Assembly: GCF_019880405.1 (NCBI RefSeq)
Contig: NZ_CP082269.1
Coordinates: 3,720,001-3,784,000 of the forward strand
Length of the DNA: 64,000 bases
Direction of reading: 5' to 3'
DNA from: Enterobacter sp. C2
GTDB taxonomy: Bacteria; Pseudomonadota; Gammaproteobacteria; Enterobacterales; Enterobacteriaceae
A model generated the notes under the pieces. The model saw nothing but the letters and a program-made list of their open reading frames with translations, did no database searches and was not told where the DNA came from. Shown one piece after another: positions 1 to 64,000 of this stretch (positions within the stretch are counted from its first letter, which is position 1; each line of letters begins with the position of its first letter). Position numbers and translations under genes: made by a program.

Positions 1-264
1 CACTTCATCACTGCGCCAAAGCGCAAACCGAAGATTGACATCGTAGTCAATGGCCGCGAAGTCCAGGTATGTGATAGTCACCAAACTTTCGAGCAGTTAG
101 TCGCTATCGCTTACCCAGGTGAAGCTCCAGCACCTGAGATTGTATACTCAATTACATATCGCGGCGTGGCCTCAAAGCCACATAGTGGTGAATTGGCCGC
201 TGGTGGCTTTGTTGAAGTAAAAAATGGGAGCGTGATCAATGTCAGCCGCACCATTCAGTCTTAA
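1..264 (+). CDS. Ubiquitin-like (multiubiquitin-type) protein, 3' part only
   Basis: The gene is open from the window edge; the last 87 codons are visible and end at TAA 262-264. The residues form one beta-grasp-like unit of the bacterial multiubiquitin family. It opens with IDIVVNGREVQV, then has a helix region (HQTFEQLVAIAYPG), the PEIVYSITYRG strand and a glycine turn before GGFVEVKNGSVINVS. The family is often tandem, so earlier copies may lie to the left. The protein ends in VSRTIQS, with no terminal Gly-Gly. The stop lies 26 nt inside the next gene (E2/E1 fusion), so the two are probably translationally coupled. Inferred role: the modifier that the downstream enzyme adenylates and transfers. 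Family assignment is from recognised sequence pattern, not a search. Confidence 0.8.
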   Translation, partial: HFITAPKRKPKIDIVVNGREVQVCDSHQTFEQLVAIAYPGEAPAPEIVYSITYRGVASKPHSGELAAGGFVEVKNGSVINVSRTIQS

Positions 265-1414
265 TAGTGACCTTATGCGCTTGCGTGAGGAAGGATACTA
301 CGTACAAATCGTGGGTGGTTTCTTAGTGATGCGTGAAGTGCCGTATGTTAACGCGCAGTTGGAAGTTAAGACCGGCACGCTCATCTCAAGTCTTTGCATG
401 TCTGGAAACGTTACTCAAAAGCCAGAGCCGCACACGATTCACTTTGATGGAGACTATCCGTGCAATTCCCAGGGTGCGCCCATCCAAGCTATTGCACATC
501 AGAGCGTTGCGGTGGATCTGGGACATGGGTTGAGTGCTCAGCACATGTTCTCCAGTAAACCCGGGCCAGAGGGTTACAGCGATTATCATCAGAAGATGAC
601 GACGTACGCGACAATCATTTCTGGCCACGCAGCGATCCTCAGACCTGACGCTACGCCACGTGTGTTTAAAAATCCCGACGAGGAGGATGGCTGTGTATTT
701 AACTATCTGGAAACTGCTTCAGACCGAGTGGGAATAGGTGCGTTGACCGCACGACTTGAAGGTCAACGTATCGCTATCCTTGGCACTGGTGGAACAGGAT
801 CCTATGTGCTGGACCAGTTGGCGAAAACTCCAGTGAGTGAGATACGCCTCATCGACGGTGATGATTTTCTTCAACACAACGCTTTTCGTGCCCCAGGCGC
901 GCCGTCGATAGACACTCTCCGTGAGGTGCCAAAGAAAGTGGATTACCTAGCGGGTATCTACAGTAATATGCACCGCCATATCGTGCCACATGCAGTGCAA
1001 ATGGACATAGATAATCTCAACCTTCTGGACGGAATCAACTTCGCCTTCCTTTGCATGGACGCTGGCGAGCCGAAGCGCTTGGCGGTGCAGAGGCTAGAGG
1101 ATATGAGAGTATCCTTCGTAGACGTGGGAATGGGCCTCGAGCTAGTAAACGGCTCGCTTGGTGGTATCCTCCGTGTGACGGCAAGTACCCCCAATAAGCG
1201 CGATCACTTTGGCAAGCGCGTGTCTTTCGAAGGTGGGGGAGTTGAAAATCTTTACGCGTCAAATATCCAAGTCGCAGAACTAAATATGATGAACGCGGCA
1301 CTTGCCGTAATTAAATGGAAGAAACTCCTCGGCTTTTATCGTGACCTAGAAAACGAACATCACTGTTCCTATACAACCGACGGAAATATGCTGCTGAATG
1401 GTGACTCGCTATGA
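239..1414 (+). CDS. E2-like/E1 (ThiF-type) fusion for a ubiquitin-like protein
   Basis: 391 aa. Residues about 1-135 resemble the prokaryotic E2 family E found beside multiubiquitin genes: GYYVQIVGGFLVMREVPYV, then HTIHFDGDYPCNSQGAPI near 65-82, then GYSDYHQKM near 112-120. Residues about 170-385 are a ThiF/E1 adenylation domain with the nucleotide loop ILGTGGTGS at 180-188, acidic LIDGDDF at 204-210, R217 in HNAFRAPG, and FLCMDAGEPKR at 270-280. Candidate thiol residues in the E2-like part are C53 and C75; which one, if any, is catalytic is not clear. The start is supported by GGGAG at 226-230, 8 nt upstream. The stop overlaps the DUF6527 gene start as ATGA. Likely role: activates the Ubl C-terminus and passes it to a target. 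Systems of this type have been linked to phage defence. Confidence 0.85.
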   Translation: MSAAPFSLNSDLMRLREEGYYVQIVGGFLVMREVPYVNAQLEVKTGTLISSLCMSGNVTQKPEPHTIHFDGDYPCNSQGAPIQAIAHQSVAVDLGHGLSAQHMFSSKPGPEGYSDYHQKMTTYATIISGHAAILRPDATPRVFKNPDEEDGCVFNYLETASDRVGIGALTARLEGQRIAILGTGGTGSYVLDQLAKTPVSEIRLIDGDDFLQHNAFRAPGAPSIDTLREVPKKVDYLAGIYSNMHRHIVPHAVQMDIDNLNLLDGINFAFLCMDAGEPKRLAVQRLEDMRVSFVDVGMGLELVNGSLGGILRVTASTPNKRDHFGKRVSFEGGGVENLYASNIQVAELNMMNAALAVIKWKKLLGFYRDLENEHHCSYTTDGNMLLNGDSL

Positions 1415-1869
1415 TTCGTCATAACCAGCTTACCCCCTGCTTTGTAAAGGGGGTACCGCGTATACTTGAACCTGGCATTTTGTACGTTTCAATGGAATAC
1501 GGTACCGTGGTCCACAGTTGCTGTTGTGGCTGTGGCCTTGAAGTAGTGACACCTCTGACTCCAACAGACTGGCGTCTAACCTTTGATGGGGAAGCAATTT
1601 CGCTTTGGCCATCGGTAGGCAACTGGAATTTACCCTGTCGATCGCACTATGTGATTCAAGGTAATCGAGTGGTAGAGGCTGGGCATTGGGACAAAGCTCA
1701 GATTGATGCAGAGAGGCGTCGCGACAAAGCGGCTAAGGCGCGCTACTACTCACAAATTGAATCTCCTGGGGCTCAGAAAGAGTTGAAACCGAAGCCTACC
1801 AATGGGCCTGCTGGGACGATGGCTAACCGAGAGAGCATTTGGGCCAAGCTACTGCGATGGTTAAGTTAG
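1411..1869 (+). CDS. DUF6527 family protein of the Ubl operon
   Basis: 152 aa, start coupled to the E1 gene by a 4-nt ATGA overlap. Residues 36-42 carry a dense cysteine cluster (SCCCGCG). Later come TPTDWRLTFDG, the PSVGNW segment near 67-72 and CRSHYVI near 76-82, the recognisable DUF6527 pattern. The Cys/His spacing suggests a bound metal; a conserved Ser and His could form part of a hydrolase site. In related operons this family is the third gene after the Ubl and E1/E2 genes, so a Ubl-processing or deconjugating peptidase is a reasonable inference, not something the sequence proves. The tail from about 95 on is basic and low-complexity, ending in a short amphipathic helix (IWAKLLRWLS). 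Confidence 0.75.
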   Translation: MIRHNQLTPCFVKGVPRILEPGILYVSMEYGTVVHSCCCGCGLEVVTPLTPTDWRLTFDGEAISLWPSVGNWNLPCRSHYVIQGNRVVEAGHWDKAQIDAERRRDKAAKARYYSQIESPGAQKELKPKPTNGPAGTMANRESIWAKLLRWLS

Positions 1870-2421
1870 GGTGAGGGCTTCAAAAGCCTTTCATTTTGCT
1901 TCGGTTGCTTACTGGGCACGGATCAATTAATGCATTTTTTATAAGGAGATAACTGCAACCGTCAACCGTATTTATCGGAAATTATCAAAACCAGATGTGT
2001 TTTATTACTTAAATATTCGGGGCAGATGATACACCCAGAATTTAAACATCGACAATTAGCACGTTAAGGAAAACCCAAAAGGCAGCTTATTCAACATGCC
2101 GTCTTACTGAGCAAAATGTGGGTATGTCTAATCATTTTAACTTTGGATCCATTTAATGTGTTGCGTGATGCCTTGCTCTAAGTTGAAAAGTACAAGCTGA
2201 AGTTTAGATCCAGAAATTGACATTGCTCAAAAAAATATGTTTATCATTGTGCAGTTCGTCATGATCGTCACAAACCTACAGAAACAAATTAAGGAGGTAA
2301 TGAGCTGTTTCTCTTAGGGTATATTTTAGTTAGCTTCATGTTCATATGATAGTCAAACAATATTAGATTAAAAGTTTAGTTAATACTGTTTTAGTTAAAA
2401 TGATATAGAGGAGTAATGTAA
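1870..2421. other. Island spacer without a recognised gene
   Basis: About 550 bp, increasingly AT-rich to the right. Both strands are broken by stops; the longest readable pieces are about 30-40 codons and resemble nothing I recognise. An SD-like AAGGAGG at 2290-2296 is followed only by a short frame. The right end presumably holds the promoter of the membrane-protein gene; GAGGAG at 2408-2413 is the best ribosome binding site in the stretch. Confidence 0.5.
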
Positions 2422-2493
2422 ATGATTAAATGGATGCGGAAAGTTTTATTGTCAGATTGCACCCCCTCAGTTATATGCTTTTTTTACTATTAA
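2422..2493 (+). CDS. Possible 23-codon leader ORF or displaced 5' end of the membrane-protein gene
   Basis: ATG 2422 has the best ribosome binding site here (GAGGAG 2408-2413, 8-nt spacing). It reads MIKWMRKVLLSDCTPSV and ends at TAA 2491-2493. The frame contains a T7 run (2479-2485). A -1 shift or one extra T there would join it to the long membrane-protein frame. Alternatively, its stop lies 2 nt before ATG 2496 of that frame, which would allow termination-reinitiation. I cannot tell a real leader, a slip site, a frameshift mutation or a homopolymer sequencing error apart from one sequence. Confidence 0.35.
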   Translation: MIKWMRKVLLSDCTPSVICFFYY

Positions 2494-2975
2494 AAATGGA
2501 TTATTCAATATTATCTAGTTGGCCGCAGAATCAATCAATTGATAATAGAGTTAAACTAGCTTTGTTATTTATACACTTGATTATGATATTTGCAATTCTT
2601 GCCCCACTTATAAGTCGGTTATTATCACGTGTAGGTAATGAAAGATTAAATAAATTTATCGCTCTACCAAAATCGGATAAAAACGTCACATATATTGATT
2701 TATATGACTTTTTAAGCGGCCTTGCTTTATCTGCGTTTTACTTGTCCATCCTACTTTTTACAATGAAGGAAGTTTACGAGGTAACTGGATGGGTTATTTC
2801 CGGCATATATGTTTTTTTAATGTTTATTTCTGCCATTTTAATTGCCTCACTTTCATTAATGAGATTTATATGGCTGTTTGTTAAATATAATAAATATACC
2901 TATTCAGTTGTTGCTTTACTTGCGAGTAGTATGTGTATGGCAGTTCTAGGTGTAGCCATGAGAATGGCCTCATAA
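2430..2975 (+). CDS. Hypothetical multi-pass membrane protein of the leuX island
   Basis: 181 aa from the first ATG. Not recognised. Three to five hydrophobic segments are visible: LALLFIHLIMIFAILAPLI, LSGLALSAFYLSILLFTM, a long stretch around GWVISGIYVFLMFISAILIA with LMRFIWLFV, and SVVALLASSMCMAVLGVAM at the C-terminus. A soluble loop near residues 70-85 is polar (NKFIALPKSDKNVTYID). The DNA is much more AT-rich than the flanking Ubl operon or the core chromosome, which points to separate acquisition. The start is doubtful: ATG 2430 lies 16 nt from the only good ribosome binding site, which fits the out-of-frame ATG 2422; 2475 and 2496 are other in-frame ATGs. It could be an effector of the neighbouring defence-like operon, but nothing in the sequence shows this. 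Confidence 0.6.
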   Translation: MDAESFIVRLHPLSYMLFLLLKMDYSILSSWPQNQSIDNRVKLALLFIHLIMIFAILAPLISRLLSRVGNERLNKFIALPKSDKNVTYIDLYDFLSGLALSAFYLSILLFTMKEVYEVTGWVISGIYVFLMFISAILIASLSLMRFIWLFVKYNKYTYSVVALLASSMCMAVLGVAMRMAS

Positions 2976-3331
2976 TGCTCAACTCGCACTTATTGTAGAA
3001 AAATCACAATAGCAAATAGGAAAAATAGTTTTACGACAGGGTAATTTATTATTTTTCATTCCTGTCTTTATAGATAATAGGGTTAAAAATAGCACTTATT
3101 AAGTGTCAAATAAACAGTCTAGGCGCAACGACGACTTTGTGTTGAGATTTTACCTTCGCTATAAATTCGAAAATTACATGGGCGTAAAGTCCGCTTCACG
3201 CCCTAAAGTGTTCAACGAGATCCAGTAAAGACGAGTTTTGCAATTCTAGTACCAGAATTATTTCGTTTCTTCATGGCGAATTCTGATCCGCCCGCATTGT
3301 TAAATGATCCACATCTATTTAACAATTATTT
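2976..3331. other. Gene-free spacer with small stem-loops
   Basis: No reading frame of useful length. It holds a stem-loop at 3180-3203 (GGGCGTAAAG against CTTCACGCCC, one mismatch) and shorter inverted repeats near 3243-3260 (AATTCT/AGAATT) and 3299-3326 (GTTAAAT/ATTTAAC). None has a U-run that would make a clear rho-independent terminator. It lies between the convergent ends of the membrane-protein gene and the integrase gene. Confidence 0.4.
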
Positions 3332-4591
3332 TTATCTTAGAAACTGTTTCCCGAAGTCAAACGGACTAACCACCCTCTCCCGATTCGCATCCAGATAATC
3401 CGCCCACCACTGCACCATTAGCCTCCGCTCCCCCAGATGCTCGGCCTTATGAATGTAAGCCGCACGCACAGAATTTCGTTCCTGATGACTCATCTGCCGC
3501 TCCACCGCATCCCTCGACCACAATCCCGATTCAATCAAAGAACTACACGCCATAGTCCTGAAGTCATGTCCACATACTTCCGTTTTCGTGTCATAACCCA
3601 TCACTCGCAGAGCCTTGTTAACCGTATTCTCACTCATCGGCTTACGCGGATCATGATCGTCCACGAAAATCAGCTCTCGGTTCCCGTTCATGCATTTGAT
3701 CTTTTCCAGAATAGCTAAGGCCTGACGCGATAAGGGAACAGGATGAGGTGTCCGCATCTTTGAACCACGCTGAGAATGCTTGACACCTTCCAGTGGCTCA
3801 CGCTCGCCCGGAATCGTCCACATAGCCGTTTCAAAATCTACTTCTGACCAGCGGGCAAAACGCAGCTCGCTTGAACGGATAAAAACCAACAAAGTGAGTT
3901 CAACAGCCAATCGGGTTAACGGCCTGCCGGAATAATGATCGATGCGGTGAAGTAATTCAGGAATGCGATTAAGTTCCAAGGCAGCACGATGCTGTCTTTT
4001 CACCGTAGCAACTGCACCGGCAATCTCTTGCGCGGGGTTGTAGTCAATTAAGCCGCTCTGAACGGCAAAGCGCATAATCGCGGTAGTACGCTGCTGTAAA
4101 CGGGCGGCAACTTCAAGTCGCCCGGATGACTCGACGGCTTTAATGGGTACAAGAAGATCCCGAGTCTTAAGCTCCGCAATGTTCCGCTTTCCGATAGCGG
4201 CAAAGAGATTATCTTCCAGGCTTTTCAATACACGAGCACTATGCGATGCCGACCACTTCTGATTGCTGGCGTGCCAGTCTCTGGCAACCACTTCAAACGT
4301 TATCGCCTCTTGCTCCTGCTCTACCTTAACGGCTTTCTTGCTCTCACTGGGATCCATGCCATTAGCTAACTGCTTACGCGCATCGTCACGTCGTGCCCTT
4401 GCATCCGCCAGCGACACTTCAGGGTATTTCCCCAATGCCAGCATCTTTTCTTTACCACCGAAGCGATAGCGTAACCGCCAGTATTTCGAGCCGTTAGGGT
4501 GAACCAGCAATACCATGCCTTCACCGTCAGTAAGTTTATAGGCTTTTTCTTCAGGCTTAGCCGTACGAACCTTTACATCACTCAGAGCCAT
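3332..4591 (-). CDS. P4-type tyrosine site-specific integrase
   Basis: 419 aa from ATG 4591, which has AAGGA about 9 nt upstream. A longer in-frame ATG at 4627 would add 12 residues, but it lies inside the repeated TGTACCC(A/G)CA sites and lacks a good ribosome binding site. The N-terminal DUF4102-like arm-binding domain reads MALSDVKVRTAKPEEKAYKL and LRYRFGGKEKMLALGKYPEV. The catalytic domain shows the first Arg in RSSELRFARW, the box with His and Arg in GHDFRTMA, the later His in QMSHQ and the nucleophile Tyr in AAYIH. All needed residues are present, so the enzyme looks active. It lies just downstream of the leuX 3' end, the usual position for an integrase using a tRNA attachment site, and marks 1-4789 as one end of an island. 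Confidence 0.93.
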   Translation of the reverse strand: MALSDVKVRTAKPEEKAYKLTDGEGMVLLVHPNGSKYWRLRYRFGGKEKMLALGKYPEVSLADARARRDDARKQLANGMDPSESKKAVKVEQEQEAITFEVVARDWHASNQKWSASHSARVLKSLEDNLFAAIGKRNIAELKTRDLLVPIKAVESSGRLEVAARLQQRTTAIMRFAVQSGLIDYNPAQEIAGAVATVKRQHRAALELNRIPELLHRIDHYSGRPLTRLAVELTLLVFIRSSELRFARWSEVDFETAMWTIPGEREPLEGVKHSQRGSKMRTPHPVPLSRQALAILEKIKCMNGNRELIFVDDHDPRKPMSENTVNKALRVMGYDTKTEVCGHDFRTMACSSLIESGLWSRDAVERQMSHQERNSVRAAYIHKAEHLGERRLMVQWWADYLDANRERVVSPFDFGKQFLR

Positions 4592-4616
4592 GTTGAGTAT
4601 CCTTTCAAGGGTTCTG

Positions 4617-4666
4617 TGTGGGTACAAACATTATCGAACCGGGTTATACCCACATTTGTACCCGCA
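4617..4666. repeat. Three copies of T(A/G)TACCC(A/G)CA between integrase and leuX (candidate arm-type sites)
   Basis: The 10-mer occurs at 4617-4626 (minus strand, TGTACCCACA), 4645-4654 (plus, TATACCCACA) and 4657-4666 (plus, TGTACCCGCA). They lie directly upstream of the integrase start, between it and the tRNA. Repeated short sites here are typical of integrase arm-type binding and autoregulation. The binding role is inferred; the repeats are seen. Confidence 0.55.
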
Positions 4667-4751
4667 TCAGTAAGTTGATGTAGATTGAATCAGGCTGACT
4701 TATGTTGACTGAAAAAGCGAGAGGAGCCTTGCGGGGACTGGATTTCAGGCA

Positions 4752-4775
4752 TAAAAAAAGACCTCAGTTGAGGTC
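4752..4775 (-). terminator. Rho-independent terminator of leuX
   Basis: On the minus strand, GACCTCAACTGAGGTC (4760-4775) is followed by a run of seven T. It lies 15 nt past the tRNA 3' end, on the island side of the likely integration site. Confidence 0.8.
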
Positions 4776-4789
4776 CATTTACATCTTTT

Positions 4790-4874
4790 TGGTGCCGAAG
4801 GCCGGACTCGAACCGGCACGTATTTCTACGGTTGATTTTGAATCAACTGCGTCTACCGATTTCGCCACTCCGGC
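4790..4874 (-). tRNA. leuX: tRNA-Leu (anticodon CAA), island attachment site
   Basis: 85 nt on the minus strand. The acceptor arms GCCGGAG and CTTCGGC pair with one G-U, followed by ACCA encoded in the DNA. The anticodon arm is GTTGA-TTCAAAA-TCAAC with anticodon CAA. A long variable arm (GTAGAAATAC) and a T-arm with GGTTCGAGTCC are present. It matches the leuX type, a well-known integration hot spot in enterobacteria. Because the integrase lies downstream, the island attachment core is expected within the 3' half of this gene; the other att copy is outside the window. Confidence 0.95.
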
Positions 4875-4903
4875 ACTGAAGGGGATGTACAGATAGCGAT
4901 TGC

Positions 4904-4931
4904 ATTATACCCGTTGCGGATCGCCATGCAA
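4904..4931 (-). promoter_or_regulatory. leuX promoter
   Basis: On the minus strand TTGCAT (4926-4931) and TATAAT (4904-4909) are separated by 16 bp and end 29 nt before the tRNA 5' end. Being on the chromosome side, the promoter is not disturbed by island insertion. Confidence 0.7.
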
Positions 4932-5113
4932 GCACCTCCTCCCACCCGCCTCGCTAACCGCATAAAAAACCACCGTTGTTCATCTCCACGCCCTCCTCTC
5001 GGCCTTGCTCGCAAAAACCTGCAACACAATCCGAGGTTTACATTACTCCCTGTTTGTTATTTGATTCTGTTATTGGCTGGGGTTATCCCATCAACAGACA
5101 TCAGGATGCAGGC

Positions 5114-6139
5114 ATGCGCTTCTATCAGGTCGATCCCACGCTGGAGAACTACTGGCGCGGCGTGATCCTCTTCGGCAACAACTTCGCCACCTACAAGTTC
5201 GCCCTGGCCCATGCCCTGTACGATGTCGATCGCAGCGAATCCCTGATTAAGCTCGATGACCTGGCCGTGCCCTTCAGCAGGCATATCTGCGAGCACCTGA
5301 AAAACGCTCCTCGGCAGATCCTTAATGACAAGAAACCCGGCAAGCTGATTACCGCCTGCCTGCAATACAATTTGGGTGAGATAGATGAGGATGAGCTGCA
5401 TCGAATGACGGTGCGCTACGGCTTCTCAGTGGTGCTGGACGCCTTCCACAACGTCAACGGCGGGCCGCTGGAGAAGCAGTTCTTTATCAACGAACGCCGG
5501 GAGCACAAAAGCATCCGCCTGACAGATGAGTTCTATCGCCTGACGGAGACCCAGCAGTTCCACAACCTGGTGCATGAAACCGACGCCCGCTGGCGGCTGG
5601 TGGAGAAGGCCTGGGAGATGGATCTGCCTCCGCAGCTGCTGGACGTCCATTATGATGCCGGGAGTGAAACCCTCTTCACCCAGCTCAACAACTATCGCAT
5701 CTCGCTCACCAGCTGCCGCAACAGCCTGAACGGCTATCAGAAGGGGCACTGCTTCTACTGCAACGCGCCGATAAGCCTGGAGTCCGGGCATCCGCTGCTG
5801 GCTGATGTGGATCACTTTATCCCGCTGGTGGCCCAGAGGCAGATGCCGGGGATGAACCTCAACGGCGTCTGGAACCTGGTCCTGGCCTGCCAGTCCTGTA
5901 ACAGGGGCGAGAATGGCAAGTTCGCGCAGGTTCCCGCCCTCGATCTGCTGTATCGTCTCCATGCCCGCAACGAGTATTTTATTAACAGCAGGCTGCCGCT
6001 GCATGAGGCGATCATTAATCAGACCGGCAAGAGCGAGCCGGTGCGCCGCACGTTCTTAAATGATACCTGGAACGCCGCCCTCGCCTGCCGGTTGCGTATC
6101 TGGCAGCCGGATGCCGCCGGAGAGGTGATGTTCAGATGA
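5114..6139 (+). CDS. HNH endonuclease-domain protein
   Basis: 341 aa from ATG 5114 (AGGA at 5103-5106). The frame is open further upstream, but that part looks non-coding. The C-terminal half is an HNH nuclease: CX2C at 213-216 (CFYC), DVDHFIPL at 231-238 with H234, N254, then CQSCN at 259-263. Residues 1-200 are a separate domain I do not recognise, probably for target recognition. The gene overlaps the following methyltransferase by 4 nt (ATGA), so the two are made together. It lies between leuX and ahr in DNA with core-like composition, so it is probably a long-standing resident of the hot-spot flank and not part of the island. A restriction-like defence role or a role acting on nucleic acid is possible; the substrate is unknown. 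Confidence 0.85.
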   Translation: MRFYQVDPTLENYWRGVILFGNNFATYKFALAHALYDVDRSESLIKLDDLAVPFSRHICEHLKNAPRQILNDKKPGKLITACLQYNLGEIDEDELHRMTVRYGFSVVLDAFHNVNGGPLEKQFFINERREHKSIRLTDEFYRLTETQQFHNLVHETDARWRLVEKAWEMDLPPQLLDVHYDAGSETLFTQLNNYRISLTSCRNSLNGYQKGHCFYCNAPISLESGHPLLADVDHFIPLVAQRQMPGMNLNGVWNLVLACQSCNRGENGKFAQVPALDLLYRLHARNEYFINSRLPLHEAIINQTGKSEPVRRTFLNDTWNAALACRLRIWQPDAAGEVMFR

Positions 6140-6723
6140 CGATGACCTATTACCAGCACAACGCGCAGACGTTTTTCGACGCGACGGTGGGAGTGGATAT
6201 GTCCCCTCTCTACGCGCCCTTCCTGAACCGGGTTGTTCCCGATGGACGAGTGCTGGACGCAGGCTGCGGCTCCGGGCGCGACGCTAAAGCGTTCAGCGCG
6301 CTGGGCTATCAGGTGGAGGCGTTCGACGCCTCGGCGGAGATGGTAGAGCTTGCCACGGCCTATACCGGCCTGCCGGTCAGGCAGATGGCGTTTAACGCGT
6401 TGGAAGATGAAGAGCGCTACGACGGGATCTGGTGCTGCGCCTCGCTGCTGCATCTTCCTCAGGCCGAACTGCCCGAGGCGATGCGTCGTCTCGCCCGCGC
6501 CCTGAAGCCGGGCGGGGTCTGGTATCTGTCGTTCAAATATGGTGTCGGCGAACGGGAGAAAGAGGGGCGGCACTTTACCGATCTGAACGAGGCCGGGCTT
6601 GAGGCAGTGGTAGCCGCCGTGCCGCAGGTGAGCATCGTCGAGCAGTGGGCAACGCAGAACAAACGTCCCGATCGCGACGAGGTCTGGCTGAATGCTCTGT
6701 TGCGTAAGCATCTGTCTGAATAG
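6136..6723 (+). CDS. Class I SAM-dependent methyltransferase
   Basis: 195 aa, small Methyltransf_11/25-like Rossmann protein. Motif I is [12 protein letters not shown] (39-50), the acidic end of strand 2 is AFDAS near 62-66, and the motif IV region is [14 protein letters not shown] (95-108). [13 protein letters not shown] follows as the post-motif strand. There is no target-recognition domain or N6-adenine DPPY-type motif, so it is not an ordinary DNA adenine methyltransferase; a small-molecule, RNA or protein substrate is as likely. It is translationally coupled to the HNH gene. Confidence 0.85.
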
Positions 6724-6808
6724 ACTCCCATCCCGCACCTTCCGCCGATGCGCCGCCCTACCCCATGCTCTACACTTCCTAATCAACGCTGAACCAAAGG
6801 AAACCACA

Positions 6809-7828
6809 ATGAGCAAAATCAAAAGCTATGCTGCCAAAGAAGCCGGGAGCGAACTGGAGCTATACGAATACGACGCCGGGGAACTGCAGGCCGGGGACGT
6901 TGAGGTCCAGGTCGACTACTGCGGCATCTGCCACTCTGACCTGTCGATGATCGACAACGAGTGGGGCATGTCCCAGTATCCGCTGGTCGCCGGGCACGAG
7001 GTGATTGGTCGCGTAGCAGCCCTGGGCAGCGCGGCGCAGGACAAAGGTCTGAAGGTGGGCCAGCGTGTGGGTATCGGCTGGACGGCGCGCAGCTGTGGCC
7101 ACTGCGATGCCTGTATCAGCGGCAACCAGATCAACTGCCTGGAAGGCGCGACCCCGACCATCCTTAACCGCGGCGGCTTTGCTGAAAAGATCCGTGCCGA
7201 CTGGCAATGGGTGATCCCGCTTCCGGACAGCATCGATATTGAATCCGCCGGGCCAATGCTCTGCGGCGGCATCACGGTGTTTAAACCGCTGCTGATGCAC
7301 AACATCACCGCCACCAGCCGCGTCGGGGTGATCGGTATCGGCGGCCTGGGCCATATTGCTATTAAACTGCTGCACGCCATGGGCTGCGAGGTGACGGCGT
7401 TCAGCTCTAACCCGGCGAAAGAGCAGGAAGTGTTAGGGTTCGGGGCAGATAAGGTGGTGAACAGCCGCGATCCAGAGGCGTTAAAAGCCCTGGCGGGTCA
7501 GTTCGATCTGATCATCAACACCGTTAACGTCGACCTGAACTGGCAGCCCTACTTCGAGGCGCTGGCTCACGGCGGAAACTTCCACACCGTTGGCGCGGTG
7601 CTGAAGCCGCTTCCGGTTCCGGCCTTCACCCTGATCGGTGGCGACCGCAGCATCTCCGGTTCAGCAACCGGTACGCCGTACGAACTGCGCAAGCTGCTGC
7701 GCTTTGCCGGTCGTAGCAAGGTTGCGCCGCAGACCGAGCTGTTCCCGATGTCGCAGATCAACGAGGCCCTGCAGCACGTTCGTGACGGCAAGGCCCGTTA
7801 TCGCGTGGTGTTGAAGGCAGATTTTTAA
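6809..7828 (+). CDS. ahr: NADPH-dependent aldehyde reductase, zinc alcohol dehydrogenase family
   Basis: 339 aa from ATG 6809 (AAAGGAAA upstream), the same length as E. coli Ahr (YjgB), which also neighbours leuX. Catalytic zinc ligands C38 (YCGICHSD) and H62 (GHE) and the structural zinc cysteines C96, C99, C102 and C110 are visible. The dinucleotide-binding loop is GIGGLGHIA near 175-183. The enzyme reduces a broad range of aldehydes to alcohols in the cytosol. It is followed by a strong stem-loop and a convergent kinase gene. Confidence 0.93.
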
Positions 7829-7837
7829 GTTGTAAAC

Positions 7838-7861
7838 GCCCGGCGGCGCAGGTCGCCGGGC
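7838..7861. terminator. Stem-loop between ahr and the dihydroxyacetone kinase gene
   Basis: Perfect 8-bp arms GCCCGGCG (7838-7845) and CGCCGGGC (7854-7861) lie between two convergent genes. No long U-run, so it may be a REP half-unit as well as a terminator. Confidence 0.5.
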
Positions 7862-7869
7862 AGTAAAGG

Positions 7870-9513
7870 TTACGCCTTCACTAGAGCAGCAAAGACCTCG
7901 GCCACCGCCACCGCACCCGGATCGGTAACGCCGGTCAGGCTGTCGCTGTTCACGTATGACGAACGCCCCGCGCCCGCTTTCTGCATCTTCGCGGTGCTCT
8001 CTGCCCCCTCTTTCGCCGCCGCGACCGCAGCGCTGAGATCCTGGCTCTGCAACGCCTCCAGCGCAGGCTGTAGGGCGTCTATCAGCGTCCGGTCACCCAG
8101 ATCCGCTCCACCGTAGTGCTTCATCTGCTTAAGGCCTTTTAACAGCGCATCGGCGATGTTCTCCCCGTCGTGAATCGCCTGCCCCGCAGCGGTGAAGAAT
8201 ATCGACATCAGCACTCCGCTGGAGCCGCCCATTACCGTCGCCAGTCGCTCACCAATGAGCTGGAAGAGCTGAGCGCTGTTATCTAGCGGCAGCTTACCTT
8301 GCTCAAGCTGCTGGGCGATATCCCGCGCGCCCTCGGCAAAGGTCGAGCCGGTATCGCCGTCGCCTACTTTGGCATCCAGCGCGTTGAGCCGGTTCTCCAG
8401 GCTAATCAGCGTCTCGGTGGCAGCGTCAACGATGGCGCGAACGCCAGGGTTGTCAGAGGGCTGGGTCTCAATGCCGGTGTTAATCGCATTGTGCTTAACC
8501 GTGCGCACCGGGGCGAAGGCCACCGCTTTTTGCCAGCCGACGGTCTCAACGTCGGCGTTGAGGGCACGCTCGAACTCATCGTTGAGGCGCAGCAGCGAGA
8601 GCGAGAAGCCTTTCATATCCAGGGAGCTGACCAGCGGCGCGGGGCCGATGAGGTAAGCAATCTGATCCTTGAGCGCCGAGTGCGCCAGCTCTTTGGTGAG
8701 CAGGGCCATCTCCAGCGCCGAGACGCCGCCAAGGTTGTTGATCAGCACCGCCACACGGTCGTTACCCGCTTTCGCCTTCAGCGGCTCGACGAGGGTGTCG
8801 ATGAGCGTTTTACTGTTGTGGGTATCGACGATGCTGGCTCCCGGCTCGCCATGGATGCCGAGACCCAGCTCGACCTTGCCGCGCTGGATGCGGTTCTCCC
8901 CCTCTTCGCCGCTGCCCGGCAGGTTGCAGGTCTCCATCGCCAGCCCGAGGCTCCAGACGCTGTCGCTGGCCTGCTGGGCTATCGCTCGTACTTCGCCGAG
9001 GGATTTACCCTGCTCGGCGGCGTAGCCCGCAATCTTATGCACCAGCGCCGTGCCGGCGATGCCGCGCGGCTGCTTGTTATCCGGCAGGGCGATGTCGTCC
9101 GCGACGATCACCATCTCAACCTTCAGGCCGTGACGTTTGGCTTTCTCCGCCGCGAGGCCAAAGTTGAGGCGATCCCCGGTGTAGTTTTTGACAATCAGCA
9201 GGCAGCCGCGATCGCCGGTGACGGCGACGATGGCGTTAAGCACGGCGTCGACGCTGGGGGAGGCGAACACGTCTCCGCAGACGGCGGCGGTGAGCATCCC
9301 CTTACCGACGAAGCCCGCGTGAGCAGGCTCATGGCCGGAGCCACCGCCGGAGATGACCGCCACGCGGCCCTTGTCCCAGTCGCCGCGCGCAACGATGCGG
9401 ATAGCGGGATCGATATCGAGACGCACCAGGTTAGCGTGCGGTGCGGAGATAATTAAGCCTTCGATGGCATCATTGACCAGCTGCTTGCGGTCGTTGAAGA
9501 AAAATTTGGACAT
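7870..9513 (-). CDS. dhaK: ATP-dependent dihydroxyacetone kinase (fused DhaK-DhaL)
   Basis: 547 aa, single-chain type as in Citrobacter freundii, not the PTS-dependent three-subunit E. coli enzyme. The DhaK domain (about 1-330) has GGGSGHEPAHAGFVGKGM, whose His forms the hemiaminal link to the substrate. The DhaL domain (about 360-547) has KVGDGDTGSTF, the Asp-rich magnesium/ATP loop, and GGSSGVLMS. It converts dihydroxyacetone to DHAP in the cytosol using ATP. It occupies the position between ahr and lptG where E. coli K-12 carries the idn gluconate genes, so this is a local content swap. No neighbouring glycerol dehydrogenase or regulator is seen. SD: GGGAAGC upstream of the start. Confidence 0.92.
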   Translation of the reverse strand: MSKFFFNDRKQLVNDAIEGLIISAPHANLVRLDIDPAIRIVARGDWDKGRVAVISGGGSGHEPAHAGFVGKGMLTAAVCGDVFASPSVDAVLNAIVAVTGDRGCLLIVKNYTGDRLNFGLAAEKAKRHGLKVEMVIVADDIALPDNKQPRGIAGTALVHKIAGYAAEQGKSLGEVRAIAQQASDSVWSLGLAMETCNLPGSGEEGENRIQRGKVELGLGIHGEPGASIVDTHNSKTLIDTLVEPLKAKAGNDRVAVLINNLGGVSALEMALLTKELAHSALKDQIAYLIGPAPLVSSLDMKGFSLSLLRLNDEFERALNADVETVGWQKAVAFAPVRTVKHNAINTGIETQPSDNPGVRAIVDAATETLISLENRLNALDAKVGDGDTGSTFAEGARDIAQQLEQGKLPLDNSAQLFQLIGERLATVMGGSSGVLMSIFFTAAGQAIHDGENIADALLKGLKQMKHYGGADLGDRTLIDALQPALEALQSQDLSAAVAAAKEGAESTAKMQKAGAGRSSYVNSDSLTGVTDPGAVAVAEVFAALVKA

Positions 9514-9588
9514 AGCTTCCCGAGCGGTTAATTAATCGTAAGGAAAGCATAGACGGTGTGACGAAGCGCAAAGTATTAAAGCGGGATT

Positions 9589-9615
9589 TTCCCCGCCCTA
9601 AAAAAGAGCGGGGAA
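9589..9615 (-). terminator. Stem-loop after lptG
   Basis: TTCCCCGC (9589-9596) pairs with GCGGGGAA (9608-9615), with an A/T-rich loop, 8 nt past the lptG stop. Followed on the minus strand by AATCCCGC, not a U-run, so termination strength is uncertain. Confidence 0.45.
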
Positions 9616-9622
9616 GGCTGGA

Positions 9623-10705
9623 TTACGCCCGGCGCATCATCAGCCAGACGCTGATGGCGAGGAACAGGGCGCTCGGCAGCAGCGCGCCGATAATCGGCGG
9701 GATGCCGTACACCAGCGTTAGCGGGCCGAAGATCTGGTCCAGCACGTAGAAGACGAAGCCGAAGCTGATCCCAGTGACCACGCGAACGCCCATCGGCACG
9801 CTGCGCAGCGGGCCAAAGATGAACGACAGGGCCATCAGCATCATGACCGCCACCGACATCGGCTGGAAGATCTTACTCCACATGTTGAGCTGGTAGCGCC
9901 CGGAGTCCTGCCCGGTAGACTTCAGGTACTTCACATAGTCGCGCAGACCGCTGATTGAGAGCGCATCCGGCTCCAGAGCGACCACGCCAAGCTTGTCCGG
10001 GGTCAGGTTGGTCTTCCAGGTGCCGCTAACGGTCTGGGAGCCGGTGATCTGCTTGGGATCCTGCAGGTTGGACTCGTCTACCTGCGACAGTTTCCAGAGC
10101 TTCTGCTGCTCGTCAAATGACGCGTGTGCCGCGTAGCGCACCGACTGCAGACGACGCTGATCGTTGAAGCTGTAGATGCTTACGCCGTTAAGCTCGTTGG
10201 TGCCGGAGACCTGCTGGATGTAGACAAAGCTGTTGCCATCTTTGGCCCACAGCCCCTGCTGGGTAGAGAGCATCGCGCCGCCGTAAATGGCCTGAGCACG
10301 ATAGGTCCTCGCCATCTGCTCACCCTGCGGAGCGACCCACTCACCGATGGCCATAGTTAGCAGCACCAGCGGGATCGCCGTCTTCATTACCGACAGCGCC
10401 ACCTGAAAACGGGTAAAGCCGGAGGCCTGCATGACCACCAGCTCGCTGCGCTGGGCCAGCATTCCTAAGCCCAACAGCGCACCCAGCAGGGCCGCCATCG
10501 GGAAGAAGACCTGAATATCTTTTGGAATGCTGAGCACGGTGTACATCCCCGCGCCCAGTGCATCGTAGCTCCCCTGCCCGGCACGTTTGAGCTGATCGAC
10601 AAACTTGATGATGCCGGAGAGCGACACCAGCATGAACAGCGTCATCATGATGGTGGTGAAGATGGTTTTACCGATATAGCGATCGAGTACGCCAAAAGCC
10701 TGCAT
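9623..10705 (-). CDS. lptG: LPS export ABC transporter permease LptG
   Basis: 360 aa, family length. Six membrane segments flank a periplasmic jellyroll-like domain: an N-terminal pair (FTTIMMTLFMLVSLSGIIKF and the following region to FPMAALLGALLGLGML) and a C-terminal set ending LPSALFLAISVWLMM. With LptF, LptB and LptC it extracts lipopolysaccharide from the inner membrane and pushes it to LptA. The start overlaps the lptF stop by one base (TAATG), the usual lptFG coupling. Confidence 0.97.
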   Translation of the reverse strand: MQAFGVLDRYIGKTIFTTIMMTLFMLVSLSGIIKFVDQLKRAGQGSYDALGAGMYTVLSIPKDIQVFFPMAALLGALLGLGMLAQRSELVVMQASGFTRFQVALSVMKTAIPLVLLTMAIGEWVAPQGEQMARTYRAQAIYGGAMLSTQQGLWAKDGNSFVYIQQVSGTNELNGVSIYSFNDQRRLQSVRYAAHASFDEQQKLWKLSQVDESNLQDPKQITGSQTVSGTWKTNLTPDKLGVVALEPDALSISGLRDYVKYLKSTGQDSGRYQLNMWSKIFQPMSVAVMMLMALSFIFGPLRSVPMGVRVVTGISFGFVFYVLDQIFGPLTLVYGIPPIIGALLPSALFLAISVWLMMRRA

Positions 10706-11805
10706 TATAACGCTCCTTTACGCACGAAACGGGCGCGTATGCGGCGCATCGGCACCGTGTCCCACAGGTTCAGCGCAACCGCCAGCGCCAGATAGAGCAG
10801 GTTCACTGCCCACATCCAGATCATCGGATCGAGCTTGCCCTTGCCGCCGTTGGACTTCAGCGAGGTCTGCACCAGGAAGAAGACCAGGTAGAGCAGCATC
10901 GCGGGCAGCATCGACAGCACGCGGCCCTGGCGCGGGTTCACCACGCTGAGCGGCACCACCATCAGCGCCATGACAAAGACGGCGAAGATGAGGGTTAAGC
11001 GCCAGTGCAGCTCTGCGCTCGCCCGCGACGTGTCGGTGTGCATCAGGGTGCGCATGTCCATCTGCTCGGTATCGTCTGGATCCAGCGCCACCGCCTGATG
11101 GCCAACAATCGCCTGGTAGCCCTGGAAGTCGGTAATGCGGAAGTCGCGCAGCAGGGCGGTGCCTTCAAAGCGCGTCCCCTTGGTCAGGGTGACCACCTGC
11201 GAACCGTCTTTGCGCTGCGAGAGCTGGCCGGAGTCAGCTACCACGACCGATGGGCGCGCGTTGCCTTTAGGGCGCAGCTGCGCGAGGAAGACGTCGTGGA
11301 AGTTGCTGCCGCTGACGCTCTCGATAAACAGCACCGAGTTACCGTCGGTGGCCTGCTGGAACTGCCCCTGCGCCAGCGCCGCCATGCCAGGGTTGGCTTT
11401 GGCTTCCGCCAGCACCTCATCCTGGTGGCGCGAGGACCACGGCCCGGCCCACATCACGTTAACGGCGGCCAGAATGCCGGTAAAGATCACCAGCACCATC
11501 GCGGCCTTCACCAGCACGGCCTTGCTCAGGCCGCAGGCGTGCATCACCGTGATCTCACTGTCGGTGTAGAGCTTGCCAAAGGTCATCAGCAGCCCGAGGA
11601 ACAGGCTAAGCGGCAGGATCAGCTGCGCCATTTCAGGTACGCCCAGCCCTAATAAGGAGAGCACCAGATTTGTCGGGATATCACCGTCAACGGCTGCACC
11701 GAGGATCCGCACCAGCTTCTGACAGAAGAAGATCAGCAGCAGGATGAATAGGATCGCAAGTTGACTTTTTAGCGTCTCCCGAACCAGATATCTTATGATT
11801 ATCAC
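10705..11805 (-). CDS. lptF: LPS export ABC transporter permease LptF
   Basis: 366 aa, same length and N-terminus (MIIIRYLVRETLKSQLAILF) as E. coli LptF. Six membrane segments with a central periplasmic domain (about residues 125-270). Partner of LptG in the LptB2FG transporter. It is transcribed divergently from pepA across a 256-bp region. Confidence 0.97.
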   Translation of the reverse strand: MIIIRYLVRETLKSQLAILFILLLIFFCQKLVRILGAAVDGDIPTNLVLSLLGLGVPEMAQLILPLSLFLGLLMTFGKLYTDSEITVMHACGLSKAVLVKAAMVLVIFTGILAAVNVMWAGPWSSRHQDEVLAEAKANPGMAALAQGQFQQATDGNSVLFIESVSGSNFHDVFLAQLRPKGNARPSVVVADSGQLSQRKDGSQVVTLTKGTRFEGTALLRDFRITDFQGYQAIVGHQAVALDPDDTEQMDMRTLMHTDTSRASAELHWRLTLIFAVFVMALMVVPLSVVNPRQGRVLSMLPAMLLYLVFFLVQTSLKSNGGKGKLDPMIWMWAVNLLYLALAVALNLWDTVPMRRIRARFVRKGAL

Positions 11806-12061
11806 TATAAATACGCCCGTAAAAACCCGTCTTTTTGCAGGAAAATCGCTTGTTTCATGGCTTAAACGTCATTTATTCTCTTGAGTCGTCGAAAGCATCG
11901 CTAAGATGTAAGAAACTTAGCGGATGCACGTTTCAGGATATGTTCTGACGTGTCGAACTAAGATTAACACGAAGTCACCGCAACAGCGGACATGAGTTAC
12001 GAAAGCTTGCAATTCTATCCGTAGCCCCGGCTGTTGTCTTTAAGATTCAGGAGCGTAGTGC

Positions 12062-13573
12062 ATGGAGTTCAGTGTAAAAAGCGGTAGCCCGGAGAAACAG
12101 CGGAGTGCCTGCATTGTGGTTGGCGTGTTTGAACCGCGCCGGCTCTCCCCTATCGCCGAGCAGCTCGATAAGATCAGCGACGGCTACATCAGCGCGCTGC
12201 TGCGCCGTGGAGAGCTAGAAGGCAAGCCGGGACAGACGTTGTTGCTGCACCATGTTCCTAACGTCCTGTCAGAGCGCATTTTATTGATTGGCTGCGGCAA
12301 AGAGCGTGAGCTGGACGAGCGCCAGTACAAGCAGGTTATTCAGAAAACGATAAATACGCTGAATGATACCGGCTCAATGGAGGCGGTCTGCTTCCTGACC
12401 GAACTGCACGTTAAAGGGCGCAACACCTACTGGAAAGTGCGCCAGGCCGTTGAGACGGCAAAAGAGACCCTCTACAGCTTCGATCAGCTGAAAACCAACA
12501 AATCCGAGCCGCGTCGTCCGCTGCGCAAAATGGTCTTCAACGTGCCGACTCGTCGCGAGCTGACCAGCGGCGAGCGTGCCATTCAGCACGGCCTGGCGAT
12601 CGCCTGCGGCATCAAAGCGGCAAAAGATCTCAGCAACATGCCACCGAATATCTGTAACGCAGGCTATCTTGCGTCACAGGCGCGTCAGCTGGCGGACTCC
12701 AACAGCGAGAACATCACCACCCGGGTGATCGGCGAGCAGCAGATGCGCGAGCTGGGGATGCACTCCTATCTGGCCGTAGGCCAGGGCTCGCAGAACGAAT
12801 CCCTGATGTCGGTCATCGAGTACAAGGGCAGCAGCGATGCCGAAGCGCGTCCGATTGTGCTGGTGGGTAAAGGGCTGACCTTTGACTCCGGCGGCATCTC
12901 CATCAAGCCTGCCGAAGGCATGGATGAGATGAAGTATGACATGTGCGGCGCGGCGGCGGTGTACGGCGTGATGCGCATGGTCGCCGAGCTGAAGCTGCCG
13001 CTGAACGTGGTGGGCGTGCTGGCAGGCTGTGAAAACATGCCCGGTGGCCGCGCCTTCCGTCCGGGCGACGTCCTGACCACCATGTCCGGCCAGACCGTGG
13101 AAGTGCTGAACACCGATGCCGAAGGGCGTCTGGTGCTGTGCGACGTCCTAACCTACGTGGAGCGCTTCGATCCCGAGCTGGTGATCGACATCGCTACCCT
13201 GACCGGGGCGTGCGTCATTGCCCTCGGCCACCACATCACCGGCCTGATGTCGAACCACAACCCGCTGGCCCACGAGCTGATTGGCGCGTCCGAGCAGGCA
13301 GGGGATCGCGCATGGCGTCTGCCGCTGAGCGACGAGTACTACGAGCAGCTGGAGTCGAACTTTGCCGATATGGCAAACATCGGCGGGCGTCCTGGCGGGG
13401 CGATCACCGCGGGCTGCTTCCTGTCGCGCTTTACCCGGAAATACAACTGGGCGCACCTCGACATCGCCGGTACCGCATGGCGCTCTGGCAAAGCCAAAGG
13501 CGCAACCGGCCGCCCTGTCGCCCTGCTGTCGCAGTTCCTGCTGAACCGCGCCGGTTTCAACGGCGAAGAGTAA
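12062..13573 (+). CDS. pepA: Leucyl aminopeptidase PepA (XerA), M17 family
   Basis: 503 aa, the E. coli length. The M17 signature NTDAEGRL lies near residues 350-357; the metal ligands are carried by [16 protein letters not shown] and that signature, and GALGHH-like [10 protein letters not shown] follows. It is a cytosolic manganese/zinc aminopeptidase that releases N-terminal residues. In E. coli it also binds DNA in Xer recombination at cer/psi sites and in carAB control. SD CAGGAG lies upstream of the ATG. A REP element follows. Confidence 0.97.
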
Positions 13574-13591
13574 GCGTAAAACAGCAGTAAA

Positions 13592-13623
13592 TCGTAGGCC
13601 GGGTAAGCGTAGCGCCACCCGGC
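13592..13623. repeat. REP element after pepA
   Basis: The outer pairing GCCGGGT...ACCCGGC encloses AAGCGTAGCGCC, preceded by GTAG. The same family is seen inverted at 34776-34806. Confidence 0.7.
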
Positions 13624-13657
13624 TTCGCATTTAAAGTGACCACAAGAAGCCCCATAT

Positions 13658-14101
13658 ATGAAGAATGCAACGTTCTACCTTCTGGACAATGACACGCAGC
13701 AGGATGGCTTAAGCGCCGTTGAACAACTGGTGTGTGAGATTGCCGCAGAACGTTGGCGAGCAGGTAAACGCGTTCTGATCGCCTGCGAAGATGAGCGGCA
13801 GGCGGTGCGCCTCGACGAAGCCCTGTGGGCGCGTCCGGCCGAGCGCTTTGTGCCGCATAATCTGGCGGGCGAAGGTCCGCGCGGCGGTGCGCCGGTGGAG
13901 ATCGCCTGGCCGCAAAAGCGCAACAGCAGCCCGCGCGATCTGCTGATCAGCCTGCGGGTGAACTTTGCAGATTTTGCCACCGCTTTCACAGAAGTGGTAG
14001 ACTTCGTTCCTCACGAAGAAACTCTGAAACAACTGGCTCGCGAACGCTATAAGGCCTATCGCCTGGCTGGTTTCAACCTGAACACGGCAACCTGGAAATA
14101 A
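13658..14101 (+). CDS. holC: DNA polymerase III chi subunit
   Basis: 147 aa, E. coli length. N-terminus [12 protein letters not shown], then [16 protein letters not shown], the nucleotide-binding-like fold typical of chi. With psi it links the clamp loader to SSB at the replication fork. The stop shares one base with the valS start (TAATG), the conserved holC-valS coupling. Confidence 0.96.
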
Positions 14102-16956
14102 TGGAAAAGACATATAACCCCCAAGATATCGAACAGCCGCTTTACGAGCACTGGGAGCAGCAGGGCTACTTCAAACCGAATGGCGATGAGAGCCAGGAGA
14201 GCTTCTGCATCATGATCCCGCCGCCGAACGTGACCGGCAGTTTGCATATGGGCCACGCCTTCCAGCAGACCATCATGGATACCATGATCCGCTACCAGCG
14301 CATGCAGGGCAAAAACACCCTGTGGCAGGCCGGGACCGACCATGCGGGCATTGCGACCCAGATGGTGGTTGAGCGTAAGATTGCCGCTGAAGAGGGTAAA
14401 ACCCGCCACGACTACGGTCGCGATGCCTTCATCGACAAAATCTGGCAGTGGAAGGCAGAGTCCGGCGGCACCATCACCCGTCAGATGCGCCGTCTCGGCA
14501 ACTCCGTGGACTGGGAGCGCGAGCGCTTCACCATGGACGAGGGCCTCTCCAACGCCGTGAAAGAGGTGTTCGTTCGCCTCTATAAAGAAGATCTGATCTA
14601 CCGTGGCAAGCGCCTGGTGAACTGGGATCCGAAGCTGCGCACCGCGATCTCTGACCTGGAAGTCGAGAACCGCGAATCGAAAGGTTCCATGTGGCACATC
14701 CGCTACCCGCTGGCCGACGGCGCGAAAACCGCCGACGGTAAAGATTACCTGGTGGTCGCCACCACCCGTCCGGAGACCCTGCTGGGGGATACCGGCGTTG
14801 CGGTGAACCCGGAAGATCCGCGCTACAAAGATCTGATCGGTAAATTCGTGGTGCTGCCGCTGGTTAACCGCCGCATTCCGATTGTCGGCGACGAGCACGC
14901 CGATATGGAGAAAGGCACCGGCTGTGTGAAGATCACCCCGGCGCACGACTTTAACGACTACGAAGTAGGCCGTCGTCACGCCCTGCCGATGATCAACATC
15001 CTGACCTTTGACGGCGATATCCGTGAAAGCGCAGAGGTGTACGACACCAAAGGCAACGAAACTGACGTCTACTCCAGCGAGATCCCGGCAGCGTTTCAGA
15101 AGCTGGAGCGCTTTGCCGCCCGTAAAGCGGTAGTGGCTGCCGTTGACGCCCTTGGCCTGCTGGAAGACGTTAAACCCCACGACCTGACCGTACCGTACGG
15201 CGACCGCGGCGGCGTGGTGATCGAGCCGATGCTGACCGACCAGTGGTATGTCCGCGCCGACGTGCTGGCAAAACCGGCTGTGGAAGCGGTTGAGAACGGT
15301 GACATCCAGTTCGTGCCGAAGCAGTACGAGAACATGTACTTCTCCTGGATGCGCGATATTCAGGACTGGTGTATCTCCCGTCAGCTGTGGTGGGGCCACC
15401 GTATCCCGGCCTGGTACGACAACGAAGGCAACGTCTTTGTGGGCCGCACCGAAGAGGAAGTGCGTCAGGAGAATAACCTGAGCGCCGACGTAGCCCTGCG
15501 CCAGGACGAAGACGTGCTGGACACCTGGTTCTCCTCCGCGCTGTGGACCTTCTCTACCCTCGGCTGGCCGGAGAACACAGACGCCCTGCGTCAGTTCCAC
15601 CCGACCTCGGTGATGGTCTCTGGCTTCGACATCATCTTCTTCTGGATCGCCCGCATGATCATGATGACCATGCACTTCATCAAAGATGAAGACGGCAAGC
15701 CGCAGATCCCGTTCAAGACCATCTACATGACCGGTCTGATCCGCGATGACGAAGGTCAGAAGATGTCTAAATCCAAGGGCAACGTGATCGACCCGCTGGA
15801 TATGGTGGACGGTATCTCCCTGGCGGATCTGCTGGAGAAACGCACCGGCAACATGATGCAGCCGCAGCTGGCAGAGAAAATTGCCAAGCGCACCGAGAAG
15901 CAGTTCCCGAACGGCATCGAGCCGCACGGCACCGACGCCCTGCGCTTTACCCTGGCGGCGCTGGCCTCTACCGGCCGCGACATCAACTGGGACATGAAGC
16001 GCCTGGAAGGCTACCGCAACTTCTGTAACAAGCTGTGGAACGCCAGCCGCTTTGTGCTGATGAACACCGAAGAGCAGGATTGCGGCTTCAACGGCGGCGA
16101 GATGACCCTCTCCCTGGCGGATCGCTGGATCCGTGCCGAGTTCAACCAGACGGTGAAAGCCTTCCGTGAAGCGCTGGACAGCTACCGCTTCGATATTGCA
16201 GCGGGCATCCTGTATGAGTTCACCTGGAACCAGTTCTGTGACTGGTATCTGGAGCTGACTAAGCCGGTGATGAACGGTGGCTCTGAAGCCGAACTGCGCG
16301 GCACACGCAACACCCTGGTCACGGTGCTGGAAGGTCTACTGCGTCTGGCGCACCCGATCATTCCGTTTATTACCGAAACCATCTGGCAGCGCGTGAAGGT
16401 GCTTACCGGTAATACCGCTGACACTATCATGCTGCAACCCTTCCCGGCCTTCGATGCCGCCCAGGTTGATGAAGAGGCGGTAGCGGATACCGAGTGGCTG
16501 AAGCAGGCGATTGTCGCGGTGCGTAACATCCGCGCCGAGATGAACCTCTCCCCGGCTAAGCCGCTGGAGCTGCTGCTGCGCGGCTGTAGCAGCGATGCGG
16601 TACGCCGTGTAAACGACAACCGCAGCTTCCTGCAGACCCTGGCGCGTCTGGAGAGCATCACCCTGCTGCCTGCCGATGATAAAGGTCCGGTCTCTGTGAC
16701 CAAGATCATCGACGGCGCAGAGCTGCTGATCCCGATGGCTGGCCTGATCGACAAGGATGCCGAGCTGGAGCGTCTGGCAAAAGAGATCGCCAAAGTGGAC
16801 GTTGAAATTGGTCGTATCGAGAGCAAACTGGGGAACGAAGGCTTTGTGGCGCGCGCGCCGGAAGCGGTCGTTGCCAAAGAGCGTGAGCGTCTGACCGCCC
16901 TGGCCGAAGCGAAAGTTAAACTCGCCGAACAGCAGGACGTCATCAGCGCGCTGTAA
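14101..16956 (+). CDS. valS: Valyl-tRNA synthetase
   Basis: 951 aa, E. coli length. Class I signature [14 protein letters not shown] near 41-54 (HIGH-type HMGH) and KMSKS near 554-558 ([10 protein letters not shown]). The editing domain lies between, with [12 protein letters not shown] near 222-233. An anticodon-binding region and a C-terminal coiled coil ([17 protein letters not shown]) complete it. Charges tRNA-Val and hydrolyses mischarged Thr-tRNA. Confidence 0.98.
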
Positions 16957-16964
16957 TCGCGTTC

Positions 16965-16989
16965 GCCCCTTACCTCTCCGGTAAGGGGC
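16965..16989 (+). terminator. Stem-loop after valS
   Basis: Perfect 10-bp arms GCCCCTTACC and GGTAAGGGGC around a 5-nt loop, 8 nt past the stop. No U-run follows, so readthrough into yjgM is possible. Confidence 0.5.
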
Positions 16990-17012
16990 ACTTATCAACG
17001 AAGAGCCTCACC

Positions 17013-17519
17013 ATGAATGTTGCAACCGCCACTCAACTGCACATGCGCCGCATCACGCCTGAAGACAATGCGGCTATCGCCGCCGTTATTCGCCAGGTGT
17101 CGGCGGAGTATGGCCTGACCGCCGACAAGGGCTACACCGTTGCCGATCCCAATCTTGACGAGCTGTACGCGCTCTACAGCCAGCCGGGCCACGCCTACTG
17201 GGTGATTGAGCAAGATGGTCAGGTGGTGGGCGGCGGGGGCGTCGCGCCGCTCCAGTGCAGCGAACCCGATATCTGTGAATTGCAGAAGATGTACTTCCTG
17301 CCCGCGGTACGCGGCAAAGGAATGGCGAAAAAGCTGGCGCTTGCCGCGCTGGATCACGCCCGTACGCAAGGGTTTACCCGCTGCTATCTGGAGACCACCG
17401 CGTTTCTGAAAGAGGCGATTGGCCTCTACGAGCATCTGGGCTTTGAACACATCGACGGGCCGCTGGGCTGTACCGGGCACGTCGATTGTGAAGTGCGGAT
17501 GTTAAAAGCGCTGGCCTGA
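17013..17519 (+). CDS. yjgM: GNAT-family N-acetyltransferase YjgM
   Basis: 168 aa. Acetyl-CoA motif A region [20 protein letters not shown] near 91-110 and a following helix, then [21 protein letters not shown] near 127-147. It matches E. coli YjgM closely over its length. Substrate not established from sequence. Convergent with miaE, only 2 bp apart; E. coli yjgN, normally between valS and yjgM, is absent here. Confidence 0.92.
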
Positions 17520-17521
17520 AA

Positions 17522-18280
17522 TCAGACCGGCACACCGCTGTGAAAACGAAACTCGCTGTCGGGGGTGGCAATCAGCGCCGCCTCCACCTCGCCAAAAAAG
17601 CGCACCCGGGGAGTGATATCCTGAGCTGAGATCTGCTGGGCTAGCGTCAGATAGTCCTCGTAGTGCCGCGCCTCGGATCGCAGCAGCAACAGATAGAACT
17701 TCTGCAAATCCTCTTCGAGATAGGGTGCCAGGGCGGCAAAGCGCTCGCAGGAGCGGGCCTCGATATACGCCCCGCAGATCAGCTTATCAATCAGCGTGAG
17801 CGGCTCGTGGGTCCGCACCTCCTTCAACATCCCTTTGGCGTAGCGGCTGGCGGTGATCTTGATGTAGGGAATGTTCCGCACCGTCATCGCCTCGCGCACC
17901 TGCCAGAAGTGGTGCAGCTCCTCTTTAATCAGCAGCACCATGCTGTCGATCAGCAGGCGGCCCCAGGGATCGTTGGTCTGCGGCATCACACCTTTGCCAA
18001 TCTGCCGGTGCAGGGCGACAAAATCCGGCTCTGGCCCTTCACGGAAGGTGAAGGCCTCATAAGGTTTGAGCCACTCAAGCAGCGTCTCGCCGCCGGTTTT
18101 ATCCGCAACGTACTTGCGGACCAGCAGCATCGCGGTCTGCGCGGCCTTCAGCTCGCACACCATGTGGTCGGTCAGCAGCAGAGGCAGGTTGGCCGGATCG
18201 CGGGCTTTGTCGATCCACGCCTGAGGCGTTGGGCAGTGCAGGAAAGTGTGTATCGGGGCGAGTATCTGGGCGTAGTCCAT
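17522..18280 (-). CDS. miaE: tRNA-(ms2io6A37) hydroxylase MiaE
   Basis: 252 aa from ATG 18280 (MDYAQILAPI, as in Salmonella MiaE); a longer ATG at 18319 lacks family similarity. Non-heme di-iron monooxygenase with ligands in EELHHF (120-125), AYIEARSCER near 171-180 and SEARHYEDY (202-210). It hydroxylates ms2i6A37 of tRNAs reading UNN codons. E. coli K-12 lacks miaE, so its presence at this locus places the genome on the Salmonella/Enterobacter side. The rraB gene lies just upstream on the same strand. Confidence 0.95.
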   Translation of the reverse strand: MDYAQILAPIHTFLHCPTPQAWIDKARDPANLPLLLTDHMVCELKAAQTAMLLVRKYVADKTGGETLLEWLKPYEAFTFREGPEPDFVALHRQIGKGVMPQTNDPWGRLLIDSMVLLIKEELHHFWQVREAMTVRNIPYIKITASRYAKGMLKEVRTHEPLTLIDKLICGAYIEARSCERFAALAPYLEEDLQKFYLLLLRSEARHYEDYLTLAQQISAQDITPRVRFFGEVEAALIATPDSEFRFHSGVPV

Positions 18281-18345
18281 GGCGTTCCTTGCAGTGCGGC
18301 AGCGGGCGCTACCGCACAAACAATTAAAGCGTGTTACCGAGTGAC

Positions 18346-18771
18346 TTAGTGGCGGGTGCCGTCATCATCTTCGTCGACGTAATCTTCGCCGTCTTCGTCA
18401 TCACCCTCTTCGCCGTTAGGATCCTCGTAGTAGGTGCCCCAGCCGTCGTACTCAACGTCAAACTTCTCTGCCAGGATCATCAGTTGCTCAACCTGCGCAT
18501 CGATCAGATCGGCATTCAGCGCGCACTCGCTCAGAATGTCGCAGCAGATCACGGTGTCACCCTCTTCTACTTCCAGCTCCTCCGGCTCAGTCACTTCATA
18601 ACCCATTTTGAACGCCTCTACCGCTACTTTCTCCAGCGTTTCAAAATCATCGGCAGAGAGATGATGCTCGATAGTGTAGAGCGCATCAGGATCGCTACCG
18701 TCCTCCAGCAGCTCTTCAATAATCAGACGGGTCTCTTCACGCTGCTCTTCCAGATGTTCCTGGTTTGCCAT
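18346..18771 (-). CDS. rraB: RNase E activity regulator RraB
   Basis: 141 aa from ATG 18771 (GAGGAAC upstream). Highly acidic, with a C-terminal Asp/Glu run. The conserved part reads [20 protein letters not shown] and later [13 protein letters not shown]. RraB binds RNase E and changes which mRNAs it cuts. Slightly longer acidic tail than E. coli RraB (138 aa). Confidence 0.95.
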
Positions 18772-18869
18772 AGGTTGTTCCTCATAATGTGCGGCAGATA
18801 CTCTTATTTTCACATACCGTTGCCAATGCCTCCACTCCTGACGGAAAAGATTTGTTGAACAGGGTTGCA

Positions 18870-18908
18870 AATGAATATTTAGACATATAAAGTGAATTTT
18901 AATTCAAT
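18870..18908 (+). promoter_or_regulatory. Tandem ARG boxes of argI
   Basis: Box 1 at 18870-18887 is imperfect (TGAATATTTAGACA core). Box 2 at 18891-18908 has a perfect TGAAT-4-ATTCA core (18893-18906). Spacing is the usual 3 bp between boxes. This is the ArgR repression site, 28 nt upstream of the argI start. Confidence 0.85.
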
Positions 18909-18935
18909 AATTGGCTTGAGCCATGTGAGGGAACC

Positions 18936-19940
18936 ATGTCTGCGTTCTACCAGAAACACTTTTTAAAACTGCTCGACTTTACCCCTGCCGAAATTAATGC
19001 CCTGCTCCAGCTCGCCGCCCAGCTCAAAAAAGATAAAAAACAAGGCACTGAAGTACCGCAGCTGGCGGGTAAAAACATCGCGCTCATCTTCGAAAAAGAC
19101 TCTACCCGTACCCGATGCTCTTTCGAAGTTGCCGCCTATGACCAGGGTGCTCGCGTCACTTATTTAGGGCCAAGCGGGAGCCAGATCGGGCATAAAGAAT
19201 CAATTAAGGATACCGCCCGCGTGCTGGGCCGCATGTATGACGGCATTCAGTATCGCGGCCACGGCCAGGAGATCGTCGAGGCTCTGGCCAAATTCGCCGG
19301 CGTTCCGGTATGGAACGGCCTGACCAACGAGTTTCACCCGACCCAGCTGCTGGCGGACCTGCTGACCATGCAGGAGCACCTGCCGGGCAAAGCCTTTAAC
19401 GAGATGACGCTGGTTTACGCGGGCGACGCGCGCAACAACATGGGTAACTCTATGCTAGAGGCCGCCGCGCTGGTGGGGCTGGATCTGCGCCTGGTGGCTC
19501 CCCAGGATTGCTGGCCGGAAGCGAGCCTGGTGGCCGAGTGCAGCGCTTTGGCGCAGCAGAACGGCGGCAGCATCACCCTGACAGAGAACATTGCCGAGGG
19601 GGTCAAAGGCGCGGACTTTATCTATACCGACGTGTGGGTTTCGATGGGCGAAGCCAAAGAGAAGTGGGCCGAGCGTATCGCGCTGCTGCGCGACTATCAG
19701 GTGAACAGCCAGATGCTGGCCCTGACCGGCAACCCGCAGGTGAAGTTCCTGCACTGCCTGCCCGCATTCCACGACGACCAGACCGTCCTTGGCAAACAGA
19801 TGGCGGAGACGTATGGCCTTCACGGTGGCATGGAGGTGACCGACGAAGTGTTTGAGTCGCCGAACAGCATCGTGTTCGACCAGGCGGAAAACCGCATGCA
19901 CACCATCAAAGCGGTCATGGTTGCCACCCTCGCCGAGTAA
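18936..19940 (+). CDS. argI: Ornithine carbamoyltransferase (biosynthetic)
   Basis: 334 aa. Carbamoyl-phosphate loop [15 protein letters not shown] near 53-67, HPTQ in [11 protein letters not shown], and ornithine-binding HCLPAFHDD near 272-280. It makes citrulline from ornithine and carbamoyl phosphate in arginine biosynthesis. ARG boxes upstream show ArgR control. A second paralogue, arcB, lies 4.3 kb away. Confidence 0.96.
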
Positions 19941-19946
19941 ATGATG

Positions 19947-19980
19947 CAGGCCGGGCAAGGCGGATGCCGCCGCCCGGCGT
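19947..19980. repeat. REP element after argI
   Basis: GCCGGGC (19950-19956) pairs with GCCCGGC (19972-19978) around AAGGCGGATGCCGCC, itself an inner inverted repeat. Nearly identical to the copy after cpdB (62211-62243). Confidence 0.75.
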
Positions 19981-19992
19981 TTACATGGCGTA

Positions 19993-20508
<516 letters not shown>

Positions 20509-20776
20509 CTACCACCCCTTTTTAGCGAACCCTTGCGATAGCGCATAGTTATTGGCAAAGAAGTTAACTTTTTGTTAAATACCAGAGCAATATTATTCAC
20601 TCTCTTCGCATAAGTGCCGCTTTATATTTATACAACTGTGAATTATGCTGCTGAAAACCCAGCACTAATAAAAAAACCTTCAGCAGGATCACACATTACG
20701 TCACAGCGTATTTCCAAATGCGGCAGCATATTTATTTTATAATTTCTGAGTCAGAAAAATAAAAAACACATAAAAA

Positions 20777-20790
20777 TGAATACCCATTCA
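20777..20790 (+). promoter_or_regulatory. Single ARG box upstream of arcA
   Basis: TGAATACCCATTCA: both half-sites match the ArgR consensus and the spacing is right. It lies 337 nt before the arcA start, far for simple repression, so it may serve activation or control of a distant promoter by ArgR or the operon's own ArgR-type protein. Confidence 0.65.
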
Positions 20791-21050
20791 CAACCCGAAA
20801 ATATTTTATTTATTTTCAAAGAGATATAGCGCACCCCATAAACACGCCCCGTACACGCTTTTAACAATAGCAAATATTACCCCGTAGTAATGCGTAGCAA
20901 TGCATTGGGTTATTTCAATAAAAAACGGTTTCTCTGAACCATCTCAAATAAACCAAACGGGGTTATTCCATTACCGTTCACCCGTGAGCAGCATCACATA
21001 ATTAACGCAACAGGACTCTATTATAGCCACGAAATCCAGCGAAGCTCGCA

Positions 21051-21077
21051 CGCTATGAAATAACGTATTTTATAGCG
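21051..21077. promoter_or_regulatory. 27-bp near-perfect palindrome before arcA
   Basis: Twelve pairs (one G-T) run from CGCTATGAAATA to TATTTTATAGCG around AAC/CG, ending 36 nt before the arcA ATG. It could be an operator or a 5' UTR hairpin. No factor is recognised. Confidence 0.5.
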
Positions 21078-21113
21078 CCCCTCTCTTATTGCCGGAAAAC
21101 GTAAGGAATAGTT

Positions 21114-22334
21114 ATGGAAAAACACTACGTCGGATCGGAAGTGGGCCAGTTACGCAGCGTAATGCTGCACCGTCCTAATCTGAGCCTGAAAAGATTGACG
21201 CCCTCTAATTGTCAGGACCTGTTATTTGATGATGTATTATCCGTTGAGCGCGCGGGTGAAGAGCACGATATTTTCGCTACTACCTTGCGTGAGCAGGGCG
21301 TTGAGGTGCTGTTACTTACCGATCTCTTAACCCAGACGCTGGATACGCCAGACGCCAAGGCGTGGCTGCTGCAAACTCAGGTCTCTGACTATCGTCTGGG
21401 CCCTGCCTTTGCCAGCGATGTACGCGGCTGGCTGGCAGATATGCCCCACCGCGAGCTGGCCCGACGGTTAAGCGGCGGACTGACCTACGGTGAAATACCG
21501 GCGTCGATCAGTAATATGGTTGTTGATATTCATACGGCAAATGACTTTATTATGAAGCCGCTGCCTAACCACCTCTTTACTCGCGATACCTCCTGCTGGA
21601 TATATAACGGTGTCTCTATAAACCCTATGGCAAAACCGGCCCGTCAGCGCGAGACCAATAATTTGCGGGCCATCTATCGCTGGCACCCGCTGTTTATAAA
21701 TGGCGACTTTATTAAATATTTCGGCGACGAAGACATTAATTATGACCACGCTACCCTGGAAGGGGGCGATGTATTAGTCATTGGCCGGGGTACGGTATTA
21801 ATCGGCATGTCTGAACGCACCACGCCCCAGGGCGTCGAGTTCCTTGCCTCCGCTCTGTTTACCCACCGCCAGGCCGAACGCGTTATCGCCGTCGAGCTGC
21901 CGAAACACCGCTCCTGTATGCACCTCGACACGGTGATGACCCACATCGATATCGACACCTTCTCCGTCTACCCGGAAGTGGTGCGCCCGGACGTGCAGTG
22001 CTGGACGCTAACGCCCGACGGTCACGGCGGCATTGCCCGTCGCCAGGAGACCACCCTGTTGCGGGCGCTGGAGAAAGCGCTCGGCGTCACGCAGATCCAG
22101 CTGATCACCACCGGCGGCGACGCCTTTGAAGCCGAGCGTGAGCAGTGGAACGATGCCAATAACGTCCTGACCCTGCGCCCCGGCGTGGTGGTTGGCTACG
22201 AGCGCAACGTCTGGACCAACGAGAAGTACGACAAGGCAGGGATTACCGTTATCCCTATTCCAGGCGATGAGCTGGGACGCGGACGCGGCGGCGCACGCTG
22301 CATGAGCTGCCCGCTGGAACGCGACGCGATTTAA
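21114..22334 (+). CDS. arcA: Arginine deiminase
   Basis: 406 aa. Guanidino-group hydrolase motifs: FTRDTSCWI near 160-168 with catalytic Asp, [10 protein letters not shown] near 269-278 with catalytic His, and the nucleophilic Cys in [10 protein letters not shown] near 391-400. It converts arginine to citrulline and ammonia, the first step of the arginine deiminase pathway. It heads the cluster with arcC, arcB, a YfcC-type antiporter and an ArgR-type regulator, all on one strand with short gaps. SD GTAAGGA upstream. Confidence 0.95.
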
Positions 22335-22349
22335 GGCAAGGAGCAGAGA

Positions 22350-23279
22350 ATGAAAACGGAGATGAAACCGATCCTCGTGGTCGCCCTCGGTGGTAACGCC
22401 CTGCTGAAACGCGGCGAGCCGCTGGAGGCCGCGATCCAGCGCAAAAATATCGATCTGGCCACCGAGACGATCGCTCAGCTTACCCAGCGCTGGCGGGTGG
22501 TGCTGGTGCACGGCAACGGCCCACAGGTGGGCCTGCTGGCGCTGCAAAACAGCGCCTATACCGGCGTTACGCCCTATCCGCTGGATGTTTTGGGGGCCGA
22601 GAGTCAGGGAATGATTGGCTACATGCTGCAACAGTCGCTGAAAAACCGGCTGCCAAAATGCGAAGTCAGCGTCCTGCTGACTCAGGTGGCGGTGGATCCC
22701 GCCGATCCTGCCCTCGCCAACCCCACGAAATACATTGGGCCGGTGTATGACCAGCCGCAGGCCGACGCGCTGGCCGCCGAAAAAGGGTGGTGCTTTAAAG
22801 CCGACGGCAGCTATGTCCGCCGCGTGGTTCCCTCCCCGCAGCCGATGCGCATCGTCGAGCGCGATGCTATCGAGGCACTTCTCCAGCGCGGCCATCTGGT
22901 GATCTGCAACGGCGGCGGCGGCGTGCCGGTGGTTGAGCAGGCTGACGGCCTCCACGGTATTGAAGCGGTGATTGATAAAGACCTCTCTGCGGCGCTGTTG
23001 GCCCGTCAGCTGGAAGCCGACGCGCTACTGATCCTCACCGATGCCGACGCGGTCTATCTCAACTGGGGTACGCCAGAGCAGCGACCGCTCACCGAGGCTA
23101 CCCCGCAGCAGCTGAGCGGGCTAACCTTCGACGCCGGTTCGATGGGGCCAAAAATCGCCGCCTGCTGCCGCTTTGTCAAGACCTGCAACGGCATCGCCGG
23201 GATCGGCTCCCTGGCGGATGGCCCGGCCATTCTGGCCGGCGAGCGCGGAACCCTGATCCGCAACCATTCCCTGCAATGA
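22350..23279 (+). CDS. arcC: Carbamate kinase
   Basis: 309 aa, family length. VVALGGNALLKRGEP near 9-23, VLVHGNGPQVGLL near 51-63, the lysine-rich phosphate-binding NPTKYIGPVYD and GGGGVPVVE. It transfers the phosphate of carbamoyl phosphate to ADP, giving ATP plus ammonia and CO2, the energy-yielding step of the pathway. It starts 15 nt after arcA. Confidence 0.95.
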   Translation: MKTEMKPILVVALGGNALLKRGEPLEAAIQRKNIDLATETIAQLTQRWRVVLVHGNGPQVGLLALQNSAYTGVTPYPLDVLGAESQGMIGYMLQQSLKNRLPKCEVSVLLTQVAVDPADPALANPTKYIGPVYDQPQADALAAEKGWCFKADGSYVRRVVPSPQPMRIVERDAIEALLQRGHLVICNGGGGVPVVEQADGLHGIEAVIDKDLSAALLARQLEADALLILTDADAVYLNWGTPEQRPLTEATPQQLSGLTFDAGSMGPKIAACCRFVKTCNGIAGIGSLADGPAILAGERGTLIRNHSLQ

Positions 23280-23297
23280 ATAGATTAAGGACGACGT

Positions 23298-24302
23298 ATG
23301 AAAATCGCTTTGAAAAACCGTAATTTCCTCAAGCTGCTGGATTTTGCCCCCGATGAGATCCACTTCCTGATCGATATGGCGATGGAGCTGAAAGCCGCCA
23401 AAAAAGCGGGCTGTGAAAAGCAGACCCTGGGCGGCAAAAATATTGCGCTGATTTTCGAGAAAAGCTCGACCCGTACCCGCTGCGCCTTTGAGGTGGCCGC
23501 CTTTGATCAGGGTGCGCAGGTGACCTACATCGGTCCGAGTGGATCGCAGATTGGCCACAAGGAGTCCATGAAGGACACTGCCCGCGTATTGGGTCGCATG
23601 TACGATGGCATTGAGTATCGCGGCTACGGCCAGGCGATCGTTGAGGAGCTGGGAGAGTACGCCGGAGTACCGGTATGGAACGGCCTGACCAACGAGTTTC
23701 ACCCCACGCAGATCCTGGCCGATCTCATGACCATGCTGGAACACGCACCGGGTAAACGCCTCTCCGAGCTGCGCTTTGCCTATTTGGGCGATGCGCGCAA
23801 CAACATGGGTAACAGCCTGATGGTCGGCGCGGCCAAAATGGGGATGGATATCCGGCTGGTGGCGCCAAAAGCGTTCTGGCCAGACGAGGCGCTGGTGGCG
23901 CAGTGCCGGGAGATTGCGTGGGAGACCGGGGCAAAAATCACCCTGACCGAGAACATTGCAGAGGGTGTCGCCGGCGTTGATTTCCTCTACACCGACGTCT
24001 GGGTCTCCATGGGTGAGCCAAAAGAGGCGTGGAGCGAGCGCGTCAGCCTGATGAAACCTTATCAGATCAACCAGCAGGTCATAGAGGCCACCGGCAATCC
24101 GCGGGTGAAATTTATGCACTGCCTGCCCGCCTTCCACAACGAGCACACCACCGTGGGACGCGAAATCGAGCTGGCCTATGGCCTGAAGGGGCTGGAGGTT
24201 ACCGAAGAGGTGTTCGAATCCGCCCACTCCATCGTGTTCGATGAAGCAGAAAACCGGATGCACACCATCAAAGCGGTGATGGTGGCGACCCTCGGCGAGT
24301 AA
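23298..24302 (+). CDS. arcB: Ornithine carbamoyltransferase, catabolic
   Basis: 334 aa with the same motifs as argI ([36 protein letters not shown]). Position between carbamate kinase and the antiporter argues for the catabolic direction, phosphorolysis of citrulline to ornithine and carbamoyl phosphate. It is clearly a paralogue of argI; the DNA differs at many third positions but holds some long identical blocks, such as around 23677-23704. Direction of catalysis is inferred from context. Confidence 0.93.
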
Positions 24303-24352
24303 CCACCCCGGGCGTCGCAGCACCTGTGACGCCCAAACAGGGAGAGAACCCT

Positions 24353-25756
24353 ATGCGTAGATTTAAATTTCCCTCTGCTTACACCATTCTGTTTATTCTG
24401 ATCGCGCTGGTTGCCGCGCTGAGCTGGATTGTCCCGGCCGGGCATTATCAGATGGTCATGAACGAGACGCTGGGTAAAGAGGTCCCCGTCGCGGGCACCT
24501 ATGCGCACGTTACGGCCCAACCGCAGGGGATCGTTTCCGTTATTATGGCCCCTATCAGCGGCCTGTACGACCCCGATACCGGTCAGGCGGGCGCCATTGA
24601 CGTCGCACTGTTTGTGCTGATCATCGGCGGCTTTCTGGGGATCGTCAATAAAACCGGGGCTATTGACGCCGGAATCGAACGCGTCACGCAGAAGCTCAGC
24701 GGCCGCGAGGAGTGGATGATCCCGATCCTGATGGGACTCTTTGCCGCAGGCGGTACGATCTACGGCATGGCAGAAGAGTCACTGCCGTTCTACACCCTGC
24801 TGGTGCCGGTCATGATGGCGGCGCGCTTCGATCCGCTGGTCGCCGCCTCTACGGTGCTGCTCGGGGCGGGCATTGGCACGCTCGGTTCAACCATTAACCC
24901 CTTCGCCACGGTGATTGCCGCCAACGCGGCGGGCATTCCGTTTACCACTGGCATCTGGCTGCGCGTGGCCCTGCTGGTGGCGGGCTGGCTTATCTGCGTC
25001 GCATGGGTGATGCGCTATGCCCGCCAGGTGCGGCAGGATCCCAGCCGGTCCATCGTGGCGGATAAGCAGGATGAGAACATCGCCCACTTCCTGGGCGGCA
25101 AGCGCCAGCAGGATCTGGCCTTCACCGGCACGCGCAAGCTGATCCTGGTTATCTTCGCCCTCGCCTTTGCGGTGATGATCTACGGCGTGGCGGTGCTGGG
25201 CTGGTGGATGGGGCAGATCTCCGGCGTTTTTCTCGCGGCGGCCATTATTACCGGGCTGCTGGCCCGCATGAGCGAGGAGGAGCTGACCTCCACCTTTATT
25301 GATGGCGCGCGGGATCTGCTGGGCGTGGCGTTAATCATCGGCATTGCCCGCGGTATCGTGGTGGTGATGGACAAGGGGATGATTACCCATACCATCCTGC
25401 ACAGCGCCGAGGGGTTGGTGAGCGGCCTCTCCAGCATGGTGTTTATTAACGTGATGTACTGGCTGGAGGTGGTGCTCTCGTTTCTGGTGCCCTCCTCCTC
25501 GGGGCTGGCGGTGCTGACCATGCCGATCATGGCTCCGCTGGCGGATTTTGCCCGCGTCGATCGCGATCTGGTGGTCACCACCTACCAGGCCGCGTCCGGC
25601 ATTGTCAATCTGGTTACCCCCACCTCGGCGGTGGTGATGGGCGGGCTGGCGATTGCCCGGGTGCCCTACGTTCGCTATCTGAAGTGGGTCGCGCCGCTGC
25701 TGCTGATGCTGACCGTATTGATCTGTTTGATATTAAGCCTTGGCGCGCTGCTTTAA
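24353..25756 (+). CDS. YfcC-family membrane transporter, probable arginine/ornithine exchanger
   Basis: 467 aa from ATG 24353 (GGGAGAG upstream); an in-frame ATG at 24326 has no ribosome binding site. About 12 hydrophobic segments in the C4-dicarboxylate anaerobic carrier/YfcC fold, with VPSSSGLAVLTMPIMAPLAD and NLVTPTSAVVMGGLAIARV in the two re-entrant regions. Context in the arc cluster suggests arginine-ornithine or arginine-citrulline exchange; this family is distinct from the classical ArcD antiporter, so it plays the ArcD role by a different protein type. Confidence 0.85.
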   Translation: MRRFKFPSAYTILFILIALVAALSWIVPAGHYQMVMNETLGKEVPVAGTYAHVTAQPQGIVSVIMAPISGLYDPDTGQAGAIDVALFVLIIGGFLGIVNKTGAIDAGIERVTQKLSGREEWMIPILMGLFAAGGTIYGMAEESLPFYTLLVPVMMAARFDPLVAASTVLLGAGIGTLGSTINPFATVIAANAAGIPFTTGIWLRVALLVAGWLICVAWVMRYARQVRQDPSRSIVADKQDENIAHFLGGKRQQDLAFTGTRKLILVIFALAFAVMIYGVAVLGWWMGQISGVFLAAAIITGLLARMSEEELTSTFIDGARDLLGVALIIGIARGIVVVMDKGMITHTILHSAEGLVSGLSSMVFINVMYWLEVVLSFLVPSSSGLAVLTMPIMAPLADFARVDRDLVVTTYQAASGIVNLVTPTSAVVMGGLAIARVPYVRYLKWVAPLLLMLTVLICLILSLGALL

Positions 25757-25777
25757 CCACAACAGGGAGGAAAGAGC

Positions 25778-26269
25778 ATGAAGGACTATCGCGACTGCTC
25801 CACCAGGGAACAGCAGCAGCTGGCCGCCTGTCGACAGCTGGTTACCGAGAAGAGCTACCTGTCGCAGGAGGCGATCCGCCGGGACCTTCAGCGGCACGGC
25901 TTTGATACCATCAGCCAGTCCACGGTATCACGCCTGCTGAAGCTGCTGGGGATTATCAAGATCCGCAATGCCAAGGGACAGCGGATCTATGCCCTCAACC
26001 CACAGCTGCGCCCGGCACCGGATGCCACCCGCTGTCTGTCGGATATGGTGGTGAGCGTCGAGCACAATCGCGAGTTTATTCTTATTCATACCGCTGCGGG
26101 ATACGGGCGAGCGGTAGCCCGTATTCTGGACTATCACGCTCTGCCGGAGATCCTTGGCGTGGTGGCTGGCAGCAGTATCGTTTGGGTCGCCCCGCGTGAC
26201 GTGCAGCGTACCGCTCAGGTGCGCAATCGCGTTAACTATCTCTTAAAAATGCATATATATGCAAAATAA
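25778..26269 (+). CDS. ArgR-family transcriptional regulator of the arginine deiminase cluster
   Basis: 163 aa. Winged helix N-terminus with SQEAIRRDLQRHGFDTISQS and TVSRLLKLLGIIKI. The C-terminal oligomerisation domain keeps ILIHTAAGYGRAVARILDYH. The segment that in E. coli ArgR is GTIAGDDT, whose two Asp bind arginine, here reads GVVAGSSI (127-134), so both acidic residues are Ser. It may sense a different ligand or none. It ends the arc cluster, 21 nt after the transporter. A likely target is the ARG box at 20777. Confidence 0.88.
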   Translation: MKDYRDCSTREQQQLAACRQLVTEKSYLSQEAIRRDLQRHGFDTISQSTVSRLLKLLGIIKIRNAKGQRIYALNPQLRPAPDATRCLSDMVVSVEHNREFILIHTAAGYGRAVARILDYHALPEILGVVAGSSIVWVAPRDVQRTAQVRNRVNYLLKMHIYAK

Positions 26270-26302
26270 CCGTTTGCTTCTGATAAATAGCGCATCGATC
26301 CC

Positions 26303-26330
26303 TTGATTCGCCTTATGAGCTGAGTATAAT
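26303..26330 (+). promoter_or_regulatory. pyrLBI promoter
   Basis: TTGATT (26303-26308), 16-bp spacer, TATAAT (26325-26330), 25 nt before the pyrL start. The layout matches the main pyrBI promoter of E. coli. Confidence 0.75.
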
Positions 26331-26355
26331 CGCGGACAATTTGCCGGGAGGAAGC

Positions 26356-26502
26356 ATGGTCAAGTCCGTTCGACACACTGTCTCACCGCGCCTGAAAGAG
26401 GGCGCTGGCCTGCCGTTTTTCTTCCCAATGCTCACCTATTTCTATAGCCCCTCTTTTGAGGGGCTTTTTTTTGCGCAGACGTCAGGAGATAACCATGGCT
26501 AA
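26356..26502 (+). CDS. pyrL: pyrBI operon leader peptide
   Basis: 48 codons from ATG 26356 with GGGAGGA upstream. It reads [20 protein letters not shown] then FFFPML, close to E. coli PyrL. Its stop (26500-26502) lies 8 nt inside pyrB. U-rich codons precede the attenuator: when UTP is low, RNA polymerase slows, the ribosome keeps up and the terminator cannot form. The peptide itself is probably without function. Confidence 0.88.
26446..26472 (+). terminator. pyrBI attenuator
   Basis: AGCCCCTC-TTTT-GAGGGGCT (26446-26465) followed by a continuous run of T to 26472, within pyrL and just before pyrB. Classic UTP-sensitive attenuator. Confidence 0.92.
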
Positions 26503-27427
26503 TCCGCTCTATCAGAAACATATCATTTCCATAAACGACCTCAGCCGCGAAGAACTGGAACAGGTACTGGAGACCGCAGCGAGCCTGAAGGCTAACCCGC
26601 AGCCGGAGCTGCTGAAGCACAAGGTGATCGCCAGCTGCTTCTTTGAAGCCTCTACCCGCACCCGCCTGTCATTTGAAACCGCGATGCACCGCCTGGGCGC
26701 AAGCGTGGTCGGCTTCTCCGACAGCAGCAACACCTCGCTGGGTAAAAAAGGCGAGACCCTGGCGGACACCATCTCCGTTATCAGCACCTACGTTGACGCC
26801 ATCGTGATGCGTCACCCGCAGGAGGGCGCGGCGCGGCTGGCCACCGAGTTCTCCGGCGGCATTCCGGTATTGAACGCGGGCGACGGTGCAAACCAGCACC
26901 CGACCCAGACCCTGCTGGATCTCTTCACCATTCAGGAGACCCAGGGCCGACTGGAGAACCTCAACATCGCGATGGTGGGCGACCTCAAGTATGGCCGCAC
27001 CGTCCACTCGCTGGCCCAGGCGCTGGCGAAGTTTAACGGTAACCGCTTCCTGTTTATCGCCCCCGATGCGCTGGCGATGCCGCAGTATATCCTCGATATG
27101 CTGGATGAGCGCGGGATTGCCTGGAGCCAGCATGCCACCATCGAAGAGGTGATCCCGGAGGTGGATATCCTCTACATGACCCGCGTGCAGAAAGAGCGTT
27201 TGGATCCGTCCGAGTACGCCAACGTGAAGGCGCAGTTTGTCCTGCGCGCCAGCGACCTGCACAGCGCCCGGGGCAATATGAAGGTGCTGCACCCGCTGCC
27301 TCGCGTCGATGAGATTGCCACCGACGTGGATAAGACGCCGCACGCCTGGTATTTCCAGCAGGCGGGCAACGGCATCTATGCTCGCCAGGCGCTGCTGGCG
27401 CTGGTGCTTAACCGCGATTTGGCCTAA
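26495..27427 (+). CDS. pyrB: Aspartate carbamoyltransferase catalytic subunit
   Basis: 310 aa from ATG 26495. Carbamoyl-phosphate loop [15 protein letters not shown] near 48-62, then [10 protein letters not shown] near 134-143 and HPLPRVDEI near 265-273. It catalyses the committed step of pyrimidine synthesis, forming dodecamers with PyrI. Third carbamoyltransferase in the neighbourhood after argI and arcB. Confidence 0.97.
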
Positions 27428-27443
27428 CAGAGGGGGAAACGAG

Positions 27444-27911
27444 ATGACACACGACAATAAACTGCAGGTCGAAGCGATTAAGCGCGGCACGGTGATCGAC
27501 CATATCCCGGCGCAGGTGGGCTTCAAGCTGCTGACCCTGTTTAAGCTGACCGAAACCGACCAGCGGATCACCATCGGTCTGAATCTGCCCTCGGGAGAGA
27601 TGGGCCGCAAGGATCTGATCAAGATCGAAAACACCTTCCTCACCGACGAGCAGGTTAACCAGCTGGCGCTGTATGCCCCGCAGGCGACGGTAAACCGCAT
27701 CGACGACTACGAGGTGGTAGGCAAGTCGCGACCTAACCTGCCATCACGCATTGAGGCGGTGCTGATCTGCCCCAACAGCAACTGCATCAGCCATGCCGAG
27801 CCGGTGTTCTCCAGCTTTGCGGTGAAGCAACGCGCCAACGACATTGCCCTGAAGTGCAAGTACTGCGAGAAAGAGTTTTCTCACACGGTGGTGCTGTCAC
27901 ACACCCGTTAA
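27444..27911 (+). CDS. pyrI: Aspartate carbamoyltransferase regulatory subunit
   Basis: 155 aa from ATG 27444 (GAGGGGG upstream), 16 nt after pyrB. Allosteric domain [18 protein letters not shown] then the zinc domain with CPNSNC and CKYCEKEF cysteines. It binds CTP/ATP and carries feedback control to PyrB. Confidence 0.97.
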
Positions 27912-27985
27912 TTCAGATTGGTCATCGTCTCCGCGCTGCCTATAATGGCGCGGAACCTCAATACCATTCGCTTTCAGGAGAAATC

Positions 27986-28372
27986 ATGACAAAAATCATC
28001 GCGACGGAAAATGCACCGGCAGCCATTGGTCCTTACGTTCAGGCAGTCGATCTCGGCAATATGATCCTTACGTCCGGCCAGATCCCGGTCGATCCAAAAA
28101 CCGGCAGCGTGCCGGAGGATATCGCTGCCCAGGCGCGCCAGTCGCTGGATAACGTTAAGGCTATCGTGGAAGCCGCTGGCCTGAAGGTAGGCGATATTGT
28201 TAAAACCACGGTGTTCGTGAAAGATCTCAACGATTTCGCCACCGTTAACGCCACCTACGAAGCGTTCTTTAACGAGCACCAGGCTGCCTTCCCGGCGCGC
28301 TCCTGCGTAGAAGTCGCCCGACTGCCGAAAGACGTAAAGATCGAGATCGAAGCGATCGCCGTGCGCCGCTAA
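27986..28372 (+). CDS. ridA: 2-iminobutanoate/2-iminopropanoate deaminase RidA
   Basis: 128 aa from ATG 27986 (TCAGGAG upstream), E. coli length. YjgF family residues: GPYVQAVDLGNMILTSGQIP near 12-31, R in FPARSCVEV near 105, and E120 region in KIEIEAIAV. It hydrolyses reactive enamine/imine products of threonine dehydratase. A TATAAT at about 27940 and the 75-nt gap suggest its own promoter. Confidence 0.96.
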   Translation: MTKIIATENAPAAIGPYVQAVDLGNMILTSGQIPVDPKTGSVPEDIAAQARQSLDNVKAIVEAAGLKVGDIVKTTVFVKDLNDFATVNATYEAFFNEHQAAFPARSCVEVARLPKDVKIEIEAIAVRR

Positions 28373-28385
28373 TCGGCCGTGCAGC

Positions 28386-28413
28386 GCCGGGCGGCACAAA
28401 GACGCCCGGCTTT
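28386..28413 (+). terminator. Stem-loop after ridA
   Basis: GCCGGGCG (28386-28393) pairs with CGCCCGGC (28403-28410), followed by TTT. REP-like, 14 nt past the stop. Confidence 0.6.
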
Positions 28414-28444
28414 ACGCCTCTTGCTCAGCCAGAGAGGGACGTTA

Positions 28445-28897
28445 ATGGCTAAAGCACGTTTTACCGATGAGCAAATCGCCGATTTTCTTCACCAGTCGAA
28501 AAATGGCGTGCCCGACAAACAGCTGTGCGAACAGTATGGGTTCAGCTTGAGCACGCTGCGCCGCTGGCAAGCGTTACACGCTGAAGGTATCAGGCGTGAG
28601 TTAAAACAGGCAGAGGCTAACGCCGGAAAGGTATTTTTGGGCACTCTTGCTGTTGCACTCTTACTGACCTTTGCCTTCTCTAAATATATCGGTGTACTGG
28701 TCATCCCCCTGTTCCTGTTTTATTGCCTTTACTATATCCGCCGCTTTCGCACCCTGGCGGCAAAACACATTAAAGAAGAAAACACCGCCCTCGCCCGCAC
28801 TGGATTAGGGGCAAATAATGCGTTTTACCAATTCTGCTGGATCACAATCCTCCTTCTTCTCTGCGCTTGTGGATACGGCATCGTGCAGATGTTGTGA
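28445..28897 (+). CDS. Hypothetical protein: IS3-OrfA-like helix-turn-helix plus membrane segments
   Basis: 150 aa. Residues 5-43 (FTDEQIADFLHQSKNG, then LCEQYGFSLSTLRRW) look like the helix-turn-helix of IS3/IS911 OrfA transposase proteins. Residues 62-98 hold two close hydrophobic segments (VFLGTLAVALLLTFAF; IGVLVIPLFLFYCLYYI), then a basic linker and a third segment at 129-149 (FCWITILLLLCACGYG). I do not recognise a described family with this join. It lies between ridA and nrdD, where E. coli has mgtA and the tre genes. SD AGAGGGA upstream. Membrane-bound DNA-binding regulator is one reading; no function should be assumed. Confidence 0.75.
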   Translation: MAKARFTDEQIADFLHQSKNGVPDKQLCEQYGFSLSTLRRWQALHAEGIRRELKQAEANAGKVFLGTLAVALLLTFAFSKYIGVLVIPLFLFYCLYYIRRFRTLAAKHIKEENTALARTGLGANNAFYQFCWITILLLLCACGYGIVQML

Positions 28898-29025
28898 AAG
28901 GCATGCCATTAACGTCGTGCCTGCTGAGCAAAATTTACCCTTAAAAATTTACATTTCCCCCAGCGCACGCCCTCTGTACGCTCCCCTTTTTACCTTGTCC
29001 TGCGTCAATAAAATCGCAAACTTGT

Positions 29026-29039
29026 TTGATGCAAATCAC
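29026..29039 (+). promoter_or_regulatory. FNR site upstream of nrdD
   Basis: TTGATGCAAATCAC: nine of ten conserved positions of TTGAT-4-ATCAA. It overlaps the first NrdR box by 4 nt and lies about 100 nt before nrdD. Fits anaerobic activation of the class III reductase. Confidence 0.75.
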
Positions 29040-29085
29040 TATATGTAGCACTTAAAATGCCGTCCCGGCGCTACATATTGTAGTG
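29036..29085 (+). promoter_or_regulatory. Pair of NrdR boxes upstream of nrdD
   Basis: Box 1 TCACTATATGTAGCAC (29036-29051) and box 2 GCTACATATTGTAGTG (29070-29085), starts 34 bp apart, about three helical turns, as NrdR needs for paired binding. Indicates dATP/ATP-dependent repression of nrdDG. Confidence 0.8.
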
Positions 29086-29138
29086 ATCGTCTACTATTCC
29101 AACAACGCCGTGGATAACCGTTTAACTATGGAGAGATC

Positions 29139-31277
29139 ATGACCCCGCATGTGATGAAGCGAGATGGCTGTAAGGTACAGTTCAAATCAGAGCGTATTCA
29201 GGAAGCAATTCTGCGTGCCGCCGCTGCGGCGGGCGTTGATGATGCCGACTATTGCGCTACCGTCGCAGAGGTGGTCAGACAGCAGATGCAGGCGCGATCG
29301 CAGGTAGACATCAGTGAGATCCAGACCGCAGTGGAAAACCAGCTGATGGCTGGCCCCTACAAGCAGCTGGCGCGGGCCTATATTGAGTATCGCCACGACC
29401 GCGATATCTCCCGCGAGAAGCGCGGCCGCCTGAATCAGGAGATCCGTGGCCTGGTAGAGCAGACCAACTCCGCCCTGCTCAATGAGAATGCCAACAAAGA
29501 CAGCAAGGTGATCCCGACCCAGCGCGACCTGCTGGCGGGCATCGTTGCCAAGCACTACGCTCGTCAGCACCTGCTGCCGCGCGACGTGGTGCTGGCCCAC
29601 GAGCGCGGGGATATCCACTACCACGATCTCGACTACTCGCCCTTCTTCCCGATGTTTAACTGCATGCTTATCGACCTGAAGGGGATGCTGACCCAGGGCT
29701 TCAAAATGGGCAACGCCGAGATCGAACCGCCGAAATCTATCTCTACCGCCACGGCGGTCACCGCACAGATCATCGCCCAGGTGGCGAGCCACATCTACGG
29801 CGGCACCACCATCAACCGTATCGATGAGGTACTGGCTCCGTTCGTGACTGCCAGCTTCGACAAGCACCGCAAAACGGCGGCGGAGTGGCAGATCCCGGAT
29901 GCCGACGGCTACGCCCGCTCGCGCACCGAGAAAGAGTGCTACGACGCCTTCCAGTCGCTGGAGTACGAGGTCAATACCCTGCACACCGCCAACGGCCAGA
30001 CGCCGTTCGTCACCTTTGGCTTCGGGCTGGGTACAAGCTGGGAGTCACGCCTGATCCAGCAGTCGATTCTGCGCAACCGCATTGCCGGCCTCGGTAAAAA
30101 CCGCAAAACGGCGGTATTCCCGAAGCTGGTGTTCGCCATCCGCGACGGGCTGAACCATAAGCCTGGGGATGCCAACTACGATATCAAGCAGCTGGCGCTG
30201 GAGTGTGCAAGCAAGCGCATGTACCCGGATATCCTTAACTACGATCAGGTGGTGAAGGTGACCGGCTCCTTTAAAACCCCGATGGGCTGCCGCAGCTTCC
30301 TCGGCGTGTATGAAGATGAGAACGGGGAACAGATCCACGACGGACGTAATAACCTTGGCGTCATCAGCCTGAACCTGCCGCGCATTGCGCTGGAGGCAAA
30401 AGGCAACGAGGCGGCGTTCTGGACGCTGCTCGACGAGCGCCTGGCGCTGGCCCGCAAGGCCCTGATGACCCGTATCGCCCGCCTCGAAGGGGTGAAAGCC
30501 CGCGTGGCCCCTATTCTCTACATGGAGGGGGCCTGCGGCGTGCGGCTGAAGGCCGACGATGAGATCTCCTCCATCTTTAAAAACGGTCGCGCCTCGATCT
30601 CGCTGGGTTATATCGGCATTCACGAAACCATTAACGCCCTGTTTGGCGAGACGCACATGTACGACAGCGAGGCCCTGCGTGCCAAAGGCATCGCCATTGT
30701 CGAGCGGATGCGCCAGGCGGTAGACCAGTGGAAAGAGGAGACCGGGTACGGCTTCAGCCTCTACAGCACGCCGAGTGAAAACCTCTGCGACCGCTTCTGC
30801 CGTCTCGATACCGCCGAGTTCGGCGTAGTGCCGGGCGTCACCGACAAGGGCTACTACACCAATAGCTTCCATCTCGACGTTGAGAAGAAGGTTAACCCTT
30901 ACGACAAGATAGATTTCGAAGCGCCCTACCCACCGTTAGCCAACGGCGGCTTCATCTGTTACGGCGAGTATCCCAACATCCAGCACAACCTGAAGGCGCT
31001 GGAGGATGTCTGGGATTACAGCTATCAGCACGTGCCCTACTACGGCACCAATACGCCCATCGATGAGTGCTACGAGTGCGGCTTTACCGGCGAGTTCGAG
31101 TGCACCAGCAAAGGCTTTACCTGCCCGAAATGCGGCAACCATGACGCCGCCCGCGTCTCGGTAACCCGCCGCGTCTGCGGCTATTTAGGCAGCCCGGACG
31201 CGCGCCCGTTCAACGCCGGCAAACAGGAAGAGGTGAAGCGCCGCGTCAAGCATTTGGGTAACGGGCAGATTGGGTAA
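29139..31277 (+). CDS. nrdD: Anaerobic (class III) ribonucleoside-triphosphate reductase
   Basis: 712 aa, E. coli length. An ATP-cone (MTPHVMKRDGCKVQFKSERI) opens the protein. Active-site cysteines lie in the barrel; the zinc site is CYECGF with CPKCGNHD near 644-670. The glycyl radical segment RRVCGYLGSPDARPFN near 680-695 carries the radical Gly. It makes dNTPs without oxygen, using formate, after activation by NrdG. FNR and NrdR sites precede it; the stop overlaps the nrdG start. Confidence 0.98.
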   Translation: MTPHVMKRDGCKVQFKSERIQEAILRAAAAAGVDDADYCATVAEVVRQQMQARSQVDISEIQTAVENQLMAGPYKQLARAYIEYRHDRDISREKRGRLNQEIRGLVEQTNSALLNENANKDSKVIPTQRDLLAGIVAKHYARQHLLPRDVVLAHERGDIHYHDLDYSPFFPMFNCMLIDLKGMLTQGFKMGNAEIEPPKSISTATAVTAQIIAQVASHIYGGTTINRIDEVLAPFVTASFDKHRKTAAEWQIPDADGYARSRTEKECYDAFQSLEYEVNTLHTANGQTPFVTFGFGLGTSWESRLIQQSILRNRIAGLGKNRKTAVFPKLVFAIRDGLNHKPGDANYDIKQLALECASKRMYPDILNYDQVVKVTGSFKTPMGCRSFLGVYEDENGEQIHDGRNNLGVISLNLPRIALEAKGNEAAFWTLLDERLALARKALMTRIARLEGVKARVAPILYMEGACGVRLKADDEISSIFKNGRASISLGYIGIHETINALFGETHMYDSEALRAKGIAIVERMRQAVDQWKEETGYGFSLYSTPSENLCDRFCRLDTAEFGVVPGVTDKGYYTNSFHLDVEKKVNPYDKIDFEAPYPPLANGGFICYGEYPNIQHNLKALEDVWDYSYQHVPYYGTNTPIDECYECGFTGEFECTSKGFTCPKCGNHDAARVSVTRRVCGYLGSPDARPFNAGKQEEVKRRVKHLGNGQIG

Positions 31278-31741
31278 TGCGGTATCACCAATATTACCCG
31301 GTCGACATCGTCAACGGCCCCGGCACGCGCTGCACGCTATTCGTTTCGGGGTGCATACACGAATGTCCCGGCTGCTATAACAAAAGCACCTGGCGGCTCA
31401 ACTCGGGCAAGCCCTTTACCGCCGAGATGGCAGATCGCATCGTTAACGATCTCAACGATACGCGGATCAAACGCCAGGGCATTTCGCTCTCCGGCGGCGA
31501 TCCGCTCCATCCGCAAAACGTGCCGGATATCCTCCGGCTGGTACAGCGCATCCGTGCCGAATGCCCCGGAAAGGATATCTGGGTCTGGACCGGCTATAAA
31601 CTGGATGAGCTAAGCCGCGACCAGCTGGCCGTCGTCGATCTGATTAACGTGCTTATCGACGGTAAGTTTGTCCAGGATCTGAAGGATCCTATGCTGATCT
31701 GGCGCGGCAGCAGCAATCAGGTTGTCCACTACCTGCGCTAG
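31277..31741 (+). CDS. nrdG: Anaerobic ribonucleotide reductase activating protein
   Basis: 154 aa, E. coli length. Radical SAM cluster motif CX3CX2C at C26, C30, C33 (GCIHECPGCYN) and SGGDP near 74-78. It uses S-adenosylmethionine and a 4Fe-4S cluster to form the glycyl radical on NrdD. Starts in the TAATG overlap with nrdD. Confidence 0.97.
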   Translation: MRYHQYYPVDIVNGPGTRCTLFVSGCIHECPGCYNKSTWRLNSGKPFTAEMADRIVNDLNDTRIKRQGISLSGGDPLHPQNVPDILRLVQRIRAECPGKDIWVWTGYKLDELSRDQLAVVDLINVLIDGKFVQDLKDPMLIWRGSSNQVVHYLR

Positions 31742-31757
31742 TCTGGCGCAGGCTTTT
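31732..31757 (+). terminator. nrdG terminator
   Basis: CCTGCGC (31732-31738) and GCGCAGG (31746-31752) with CTTTT after. The left arm lies in the last codons of nrdG, so the stop codon is in the loop. Confidence 0.65.
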
Positions 31758-31881
31758 ATTAAATCATTTCTCTTCATTGCCGATAACTTTTCTGTCTCGT
31801 TTACCCAACGCAGATGTATTCACCTCCCTTGGGGGCACTGTTCCCCTGTCTTCTGCACAGCATATTTTTTCGGAGATGATG

Positions 31882-32310
31882 ATGAATGGCATAGATAAAA
31901 TAAGCGCCGTCAGTGCGCAGGGTGATTCGCATTTATCTAACGGCGATAACCCATCTACTCTGCTAAATAACAGCAAATTAGCAGAGATTAATAGCGATAA
32001 TAATACGACAAATTCTGACGACAGCAGCACGAAGATTACGCTCACGTCTAAAACGCAGGATGAGATCGATAAACAGCAGCAGATAAAAAAAGAGGAGATA
32101 AAGAAGACCGACTATACGATGGAATTAACCGGTATTCCGCTGTATGGCGGGCGTCTCGTTTCAATTACTAAATACCCAAACGGCAGCGAAGAAATAATTG
32201 ATACCCTGTCCGGGCAGCGAATAACGCGGCAGGATCTGCAGCAGGTTATTTCCCCGGCGGAGGTAAAGGTAGTCGAAGCCAGGCATAATCCTGATGGCGG
32301 GGTGGAATAG
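31882..32310 (+). CDS. Small hypothetical protein
   Basis: 142 aa from ATG 31882; GGAG at 31872-31875 fits this ATG better than the overlapping ATGs at 31876 and 31879 or a distant one at 31777. Not recognised. The first 60 residues are polar, rich in Ser, Asn and Asp (NSDNNTTNSDDSSTK). A charged Lys/Glu/Gln stretch follows, then a folded-looking part with GIPLYGGRLVSITKYPNG. No signal peptide or membrane segment. Less GC-rich than its neighbours, so it may be a local acquisition between nrdG and cybC. Confidence 0.55.
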   Translation: MNGIDKISAVSAQGDSHLSNGDNPSTLLNNSKLAEINSDNNTTNSDDSSTKITLTSKTQDEIDKQQQIKKEEIKKTDYTMELTGIPLYGGRLVSITKYPNGSEEIIDTLSGQRITRQDLQQVISPAEVKVVEARHNPDGGVE

Positions 32311-32317
32311 ATAGATC

Positions 32318-32344
32318 CGGCGGGAGGTGACTCCCGCCGTTATA
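32318..32344. terminator. Bidirectional terminator between the small gene and cybC
   Basis: CGGCGGGAG-GTGA-CTCCCGCCG (32318-32339) followed by TTATATT on the plus strand; the cybC stop lies right after. Confidence 0.65.
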
Positions 32345-32734
32345 TTAGCGGAACTTTTTATGATAAGTATTGCGAGTGGTTTTAAACTCTTCCGCTGCCG
32401 CCTGCGCCTCTTTCACCTTACCCGCGTTGGCAAGTTCTAGCGCACCGTCAATCTGACCAACCAGAATATCAAACCCGTGGCGGAACTCCTTCATCTCCGG
32501 GCTGTCTGGCGCTTTGTTTTCCATCTTCGGCGGGGTCGCTTTCTGGGCGTCCAGCGCGGCGGTACGCATTTTGGTTAATGCGTCCTTCATCTCCGCCGCA
32601 TCACTGGTTTTCTGTACCACTTTCAAATTATCGTTGAGGGTCTCCATATCCTCTTCCAGATCTGCCGCAAACGCGGCAGAAGAGGCCAGAACGAAAGAGG
32701 AGACTGCTAACATCGCTAACAACGTTTTCCGCAT
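32345..32734 (-). CDS. cybC: Soluble cytochrome b562
   Basis: 129 aa. Sec signal peptide 1-23 ([19 protein letters not shown]), mature four-helix bundle of 106 residues. The heme ligands M7 and H102 (mature numbering) of E. coli b562 are kept, in LEEDMETL and NTYHKKFR. Periplasmic electron carrier of uncertain partner. Transcribed in the same direction as and just downstream of pmbA. Confidence 0.96.
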
Positions 32735-32767
32735 TGCTCATGTCCTTTTATTATTGTTAAAAATGGC

Positions 32768-34120
32768 TTACTGCCCGGCGATCTTCATCTCCGGCAGCAG
32801 CACTGAACCACACTGTATATTACTGCGTGTTTCAATATCGTCACCAATGGTCACCATATTGCGCCACATCTCTTTGAGGTTGCCGGCGATGGTAATTTCG
32901 CTCACCGGGTACTGAATTTCACCGTTCTCTACCCAGAATCCTGCCGCGCCGCGGGAGTAGTCGCCGGTAATACCGCTCACGCCCTGGCCCATCAGCTCGG
33001 TCACCACCAGCCCGGTGCCCATCTCTTTCAGCATCTGCTCAAAGCTAAGGCCCTGCCCGTTAATACGCCAGTTATGGATGCCGCCCGCGTGACCGGTGCT
33101 TTTCAGCCCCAGCTTGCGTGCGGAGTAGCTGGTCAGCAGCCACTGGGTCAGGATGCCATCCTTGATGATGTCCCGGCGTTCGGTACGTACCCCTTCGCTG
33201 TCGAACGGCGTTGAGGCCAGCCCTTTCAGCAGGTGCGGGTGCTCCTCAATGGTCAGCCACTCCGGCAGGATCTGCTTGCCGAGGGAGTCCAGCAGGAAAG
33301 TAGATTTACGGTAAACCGCGCCGCCAGCAATCGCCCCGACGAGATGGCCAAACAGCCCGGTGGCCACTTCGTTAGCGAAGATCACCGGTGCTTTCATGGT
33401 AGAGAGCTTGCGCGGCGCCAGACGTGCCAGGGTGCGTCTCGCGCACTCGTCTCCCACCCACTCCGGCGACTTGAGATCCCCCAGCGCCCGGCCCATGGTG
33501 TAGGCGTAGTCGCGCTCCATGTCGCCATTCTCTTCAGCAATCACGCAGCTGGAGAGCGAGTGACGGCTGGAGCAGTAGCTTTGCAGCATGCCGTGGCTAT
33601 TGCCGAAGACTTTAATCCCGTAGTGGCTGTTGAAGCTGCCGCCTTCGGTGTTGGTGATGCGCTTGTCCGCCTTCAGCGACGCCTGCTCGGCGCGGGCAGC
33701 CAGCTCAATGGCCTGATCCGGCGTAACCTCTGCCGGGTGGAAGAGGTCCAGATCCGGAGCCTCAAACGCCAGCAGATCGCGGTCCGCAACGCCAGCAAAC
33801 GGATCCGGCGAGGTGTAGCGGGCAATATCCAGCGCCGCCTGCACGGTGCGGGCGATAGCGTCCGGACTCAGGTCGGTGGACGAGGCGCTGCCCTTGCGGT
33901 TTTGATGATAAACGGTGATGCCCAGTGCGCCATCGCTATTGAATTCAACGTTCTCCACCTCACCGTAGCGGGTGCTGACGCTAATACCGGTAGTCTTTGA
34001 TACCGCCACTTCTGCGCCGTCTGATTTACCTGCGGCTAAGCCCAGGGCGGTGGAGACGGCTTCTTCCAGTGCTTTGCGTTGCTCTGCAACTTGTGTGATT
34101 ACTTTCATCGCCAATGCCAT
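32768..34120 (-). CDS. pmbA: Metalloprotease subunit PmbA (TldE)
   Basis: 450 aa, starting [16 protein letters not shown] as in E. coli. It is the non-catalytic partner of TldD, without the HEXXXH of TldD; conserved [20 protein letters not shown] and the C-terminal [17 protein letters not shown] are seen. The TldD/E complex processes unfolded peptides such as microcin B17 and CcdA. Divergent from darP. Confidence 0.97.
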
Positions 34121-34214
34121 AATGTAAGGGGAGTTTTAAAGAAGTCTAACAGAGAACCCATTCTCAGTGTGCTCCCAGGGTGTTAGTATTAGCCTCTTTT
34201 TTAAGGAGCCTGAG

Positions 34215-34766
34215 ATGACCAAGCAGCCCGATGACTGGCTCGACGACGTACCCGGTGATGATATCAACGATGAAGATGATGAGATCATCTGGGTCAGTAA
34301 AAGTGAAATTAAGCGCGATGCGGAAGAGTTAAAACGCCTCGGCGCAGAGATGGTAGACCTGGGCAAGAACGCCCTTGATAAGATCCCGCTGGATGACGAT
34401 CTGCGCGCGGCCATTGAGCTGGCGCAGCGTATCAAGAAAGAGGGCCGCCGCCGCCAGATGCAGCTGATTGGCAAACTGCTGCGCCAGCGCGACGTCGATC
34501 CGATTCGCCAGGCGCTGGACAAGCTGAAAAACCGCCATAACCAGCAGGTGGCGTTCTTCCACAAGCTGGAGCACATTCGCGATCGCCTGATCGCCGAGGG
34601 TGATGACGCGGTGCCGGACGTATTAAATCTGTGGCCGAACGCTGACCGTCAGCAGCTGCGTTCGCTGATCCGTAACGCGCAGAAAGAGCGCGACGGCAAC
34701 AAGCCGCCGAAGTCCGCGCGTCTGATCTTCCAGTATCTGCGCGAGCTGTCGGAAGCCGAAGAGTAA
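34215..34766 (+). CDS. darP: Dual-action ribosomal maturation protein DarP (YjgA)
   Basis: 183 aa from ATG 34215 (AAGGAGCC upstream). Acidic N-terminus ([18 protein letters not shown]), then long basic helices ([20 protein letters not shown]). It associates with late 50S assembly intermediates. E. coli length and position opposite pmbA. Confidence 0.95.
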
Positions 34767-34775
34767 TTTGTAAAC

Positions 34776-34806
34776 GCCGGGTGGCGCTAATGCTTACCCG
34801 GCCTAC
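34776..34806. repeat. REP element between darP and mpl
   Basis: GCCGGGTGGCGCTAATGCTT then ACCCGGC followed by CTAC. It is the reverse-orientation relative of the copy after pepA and lies between two convergent genes. Confidence 0.7.
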
Positions 34807-34811
34807 AACGC

Positions 34812-36170
34812 TTATTTCTGCGCTAACCTGTCCAGCAGCTTCTGGTGGATGCCACCGAAGCCGCCGTTGCTCATCACCAGAATGTGATCTCCCGGCTGGG
34901 CGGTTTTCACGATCATATCCGTCAGCGCATCGACATCCACATGCCAATGGGCAGGCTGCACGCAGGCCTCCGCCACTTCCGATACCTGCCAGGGAATATG
35001 CTGCGGCTGCAGCAGGAAGACCTCATCGGCCCGGCCCAGCGACGGAGCCAGATCGTCCTTGCAGAGACCCATCTTCATGGTGTTCGAGCGTGGCTCCAGC
35101 ACCGCAATAATGCGCGCCGTGCCGCCGACCTTGCCACGCAGCGCGGCGAGGGTAGCCAGAATCGCGGTCGGGTGGTGGGCGAAGTCATCGTAGACGCTGA
35201 CGCCGTTGGCGGTGCCGCGCAGCTCCAGGCGGCGGCGGGCGTTGACGAACGTGCCGAGGGCGTTAGCCGCATCCGCAGGCGTGACGCCGACATGGCGGGC
35301 GGCGGCAATCGCCATCAGGCCGTTGTGCATGTTGTGCTCGCCCACCAGATCCCACTTCACCTGGCCCACACACTCGCCGTCCAGCAGCACTTCCCACTGC
35401 GAGGCGTCCGTGGTGAGCTTTTTCGCCTGCCAGTGGCCCTGCTCGCCCACCAGCTCCTGCTCACTCCAGCAGCCCATCGCCATCACCTGCTTCAGATTGA
35501 TGTCGTTCTCCGGCAGGATGATCTTGCCCTGCCCCGGCACGATACGCACCAGGTGGTGGAACTGCTTCTGAATCGCCTTCAGATCGTCAAAGATGTCGGC
35601 ATGATCGAACTCAAGGTTGTTGAGGATCAGCGTGCGCGGCGCGTAGTGTACGAACTTGGAGCGCTTATCGAAGAACGCGCAGTCATACTCGTCGGCCTCA
35701 ATCACAAAGAACGGGCTGTCACCCAGGCGCGCGGAGACGTCGAAGTTGCCCGGCACGCCGCCAATCACAAAGCCAGGCTTGTAGCCGCAGGCTTCGAGGA
35801 TCCAGGTCGCCATGCCCGCCGTGGTGGTTTTTCCGTGGGTACCGGCCACCGCCAGCACCCAGCGGTCGCGCAGCACAAAGTCGTGCAGCCACTGCGGGCC
35901 GGACATATAGGGAATGCTCTTCTCCAGCACTGCCTCAACGCACGGATTGCCCCGCGTCATGGCATTACCAATAATCACCAGATCCGGGGCCGGATCGAGC
36001 TGGCTGGCGTCGTAGCCCTGGATTAAAGCGATGCCCTGCTTCTCCAGCAGGGTGCTCATCGGCGGATACACATTGGCGTCCGATCCCGTTACTTCATGAC
36101 CTAAAGCACGTGCCAGCAGCGCCAGCCCGCCCATGAAGGTTCCACAAATTCCTAAAATATGAATGCGCAT
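34812..36170 (-). CDS. mpl: UDP-MurNAc:tripeptide ligase Mpl
   Basis: 452 aa. Mur ligase fold: N-terminal ILGICGTFMGGLALLARALG, ATP loop VAGTHGKTTTAGM near 109-121, GEHNMHNGLMAIAAA and DDFAHHPTAI. It re-attaches the recycled tripeptide L-Ala-D-Glu-mesoDAP to UDP-MurNAc in peptidoglycan recycling. Divergent from fbp. Confidence 0.96.
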   Translation of the reverse strand: MRIHILGICGTFMGGLALLARALGHEVTGSDANVYPPMSTLLEKQGIALIQGYDASQLDPAPDLVIIGNAMTRGNPCVEAVLEKSIPYMSGPQWLHDFVLRDRWVLAVAGTHGKTTTAGMATWILEACGYKPGFVIGGVPGNFDVSARLGDSPFFVIEADEYDCAFFDKRSKFVHYAPRTLILNNLEFDHADIFDDLKAIQKQFHHLVRIVPGQGKIILPENDINLKQVMAMGCWSEQELVGEQGHWQAKKLTTDASQWEVLLDGECVGQVKWDLVGEHNMHNGLMAIAAARHVGVTPADAANALGTFVNARRRLELRGTANGVSVYDDFAHHPTAILATLAALRGKVGGTARIIAVLEPRSNTMKMGLCKDDLAPSLGRADEVFLLQPQHIPWQVSEVAEACVQPAHWHVDVDALTDMIVKTAQPGDHILVMSNGGFGGIHQKLLDRLAQK

Positions 36171-36342
36171 ACGTCGGTCCTTATTTTAACTGGCGTCCAT
36201 TTTACTCACATGTCCGGCCCAGAGAAACGCATTTAAGCGGAATCTCACTCTGGCTGGCGCGATTCACCTGTGCGCATTAATTCGGATCTTTGTTAGTATG
36301 GTTACAGTCGCTTTACTCCACATTAATTGCAGGGAAAGTGTT

Positions 36343-37341
36343 ATGAAAACGTTAGGTGAATTTATCGTTGAGAAGCAGCATGATTTCTCCCATGCCACCG
36401 GGGAACTGACCTCACTGCTGTCGGCGATAAAGCTGGGCGCCAAAATCATCCACCGCGATATTAATAAAGCGGGGCTGGTCGATATTCTGGGGGCCAGCGG
36501 GGCCGAAAACGTGCAGGGCGAGGTGCAGCAAAAACTTGATCTGTTCGCGAATGAGAAACTGAAGGCGGCGCTGCGCGCGCGGAATATCGTAGCCGGTATT
36601 GCCTCAGAAGAAGAAGATGAGATCGTTGTTTTTGATGGCTATGAGCATGCGAAGTACGTGGTGCTGATGGATCCACTGGATGGCTCCTCCAACATTGACG
36701 TTAACGTCTCTGTGGGCACCATCTTCTCTATCTACCACCGCATCACGCCGGTAGGCACTCCGGTCACCGTGGAAGACTTCCTGCAGCCGGGCAACAAGCA
36801 GGTGGCTGCGGGCTACGTGCTCTACGGCTCCTCAACCATCATGGTTTACACCACCGGCTGCGGCGTACACGCTTTCACCTACGATCCCTCCCTCGGCGTC
36901 TTCGCCCTCTGCCAGGAGCGCATGCAGTTCCCTGAGCTGGGTACGACCTACTCCATTAACGAAGGCAACTACATCAAGTTCCCGCAGGGCGTGAAGAAGT
37001 ACCTCAAGTTCTGTCAGGAAGAGGATAAGCTTACCCACCGTCCCTACACCTCTCGCTATATCGGCTCCCTGGTAGCGGACTTCCACCGTAACCTGGTGAA
37101 AGGCGGGATCTACCTCTATCCAAGTACCGCAACCCACCCGGAAGGCAAGCTGCGCCTGCTGTACGAGTGCAACCCGATGGCCTTCCTGGCCGAGCAGGCG
37201 GGCGGCAAGGCGAGCGACGGTAAAGAGCGTATTCTGGATATTATTCCGGAGTCGCTGCACCAGCGCCGTCCGTTCTTCGTGGGTACTAACGCGATGGTCG
37301 AGGACGTCGAGCGCTTTATGCGCGAGTACCCGGACGCCTAA
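36343..37341 (+). CDS. fbp: Fructose-1,6-bisphosphatase class I
   Basis: 332 aa from ATG 36343, E. coli length. Metal site ASEEEDE near 86-92 and [18 protein letters not shown] near 110-127; sugar-phosphate residues in [12 protein letters not shown] and YLYPST. Gluconeogenic enzyme in the cytosol, AMP-inhibited. Followed by a 32-bp palindrome and a convergent chemoreceptor gene. Confidence 0.97.
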
Positions 37342-37350
37342 CGCGCAGTA

Positions 37351-37382
37351 ACGTTACCCTCTCCGGCCGGAGAGGGTAACGT
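37351..37382. terminator. 32-bp perfect palindrome between fbp and the chemoreceptor gene
   Basis: Two exact 16-bp arms (37351-37366 and 37367-37382) with no spacer, followed on the plus strand by GTTTT. It lies between convergent gene ends, so a bidirectional terminator is likely. Confidence 0.65.
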
Positions 37383-37385
37383 GTT

Positions 37386-38951
37386 TTAGCTTGCGGCCTG
37401 CAGGCGGAACGAGGCCATAGCGGCCACTAGCTCGCGAGACTGCTGCTCCAGGGAGTGGGTCGCAGCAGAAGACTGCTGCACCAGAGCGGCATTCTGCTGG
37501 GCGGTTTCATCCATCTGGTTCACCGCAATATTCACCTGCTCAATACCCCGACTCTGCTCGTGGGACGCGTTAGCGATCTCCCGCATCAGCTTCGTCATGC
37601 GCGTTACTTCGCTGGCGATCTCATCCATTGTCTCACCGGCCTGCATTGCCAGATTGCTCCCCTCCCCAACGTGAGTCTGCGAGTCGGTGATCAGAGTGCG
37701 GATCTCTTTCGCCGCGTCGGCGCTGCGGCTCGCGAGGTTACGTACTTCGCCCGCCACGACCGCAAAGCCGCGGCCCTGCTCCCCTGCCCGCGCCGCTTCT
37801 ACCGAGGCGTTAAGCGCCAGAATGTTGGTCTGGAAGGCAATGCCGTCGATAACGCTAAGAATATCGGCGATACGTGCCGAACTGCCGGAGATGTCCTGCA
37901 TTTTCTCGATCACGTAGCAGACCATTTCGCTGCCGCGATCGGCGGTGTCAGAGACCGTCTTCGCCAGCTGGTGCGCCTGCTCGGCGTTGGCAGCGTTCTG
38001 CTTCACCGTGGCGGTGATCTGCTCCATGCTGGCAGCCGTCTGCTCAAGGGAGGAGGCAGTAGACTCGGTGCGCTGGGCCAGATCGACGTTGCCTGCGGTT
38101 AACTCCCGACTGCCGGTATCGATCTGGGCGCTGGCGTCGCGAACGCGGGTCACCGAACCCACCAGCGAGTGACGCATGTTCTCAATGGCGGCGTTGAGGC
38201 GGGAGAACTCCTTGCTGGTTATCTCCGTTTGCATTGGCGTCAGGTTACCCGCCGCCACCTGCTCCAGCTGCTGAATAGAGACGTTAAGCGGCTTAAGCAG
38301 CATATGGCGCAGTGCCAGCCATGCCAGGGCAATGATGCCGGCGGTCACCAGCGCGGCGATGACGATCAGCGCCATTACCCGTTTTTTACTCGCCTGTACC
38401 GCGTCCACTTCGGCCTTGCCGCGTGCTTCGCCCCAGTTCAGAAACGCCTGCATATCGTTATCAAACTGACGCGACACCGGCACCAGCTGATTCTCCAGCA
38501 GGGAGTAGTAATCGTCTGCGCTCTGCTGATTGAGGGCCTTCAGCATGGGAACGATACCCTGGGTATTGTAGGCCTGATAGCTTTTGGCGACCGCCGCCAG
38601 CAGGGCCTTGCCGCTCTCGTCCTCGACGCCCGCGTCGATGGTCTCCTGCAACCCTTTTTGGGCCTGTGCGATCTCGCTATTGATATTTTTTACCGACTTG
38701 CCCGCATCGTCCAGCAGCCCGACTTCCATCATGCGCACCGCCTGTCCGGCTTCGTTGCGCGCGCGCAGGATCAGGGTATAGCCCTCGTTGAGGTTTGCCA
38801 TCTGCTCACCCTGAAGGTGATTAATACGCTGTAGCGATGAGGAGCTCTGGGTCAGGGCGTAAATACCGATGCCGCTGACCAGAAGGAGGAGTAACGTCAT
38901 TACGGCCAGCAGAGAGAGCAGGCCAGTGCGAATCGAAAGCGTTCTAAGCAT
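37386..38951 (-). CDS. Methyl-accepting chemotaxis protein
   Basis: 521 aa. TM1 about 10-32, a four-helix periplasmic sensor domain about 33-190 (Tar/Tsr type), TM2 about 193-215, HAMP, and a signalling hairpin with tip GIAFQTNILALNASVEAARA and GEQGRGFAVVAGEVRNLASR. The C-terminus (SFRLQAAS) lacks the NWETF-type CheR-docking pentapeptide, so its adaptation would rely on other receptors. The ligand is unknown; the signature Tsr/Tar amino-acid ligand arginines are not clearly aligned. It sits between fbp and the galactofuranose transporter, where E. coli has none, so it is a lineage-specific insert. Probably polar inner-membrane receptor. Confidence 0.92.
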   Translation of the reverse strand: MLRTLSIRTGLLSLLAVMTLLLLLVSGIGIYALTQSSSSLQRINHLQGEQMANLNEGYTLILRARNEAGQAVRMMEVGLLDDAGKSVKNINSEIAQAQKGLQETIDAGVEDESGKALLAAVAKSYQAYNTQGIVPMLKALNQQSADDYYSLLENQLVPVSRQFDNDMQAFLNWGEARGKAEVDAVQASKKRVMALIVIAALVTAGIIALAWLALRHMLLKPLNVSIQQLEQVAAGNLTPMQTEITSKEFSRLNAAIENMRHSLVGSVTRVRDASAQIDTGSRELTAGNVDLAQRTESTASSLEQTAASMEQITATVKQNAANAEQAHQLAKTVSDTADRGSEMVCYVIEKMQDISGSSARIADILSVIDGIAFQTNILALNASVEAARAGEQGRGFAVVAGEVRNLASRSADAAKEIRTLITDSQTHVGEGSNLAMQAGETMDEIASEVTRMTKLMREIANASHEQSRGIEQVNIAVNQMDETAQQNAALVQQSSAATHSLEQQSRELVAAMASFRLQAAS

Positions 38952-39060
38952 GATGGTGATCCCGGTAGCAGAGAGACTTCGTAGCGTGAATAGTGCTGAT
39001 TCGAACAGTTATCGACCGCTACCGGGAAAGCTTTAGCTATTTTTTAACCATATCAAAAAG

Positions 39061-40062
39061 TTATGACTTCGTTGCCGGAATGCTCACCCGCGTGACCGGG
39101 GAGTTCTGCCGGTTCTCCCACAGTACCGTCAGGCCGCGTTGCAGGGCGATAAAGATAAACAGCAAAATGCCGATGGCGATCTTTGTCCACCACGAGCTGA
39201 GCGTGCCGTCGAAGTTAATATAGGTCTGGATCAGCCCCTGGATTGCCACGCCAAACAGCGTGCCTAATACCGTTCCCACGCCGCCGCTGAGCAGCGTGCC
39301 ACCAATCACCACCGAGGCGATGGCGTCCAGCTCAACCCCAACGCCCGCCAGGGCATAACCCGCCTGGGTGTAGACAGAGAAGACAATGCCCGCCAGCGTC
39401 GCCAGCCCGGTTGAGAGCATATAGATGCGGATCGTGGTACTGCGGGTAGAGATGCCCATCAGGTTGGCCGAGGTGGCGCTGCCGCCAATGGCATAGACCT
39501 GATTGCCAAAGCGCGTACGGTGGGCGAGGAAGATGCCTATCACCACCACGCCCAGCATCAGCAGCCCCATCGCGCTCAGGCGACCGCCGCCGGGAATTTT
39601 CCACGCCAGGCTAGAGAGGGTGTCGTAGATCGGATGGTTAATGGGAATCGACTCTTCAGAGACCAGGTAGCTGACGCCGCGCAGGAAGAACATCCCGGCG
39701 AGGGTGATGATAAACGCCGGGATCTTCAGGGCATCGATCAGCAGGCCCATAAACGCCCCGAAGGCGCAGCCCATCGCCAGCACCAGCGGGAAGGCCAACA
39801 GGGGTGAGATGCCCCAGAAGCCAATCGCCTTCGCCAGAAAGACGCCGGTAAAGGCGATCACCGACCCCACCGACAGGTCGATGCCGCCGGAGAGGATCAC
39901 GAAGGTCATGCCAACGGCGATAATCCCAAGAAAGGCGTTATCGGTCAAAATGTTGCAGATAACCCGCGTCGAGGCGAAGCCCGGAAACTGGGTCAGGCAG
40001 TAGAGATAGCCGAGCACGAACACGCCGAGCGTGATCATCAGCGGCAGGTTACGTTTTATCAT
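39061..40062 (-). CDS. yjfF: Galactofuranose ABC transporter permease YjfF
   Basis: 333 aa from ATG 40062 (MIKRNLPLMITLGVF, the E. coli start); an ATG two codons upstream (40068) is also possible. BPD_transp_2 (ribose-type) permease with about 8-10 membrane segments and GIDLSVGSVIAFTGV. It overlaps the ytfT 3' end. Imports galactofuranose with YtfT, YtfR and YtfQ. Confidence 0.95.
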   Translation of the reverse strand: MIKRNLPLMITLGVFVLGYLYCLTQFPGFASTRVICNILTDNAFLGIIAVGMTFVILSGGIDLSVGSVIAFTGVFLAKAIGFWGISPLLAFPLVLAMGCAFGAFMGLLIDALKIPAFIITLAGMFFLRGVSYLVSEESIPINHPIYDTLSSLAWKIPGGGRLSAMGLLMLGVVVIGIFLAHRTRFGNQVYAIGGSATSANLMGISTRSTTIRIYMLSTGLATLAGIVFSVYTQAGYALAGVGVELDAIASVVIGGTLLSGGVGTVLGTLFGVAIQGLIQTYINFDGTLSSWWTKIAIGILLFIFIALQRGLTVLWENRQNSPVTRVSIPATKS

Positions 40063-41074
40063 GACCACGGCTCCTCTTAATCAGATCGATAAAGCGCGGC
40101 GACTGCACAATCAGCACGCACATTACGACGACGGCCTTCACGACCTGGTTCAGCTCCGGCGGGAAGCCCGAGAGTAAAATGCCGGTGTTCATTCCCTGGA
40201 TAATCAGCGCCCCGACAATCGACAGCAGCAGGTTGAAGCGCCCGCCCATTAGCGAGCCGCCGCCAATCACCACAGCGAGGATGGCGTCCAGCTCCAGCCA
40301 TAGCCCGGCGTTGTTGGCATCCGCCCCGCGAATGTCCGCCGTGACGATGATCCCGGCAATGGCGGCGCAGACGCCGCTCAGGACGTAGGTCAGCATCACG
40401 ACTACCCGGGTATTCACCCCGGCATTTTTGGCGGCGCGGATGTTGATCCCCACCGCTTCGATAAACATGCCCAGCGCCGTTTTGCGGGTGAAGAGCCAAA
40501 ACACCACCAGCGTTATCAGAGCGATAATCACCGGCGTCGGGAAGAGCAGCAGCGAGCCGCTGCCGAGCCACGAGAGACTGGGGGCGTTGAAGGTGACGAT
40601 CTGCCCGGAGGTGATCAGCTGCGCCACGCCGCGCCCGGCGACCATCAGTATCAGCGTGGCAACGAAAGGCTGGATCTTGAGGATGGCCACCAGCACGCCG
40701 TTCCACAGCCCGGCCAGCACACCGCTGCCGATGGCCGCCAGCAGCACAATTGGCAGGCTGTGCCCGACCACGGTCATCGAAGCCGCCGTCGCCCCCGCAA
40801 TCGCCATGATGGCCCCCACGGAGAGATCGATCCCCCCGGTGGCGATCACCAGCGTCATGCCGATGGCCAGCAGCGCTACCGGTGCAGCACGGTTAAGAAT
40901 ATCGATGGGACTGCCGAATAGCCGCCCATCCTGCAGAACGATCTGGAAAAAATGCGGCGCAACCAGGCTGTCAACCAGCAGCACCAGGATCAGCGCCACC
41001 AGCTGCGGCATACCCGTCGGCCAGCTTATGCGCCGCTTCGGCTGGCCGGTTTGCGGAAGGGAACGGGGCATCAC
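40049..41074 (-). CDS. ytfT: Galactofuranose ABC transporter permease YtfT
   Basis: 341 aa, E. coli length. Ribose-type permease with GGIDLSVGAIMAIAGATAAS and VVIGGGSLMGGRFNLL. Second permease half of the YtfQRT-YjfF importer; starts 10 nt after ytfR. Confidence 0.95.
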   Translation of the reverse strand: MMPRSLPQTGQPKRRISWPTGMPQLVALILVLLVDSLVAPHFFQIVLQDGRLFGSPIDILNRAAPVALLAIGMTLVIATGGIDLSVGAIMAIAGATAASMTVVGHSLPIVLLAAIGSGVLAGLWNGVLVAILKIQPFVATLILMVAGRGVAQLITSGQIVTFNAPSLSWLGSGSLLLFPTPVIIALITLVVFWLFTRKTALGMFIEAVGINIRAAKNAGVNTRVVVMLTYVLSGVCAAIAGIIVTADIRGADANNAGLWLELDAILAVVIGGGSLMGGRFNLLLSIVGALIIQGMNTGILLSGFPPELNQVVKAVVVMCVLIVQSPRFIDLIKRSRGHDKT

Positions 41075-41084
41075 ACTCTACTCC

Positions 41085-42587
41085 TTATGCCGCGATGGCA
41101 TTCATGATCGCCGGAACCGAAAGTTCTGCGAGCGGGATCTCTGCCACCTGTTTGCGGTCGCGCATGATGATCACCCGATCGGCATAGCCGACCAGCTCCT
41201 CCAGCTCAGAGGAGATCACCAGCAGCGCTAAGCCGTCGGCGCACAAGGTTTCAATAAGCCGGATGATTTCGGCATGAGCCCCTACGTCGATGCCGCGCGT
41301 CGGCTCGTCGAGGATCAGGAACTGGGGTTTGGTCAGCAGCCAGCGGGAGAGCAGCACCTTCTGCTGGTTGCCGCCGGAGAGAAACTCAATCGGCTGCTCG
41401 GCGCTGGGGGTGCGAATACCCAGCTGGCGAATAAAGCGCTCGGCGATCTCATTCTGCTCCCGACGTGGAATGGGCCGCAGCCAGCCGCGCTGGGCCTGCA
41501 GGGCGAGAATAATATTCTCCCGCACCGAGGCCGCGGCAATAATGCCGTCGGTTTTGCGATCCTCCGGACAGAAGCCGATCCCCAGGCACGACGCCTGATG
41601 CGGCGAGCGCAGGGTCTGCGGCTTGCCTTTGATGATCGCCCTGCCGCTGTCGGCGGGCTTGATGCCGAAAATCACCTCGGCGGTTTCGGTCCGTCCGGAG
41701 CCTAACAGCCCGGCGAGACCGACGATTTCACCGGGGCGCACTGCAAAGTTAAAGGGTGCGATGGTGCCTTTCTTGCCAAAATCGGTGAAGGCGGCCACTG
41801 GCTTGTCGCTGAGCAGCGTCCGGCCCGCCCGTTGCAGGGCGTTGCTCTCCAGCTCGCGCCCCAGCATCATTTTCACCAGCTCGATCTGCGGCAGCTCGCG
41901 GGTTTCGCGGCAGCCAACAAAGCCGCCGTTGCGCAGAACGGTAATGCGGTCGCTGACCTCATACACCTGATCGAGGAAATGGGTGACGAAGATCAGGCTC
42001 ACGCCCTGGGCGCGCAGCTGGCGCATCAGGGTGAAGAGCATCTCCACCTCCTGGGTATCGAGGCTGGCGGTAGGCTCGTCGAGGATCAACACCTTTGCCG
42101 AGAGGTCGATAGCGCGACAGATAGCAACAATCTGCTGCATCGCTACCGAAAAACGGTTCAGCGGCTCGCGCACGTCAAGCGAGAAGCCGTAGGAGGCCAT
42201 CAGCGCCGTGGCACGGCGCTCCATCTCTTTACGCTGCAGGAAACCAAAGCGCCGCGGCTCGCGGCCGATAAACAGGTTATCTGCCACCGACATGTTCGGC
42301 AGCAGGTTAACCTCCTGATAGACCGTCCCGATGCCCAACTGCTGGGCATGGGCGGTGTTTTTAGGCGAGATCGCCTGGCCTTCGAGACGAATAACGCCGC
42401 GATCGGCATGATAGACGCCGGTCAACGCCTTGATGAGCGTTGATTTACCGGCCCCGTTTTCACCGAGGAGCGCCATAATTTCGCCCCGGCGCAGGCTAAA
42501 GTTGACGTTATCAAGCGCCTTTACGCCGGGGAAAAATTTACTTAACCCCTCGGTACTCAGAATTTCCTGGTGTTGGTCGGTGGTCAT
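41085..42587 (-). CDS. ytfR: Galactofuranose ABC transporter ATP-binding protein YtfR
   Basis: 500 aa with two ABC cassettes, as usual for sugar importers of this type. First Walker A GENGAGKSTL near 40-49; second cassette has the modified loop GLLGSGRTE and signature LSGGNQQKV with LILDEPTRGID. Energises uptake. Confidence 0.96.
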   Translation of the reverse strand: MTTDQHQEILSTEGLSKFFPGVKALDNVNFSLRRGEIMALLGENGAGKSTLIKALTGVYHADRGVIRLEGQAISPKNTAHAQQLGIGTVYQEVNLLPNMSVADNLFIGREPRRFGFLQRKEMERRATALMASYGFSLDVREPLNRFSVAMQQIVAICRAIDLSAKVLILDEPTASLDTQEVEMLFTLMRQLRAQGVSLIFVTHFLDQVYEVSDRITVLRNGGFVGCRETRELPQIELVKMMLGRELESNALQRAGRTLLSDKPVAAFTDFGKKGTIAPFNFAVRPGEIVGLAGLLGSGRTETAEVIFGIKPADSGRAIIKGKPQTLRSPHQASCLGIGFCPEDRKTDGIIAAASVRENIILALQAQRGWLRPIPRREQNEIAERFIRQLGIRTPSAEQPIEFLSGGNQQKVLLSRWLLTKPQFLILDEPTRGIDVGAHAEIIRLIETLCADGLALLVISSELEELVGYADRVIIMRDRKQVAEIPLAELSVPAIMNAIAA

Positions 42588-42616
42588 GATGGCCTCCCCG
42601 AAACGAACCGCCGGAC

Positions 42617-43573
42617 TTAATAGCCCATATTTTTCTTCTTCTCGAGCTCTTCTTTCGCCGTATCCGGCAGGTAGAGCGTCGATTTGGTCATGGTCATTTT
42701 CTCAGGCTGGGTACCGTCTTTTTTGAATTTCTCCAGCGCGTCGAAGGCCGGGCCAGCCATGTTCGGCGTCAGCTCAACGCTGGCGTTGGCTTCGCCTTCA
42801 ATCATCGCTTTAAAGATATCCGGCACGCCGTCGATGGAGCCGGTCAGAATATCTTTGCCCGGCTTCAGGCCCGCCTCTTTGATGGCCTGAATAGCACCGA
42901 TTGCCATATCGTCGTTATGGGCGTAAACCATGCAGATGTTCTTGCCGTTATTCTCGGCTTTGATAAAGCTCTCCATGACCTCTTTCCCTTTGCTGCGGGT
43001 AAAGTCGCCGGACTGGGAGCGGATGATTTTGATGTTTGGTGCTTTAGCGATGGCGTCAGCGAACCCTTTTTTACGGTCAATCGCTACGCTCGCCCCTACT
43101 GTGCCCTGCAGTTCGACAACGTTACATTTTTTATCGCCGACGGTTTTGATCAGCCACTCGCCGATCAGCTGGCCTTCCAGCACGTTATTGGCGGTAACGG
43201 TAGTCATGTAGAGCGACTTATCTTTCACATCAATGGAGCGGTCGAGGAGGATCACCGGGATCTCGGCATCTTTAGCCTCTTTCAGCACCGGCTCCCAGCC
43301 GGTTGCCACTACCGGGGCAATAAAGATGGCATCCACGCCCTGGGCGATGAACGAACGTACCGCCTTGATCTGGTTCTCCTGTTTTTGCTGACCGTCGGCG
43401 ACTTTCAGCGTAATACCGCGTTTTTCCGCTTCGCTTTTCGCGACGTTGGTTTCAGCGGCTCGCCAGCCGGATTCGGAGCCGACCTGTGAAAAACCGACGG
43501 TTAACGGGGCTGCCATCGCCATAGACGACATGGCTGCTGAGACTGCTGTGACCAGAAGTAAGCGCTTCCACAT
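42617..43573 (-). CDS. ytfQ: Galactofuranose-binding periplasmic protein YtfQ
   Basis: 318 aa, E. coli length. Signal peptide 1-21 (LLLVTAVSAAMSSMAMAA), then a type I periplasmic binding fold: TVGFSQVGSESGWRAAE, AIFIAPVVATGW, ILLDRSIDVKD. First gene of the ytfQRT-yjfF operon, divergent from ppa; a perfect inverted repeat lies 70 nt upstream. Confidence 0.96.
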   Translation of the reverse strand: MWKRLLLVTAVSAAMSSMAMAAPLTVGFSQVGSESGWRAAETNVAKSEAEKRGITLKVADGQQKQENQIKAVRSFIAQGVDAIFIAPVVATGWEPVLKEAKDAEIPVILLDRSIDVKDKSLYMTTVTANNVLEGQLIGEWLIKTVGDKKCNVVELQGTVGASVAIDRKKGFADAIAKAPNIKIIRSQSGDFTRSKGKEVMESFIKAENNGKNICMVYAHNDDMAIGAIQAIKEAGLKPGKDILTGSIDGVPDIFKAMIEGEANASVELTPNMAGPAFDALEKFKKDGTQPEKMTMTKSTLYLPDTAKEELEKKKNMGY

Positions 43574-43643
43574 AATAACGTCCTCGTAGGGGTGATTATT
43601 GTTTGGCTAAAAGATGTTCGCGAAGAGACTATAGCGAATGGAA

Positions 43644-43666
43644 GATGTAACGAATTGCGTTACATC
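43644..43666. promoter_or_regulatory. Perfect inverted repeat upstream of ytfQ
   Basis: GATGTAACG (43644-43652), spacer AATTG, CGTTACATC (43658-43666). Operator-like length and symmetry in the ytfQ-ppa intergenic region, nearer ytfQ. It does not match the full GalR/LacI consensus; the protein is unknown. Confidence 0.6.
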
Positions 43667-43836
43667 ACACTTCAAAAAAGTAAATAAAACGTTAATCACA
43701 AGTTTGTAATCGCTTTCATTTTGCTATGAAAAATGCGGCTGAGGTTATGTACTTTTCGGTTATGTGAATGGTCTGAGAAACGCGCGATTGGCAGGGGGAA
43801 AGCGAAAACAGGCGAAGACTTTCGGCGTGAGTTGGC

Positions 43837-43842
43837 TATAAT
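43837..43842 (+). promoter_or_regulatory. ppa promoter -10 element
   Basis: TATAAT 40 nt before the ppa ATG, preceded by TTGGC. No good -35 hexamer at 17 bp. The rest of the 309-bp ytfQ-ppa spacer shows only the inverted repeat listed above. Confidence 0.6.
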
Positions 43843-43882
43843 ACCCGGCACTTGTTTGCCACACATTTTAAAGGAAACAAAC

Positions 43883-44413
43883 ATGAGCTTACTGAACGTA
43901 CCGGCGGGTAAAGATCTGCCAGAAGACATCTACGTAGTTATCGAGATCCCGGCAAACGCCGATCCGATCAAATACGAAATTGACAAAGACACTGGCGCGC
44001 TGTTCGTTGACCGCTTCATGTCTACCGCGATGTTCTATCCGTGCAACTACGGCTACATCAACCACACCCTCTCTCTGGACGGTGACCCGGTTGACGTTCT
44101 GGTCCCGACCCCGTACCCGCTGCAGCCGGGTTCAGTGGTGCGTTGCCGCCCGGTTGGCGTGCTGAAGATGACCGACGAAGCGGGCGAAGATGCCAAGCTG
44201 GTTGCGGTTCCGCACACCAAGCTGAGCAAAGAGTACGATCACATCAAAGACGTGAACGACCTGCCGGAACTGCTGAAAGCGCAGATCACCCACTTCTTCG
44301 AGCACTACAAAGATCTCGAAAAAGGCAAATGGGTTAAGGTTGACGGCTGGGATAACGCCGAAGCGGCGAAAGCTGAAATCGTGGCCTCTTTCGAACGCGC
44401 TGCGAAGAAGTAA
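43883..44413 (+). CDS. ppa: Inorganic pyrophosphatase, family I
   Basis: 176 aa from ATG 43883 (AAAGGAAA upstream), E. coli length. Signature [14 protein letters not shown] with metal-binding aspartates, and YIEI-type [17 protein letters not shown]. Hydrolyses pyrophosphate to drive biosynthesis; hexameric and cytosolic. Confidence 0.98.
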
Positions 44414-44435
44414 TCTTTGCCCGCAGTAAAAACAG

Positions 44436-44464
44436 AAACACCGCCCTAACGGCGGTGTTTTTTT
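44436..44464 (+). terminator. ppa terminator
   Basis: AAACACCGCC (44436-44445) and GGCGGTGTTT (44451-44460) with the T-run continuing to 44464. Confidence 0.92.
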
Positions 44465-44470
44465 ATGGAT

Positions 44471-44498
44471 AAAACAGCGCCACCCGAAGGTGGCGCTG
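44471..44498 (-). terminator. Terminator of the tamA-tamB-ytfP operon
   Basis: CAGCGCCACC (44475-44484), loop CGAA, GGTGGCGCTG (44489-44498); on the minus strand it is followed by TTTT. It lies 4 nt past the ytfP stop. Confidence 0.85.
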
Positions 44499-44501
44499 CT
44501 G

Positions 44502-44846
44502 TTAGTCCCGATCCCTGTCTAACCAGTTCCCGGTCTCTATCCGCGTGTGTTCATCCACCGACAGCTGGTACACGTACATCCATGCACTGCCGTAAGGTGT
44601 CTGAATCAATTGACGCTTGTACTCCCCGCCCGCGGTGCGGAGCTGATCCAGCTCGGCCAGGGTTTCGGCGTCAATACGGTAAACTTCACCCAGCACATGG
44701 CCCGGACCGGGCACCGCACCTGGGTAGTGCCCCAGACTGTAAAGTTGATAATTCTCAACGCTGTGATCGCCCAGCCATTGAGCATTAGTCATCCAGTGAC
44801 TGTTACCTTGCTTGCGTCGTAAACTGCCGTAAACAAATATTCGCAT
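44502..44846 (-). CDS. ytfP: Gamma-glutamylcyclotransferase-like protein YtfP
   Basis: 114 aa. BtrG/GGCT fold with MRIFVYGSLRRKQGN, GHYPGAVPG and GEVYRID. Acts or binds small gamma-glutamyl-like compounds by family; substrate unknown. It starts 2 nt after tamB, third gene of the tam operon as in E. coli. Confidence 0.93.
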   Translation of the reverse strand: MRIFVYGSLRRKQGNSHWMTNAQWLGDHSVENYQLYSLGHYPGAVPGPGHVLGEVYRIDAETLAELDQLRTAGGEYKRQLIQTPYGSAWMYVYQLSVDEHTRIETGNWLDRDRD

Positions 44847-44848
44847 TG

Positions 44849-47800
44849 CTAAAACTCAAACTGATAGAGCAGATCTAGTGCCTGGTCTACGCCAGACACC
44901 GCTTCCAGATATAGCTTAGGCATCAGGCGATAGCGTAACGTGAGCGTCGCCAGAGAGTCAAAAATACCCACGCCATACTTCACCTGCAATCCCGGCAGAA
45001 CATAGCCGCTGACCACCACCTGGGAGGAGTCGCCTACGCCCTGCGTGTCCAATGCCAGATTGCTGACGCCAAAGGTCTCGCCGATTCGACCCACAACCTG
45101 TCCGCTCTGGGCAACGCCCAGGCCCACCAGCGCCGACGTCATCGCTGCGCTGTCGCTCTGTGTGCTCTCCAGCCCCTGGCCGCGAAGCAGATAGGAGAGT
45201 GCTTCCTGCTGCGACATCGCCGGGTCAGAGAAGATCTCCGCCTTCGGTTCGTCGGCAGTTCCGGTCACACGCACGCCGGCAATAACGTCGTTTTCAGTGG
45301 ATTCCGGGTTACGGATCGCTTCAATGTTAAGCAAAGGTTGATCCGGCGGACCCGAGAACAATAACTCACCTTTGCGCACAATCAAATCCTGACCGTACGC
45401 ATGGAAGCGACCCTGAGGAATATTAATCTGTCCGTTTAAGCCAAGTCCTTGTTTATCCTGAGCAACTTTAAGATCGCCCGTTAAGCGTGCTTTTAAGCCA
45501 AACGCGTCCAGACGCACGTTATTGCCCACATGAACGGTTAAATTACTGTTGATCGGGATGCCTGCGGTCTGCGGCTCCTCCGGCTGCAGCTGGCTGTTAA
45601 GCATCACTTCGTCGCTGGAAACCCCTACCGCGCTCTCCGGTACGTCGTGGACCACAATGCGTGCCCATGGCACATCAATGCTGCCGTCGAGGGTGAAGAG
45701 CTGCGGCGTAGCTTCGAATACCACGTCCGGGGACGCGTCAAGGCGAACCATCGGCGGAACGGTGATCCGTACCCGGCTGCCCTTCGCCGCGATCCGTGCA
45801 CGCCAGTTGTCGATCTGGCTCCAGTCGGCATTACCGCTTAGGTTAATCTCGCCCTGTCGAGTGCGGACCACCCCTTGCAGAGTCGAACTTTGGCCATTGA
45901 AGTTCATCGCCACCTGGCTGGGCTGCATCTCAAACGGCATAAAGTTAGCGTCAATATCCACGCCGTTCAGCCCCATCTGGCCAAACAGCTGCGGGCTCTG
46001 CACGTTGCCCGCCAGCCGCAGGTTAGCGTTGAGCGTACCCGCCGCCTTCTCACCACGGGAGAAGATGGCGTTGATCATCGCGATGGAGAAGTTGCGGATA
46101 TTCACCGTGCCGCCGAGGTTGCGCTGCCCCTGGGGATCGGTGACCTGCACCTGGCCGTCAAACTGGCCGTTATTGGTCAGGCGCATCATCCATCCGAGAT
46201 CGGCGCGGTTGTCGCGCAGCTTCGCATTGAGGTTGAGCGTATCGAACGCAACCCGCAGCGGTGCATCGTTAACCGTCTGCGTCACCCGCACGTTGCGCCC
46301 GGCCAGTGTCACTTCACCCTGCGGCAGCCCCGGTTTGGTGGTATCCCAGCTGACGTCCGCCCGGCCGCTGAACGATCCGCTGGCCTGGGTGGTATCTGGC
46401 ATAAAGGGTTTCAACATCGCCAGGTCGAAGCGGTTCAGGTTAACCACCGCCCGTCCCTCTGCGCCTGCGTCCACGGTCTGCGGCACGCACAGCTCCGCGT
46501 TAGGGTTGGTCCAGCAGTGTGGTCCAATGCTTACCTTCTGCTCCTCGCCACGGTAGTCGAGGGCGATGGCGCGATTCAGCGACCACGGCCCGACCGGCGT
46601 AGCAAAACGCGTATCGCTCAGGGTCCCTTTCCAGCGCTGGTTAGCGCGGTCAAAGCTGCCCGCCAGGCGTAGCTGGCCGGACACCGGCTCGCCCTGCGCC
46701 CGCAGGTTCAGCTCGTGCTGCTTTTCGCTGCCTTTGGCATCCATGGTGACCAGGCTCAGGTTAACGCCCGGCTGAACGATGCGCTCTACGCGGGCGGTGA
46801 GGCTCCCGGCGATCTGGTCGGTAGATTTTATGTCACCCTCAACGCGCACGCGGGCAATAGAGAGCTCCTGCCAGCGCAGGTTGTTGGCGGTGATATCCGC
46901 CTGCACCTGCGGCGCATCCACCGTGCCCCGCACTTTGACTAGCCCCTTCGCCGTGCCGCCCAGGCCCGGTAGCGCGTTATCCAGCCCCGGTGCGTCGATG
47001 TTGGCGTCGAGATTCAGCGCCTTAACCCCCAGTTCTCCCTTAACGTCGGCGCTGTTGCGCCCCAGCTCAAGGTGCAGGCCCGGTACGGTCCACTGCATAT
47101 AGCTGTTGCCCTTGAGCGAGCCGTTGACGTTTACGTTGTTGTTCTTGACGTTGCCGGTAATTTTCATCTCCGGCACTTCCATCTGCCAGCTGCCGCCGTA
47201 GAGGCTGCCGCGCGTTTTAATCAGGCCGTTGAGCTTCGACGGCCAGTCGGGCACCTCTTTAGCCGTATTGATGCCGTTAAGCGTTAGCTCCCCACGCCAG
47301 CTGATGGCCTGCTGCCAGTCGAGCAGCGCCTTCAGCTCGGTTTTGCCCTCCAGCGCGGCGATGGTCAGCTTGTCGAGATTGATCTGCTGCTCGTTGCCTT
47401 TCGCATCCAGCGTGATGGTCGCAGGCGGAACCTGCTGCCCTTTCACCGCCGTGCGGAACGAGAGGGTGTAGTCGGTCATCTTACCGCTCAGCTTCAGTCG
47501 CAGGTCGTCAGCCTGATACTGTCGCTCGCCGGTAAAGGGCCAGTAGAGCTGCTCGCTAATGATATCGAGGTTCAGGGGCAGCCCCGCCTCTGCCAGCTGC
47601 GTCTTCGCCCGCAGCACCATGTCCACCGGGCCAGAGAGGTTAACCCCCACGTCAAGCGTCTCGCGCAGCGCGCCGCCGATCTTGAGCTTCACCTTCTCGC
47701 CCTTCAGAGGATCGACGTTCAATGTACTGTTGAGGGTAATATCCACCGGCCAGCTGTTGCTCAGCTGCGCCGTGCCGGTGGCGTTAACCGTGCCCTGGTT

Positions 47801-48625
47801 TGAGTCGATATCAAGGGCGTCGAGTCGGGTGTTGCCGTCGATGCTGCTCACCTTTAACAGCAGGCTGCGCACCAGAATGTCGGTATCACCGGTAAGACGC
47901 AGCTGCTCGCCGCGAAACTCTTCAATATTGAGGTTGAGCGGCAGATGAACGTCGGTCATCTCCGGCAGCACTGGCTTAGAGAAGAGCTCCTTCAGCGTTT
48001 CACCCAGAGGTTTCTCCTCGGGTTTCGGCTGTTCGATCTTCGGCTCAACGATCTGCTCCTGCGCCACGTCGGCCACCTTCGGCAGGGCAATCAGCAGCCC
48101 CTGTAACGAGGTTGGCTTAACGGTCAGGTTTTTCTCCTGCCAATTCAGCCCGGTGGTGAAATCCATCACCGAAACGGTAGTGTTATCGATCTTGATATTG
48201 ACGTTGTTCAGCGCCACCCGGCTGAGGGTAATCGGATAGGGAGTAGAGAGATCGAGCGGTCCGCTATCCTCCTCTTCCACCTGAGCGGCAGGCGGCATCT
48301 TAGTGCTATCTACCGTCACGTTAATGTCTTTTAGCGACAGATCGTTAACGCACAGGCTGCTGTCCCGCAAGCAGGCAAGCTTTACCGCAAGGTGAATCTC
48401 TCCGGCATTAACCGCCACGCCGGGCTGGTCATAGCGGATATTACGCAGGGTCAGGTCACGCCAGCCGCCGGTAACCTGGCCAATCTCCAGCCCTGGTACC
48501 CAGCGGTTCGCGGCCTTGAACAGAATATGCAGCCCGCTGGTGGTGCCCACCAGAAACGCCACCGCCCCCAGCAGCAGCACAATAAACACCACCACCCCGA
48601 GGCTTATCTTCTTCCATAAACTCAT
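44849..48625 (-). CDS. tamB: Translocation and assembly module subunit TamB
   Basis: 1258 aa (E. coli 1259). N-terminal inner-membrane anchor ([20 protein letters not shown]), then a very long beta-rich region forming a hydrophobic groove across the periplasm, and the C-terminal DUF490 domain ending [21 protein letters not shown]-like (ends YQFEF). AsmA-like bridge, linked to phospholipid transport and outer-membrane protein insertion with TamA. Overlaps tamA by 4 nt. Confidence 0.97.
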
Positions 48626-50355
48626 AATTCAGGCCCCAGACCGATGTAGAACTGTAGATCGTGCTTGTCGTCGTCGGCGATAGGCAGGGCAAAATCAAGC
48701 TTTATCGGCCCGACCGGCGACTCCCAGCGCACGCCCACGCCCGCGCCGGTTTTAAAGTCGCTGCGGCGGATATCGCTCACCGCCTCGCCGCTGTCGATGA
48801 AGGTCGCGCCCCACCACTTGCCGGTCACGTTGTACTGATACTCCAGCGAGCCGGTGGCCAGCTTCGAGGCCCCCTTCAGCTTGCCTTCGCTATCCTCTGG
48901 CGAGATCGATTTGTACTTATAGCCACGGATGCTGCGATCGCCCCCGGCAAAGAAGCGCAAATCCGGCGGCACCCGGTCGAAATCGCCGGTTTCGATCCAG
49001 CCCAGGTTGCCGCGCACCACAAAGCGGTGGCGATCGTAGAGGGTACGGATCCAGACGTTCTGCGCCTGCAGGACCGAGAAGTCGACGTCAGACCCCCAGG
49101 CCGTGTTGGAGTAGTCGATGGAGTAGCGCTGGGAGTCGCCCCAGGTCGGCATCAGGCCGCCGCGCGAGCGGGTCCGGCTAATCATCACGCCAGGGTAGAG
49201 CAGCATGGTGGTATTGGTCACGCTGCCCTGGGTAAAGTGATCCAGGCTCCAGCGCAGGTTAATGGCGCGCTGCCAGCCGCTGGAGAGATCCCAGTAGCGG
49301 GAGAGCGCCAGGGTAGTAGAGTCCGCCTCGGTATCATTGAGGTCGGTACGCTTAAAGCCGCCCTGCACCAGGTAGTACTGCTCCAGCGGATTCTTCAGCA
49401 GCGGCATCTTGTAGCTAAAGTCGAGCTGCTGTTCGGGCGCGGAGATGCTGGTAGAGGTGGTGAAGCTGTGGCCGTAGGAGTTAATCCACGGCTTGCGCCA
49501 GGTGGCTTTCACACGCGGACCGACGTCGGTAGAGTAGCCCACCCCGGTCTCTATCGTATTCTGCGTGCGCGGCGAGACAACCCCGTGCAGCGGCAGCACC
49601 TTGGTTTTACGCGATTTTTCAAACTCTGGGGCAACAATCACCGAGTTAAACCAGCCGGTGGCGGAGAGACGGCGGTTCAGCTCCGCCAGATCTTTCGTCT
49701 GGTACTCGTCGCCCTCTTTAAAGGGCACCAGGTTTTGCAGATACTCGTCGCGGATCTGCGAACCTTCAAAAGTCACCTTGCCGAAGCGGTAGCGCTGCCC
49801 GCTGTCGTAGTCGATATCCCAGAATGCCTGATGGCGATCGAGAGCGATGCCGAGCTGGCTTTTGTTGAAGGCGCTGTCGAAGTAGCCTTTGCGCAGCGCG
49901 ACGCTGGTAAGGCCCTTCTTAAAGCTGTCGTAGTCGTTATGGTTCAGTACTGTGCCAATCGCCGGTCGGGTTTTTAACAGATCGAGGTAGTCACTGTCGG
50001 TGCGTGCTCCGCCGCGCAGGATCACATCCGTCCCCCCTACGCGCACAGGCGTGCCGGGCGAGACGCGGGCGATCAGCACCTGGCGGCCCTTCGCCGGCGG
50101 TGGACGCAGTTCAAAATCGATGGTTGGCTCATAGTAGCCTAGCGCTTTTAGTCCGTCGCGGATGGCATCATCAACGCGAGCGCGGAAACGCTGATCTGCC
50201 GTTACTTCATCACTCTCGATGGTTGAGAGCTGGGCACGAACGTTTTTTTGCAGCGCGCCCGATAACCCCTCTACCTGTAAACGGACGTTTGCCGCTAAGG
50301 CCGTTCCGCTTACCAGCAGCAGGGTAGTGAAACCTATCAGTCGGATGTGTGGCAC
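48622..50355 (-). CDS. tamA: Translocation and assembly module subunit TamA
   Basis: 577 aa, E. coli length. Signal peptide 1-21 ([16 protein letters not shown]), three POTRA domains (about 22-265) and a 16-strand BamA-type barrel, with [11 protein letters not shown] in the lid/loop region (VRGF/Y-like motif). C-terminus [11 protein letters not shown]. Outer-membrane partner of TamB; divergent from msrA. Confidence 0.97.
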
Positions 50356-50566
50356 GTTCTCTCCTGAATATCAGGCTCCCTGAAGGTAAGGAAACCGAAA
50401 TGCCGCTCCCCGGCTAAACAAATACCCACCATAGTGGGTTGAAAAATGGCTGGCTAGCCCAATACTTCTTAATGTTTAAATCTAGCCGTATTTGCAGCAT
50501 TTATTGTGTTCAATTCAACGCTGCGTTACAACCTTGATCACAGATCTGTTCCTGGGAGGCCACACC

Positions 50567-51208
50567 GTGAGTCTATTTGATAAGAAGCACCTCGTTACTC
50601 AAGCGGATGCATTGCCAGGACGCAATACACCTATGCCGGTTGCCAGTCTGCATGCCGTTAACGAACACTCGATGACCAACGTACCCGAAGGGATGGAGAC
50701 CGCGCTGTTTGCGATGGGCTGCTTCTGGGGCGTGGAGCGTCTGTTCTGGGTACTGCCCGGCGTCTACAGCACCGCAGCAGGCTACGCGGGCGGCTATACG
50801 CCGAATCCCACCTACCGTGAAGTCTGTTCAGGCGAGACCGGGCACGCCGAAGCCGTGCGCGTGGTCTATGACCCAAGCGTGATTAGCTACGAGCAGCTGC
50901 TGCAGGTCTTTTGGGAGAACCATGACCCGGCTCAGGGCATGCGTCAGGGCAACGACCACGGAACTCAGTACCGCTCGGCGATTTATCCGCTGACGCCGGA
51001 GCAGGAAGCAGCCGCGAAGGCGAGCCTGGCCCGTTTCCAGCAGGCGATGCGCGCCGCTGGGGACGATCGTCAGGTGACCACCGAGATCAAAACCGCCGGG
51101 CCGTTCTACTATGCCGAGGACGATCACCAGCAGTACCTGCACAAGAACCCGTACGGCTACTGTGGGATCGGTGGGATTGGGGTGTGCCTGCCGCCGCAGA
51201 CGGTATAG
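50567..51208 (+). CDS. msrA: Peptide methionine sulfoxide reductase A
   Basis: 213 aa from GTG 50567 with GGGAGG at 50554-50559; E. coli msrA also starts with GTG ([10 protein letters not shown]). Catalytic GCFWGVE near 51-57, [28 protein letters not shown] and resolving Cys in GYCGIGG and GVCLP. Repairs Met-S-sulfoxide in proteins. Confidence 0.97.
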
Positions 51209-51220
51209 CTGTTGTATGTA

Positions 51221-51252
51221 AATGCGCCACGCAGAGGCGTGGCGCATTTTAT
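51221..51252 (+). terminator. msrA terminator
   Basis: AATGCGCCACGC (51221-51232) and GCGTGGCGCATT (51237-51248) with TTATT after. It marks the left edge of the lower-GC RHS insertion. Confidence 0.85.
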
Positions 51253-51325
51253 TATTGTTTAGCTTTACATAATAATATTATCCATGCGAAACGGATTCTT
51301 AGATTTATATAACTTAAAAATCCAA

Positions 51326-52504
51326 TTATAATATTTCCATACCCAGAACAACCCTACCCTCATATGTGAGGCGAACACTCCGCTTCGCGTATTTAATAAT
51401 CCGCTGGACGTTCCCCGAAATATCCATAAAATCGCCTGAAAGACCTATATAATCTGCTATTTTATATAACTCATCGGCAGATGACGTATTTGTCTTCTCC
51501 GTTGAGTAAGCCGCAATTGAAAATCCAGTAGATCCTAAACCTAATGTATTCTTAACTATATTAATAATTATCGCTGGACGAGTTCGCACATTATTATCAT
51601 GCTGCATTAAATCTTCTACCGTATCAAAATCATGACCAACAAATGTTTCGGCAGCATCCTTAAGGCCATGTTTGAATCTATGAAATAGATTCTCATCTAT
51701 ATCACTAAACCTTAATTGTTCATTTATACGAACAATTTCATCAGTAGCCACAGATGTCGTTATACCTTTTATACCCATCCTTATTTCAGACCCTGGACTT
51801 TCCATTGTCCTTAAACTTTTCATAGTACTACTTGTCATCACGAGTGATTCATTTACGGCCTCTGCAGGTACAAAAGCGCCGCTGCGGCCAAGAAGATCCT
51901 TAAAATCATTAGCTAAATCTAATGGGTTGTTAATTATTGTCACCACTGCGTTTATTAAACCGAATGCCTTACCTACCTTTTCTAATTTCATAGCTTTTTG
52001 AGGATCTTCACCAGCCTGTTCATAACCCTCTATCGTCGTTACGGCAGAAGCTATTTGCGTACCATAAGTCGCCGTAAGTTTTGCAGTTTTCGCGACAATC
52101 TTCCCCAAAGATTCCGCTGTTTCCTCAGCTAAAAAATTCCTGAAAAGCGCTCTTAAACCCATTTTCACCAACCTGTATATAAAACCATGTCCGTTTGGAT
52201 CAGCAAAATTAACTGGGTCGTTTTGGCAATAGGCGTAGGGATTAATACCTCCGACACCAAATGGACTTTCATTATCAGGGGAGGTAAAACGCATCAGAAT
52301 TGGATTATAGGTACGATAGCCATTGCCCAGATGCGAACCGCCGGTTAGAGGATCAGGCCGCTCTCCGTTAAAGCCGGGAAGAAATTTGTTTTGCACATTG
52401 TCTACAGAGCCAAAAGCAGAATAGAGATTAACCTGCCGTGTGCTGCCATCATACGCCAGTAAGGTGCTATTAGCTTTATTTGTGCCAATAAGTTGTAAAG
52501 TCAT
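51326..52504 (-). CDS. RHS-associated core protein with unrecognised C-terminal (toxin-tip) domain
   Basis: 392 aa. The RHS core runs about 41-106: FLPGFNGERPDPLTGGSHLG, NGYRTYNPILMRFTSPDNES, INPYAYCQNDP and the end motif DPNGH at 102-106. In RHS/TccC proteins what follows this motif is a variable toxin; here it is about 286 residues with no motif I know, including hydrophobic helices (RLVKMGLRALFRNF; FGLINAVVTIINN). The start is the first ATG after an in-frame UAG that separates it from the larger RHS gene upstream; ACTGGAG provides a ribosome binding site. No immunity gene is seen downstream (only 117 bp to msrA). AT-rich compared with the core. Confidence 0.85.
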   Translation of the reverse strand: MTLQLIGTNKANSTLLAYDGSTRQVNLYSAFGSVDNVQNKFLPGFNGERPDPLTGGSHLGNGYRTYNPILMRFTSPDNESPFGVGGINPYAYCQNDPVNFADPNGHGFIYRLVKMGLRALFRNFLAEETAESLGKIVAKTAKLTATYGTQIASAVTTIEGYEQAGEDPQKAMKLEKVGKAFGLINAVVTIINNPLDLANDFKDLLGRSGAFVPAEAVNESLVMTSSTMKSLRTMESPGSEIRMGIKGITTSVATDEIVRINEQLRFSDIDENLFHRFKHGLKDAAETFVGHDFDTVEDLMQHDNNVRTRPAIIINIVKNTLGLGSTGFSIAAYSTEKTNTSSADELYKIADYIGLSGDFMDISGNVQRIIKYAKRSVRLTYEGRVVLGMEIL

Positions 52505-52546
52505 AGTGTATGCTCCAGTTATTGAACGTGCCGCTGAAAATATTCT

Positions 52547-55500
52547 CTATAGCTGTTCATGGCTTACCGCAGCGGTGCCTGAAAGACCAGAAATAATTCG
52601 GTCCTGCTGCTGCTCGCTTTGACGAACCTGGTTAACAAGCTGAGCTCCACGATAATAGAGATACTGCTCTTCACCGTTTATTGATTGGAAGACAAGATTA
52701 TGTAGACCGTCGTACCCGTAGCTTGACTGCGCGCCATCGGTAGCCTCTATACTAAACAGACGGCCAGAAGCATCATAAGTTAAGACGCGACCAGCTTCAT
52801 CATAGTGCAATTGCCCATCATCGTAGTAATAAAGATTAATAACCGACGGGTAAGCAGGATTGCCTTGATGCCCAATCGAGGTAAGCTGAGTAGGATCGCT
52901 GCTATTTTCATAAATAAAGGTTGCAATATCTTTTACATCGCTGCTACTCAACGTGGTGCAGGTCTTAATGTTATTTAGACAGTCATATTCAAATGTCTGG
53001 GAAACAAACTCTTGACCATATCCATCTTTCGGTAGCGAACTACCGCTACATTCGTGGCAATGAAGCCTGTTACGTGAATCATAGTAGTAGTGATTATCGC
53101 TAAGCGTTTCGGTACCCTGCTCAATCTTAACGCGAGAAACCTGATTATTTTCAAAATACTCAGTAGTAATGATAATAGACTCACCGCTATCAGGTATGAT
53201 TGTACGGGTCTGCTCACGGCTATAATCATCATACTCAATTTGTGTTGTGAGACACGTGCTTTCACTAACGGATTGGGCCGTTTGCGTCAGGAGTCGTCCA
53301 AATTCATCATAGCCGAAAGTTATAGTTACAGCAGGATCGCTAATGGTCCAGGGTTTACACGCATCTTTTCCCGAAAGATAATAGTCAAGCCACTGAGCCT
53401 TACCCGACATATCGGTATAGCTTACCGGCTTATTCAGCACGCTCCAGGTATAAAGAGGTTGTTTACTCCCGAGATTGTTAGCTATTGTTTCAGTTTCTAC
53501 TGAGCCTGAATTATACCAGGTGTAGGAATTTGTTAGCTGACAGTTCTCGGTTACAGTATCGAGGAACCCACTATTTTTAAAATAGGTATAGCCCTGCTGT
53601 GTTTCGTTCTCTTTATCTATGGCAGTAATGTTACTTAAGGCATTCTCCAGCATAGGCTCATAGGTATAGGTAAATACTCGGCTCAAGCTGTCAGTAAAAC
53701 TATCTGGATCAAGCTTACTACCAACATAGGTATATGATTCATATCGACCTCCAACAGTCGAATTGTTTACTCTCCCTAAACCATCGACCTCTCGGCTACC
53801 TAACAGATAGCTTGTGCCATCCACGTCGGTGACGGTAATAGTGGTTACCATTTCATGTGTAAACTGTGGAGCAAATGTCTTAGTAACAACAGTACCATCA
53901 GCATAGGTTGATTTATAGACACGGTCAAAGTCATCATATTCATAAAGTGTAGGATGATCTAACTGATCTATTAATTTACGCAGGCGCTTAAGTCCATCAT
54001 AGTATGATTGGGTGGTGGAATAGATATTACCTTTTGAGTCATACTGCGTGATCGATTCAGGGACAGCCTGATTATTCAACATAACTATACTATTAGATTC
54101 TATCTTGCCAGAAGCCGACTGGAATTTTTTAGATATAGTATGGCCAACTGATGAAAATTGCATTGCCCGTGTCAGATAAACGCTACCATCAGGGTTATCG
54201 CTGTCAGAGAACAATTCATGCGCACATGAACGCCCCCAGTCGTCATAACGGGTTTTAATATTGACCGTTGCCGATAGTACCTTTCCAGCATCGTTAATAT
54301 AGCTGTCTGTTACCTCCTCGAAAAGAATCCTTCCTACAGAGTCGTATTTGCGCGTCAAGATCGTACTAAAATCCGTGCCCGTCAATTCCGCGATATTTTT
54401 TTCAATTGAGATGACCCTACCGAAGGAATCGTAATTAAGCCGGGAGGCGTTACCATTATAGTTAGTAATAGTTGTACTGAGCTTAGTCACATTACCATAA
54501 TTGTCTGTTTCCATCATATAATCTGCACGCGCAGTTCTTTCATATTGCGCATCGCCCTCATGAGCGTACATATGATCAAAGTGACCCGAGGACGTGTAAT
54601 AGTAAGTGTGAGGTGTGCCATTAAAATTTGTCAACGAAACAAGTTTACCGGAATAGCATGACCGTGCCATTACGCCAGTTAATGAAAAATTATCAAAGCT
54701 AGTTATAACTACCGTACTCTCAAGATTCATATCGGTTAATGTATAGTCATGTGCCTGACTCGTTAAATAGGAGGTAGAACCTGTCGAGCCTGTATTGTAA
54801 ATAGTTGTATTCTTAGCTGATATATGTCCATATTTAAAAGATTTCTTATCGTCTGAATAATATTTCGTATCCAGCGTTGTTAATGACTGCTTCCCACTAT
54901 CTGTTAATTTCACCGAAGACTCTTTAACCTTAACAAGACTGGTTGTCATAGGCCTATCGTCCAGCGCATCGAGCGAGCCGTACCGATAATAAGTTGCCCG
55001 AATCGGCACGTCGACATATTCCGAGGGCGCAGGCGTGACCTTTTTACTTTTCACCAGGTTGGCGAAGCCATTAGGATCGGCAGGGCAGCCGGTGTAGTCG
55101 TCAGCGCTATCTGCTTCACCGTCCGCGCTGTAATACTCATAGTCGGTCTGGATACCGTCGGGATCGATCTGCTGCGTCAGATTGCCGAAATCATCGTATT
55201 GGTATTGCGTCAATTCACTACGCGTACCGCTGCTGTCCGTCCACGTCAATGTTTGTGTTAAGGGATACTGGTATTGCGCAGGCAGATCGTCATAGCTGGT
55301 ATCAGGGTGATCGGCCTGCCACGCATCGGCATAGTAGTACGTTTCAGACGTGTAGTGAGTGTCACCCTGCAACACTTCCAGCTTGCTCAGAAGATGGTAG
55401 TTATTGTAGGTATAAGTAGTGGTGATCTCTTGCCCATCGCTGTCGGTCTGTGTCAGCGTCGTGGAGTAGAAATAGTCCTGCCCCGCCAGGCTATAAACAT

Positions 55501-56470
55501 AGTCGGTCGAGGCGTCCCACTGGCCGCCCTGGGGGGCATCGTAGCCCAGATAGTTAGGGAAACCCTGCAGGGTATCTGGTGTATAGGTCGTGATCATTTG
55601 CGGCTGATCAAAACCAGGGTCGATAACCAGTTCTGTGACAGCGGGAAGTGAACCTTCTCCGGATTGATCCGGAAACAGCATCAGGCCGTTGGTTGTGCCA
55701 CTGTTATAGATTACAGATTTAATTAATCCGGTAATCGCCTGGGTTTTGGTCAGGGTAAGCAGCCCATCACCCATCCCCACATCGTCATAAAAATATTGCC
55801 ACTGGCCTTCAGGTAGCCCAGAGTGAGAAATAGCTGACAGATAGCCATTCGATTTTTGCAGAGTAATGGTGTACTCCTCACTGGAGCCAGGATAAAAGGT
55901 CAGGGCAGGCCCGGCATCATGATCGAATATTAAATGCGTTACGCCGCTGTCATCGACAATAGAGTCAATCCCCCAGCCCCAGGACGTAAAATCCCAGTTA
56001 ATATTTAACGAGTACCCCAGCGCGGTATATATTCTGGTCGTGACATAAATACCCGAATCATATTCAGTTAAATCGGTCACGCTGCCATCATTTTCTATTA
56101 CTCTAAACCCATCGCTACCGTCCGGATTGCTTATCCGGATGAAATCAAAGTTGCGCATCTTATTTTGCCGGACAATCGGCGGATTCACTGAGGCATCTAC
56201 TGTGTAGCTCTCCCCCGATGCCAGCGAAAGCTGTCCATTGGTATAGTCAAAAAGAGTCAGCGCTGGCGCAATCCCGATACCCAAATCATAATAGTCAGTG
56301 CCTGAGGTAGCCGAATAGCTGATAGAAAAAGTCAGCTCCGGCCCCATGGCGCTATTACCAATGATTTGGCCAAGGGAATGCTGAAAGCTAAACAGGCGGG
56401 TACGTGGATCGACATCCTCAGAAGAGGCGCTAACAAAATTGGGTGTTTGTGAATAGTAATTTGCACTCAT
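52547..56470 (-). CDS. TccC/RHS-type YD-repeat protein
   Basis: 1307 aa. The N-terminus (DPRTRLFSFQHSLGQIIGNS) and the region to about 300 match the RHS/sugar-binding shell start of TccC-like proteins. Many YD repeats follow, e.g. YQYDDFGNLTQQIDPDGIQT, YEYDDFDRVYKSTYADGT, FGYDEFGRLLTQTAQS and YDEAGRVLTYDASGRLFSIE. It ends within YYRGAQLVNQV at about 1273, then SHEQL and stop, before the RHS core, which lies in the next gene in the same frame. No signal peptide. TccC-like proteins form a hollow shell that holds a toxin and are delivered with TcA/TcB; no tcA, tcB, vgrG or hcp gene is in the window, so delivery is unknown. The insertion lies between msrA and ytfL, adjacent in E. coli. Confidence 0.9.
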   Translation of the reverse strand: MSANYYSQTPNFVSASSEDVDPRTRLFSFQHSLGQIIGNSAMGPELTFSISYSATSGTDYYDLGIGIAPALTLFDYTNGQLSLASGESYTVDASVNPPIVRQNKMRNFDFIRISNPDGSDGFRVIENDGSVTDLTEYDSGIYVTTRIYTALGYSLNINWDFTSWGWGIDSIVDDSGVTHLIFDHDAGPALTFYPGSSEEYTITLQKSNGYLSAISHSGLPEGQWQYFYDDVGMGDGLLTLTKTQAITGLIKSVIYNSGTTNGLMLFPDQSGEGSLPAVTELVIDPGFDQPQMITTYTPDTLQGFPNYLGYDAPQGGQWDASTDYVYSLAGQDYFYSTTLTQTDSDGQEITTTYTYNNYHLLSKLEVLQGDTHYTSETYYYADAWQADHPDTSYDDLPAQYQYPLTQTLTWTDSSGTRSELTQYQYDDFGNLTQQIDPDGIQTDYEYYSADGEADSADDYTGCPADPNGFANLVKSKKVTPAPSEYVDVPIRATYYRYGSLDALDDRPMTTSLVKVKESSVKLTDSGKQSLTTLDTKYYSDDKKSFKYGHISAKNTTIYNTGSTGSTSYLTSQAHDYTLTDMNLESTVVITSFDNFSLTGVMARSCYSGKLVSLTNFNGTPHTYYYTSSGHFDHMYAHEGDAQYERTARADYMMETDNYGNVTKLSTTITNYNGNASRLNYDSFGRVISIEKNIAELTGTDFSTILTRKYDSVGRILFEEVTDSYINDAGKVLSATVNIKTRYDDWGRSCAHELFSDSDNPDGSVYLTRAMQFSSVGHTISKKFQSASGKIESNSIVMLNNQAVPESITQYDSKGNIYSTTQSYYDGLKRLRKLIDQLDHPTLYEYDDFDRVYKSTYADGTVVTKTFAPQFTHEMVTTITVTDVDGTSYLLGSREVDGLGRVNNSTVGGRYESYTYVGSKLDPDSFTDSLSRVFTYTYEPMLENALSNITAIDKENETQQGYTYFKNSGFLDTVTENCQLTNSYTWYNSGSVETETIANNLGSKQPLYTWSVLNKPVSYTDMSGKAQWLDYYLSGKDACKPWTISDPAVTITFGYDEFGRLLTQTAQSVSESTCLTTQIEYDDYSREQTRTIIPDSGESIIITTEYFENNQVSRVKIEQGTETLSDNHYYYDSRNRLHCHECSGSSLPKDGYGQEFVSQTFEYDCLNNIKTCTTLSSSDVKDIATFIYENSSDPTQLTSIGHQGNPAYPSVINLYYYDDGQLHYDEAGRVLTYDASGRLFSIEATDGAQSSYGYDGLHNLVFQSINGEEQYLYYRGAQLVNQVRQSEQQQDRIISGLSGTAAVSHEQL

Positions 56471-56804
56471 GACGGTACCTCAGCAATAAAATGAATTATT
56501 AATAAGGGAAAATAGACGGGCATTTATAAAATTAGTGTTTCCTACTTTATTTAAAAAGCCCGTTTTTTGGCGCGCCATGGCTGATATTTAGATGATGTAA
56601 TAAGAGCAAACCCGACTACGTAGCAGGTTTAAAACTGGCTACTGTACAAACAGTGTACTGACTACGCTGGCAGCCCTCCCCTGCCTTACGCTATACTACC
56701 CCAGGATCGCAGATCCACTCGCTGTGGATCGGCGTTTAACCTGATGTATTACATGGATTTTCAACTTTCCCCTCTTGAGGATCTGGCCAATGGCTGGATA
56801 AGAT
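56471..56804. other. Spacer between the RHS gene and ytfL (divergent promoters)
   Basis: 334 bp without a gene. It must hold the RHS promoter (minus) and the ytfL promoter (plus). A short inverted repeat ACTGT-ACAA-ACAGT lies near 56642-56656; its spacing is wrong for LexA. Confidence 0.5.
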
Positions 56805-58142
56805 ATGTTAAACAGTATTCTACTGATACTTTGCCTGATTGCCGTAAGTGCGTTCTTCTCGCTGTCGGAGATTTCGCTTGCGGCCTCCCGTAAAATCAAA
56901 CTTAAGCTGCTGGCCGACGATGGCAATATCAATGCCCAGCGCATCCTGAAAATGCAGGAAAACCCCGGCACCTTCTTTACCGTCGTGCAGATTGGCCTTA
57001 ACGCCGTGGCTATTCTCGGTGGTATCGTCGGTGATGCGGCCTTCTCGCCGGTGTTTTATGGCGTGCTATCAAATGTCGTGTCGCCCGAGCTGGCGGATCG
57101 GCTGAGCTTTATCCTCTCCTTCTCGCTGGTTACCGGCCTGTTCATTCTTTTCGCCGACCTGACCCCGAAACGCATCGGTATGATTGCGCCTGAAGCCGTG
57201 GCTTTGCGCATCATCAACCCGATGCGCTTCTGTCTGTTCATCTTCCGTCCGCTGGTGTGGTTCTTCAATGGGCTGTCCAACGTTATCTTCCGCATCTTTA
57301 AGCTGCCGATGGAGCGCAAGGACGACCTCACCTCCGATGACATCTACGCGGTGTTTGAGGCCGGGGCGTTGGCAGGCGTGCTGCGTAAGCAGGAGCACGA
57401 GCTAATTGAGAACGTGTTTGAACTGGAGTCGCGCACCGTGCCGTCATCCATGACCTCGCGCGAAAACGTCATCTGGTTCGATCTGCACGAAGATGAGCAG
57501 AGCCTGAAGAGCAAGGTGGCGGAGCACCCGCACTCCAAGTTCCTGGTCTGTAATCAGGATATCGATCACATCGTGGGCTACGTCGACTCAAAAGACCTGC
57601 TTAACCGCGTGCTGGCTAACCAGAGCCTGGCGCTGAACAGCGGCGTGCAGATTCGCAATACGCTGATCGTGCCGGACACCCTAACCCTCTCTGAGGCGCT
57701 AGAAAGCTTTAAGGCGGCGGGGGAAGACTTTGCGGTCATTATGAACGAGTATGCGCTGGTGGTAGGTATCATCACCCTGAATGACGTGATGACCACCCTG
57801 ATGGGGGATTTGGTCGGTCAGGGACAGGAGGACCAGATCGTTGCTCGTGATGAGAACTCCTGGCTTATCGATGGCGGTACGCCTATTGATGACGTCATGC
57901 GCGTGCTGGATATCGACGAGTTCCCACAGTCGGGTAACTACGAAACCATCGGCGGATTTATGATGTTTATGCTGCGTAAAATCCCGAAACGCACCGATTC
58001 AGTGAAGTTCTCGGGCTATAAGTTTGAGGTAGTGGATATCGATAACTACCGCATCGACCAGCTGCTGGTGACCCGCCTCGACAGCAAACCCACCACGCTG
58101 ACGCCGAAACTGCCGGACGCTGAAAACCAAAGCGCGGCGTAA
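56805..58142 (+). CDS. ytfL: CNNM/CBS-domain membrane protein YtfL (PaeA)
   Basis: 445 aa. N-terminal CNNM/DUF21 membrane domain (SILLILCLIAVSAFFSLSEISLAA; FILSFSLVTGLFILFADLTP), two CBS domains about 205-330 (RTVPSSMTSRENVIWFDL; FAVIMNEYALVVGIITLND) and a CorC_HlyC C-terminal domain. In E. coli it has been linked to polyamine (putrescine/cadaverine) export. Inner membrane. Confidence 0.95.
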   Translation: MLNSILLILCLIAVSAFFSLSEISLAASRKIKLKLLADDGNINAQRILKMQENPGTFFTVVQIGLNAVAILGGIVGDAAFSPVFYGVLSNVVSPELADRLSFILSFSLVTGLFILFADLTPKRIGMIAPEAVALRIINPMRFCLFIFRPLVWFFNGLSNVIFRIFKLPMERKDDLTSDDIYAVFEAGALAGVLRKQEHELIENVFELESRTVPSSMTSRENVIWFDLHEDEQSLKSKVAEHPHSKFLVCNQDIDHIVGYVDSKDLLNRVLANQSLALNSGVQIRNTLIVPDTLTLSEALESFKAAGEDFAVIMNEYALVVGIITLNDVMTTLMGDLVGQGQEDQIVARDENSWLIDGGTPIDDVMRVLDIDEFPQSGNYETIGGFMMFMLRKIPKRTDSVKFSGYKFEVVDIDNYRIDQLLVTRLDSKPTTLTPKLPDAENQSAA

Positions 58143-58165
58143 AGCCTCTTCCTCAGAAACATCAA

Positions 58166-58192
58166 CGGCCCCTTTAGGGGCCGTCTTATTAT
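58166..58192 (+). terminator. ytfL terminator
   Basis: ACGGCCCC-TTTA-GGGGCCGT (58166-58185) followed by CTTATTA; between convergent ytfL and ytfK. Confidence 0.8.
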
Positions 58193-58233
58193 ATTACTGA
58201 ACTACTGCATAGCACGTTTGTATAGTACGTTGC

Positions 58234-58440
58234 TTACGCCATATCGGTTTGCAGTCGCATAACCTGGCGATTGACTTCAGACATTACAGAATAGTGCTGC
58301 TTGTCTTTCACTTTTGGGACCAGGATTTTACCCTTGTCGAACTCAAAAGCGCCTACGTCCTTGATATACAACCGTCCACGGAACAGGATCTTCACGTACT
58401 TCGCTACCTGGAGCGGATTGTAACGTTGGAAAATTTTCAT
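58234..58440 (-). CDS. ytfK: Stringent-response modulator YtfK
   Basis: 68 aa from ATG 58440 (AGGAGAG upstream), E. coli length; the longer open frame upstream is not conserved. [37 protein letters not shown] and VMRLQTDMA match. In E. coli it binds SpoT and favours (p)ppGpp build-up under phosphate or fatty-acid limitation. I see no clear Pho box in its upstream region. Confidence 0.94.
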
Positions 58441-58767
58441 TCTTCTTTCTCTCCTGCTGAATCTTACGCCCAAGCGACGCCACAATTGGCTCGACTTTAA
58501 TGAACGCAAATTTTGTTGCCCAGTGACTATAGACCACAAACTCATTGATACCCAGTATGCATAAGTTTATTTACCGTTTGATTACAATTAATCAGAATTT
58601 TCTACCCCAGGCACCGAGCACGACAGTATAAGGCAGGGTTTTTGCGCAAATGTGTGCGTCCGCCCGCAAACTGGCACCCCATTTGCGAGAAAAGAAGATT
58701 AATTGCACTTATCATTAAATGCAGAGACCAAGTGGTCGGATCACCTGCACTGAATAAGGGAAACATG
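58441..58767. other. Divergent promoter region of ytfK and ytfJ
   Basis: About 330 bp without a gene. A short palindrome GACCAAGTGGTC at about 58726-58737 lies 30 nt before ytfJ. No known operator recognised. Confidence 0.4.
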
Positions 58768-59325
58768 ATGACGTTACGCAATACACTGGCTGTAACCTGC
58801 CTGCTGCTGCCGCTGGTGGCCTCGGCTCACCGTTTTGAAGAGAATCAGCGCGTGCCCCCGGTTGGCGTGGCCGATCGGGGAGAGCTGGTCTTCGATAACA
58901 ATAAGTTTAGCTATAAAAAATGGAATAGCGCGCAGCTGAACGGAAAAGTTCGCGTGGTGATGCACATTGCTGGCCGCACCTCGGCGAAAGAGAAAAATGC
59001 AGCGCTGATCGAAGCAATCAAATCGGCCAATCTGCCGCACGACAGGTATCAGACCACCACAATTATAAATACTGATGATGCTATCCCCGGCTCCGCAATG
59101 TTTGTGCGCAGCAGCATTGAGAGCAACAAGCAACTCTACCCGTGGTCACAGTTTATCGTCGACAGTGATGGGGTCACACGCAAGGCCTGGCAGCTGGAGG
59201 AGGAGAGCTCCGCCGTCGTGGTACTGGATAGAGAGGGCCGAGTACATTACGCCAAAGATGGCGCACTGACCCAGCAGGAGTCGCAGCAGGTTATTGCCCT
59301 GCTGCGTAAGCTGCTGGAGAGCTAA
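58768..59325 (+). CDS. ytfJ: Periplasmic protein YtfJ
   Basis: 185 aa from ATG 58768 (AAGGG 7 nt upstream); ATG 58765 adds one Met. Signal peptide 1-20 (LAVTCLLLPLVASA). Thioredoxin-like fold by family, with NGKVRVVMHIAGRTSAKEKN, no CXXC. Ends 3 bp before convergent cysQ. Function unclear. Confidence 0.93.
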   Translation: MTLRNTLAVTCLLLPLVASAHRFEENQRVPPVGVADRGELVFDNNKFSYKKWNSAQLNGKVRVVMHIAGRTSAKEKNAALIEAIKSANLPHDRYQTTTIINTDDAIPGSAMFVRSSIESNKQLYPWSQFIVDSDGVTRKAWQLEEESSAVVVLDREGRVHYAKDGALTQQESQQVIALLRKLLES

Positions 59326-59328
59326 AGA

Positions 59329-60075
59329 CTAAAAGATAGAGACGCGAAAACCGGGGTTGAGGAAGGATTCACGCGGCGTGTAGTCCAGCGTTTTTCCCTG
59401 CCAGTCATGGACGTGCGCCCCGGCAGCAACCGCTACCGCATGACCTGCGGCGGTATCCCAGACGCTGGTAGGCCCAAAGCGCGGATAGAGCTGCGCCTCA
59501 CCCTCTGCCACCAGACAGAACTTGAGCGACGAGCCGATCGCCGTGGTCTGGTGTTCACCCATCTGCTCCAGATACTCTTTCAGCTCGGCATCATTCGCGG
59601 CATGCGAGCGGCTGATCACCACGCGTGGTGGGCGGGCTTCACGCACTTGGATTGGATTACGGATGTTGTTCTCCTCTTTCCACGCCTTCCCTTCCGCCGC
59701 GCTGTACATCACTTTCAGCACCGGGGCATAGACGACGCCCAGCACCGGCTTACCCTCTTCGATCAGCGCGATATTAACGGTAAACTCACCGTTGCGCTTG
59801 ATGAACTCTTTGGTGCCGTCCAGCGGGTCCACCAGCCAGTAACGCTGCCAGTGCTGGCGAACGTCCCAGGCCGGAGGGTCCTCTTCGGAGAGCACCGGAA
59901 TATCCGGAGTAAGTGCTTGCAAACCTTCGACTATCACCTTGTGAGCGGCAAGATCCGCCGCGGTCACCGGTGAATCGTCGGTTTTACGGTTTACGTCTAT
60001 CGGGCTGTTCCCGTCGTAAACCTGCATGATAGCTTCACCCGCTTCCCGCGCGAGCTGACAAATAGCGTCTAACAT
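59329..60075 (-). CDS. cysQ: 3'(2'),5'-bisphosphate nucleotidase CysQ
   Basis: 248 aa (E. coli 246). Inositol monophosphatase fold: EEDPP near 65-69, [20 protein letters not shown] near 83-102 and [14 protein letters not shown] near 200-213 carry the metal ligands. It removes phosphate from PAP, keeping sulfate assimilation running. Divergent from cpdB. Confidence 0.96.
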
Positions 60076-60260
60076 TTTCCACCTCTCTATGTCAGTGGTT
60101 TTAACTCGTTGTTTTACTTATACCCTATCACGACCAGAACTGCCATCTGTGACCACGTCTGCGGTTTTATTGCTCACTTTTATGGCAAGATTCACAAATC
60201 TGTAAGCAACCAGATGTAAATACATTTTCTTTTGTGGACTAGATCTAAAAGGATGCTCTG

Positions 60261-62207
60261 ATGATTAAGTTTAGTGCAACGTTCCTGGCCATGCTGACGG
60301 CGGTCGGGGCCCAGGCCGCCACCGTGGATCTCCGCCTGCTGGAAACGACCGATCTGCATAGCAACATGATGGACTTTGATTACTACAAGGATACGCCAAC
60401 GGAGAAGTTCGGCCTGGTGCGCACCGCTACGCTGATTAATGCCGCCCGCCAGGAGGCCACGAACAGCGTGCTGGTAGATAACGGCGACGTGATTCAGGGC
60501 AGCCCGCTGGGGGATTATATGGCGGCAAAAGGGTTAAGCCCGAACGAGGTGCATCCCGTTTATAAAGCGATGAACAGCCTCGATTATGCGGTAGGTAACC
60601 TCGGCAACCATGAGTTTAACTACGGGCTGGATTATCTGCACCGTGCGCTGGCGGGAGCGAAATTTCCCTACGTGAACGCCAATATTATTGACGTAAAAAC
60701 CCAGCAGCCGCTGTTTACCCCCTACCTGATTAAAGAGACCACGGTTAAGGATAAAGAGGGCAAAACGCAGACTCTGCGTATTGGCTATATCGGCTTTGTG
60801 CCGCCGCAGATTATGACCTGGGATAAGGCCAACCTCAGCGGCAAGGTGACGGTGAATGATATTACCGAAACCGCGCGCAAGTATGTTCCAGAGATGCGCA
60901 GCAAAGGGGCGGACGTAGTGGTAGTAATCGCTCACTCCGGGCTGTCGGCAGAGCCCTATAAGGCGCTGGCGGAGAACTCGGTTTACTATCTCAGCGAAGT
61001 ACCCGGCGTTGACGCCATCCTCTTTGGCCACGCCCATGCGGTATTCCCCGGTAAAGATTTTGCCGCAATTAAAGGCGCGGATATCGCCAATGGCACCCTG
61101 AACGGCGTACCGGCGGTAATGCCAGGCATGTGGGGCGATCATCTTGGCGTGGTCGATTTAGTATTGAATAATGATAGCGGCACGTGGAAGGTCACGCACT
61201 CGCGCGCCGAGGCCCGCCCTATCTACGACGCGGCAGCGAAGAAGTCGCTGGCGGCAGAGGACAGCAAGCTGGTATCCGTTCTCAAAGCATCCCATGATGC
61301 CACCCGCGAGTTTGTCGGCAAGCCTATCGGTCAGTCTGCCGATAACATGTACAGCTATCTCTCTCTGGTGCAGGACGATCCCACCGTGCAGGTAGTCAAC
61401 ATGGCGCAGAAGGCCTACGTTGAGCACTATATTCAGGGCGATCCGGATCTGGCCTCGCTGCCGGTGCTCTCCGCTGCCGCGCCCTTTAAAGCTGGCGGCC
61501 GCAAAAACGACCCGGCCAGCTTTGTTGAGGTCGAGAAGGGCCAGCTGACCTTCCGTAATGCCGCCGATCTCTACCTCTATCCCAATACGCTGGTGGTGGT
61601 GAAGGCAAGCGGCAAAGAGGTAAAGGAGTGGCTGGAGTGCTCTGCCGGGCAGTTTAACCAGATCGATCCCCACAGCAGCAAACCGCAGTCGCTAATTAAC
61701 TGGGATACCTTCCGGACCTATAACTTCGACGTTATTGACGGCGTTAATTACCAGGTCGACGTGACTCAGCCCGCGCGCTACGACGGTGAGTGCCAGAGCC
61801 TGAACCCGCAGGCGGAGCGCATTAAAAACCTGACCTTCAAAGGCAAACCTATCGATCCCAATGCCACCTTCCTGGTAGCGACCAATAACTATCGCGCCTA
61901 CGGCGGCAAATTTGCCGGGACCGGTGACAGCCACATTGCGTTTGCTTCGCCGGATGAGAACCGCGCCGTGCTGGCAGCCTGGATCAGCGCTGAGTCAGCC
62001 CGCACGAAAGCAATCCACCCGGCGGCAGACAACAACTGGCGTCTTGCACCGATCCACAGCGACACGCCGCTGGATATTCGCTTTGAGACCTCCCCCTCCG
62101 CTAAAGCAGCAGCGTTTATCAAAGAGAAGGCCCAGTACCCGATGACTCAGGTCGGCAGCGACGACATTGGGTTCGCCATCTACAAAGTCGATTTAAGCGG
62201 TAAATAA
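60261..62207 (+). CDS. cpdB: 2',3'-cyclic-nucleotide 2'-phosphodiesterase/3'-nucleotidase
   Basis: 648 aa. Signal peptide 1-19 ([15 protein letters not shown]). Calcineurin-type metallophosphatase domain with [11 protein letters not shown] near 26-36, [14 protein letters not shown] near 73-86, GNHEFNYG near 117-124 and GHAHAVFPG near 256-264; C-terminal 5'-nucleotidase domain binds the base. Periplasmic salvage of cyclic nucleotides and 3'-nucleotides. Confidence 0.97.
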
Positions 62208-62210
62208 TCC

Positions 62211-62243
62211 GTAGGCCGGGCAAGGCGAATGCCGCCGCCCGGC
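62211..62243. repeat. REP element after cpdB
   Basis: GTAG then GCCGGGC (62215-62221), AAGGCGAATGCCGCC, GCCCGGC. Same form as 19947-19980; it separates convergent cpdB and ytfH. Confidence 0.75.
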
Positions 62244-62256
62244 GATTCCCCACGCC

Positions 62257-62649
62257 TTAAGCCGCCCGCTCGTCGCGCCTTGCCAGCACCTCCGGCAGGT
62301 TCAACTCGATCCAGTCGGCGAGCGCGGCCACCTTCTCGCTCACCTCTTTACCCAACGGCGTCAGGCTGTACTCAACGTGTGGCGGCACAACCGGATAAGC
62401 CACCCGGTTGATAAAGCCGTCCTGCTCCAGCCACTGCAGGGTTTGCGCCAGCATCTTCTCGCTGACGCCGCCCATCTTGCGGCGCAGATCGCTAAAGCGA
62501 TGTGTACCGTCGCGCAGGGCCACCATCACCAGCACGCCCCAGCGGCTGGTCAGGTGTTTAAGCACATCTCGGGAGGGACACTGCTCGGCAAACAGGTTTC
62601 CTTCCCGCAGTCGTTCACTCAGCGTTTGAGGCGTAGTCGCCATTTTCAT
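62257..62649 (-). CDS. ytfH: HxlR-type transcriptional regulator (YtfH/QorR)
   Basis: 130 aa. Winged helix with an N-terminal Cys in EQCPSRDVLKHLTSRWGVLV, then RFSDLRRKMGGVSEKMLAQT and LEQDGFINRVAYPVVPPHVE. HxlR proteins sense reactive electrophiles through that Cys. Divergent from qorB over 83 bp, which it probably controls, as in E. coli. Confidence 0.93.
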   Translation of the reverse strand: MKMATTPQTLSERLREGNLFAEQCPSRDVLKHLTSRWGVLVMVALRDGTHRFSDLRRKMGGVSEKMLAQTLQWLEQDGFINRVAYPVVPPHVEYSLTPLGKEVSEKVAALADWIELNLPEVLARRDERAA

Positions 62650-62732
62650 ACTTACCTTTTTGTACGTACTTACTAAAAGTTAGTTAGAGTGCTAGTGTGC
62701 CATAACTCACTACCGACAAGAAGGAAAATTCC

Positions 62733-63581
62733 ATGATTGCAATTACCGGCGCAACCGGCCATCTGGGCCAGCTCACCCTTACCGAACTGCTGAAAACCGT
62801 TCCCGCCAGCCAGCTGGTGGCCATTGTGCGTAACCCAGCGAAAGCCGAAACCCTGGCTCAACAGGGCGTTATTGTGCGCCAGGCCGAGTATGGTGACCAG
62901 GCTGCGCTCACCGCCGCCCTGGAGGGCGTTAATAAGCTGCTGCTGATCTCTTCTAGCGAAGTGGGCCAGCGCGCGGTTCAGCACCGCAACGTCATCGATG
63001 CAGCGAAGGCGGCAGGCGTAAAATTCATTGCCTACACCAGCCTGCTGCATGCCGATCGATCTCCGCTGGGCCTGCACGTTGAGCACGTGGATACCGAGCA
63101 GTATCTGGCGGCCTCCGGCATCCCCTACGCCCTGCTGCGTAACGGCTGGTATAGCGAAAACTATCTGGCCAGTGCCCCTGTGGCGTTAGAGCACGGCGTA
63201 TTCATCGGCTCCGCTGGCGAGGGCAAAATCGCCTCCGCCACCCGGGATGACTATGCGGCGGCGGCGGCTAAAGTCATCAGTAGTGAAGGCCACGCGGGCA
63301 AGGTGTACGAGCTGGCGGGCGACGAGGCCTGGACCCTCAGCGAGCTGGCGGCCGAGCTCAGCAAGCAGAGCGGCAAACCGGTGGTTTATCAGAACCTGAG
63401 CGAAGCCGACTTTGCTGCTGCCCTGAAAGGCGCAGGCCTGCCTGAGGCATTTGCTAACCTGCTGGCGGACTCTGACGCAGGTGCAGCAAAAGGCGGCCTG
63501 TTTGACAGCAGCCGCACGCTGAGCACGCTGATTGGCCGCCCTACCACGCCGATTCGCGACAGCGTTCGAGCAATCGTCTGA
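62733..63581 (+). CDS. qorB: NAD(P)H:quinone oxidoreductase QorB
   Basis: 282 aa. Atypical short-chain dehydrogenase with N-terminal MIAITGATGHLGQL (GXXGXXG) and AIVRNPAKAETLAQQGV. NmrA-like. Reduces quinones with NADPH. Pairs with ytfH across a shared promoter region. Confidence 0.94.
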   Translation: MIAITGATGHLGQLTLTELLKTVPASQLVAIVRNPAKAETLAQQGVIVRQAEYGDQAALTAALEGVNKLLLISSSEVGQRAVQHRNVIDAAKAAGVKFIAYTSLLHADRSPLGLHVEHVDTEQYLAASGIPYALLRNGWYSENYLASAPVALEHGVFIGSAGEGKIASATRDDYAAAAAKVISSEGHAGKVYELAGDEAWTLSELAAELSKQSGKPVVYQNLSEADFAAALKGAGLPEAFANLLADSDAGAAKGGLFDSSRTLSTLIGRPTTPIRDSVRAIV

Positions 63582-63614
63582 CGTTACAGCGTCGTTAATT
63601 TTTGTGGCATCCCG

Positions 63615-63648
63615 GCGGGTCATTCCTGATAATGAAGCGATGACCCGC
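63615..63648 (+). promoter_or_regulatory. Stem-loop between qorB and the AraC-type gene
   Basis: GCGGGTCAT (63615-63623) and ATGACCCGC (63640-63648); inside it TCATT can alternatively pair with AATGA. It ends 13 nt before the GTG start. Could terminate qorB or affect initiation. Confidence 0.4.
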
Positions 63649-63661
63649 GTGGAGAGAGCCA

Positions 63662-64000
63662 GTGCAAGGTGTACCGGAGCAGTTCAGCGATGAGAGAGAC
63701 AGCGCCCGCTTTCGCCATCTGGCGCAGCTTCCTGGCGTGGAGCTTTATCATGCGCATATCTCCCGCTACGCCTTTGAACCTCATACTCACGAAGCCTTTG
63801 GCATCGGCACTATAGAGACCGGCGCAGAGCGTTTTCGCTATCGCGGTGCGCAGCATGTCGCCCCGGCTCGCTCGGTCGTCACCATGAACCCTGATGAACT
63901 TCACACCGGCGAGGCAGCAGCCGACGACGGCTGGCGCTACCGAATGATCTACCTTGAGCCGGCTCTGCTGGAGCAGGTGACCGGTATCCGCCACTGGTGG
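63662..64000 (+). CDS. AraC-family transcriptional regulator, 5' part only
   Basis: 113 codons from GTG 63662 (GGAGAGAG upstream), running off the right edge. The visible part is the AraC-type cupin ligand domain: LYHAHISRYAFEPHTHEAFG near 31-50, ETGAERFRYRG, VTMNPDELHTGEA and RMIYLEPALL. The DNA-binding domain lies outside the window. Effector and targets unknown. Confidence 0.8.
   Translation, partial: MQGVPEQFSDERDSARFRHLAQLPGVELYHAHISRYAFEPHTHEAFGIGTIETGAERFRYRGAQHVAPARSVVTMNPDELHTGEAAADDGWRYRMIYLEPALLEQVTGIRHWW

Follow-up and report, generated by a model that had tools for sequence, protein, structure and literature searches.

A probable mobile, self-regulated ubiquitin-like conjugation cassette in a tRNA-Leu island of Enterobacter sp. 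C2

The window analysed here is a stretch of 64,000 nucleotides of the Enterobacter sp. C2 genome (G000, positions 3720001-3784000), whose leftward continuation is referred to as L002 and whose other flank as L003; subtracting 15000 from an L002 position gives the window position. The left edge of the window falls inside a gene for a ubiquitin-like protein (Ubl) that starts 491 nt further left and is followed by genes for an E1-like protein and a DUF6527 protein. The whole gene array begins 5.3 kb left of the window, and comprises six co-directional genes on L002 separated by short gaps or overlapping (Table 1): a sigma-70-like gene (for which a TTG 42 nt earlier is likewise open), a gene for a 193-aa protein, a gene for an M78-UvrD protein with a degenerate nuclease part (these three are called the control trio below), and the three genes of the Ubl module. 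Two copies of a bipartite site, P1 and P2, accompany them. Further upstream of the sigma-like gene, a 533-aa ORF (L002:7712-9313) had no family match and is partly kept in one E. coli copy (L033).

Table 1. Features of the cassette and of the adjoining part of the island
Feature	Window position	L002 position	Strand	Remark
Sigma-70-like gene		9662-10453		left of window
P1 site, TTACCGT-N16-CGATT		10243-10270		inside sigma-like gene
193-aa gene		10450-11031		left of window
M78-UvrD-degenerate PD-(D/E)XK gene		11033-14443		left of window
P2 site, TTACCGG-N16-CGATT		14432-14459		before Ubl gene
Leader hairpin of Ubl gene		14455-14511
Ubl gene	1..264 (3' part)	14509-15264 (whole gene)	+	251 aa
DUF6791-ThiF (E1-like) gene	239..1414	15239-16414	+	391 aa
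DUF6527 gene	1411..1869	16411-16869	+	152 aa
181-aa ORF	2430..2975		+	also adjoins integrase in three E. coli copies
Tyrosine-type integrase gene	3332..4627		-	starts with TTG at 4627; 4591 also fits as start
tRNA-Leu(CAA), attachment site	4790..4874		-	17-nt repeat at 4796-4812

A preliminary description of the window had proposed a compact three-gene conjugation system carried as mobile cargo. The overlaps on which it drew (Ubl/E1, 26 nt; E1/DUF6527, 4 nt) agree with the ORF coordinates, the ThiF loop GTGGTGS was found in the E1 as ...ILGTGGTGSY..., and the families are secure by Pfam (Multi_ubiq, DUF6791 plus ThiF, and DUF6527). Conjugation-type Ubl, E1 and DUF6527 genes and their mobile setting stand, whereas the compactness does not: the three-gene appearance arose because the window edge cuts a six-gene cassette, which the leftward extension shows to have its own control module. 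The E2-like character claimed for the E1 found no support either (see below).

Mobility is indicated by the tRNA-Leu(CAA) gene, the adjoining integrase, the 17-nt repeat and the E. coli copies, in agreement with the cargo proposal. The 17 nt at the tRNA end (window 4796-4812) occur a second time at genome position 3702833; with the repeat at both ends, the island therefore measures about 22 kb. The E. coli counterpart of the integrase is annotated as a tyrosine-type integrase, and the 181-aa ORF probably belongs to the island backbone. By megablast, the cassette was present in 3 of 5426 E. coli genomes, adjoining tRNA-Leu in all of them and with all six genes in one. The other two copies (L032:11980-14654 and L034:12075-16264, with IS1 upstream) lack the sigma-like gene, the 193-aa gene and part of the helicase gene; they keep P2 and the Ubl module, which counts against the interpretation proposed below. 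One Klebsiella plasmid carries the cassette at 81% identity, adjoining Tn7-like transposition genes. DUF6791 itself is uncommon, being found in 8 of 398 genomes of the phylum, 5 of 369 of the class and 1 of 60 near relatives (each figure includes the own genome).

The Ubl was matched by the Pfam model Multi_ubiq at 5e-14 in the window fragment and at 8.3e-54, in three stretches, in the whole gene product, and it was similar to PDB 9cd2 (E 1.5e-26). Its C-terminus reads ...TIQS, without GG, and a terminal Ser was present in all 15 aligned Ubls paired with a DUF6791-E1; a wider Ubl listing also contains a terminal Ala (second Ubl of L100) and a terminal Val (a broken piece in L008). An oxyester would be a conceivable linkage. 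Ubls with other partners end differently: in GG for the one paired with JAB in L131, in FG for the one paired with E2 in L130, and with a C-terminal extension in other JAB-E1 types. On the viral contig L100 (9748-11725), a full Ubl-E1-DUF6527 core is accompanied by the second, convergent Ubl, ending NNA. The Ubl leader can form a hairpin near the ribosome-binding site, with z <= -2 in 16 of 22 cases against shuffles that preserve base composition only; its stems near the Shine-Dalgarno region vary in sequence between loci.

The E1 contains DUF6791 (1.9e-56) and ThiF (8e-10) and is also matched by PRK06153 models. Its similarity to Citrobacter BubCD (8.4e-10) is confined to the ThiF part, and its E1 domain can be aligned with the E1 domain of JAB-E1 proteins (prob. 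98.9). The N-terminus, previously described as E2-like, is DUF6791: Pfam gave no UBC match, and comparison with one E2/UBC protein, an E2-like extension (three sequences) and a JAB domain (five) yielded no significant match. The best candidate for such kinship, 24 columns against an E2-like extension (E 0.035), was rejected. The E1 retains adenylation-type residues. Two observations count against our interpretation: a Pfam search of the six cassette proteins revealed no separate E2 gene, and the E1 has no universal Cys, since C75 occurs in 35 and C272 in 25 of 38 aligned rows (duplicates included).

The third protein of the module matched DUF6527 at 2.7e-23 and has the motif C37-x3-C41, followed after 34 residues by C76-x2-H79. 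Across 40 hand-chosen DUF6527 proteins (long extensions, fragments and L071 left out), H35, the three Cys, S68 and H79 are conserved; the L071 protein has a Cys at the place of S68. The close E. coli relative WP_234029219.1 bears the name 'ubiquitination-like system serine protease family protein' in one RefSeq record and DUF6527 in a second, and the former name gave the idea that DUF6527 might be a serine protease. Sequence comparison of DUF6527 with PDB gave no significant match. DUF6527 was also found in 62 viral-contig loci, 57 of which had neither an E1 nor a Ubl match within the sequence fetched, and no E1 was found in the phage collection. These lone phage genes (viral contigs L041-L097) mostly encode proteins of near 90 aa. 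A PHROGs scan of the neighbours of five of them revealed major head, portal and head-morphogenesis proteins for three and none for two. Hypothetically, the lone copies could act in counter-defence; if they are deconjugases, they would flag phages that meet such systems.

Among 21 relatives of the sigma-like protein, 19 matched Sigma70_r4_2 (region 4) at E <= 0.1, the best at 3.9e-7. The copy of the cassette itself scored 0.011-0.018, below the curated cut-off, and this weak score speaks against our interpretation, as do the lack of any region 2 model among the matches of the 21 proteins and the annotation of some relatives as 'response regulator' instead. A further point against it is the absence of a secure domain in the 193-aa protein; a weak Xre-like HTH match was seen in 3 of 24 proteins of this kind. 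PDB yielded nothing significant for it, the top match (E 0.026) being an unrelated protein of the THO complex. In 15 of 15 proteins of the M78-UvrD type (we take M78 to be the same as DUF955), HExGH, Walker A, DE[YF]QD and four Cys are present, and none of these proteins has the acid of the RecB-type D-x-K signature; the nuclease looks dead. An intact protease motif combined with a DNA motor and a degenerate nuclease suggests sensing over cutting. Judging from gene order, the 193-aa protein may be the cleavage target of M78.

The relationship between the trio and the Ubl module was examined in 17 loci, each from a different species or plasmid, a set that leaves out the three E. coli copies. 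The DUF6527 gene follows the E1 gene in 17 of 17 and the Ubl gene precedes it in 16; the L009 sequence begins just before E1, too short upstream to score the trio. The trio is complete in seven loci and absent from eight, and L008 has a helicase piece at the contig edge. In the five trio-less loci scanned for upstream regulators (L007, L021, L025, L030 and L031), we found HATPase_c and MarR-like wHTH proteins (L007, CapK+CapS-like by layout, no STAS match), HTH_31 with M78 (L025), a sub-threshold M78 (L021) and HTH_3 genes (L030 and L031). The regulators of L025 and L007 resemble the ssDNA-triggered regulators of Bub operons.

Nineteen plasmid loci (L035, L126-L135 and L144-L151) were drawn from 73 and 77 records matching the 193-aa and sigma proteins and were chosen mostly for low identity. 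A clear Ubl, JAB or E1-type module adjoins in 16 of them and a probable one in L126 and L145 (sub-threshold Prok-JAB or ThiF, both with DUF7665); L132 has a trio but no Ubl module, with IS66 at that place, which counts against our interpretation. In L146 no helicase is annotated, and the sigma of L147 is of another family. The module types preceded by the trio comprise DUF6791-E1 with DUF6527, JAB-ThiF with DUF6527 (L128), E2 with ThiF and DUF6527 (L130) and JAB with a ThiF-like protein (L131). In the last case, a Rhizobium plasmid (L131:5037-13812), two divergent Ubl modules surround one trio, with the site upstream of both, and the Ubl ends in GG in one module and in QS in the other.

The P2 site, which is not palindromic, sits in the helicase-Ubl gap about 50 nt before the Ubl start. 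Of 18 trio loci, among them L033 as a close duplicate of L002, 16 have the pattern TTNCCG-N18-GAT there, against 0.02 loci per shuffle that preserved base composition only; the exceptions are L127, with the variant ATTCCGG, and L132, which has no module. From nine regions upstream of trio-less modules the site is absent in eight, and the ninth belongs to the second L131 module, which adjoins the trio. All 17 trio loci scanned have P1 (TT[AT]CCG-N18-GAT) at the same codon positions, 193-223 nt before the sigma stop, in a search confined to 150-260 nt before that stop; CGAT is present in 16 of the 17, with AGAT in L023. The bases stay constant while the residues ahead of each box vary. If the loci are taken as independent, the chance product under the codon usage of each is 10^-26, a value that is overstated because the loci are related. 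In eight loci fetched after the pattern had been fixed, some of them close kin of earlier ones (e.g. L151 and L134), the site lies before the module in seven (in L146 it precedes the first module gene), and the exception is L147, with its different sigma. P1 lies within the sigma gene in four of these eight; in L144-L146, which have the most distant sigmas, the first site is 60-90 nt upstream of the sigma gene.

On a larger scale, 24 trio loci (465,498 bp) contain 53 matches, 44 of them at P1- or P2-type positions by our own count, versus two in 116 other loci (1,394,907 bp), most of which are viral contigs that differ in base composition; the control set also includes L137-L143, seven own-genome loci chosen for a one-mismatch match, which biases it against the promoter reading. 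Exact matches in three whole genomes numbered 2, 1 and 2, all of them P1 or P2, with 0 in the backward control. The single exact match of the own genome is P2, and its P1 differs by one mismatch. With one mismatch allowed, the own genome yielded 12 matches versus 14 in the backward control, giving no sign of a sigma regulon beyond the locus. In every locus with both sites, the copies agree in the third base (A or T); we discounted this agreement as evidence, since the sigma tree permits a single change (L130 and L147 being outside the tree). Because the site is directional, has fixed spacing and travels with the sigma-like gene, P1/P2 is predicted, with good support, to be the promoter of the sigma protein. 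If the site is the sigma promoter, sigma would therefore drive both the sensor genes and the Ubl module. At the sequence level, the control trio is coupled to its output module by this shared site.

Taken as a whole, we consider it somewhat probable that the locus is a mobile, self-regulated ubiquitin-like conjugation cassette. By analogy, the M78-helicase would bind damaged or single-stranded DNA and, once activated, cleave the 193-aa protein and free sigma, much as CapP cleaves CapH. IrrE-DdrO and ImmA-ImmR are grouped with CapH+CapP as comparable systems. The freed sigma would transcribe the sensor genes (from P1) and the Ubl module (from P2), the E1 would adenylate the Ser-ended Ubl and attach it to targets, and DUF6527 may remove or process the Ubl, with protection in phage infection or DNA damage as the putative outcome. 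Damage sensing, cleavage and phage defence are thus roles that we infer for the cassette. More tentatively, a broader picture is possible, in which a transferable sigma circuit fired by the protease-helicase drives several kinds of Ubl conjugation, with a Ser-ended Ubl and an E1 without universal Cys, a DUF6527 deconjugase, and phage DUF6527 as counter-defence.

Among the alternatives, there is a real possibility that the cassette provides a general DNA-damage stress response on mobile elements instead of phage defence. The neighbours in L127 (ImuA, Y-family and error-prone polymerases and an SOS peptidase) are in line with this, and Bub operons, although numerous, are reported to lack demonstrated protection against phage (EMBO J 2026, PMC13373217). 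Against it, the cassette adjoins on its left a type I modification gene, identified by Pfam as HsdM; HsdS and HsdR were assigned by visual inspection. A different view of the bipartite site would make it the operator of an Xre-like 193-aa repressor cleaved by M78, with the sigma-like protein as co-activator or remnant. The weak HTH matches, the regulator-M78 order, which is like that of CapH-CapP, and the action of M78-type proteases on HTH partners all agree with this; it is nevertheless unlikely, as the site is asymmetric, is oriented toward the module, has a spacer fixed at 16 nt, as between -35 and -10 boxes, and is missing where the sigma belongs to another family (L147, a single case, whose 193-aa relative matches partly).

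The helicase protein might itself be the effector, attacking DNA in a Gabija- or AddAB-like manner under regulation by the Ubl module, since it scores well against the GajB-type and DRT-type helicase models of PADLOC; this appears improbable given a nuclease core that is degenerate while HExGH is invariant (15 proteins), and given the same Ubl module without helicase in 8 of 17 loci. Those eight loci, with Ubl-E1-DUF6527 and no trio, also agree with a three-gene conjugation system, as in the preliminary view, beside an unrelated neighbour cassette, which we regard as still more doubtful in view of the shared P1/P2 site, the conserved order and spacing, and the occurrence of the trio with several Ubl module types. 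A sulfur-carrier (ThiS/MoaD) pathway, suggested by the ThiF fold, is very improbable for three tandem Ubls that end in Ser without GG, in a cassette where no sulfurtransferase or cofactor gene was recognised.

With regard to known systems, the mobile, self-regulated cassette favoured here has a core already published as group 6e of the polyUbl operons (Iyer 2006, PMC1779556). As far as that text goes, the two agree in having 2-3 tandem Ubl domains (three Multi_ubiq stretches here), an E1 fused to JAB or 'X', a small metal-binding protein (putative in the cassette) and mobility, and DUF6791 may correspond to 'domain X'. The metal-binding motif given there, C-x3-C-x(35-38)-H-x2-C, is similar to that of DUF6527 with the last pair reversed. 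As a difference, 'helicase' and 'sigma' are absent from the main text of PMC1779556, and no promoter appears in the text consulted. In the literature searched, we recognised no description of the trio with Ubl modules; an earlier mention is possible. Bil systems are defined, according to the part of a review used here, by E2 (BilB) and JAB (BilC) genes, and the six cassette proteins had no Pfam match to either.

Multiubiquitin cassettes offer a further parallel. According to the portion of PMC4963859 available to us, 70% of Multi_ubiq proteins adjoin DUF955 loci with HTH partners, and a DUF955 protein and HTH stand by multiubiquitin, E1 and metal-binding genes, a layout that our cassette resembles. 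Such DUF955-HTH loci are read there as toxin-antitoxin addiction modules, whereas the evidence from the cassette favours transcriptional control.

The cassette core is related to Bub: its E1 domain is kin to BubCD (8.4e-10; PDB 9ea4) and its Ubl to multi-ubiquitin structures (the BubA reference structure being 9ea8), and in both cases regulators of DNA-damage type, putative in the cassette, lie upstream (PMC13373217, in part). It differs from Bub in the N-terminal DUF6791 of the E1, in the terminal Ser of the Ubl, and in its regulators, which are sigma, the 193-aa protein and the M78-helicase in the cassette and CapW, CapH+CapP or CapK+CapS in Bub; in the same portion of that paper, 219 of 544 Bub operons are tied to CapW or CapH+CapP and 59 to CapK+CapS, and ssDNA is reported to activate CapP, which cleaves CapH. 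The cassette resembles CapH+CapP in an M78-type protease (HExGH in 15/15) adjoining a small putative regulator and in its predicted DNA-damage logic. Unlike in CapH+CapP, its M78 is fused to a UvrD helicase with a dead-looking nuclease, and its output appears to be activation by a sigma factor. If this is true, it would represent a new bacterial way of switching on protein tagging, and the sigma promoter would provide an experimental on-switch for an otherwise silent operon, with TTACCGG-N16-CGATT as a DNA tag for finding more such cassettes. A cassette with sigma, a protease-helicase and a readable promoter would add a fourth kind of control to those of Bub-type operons.
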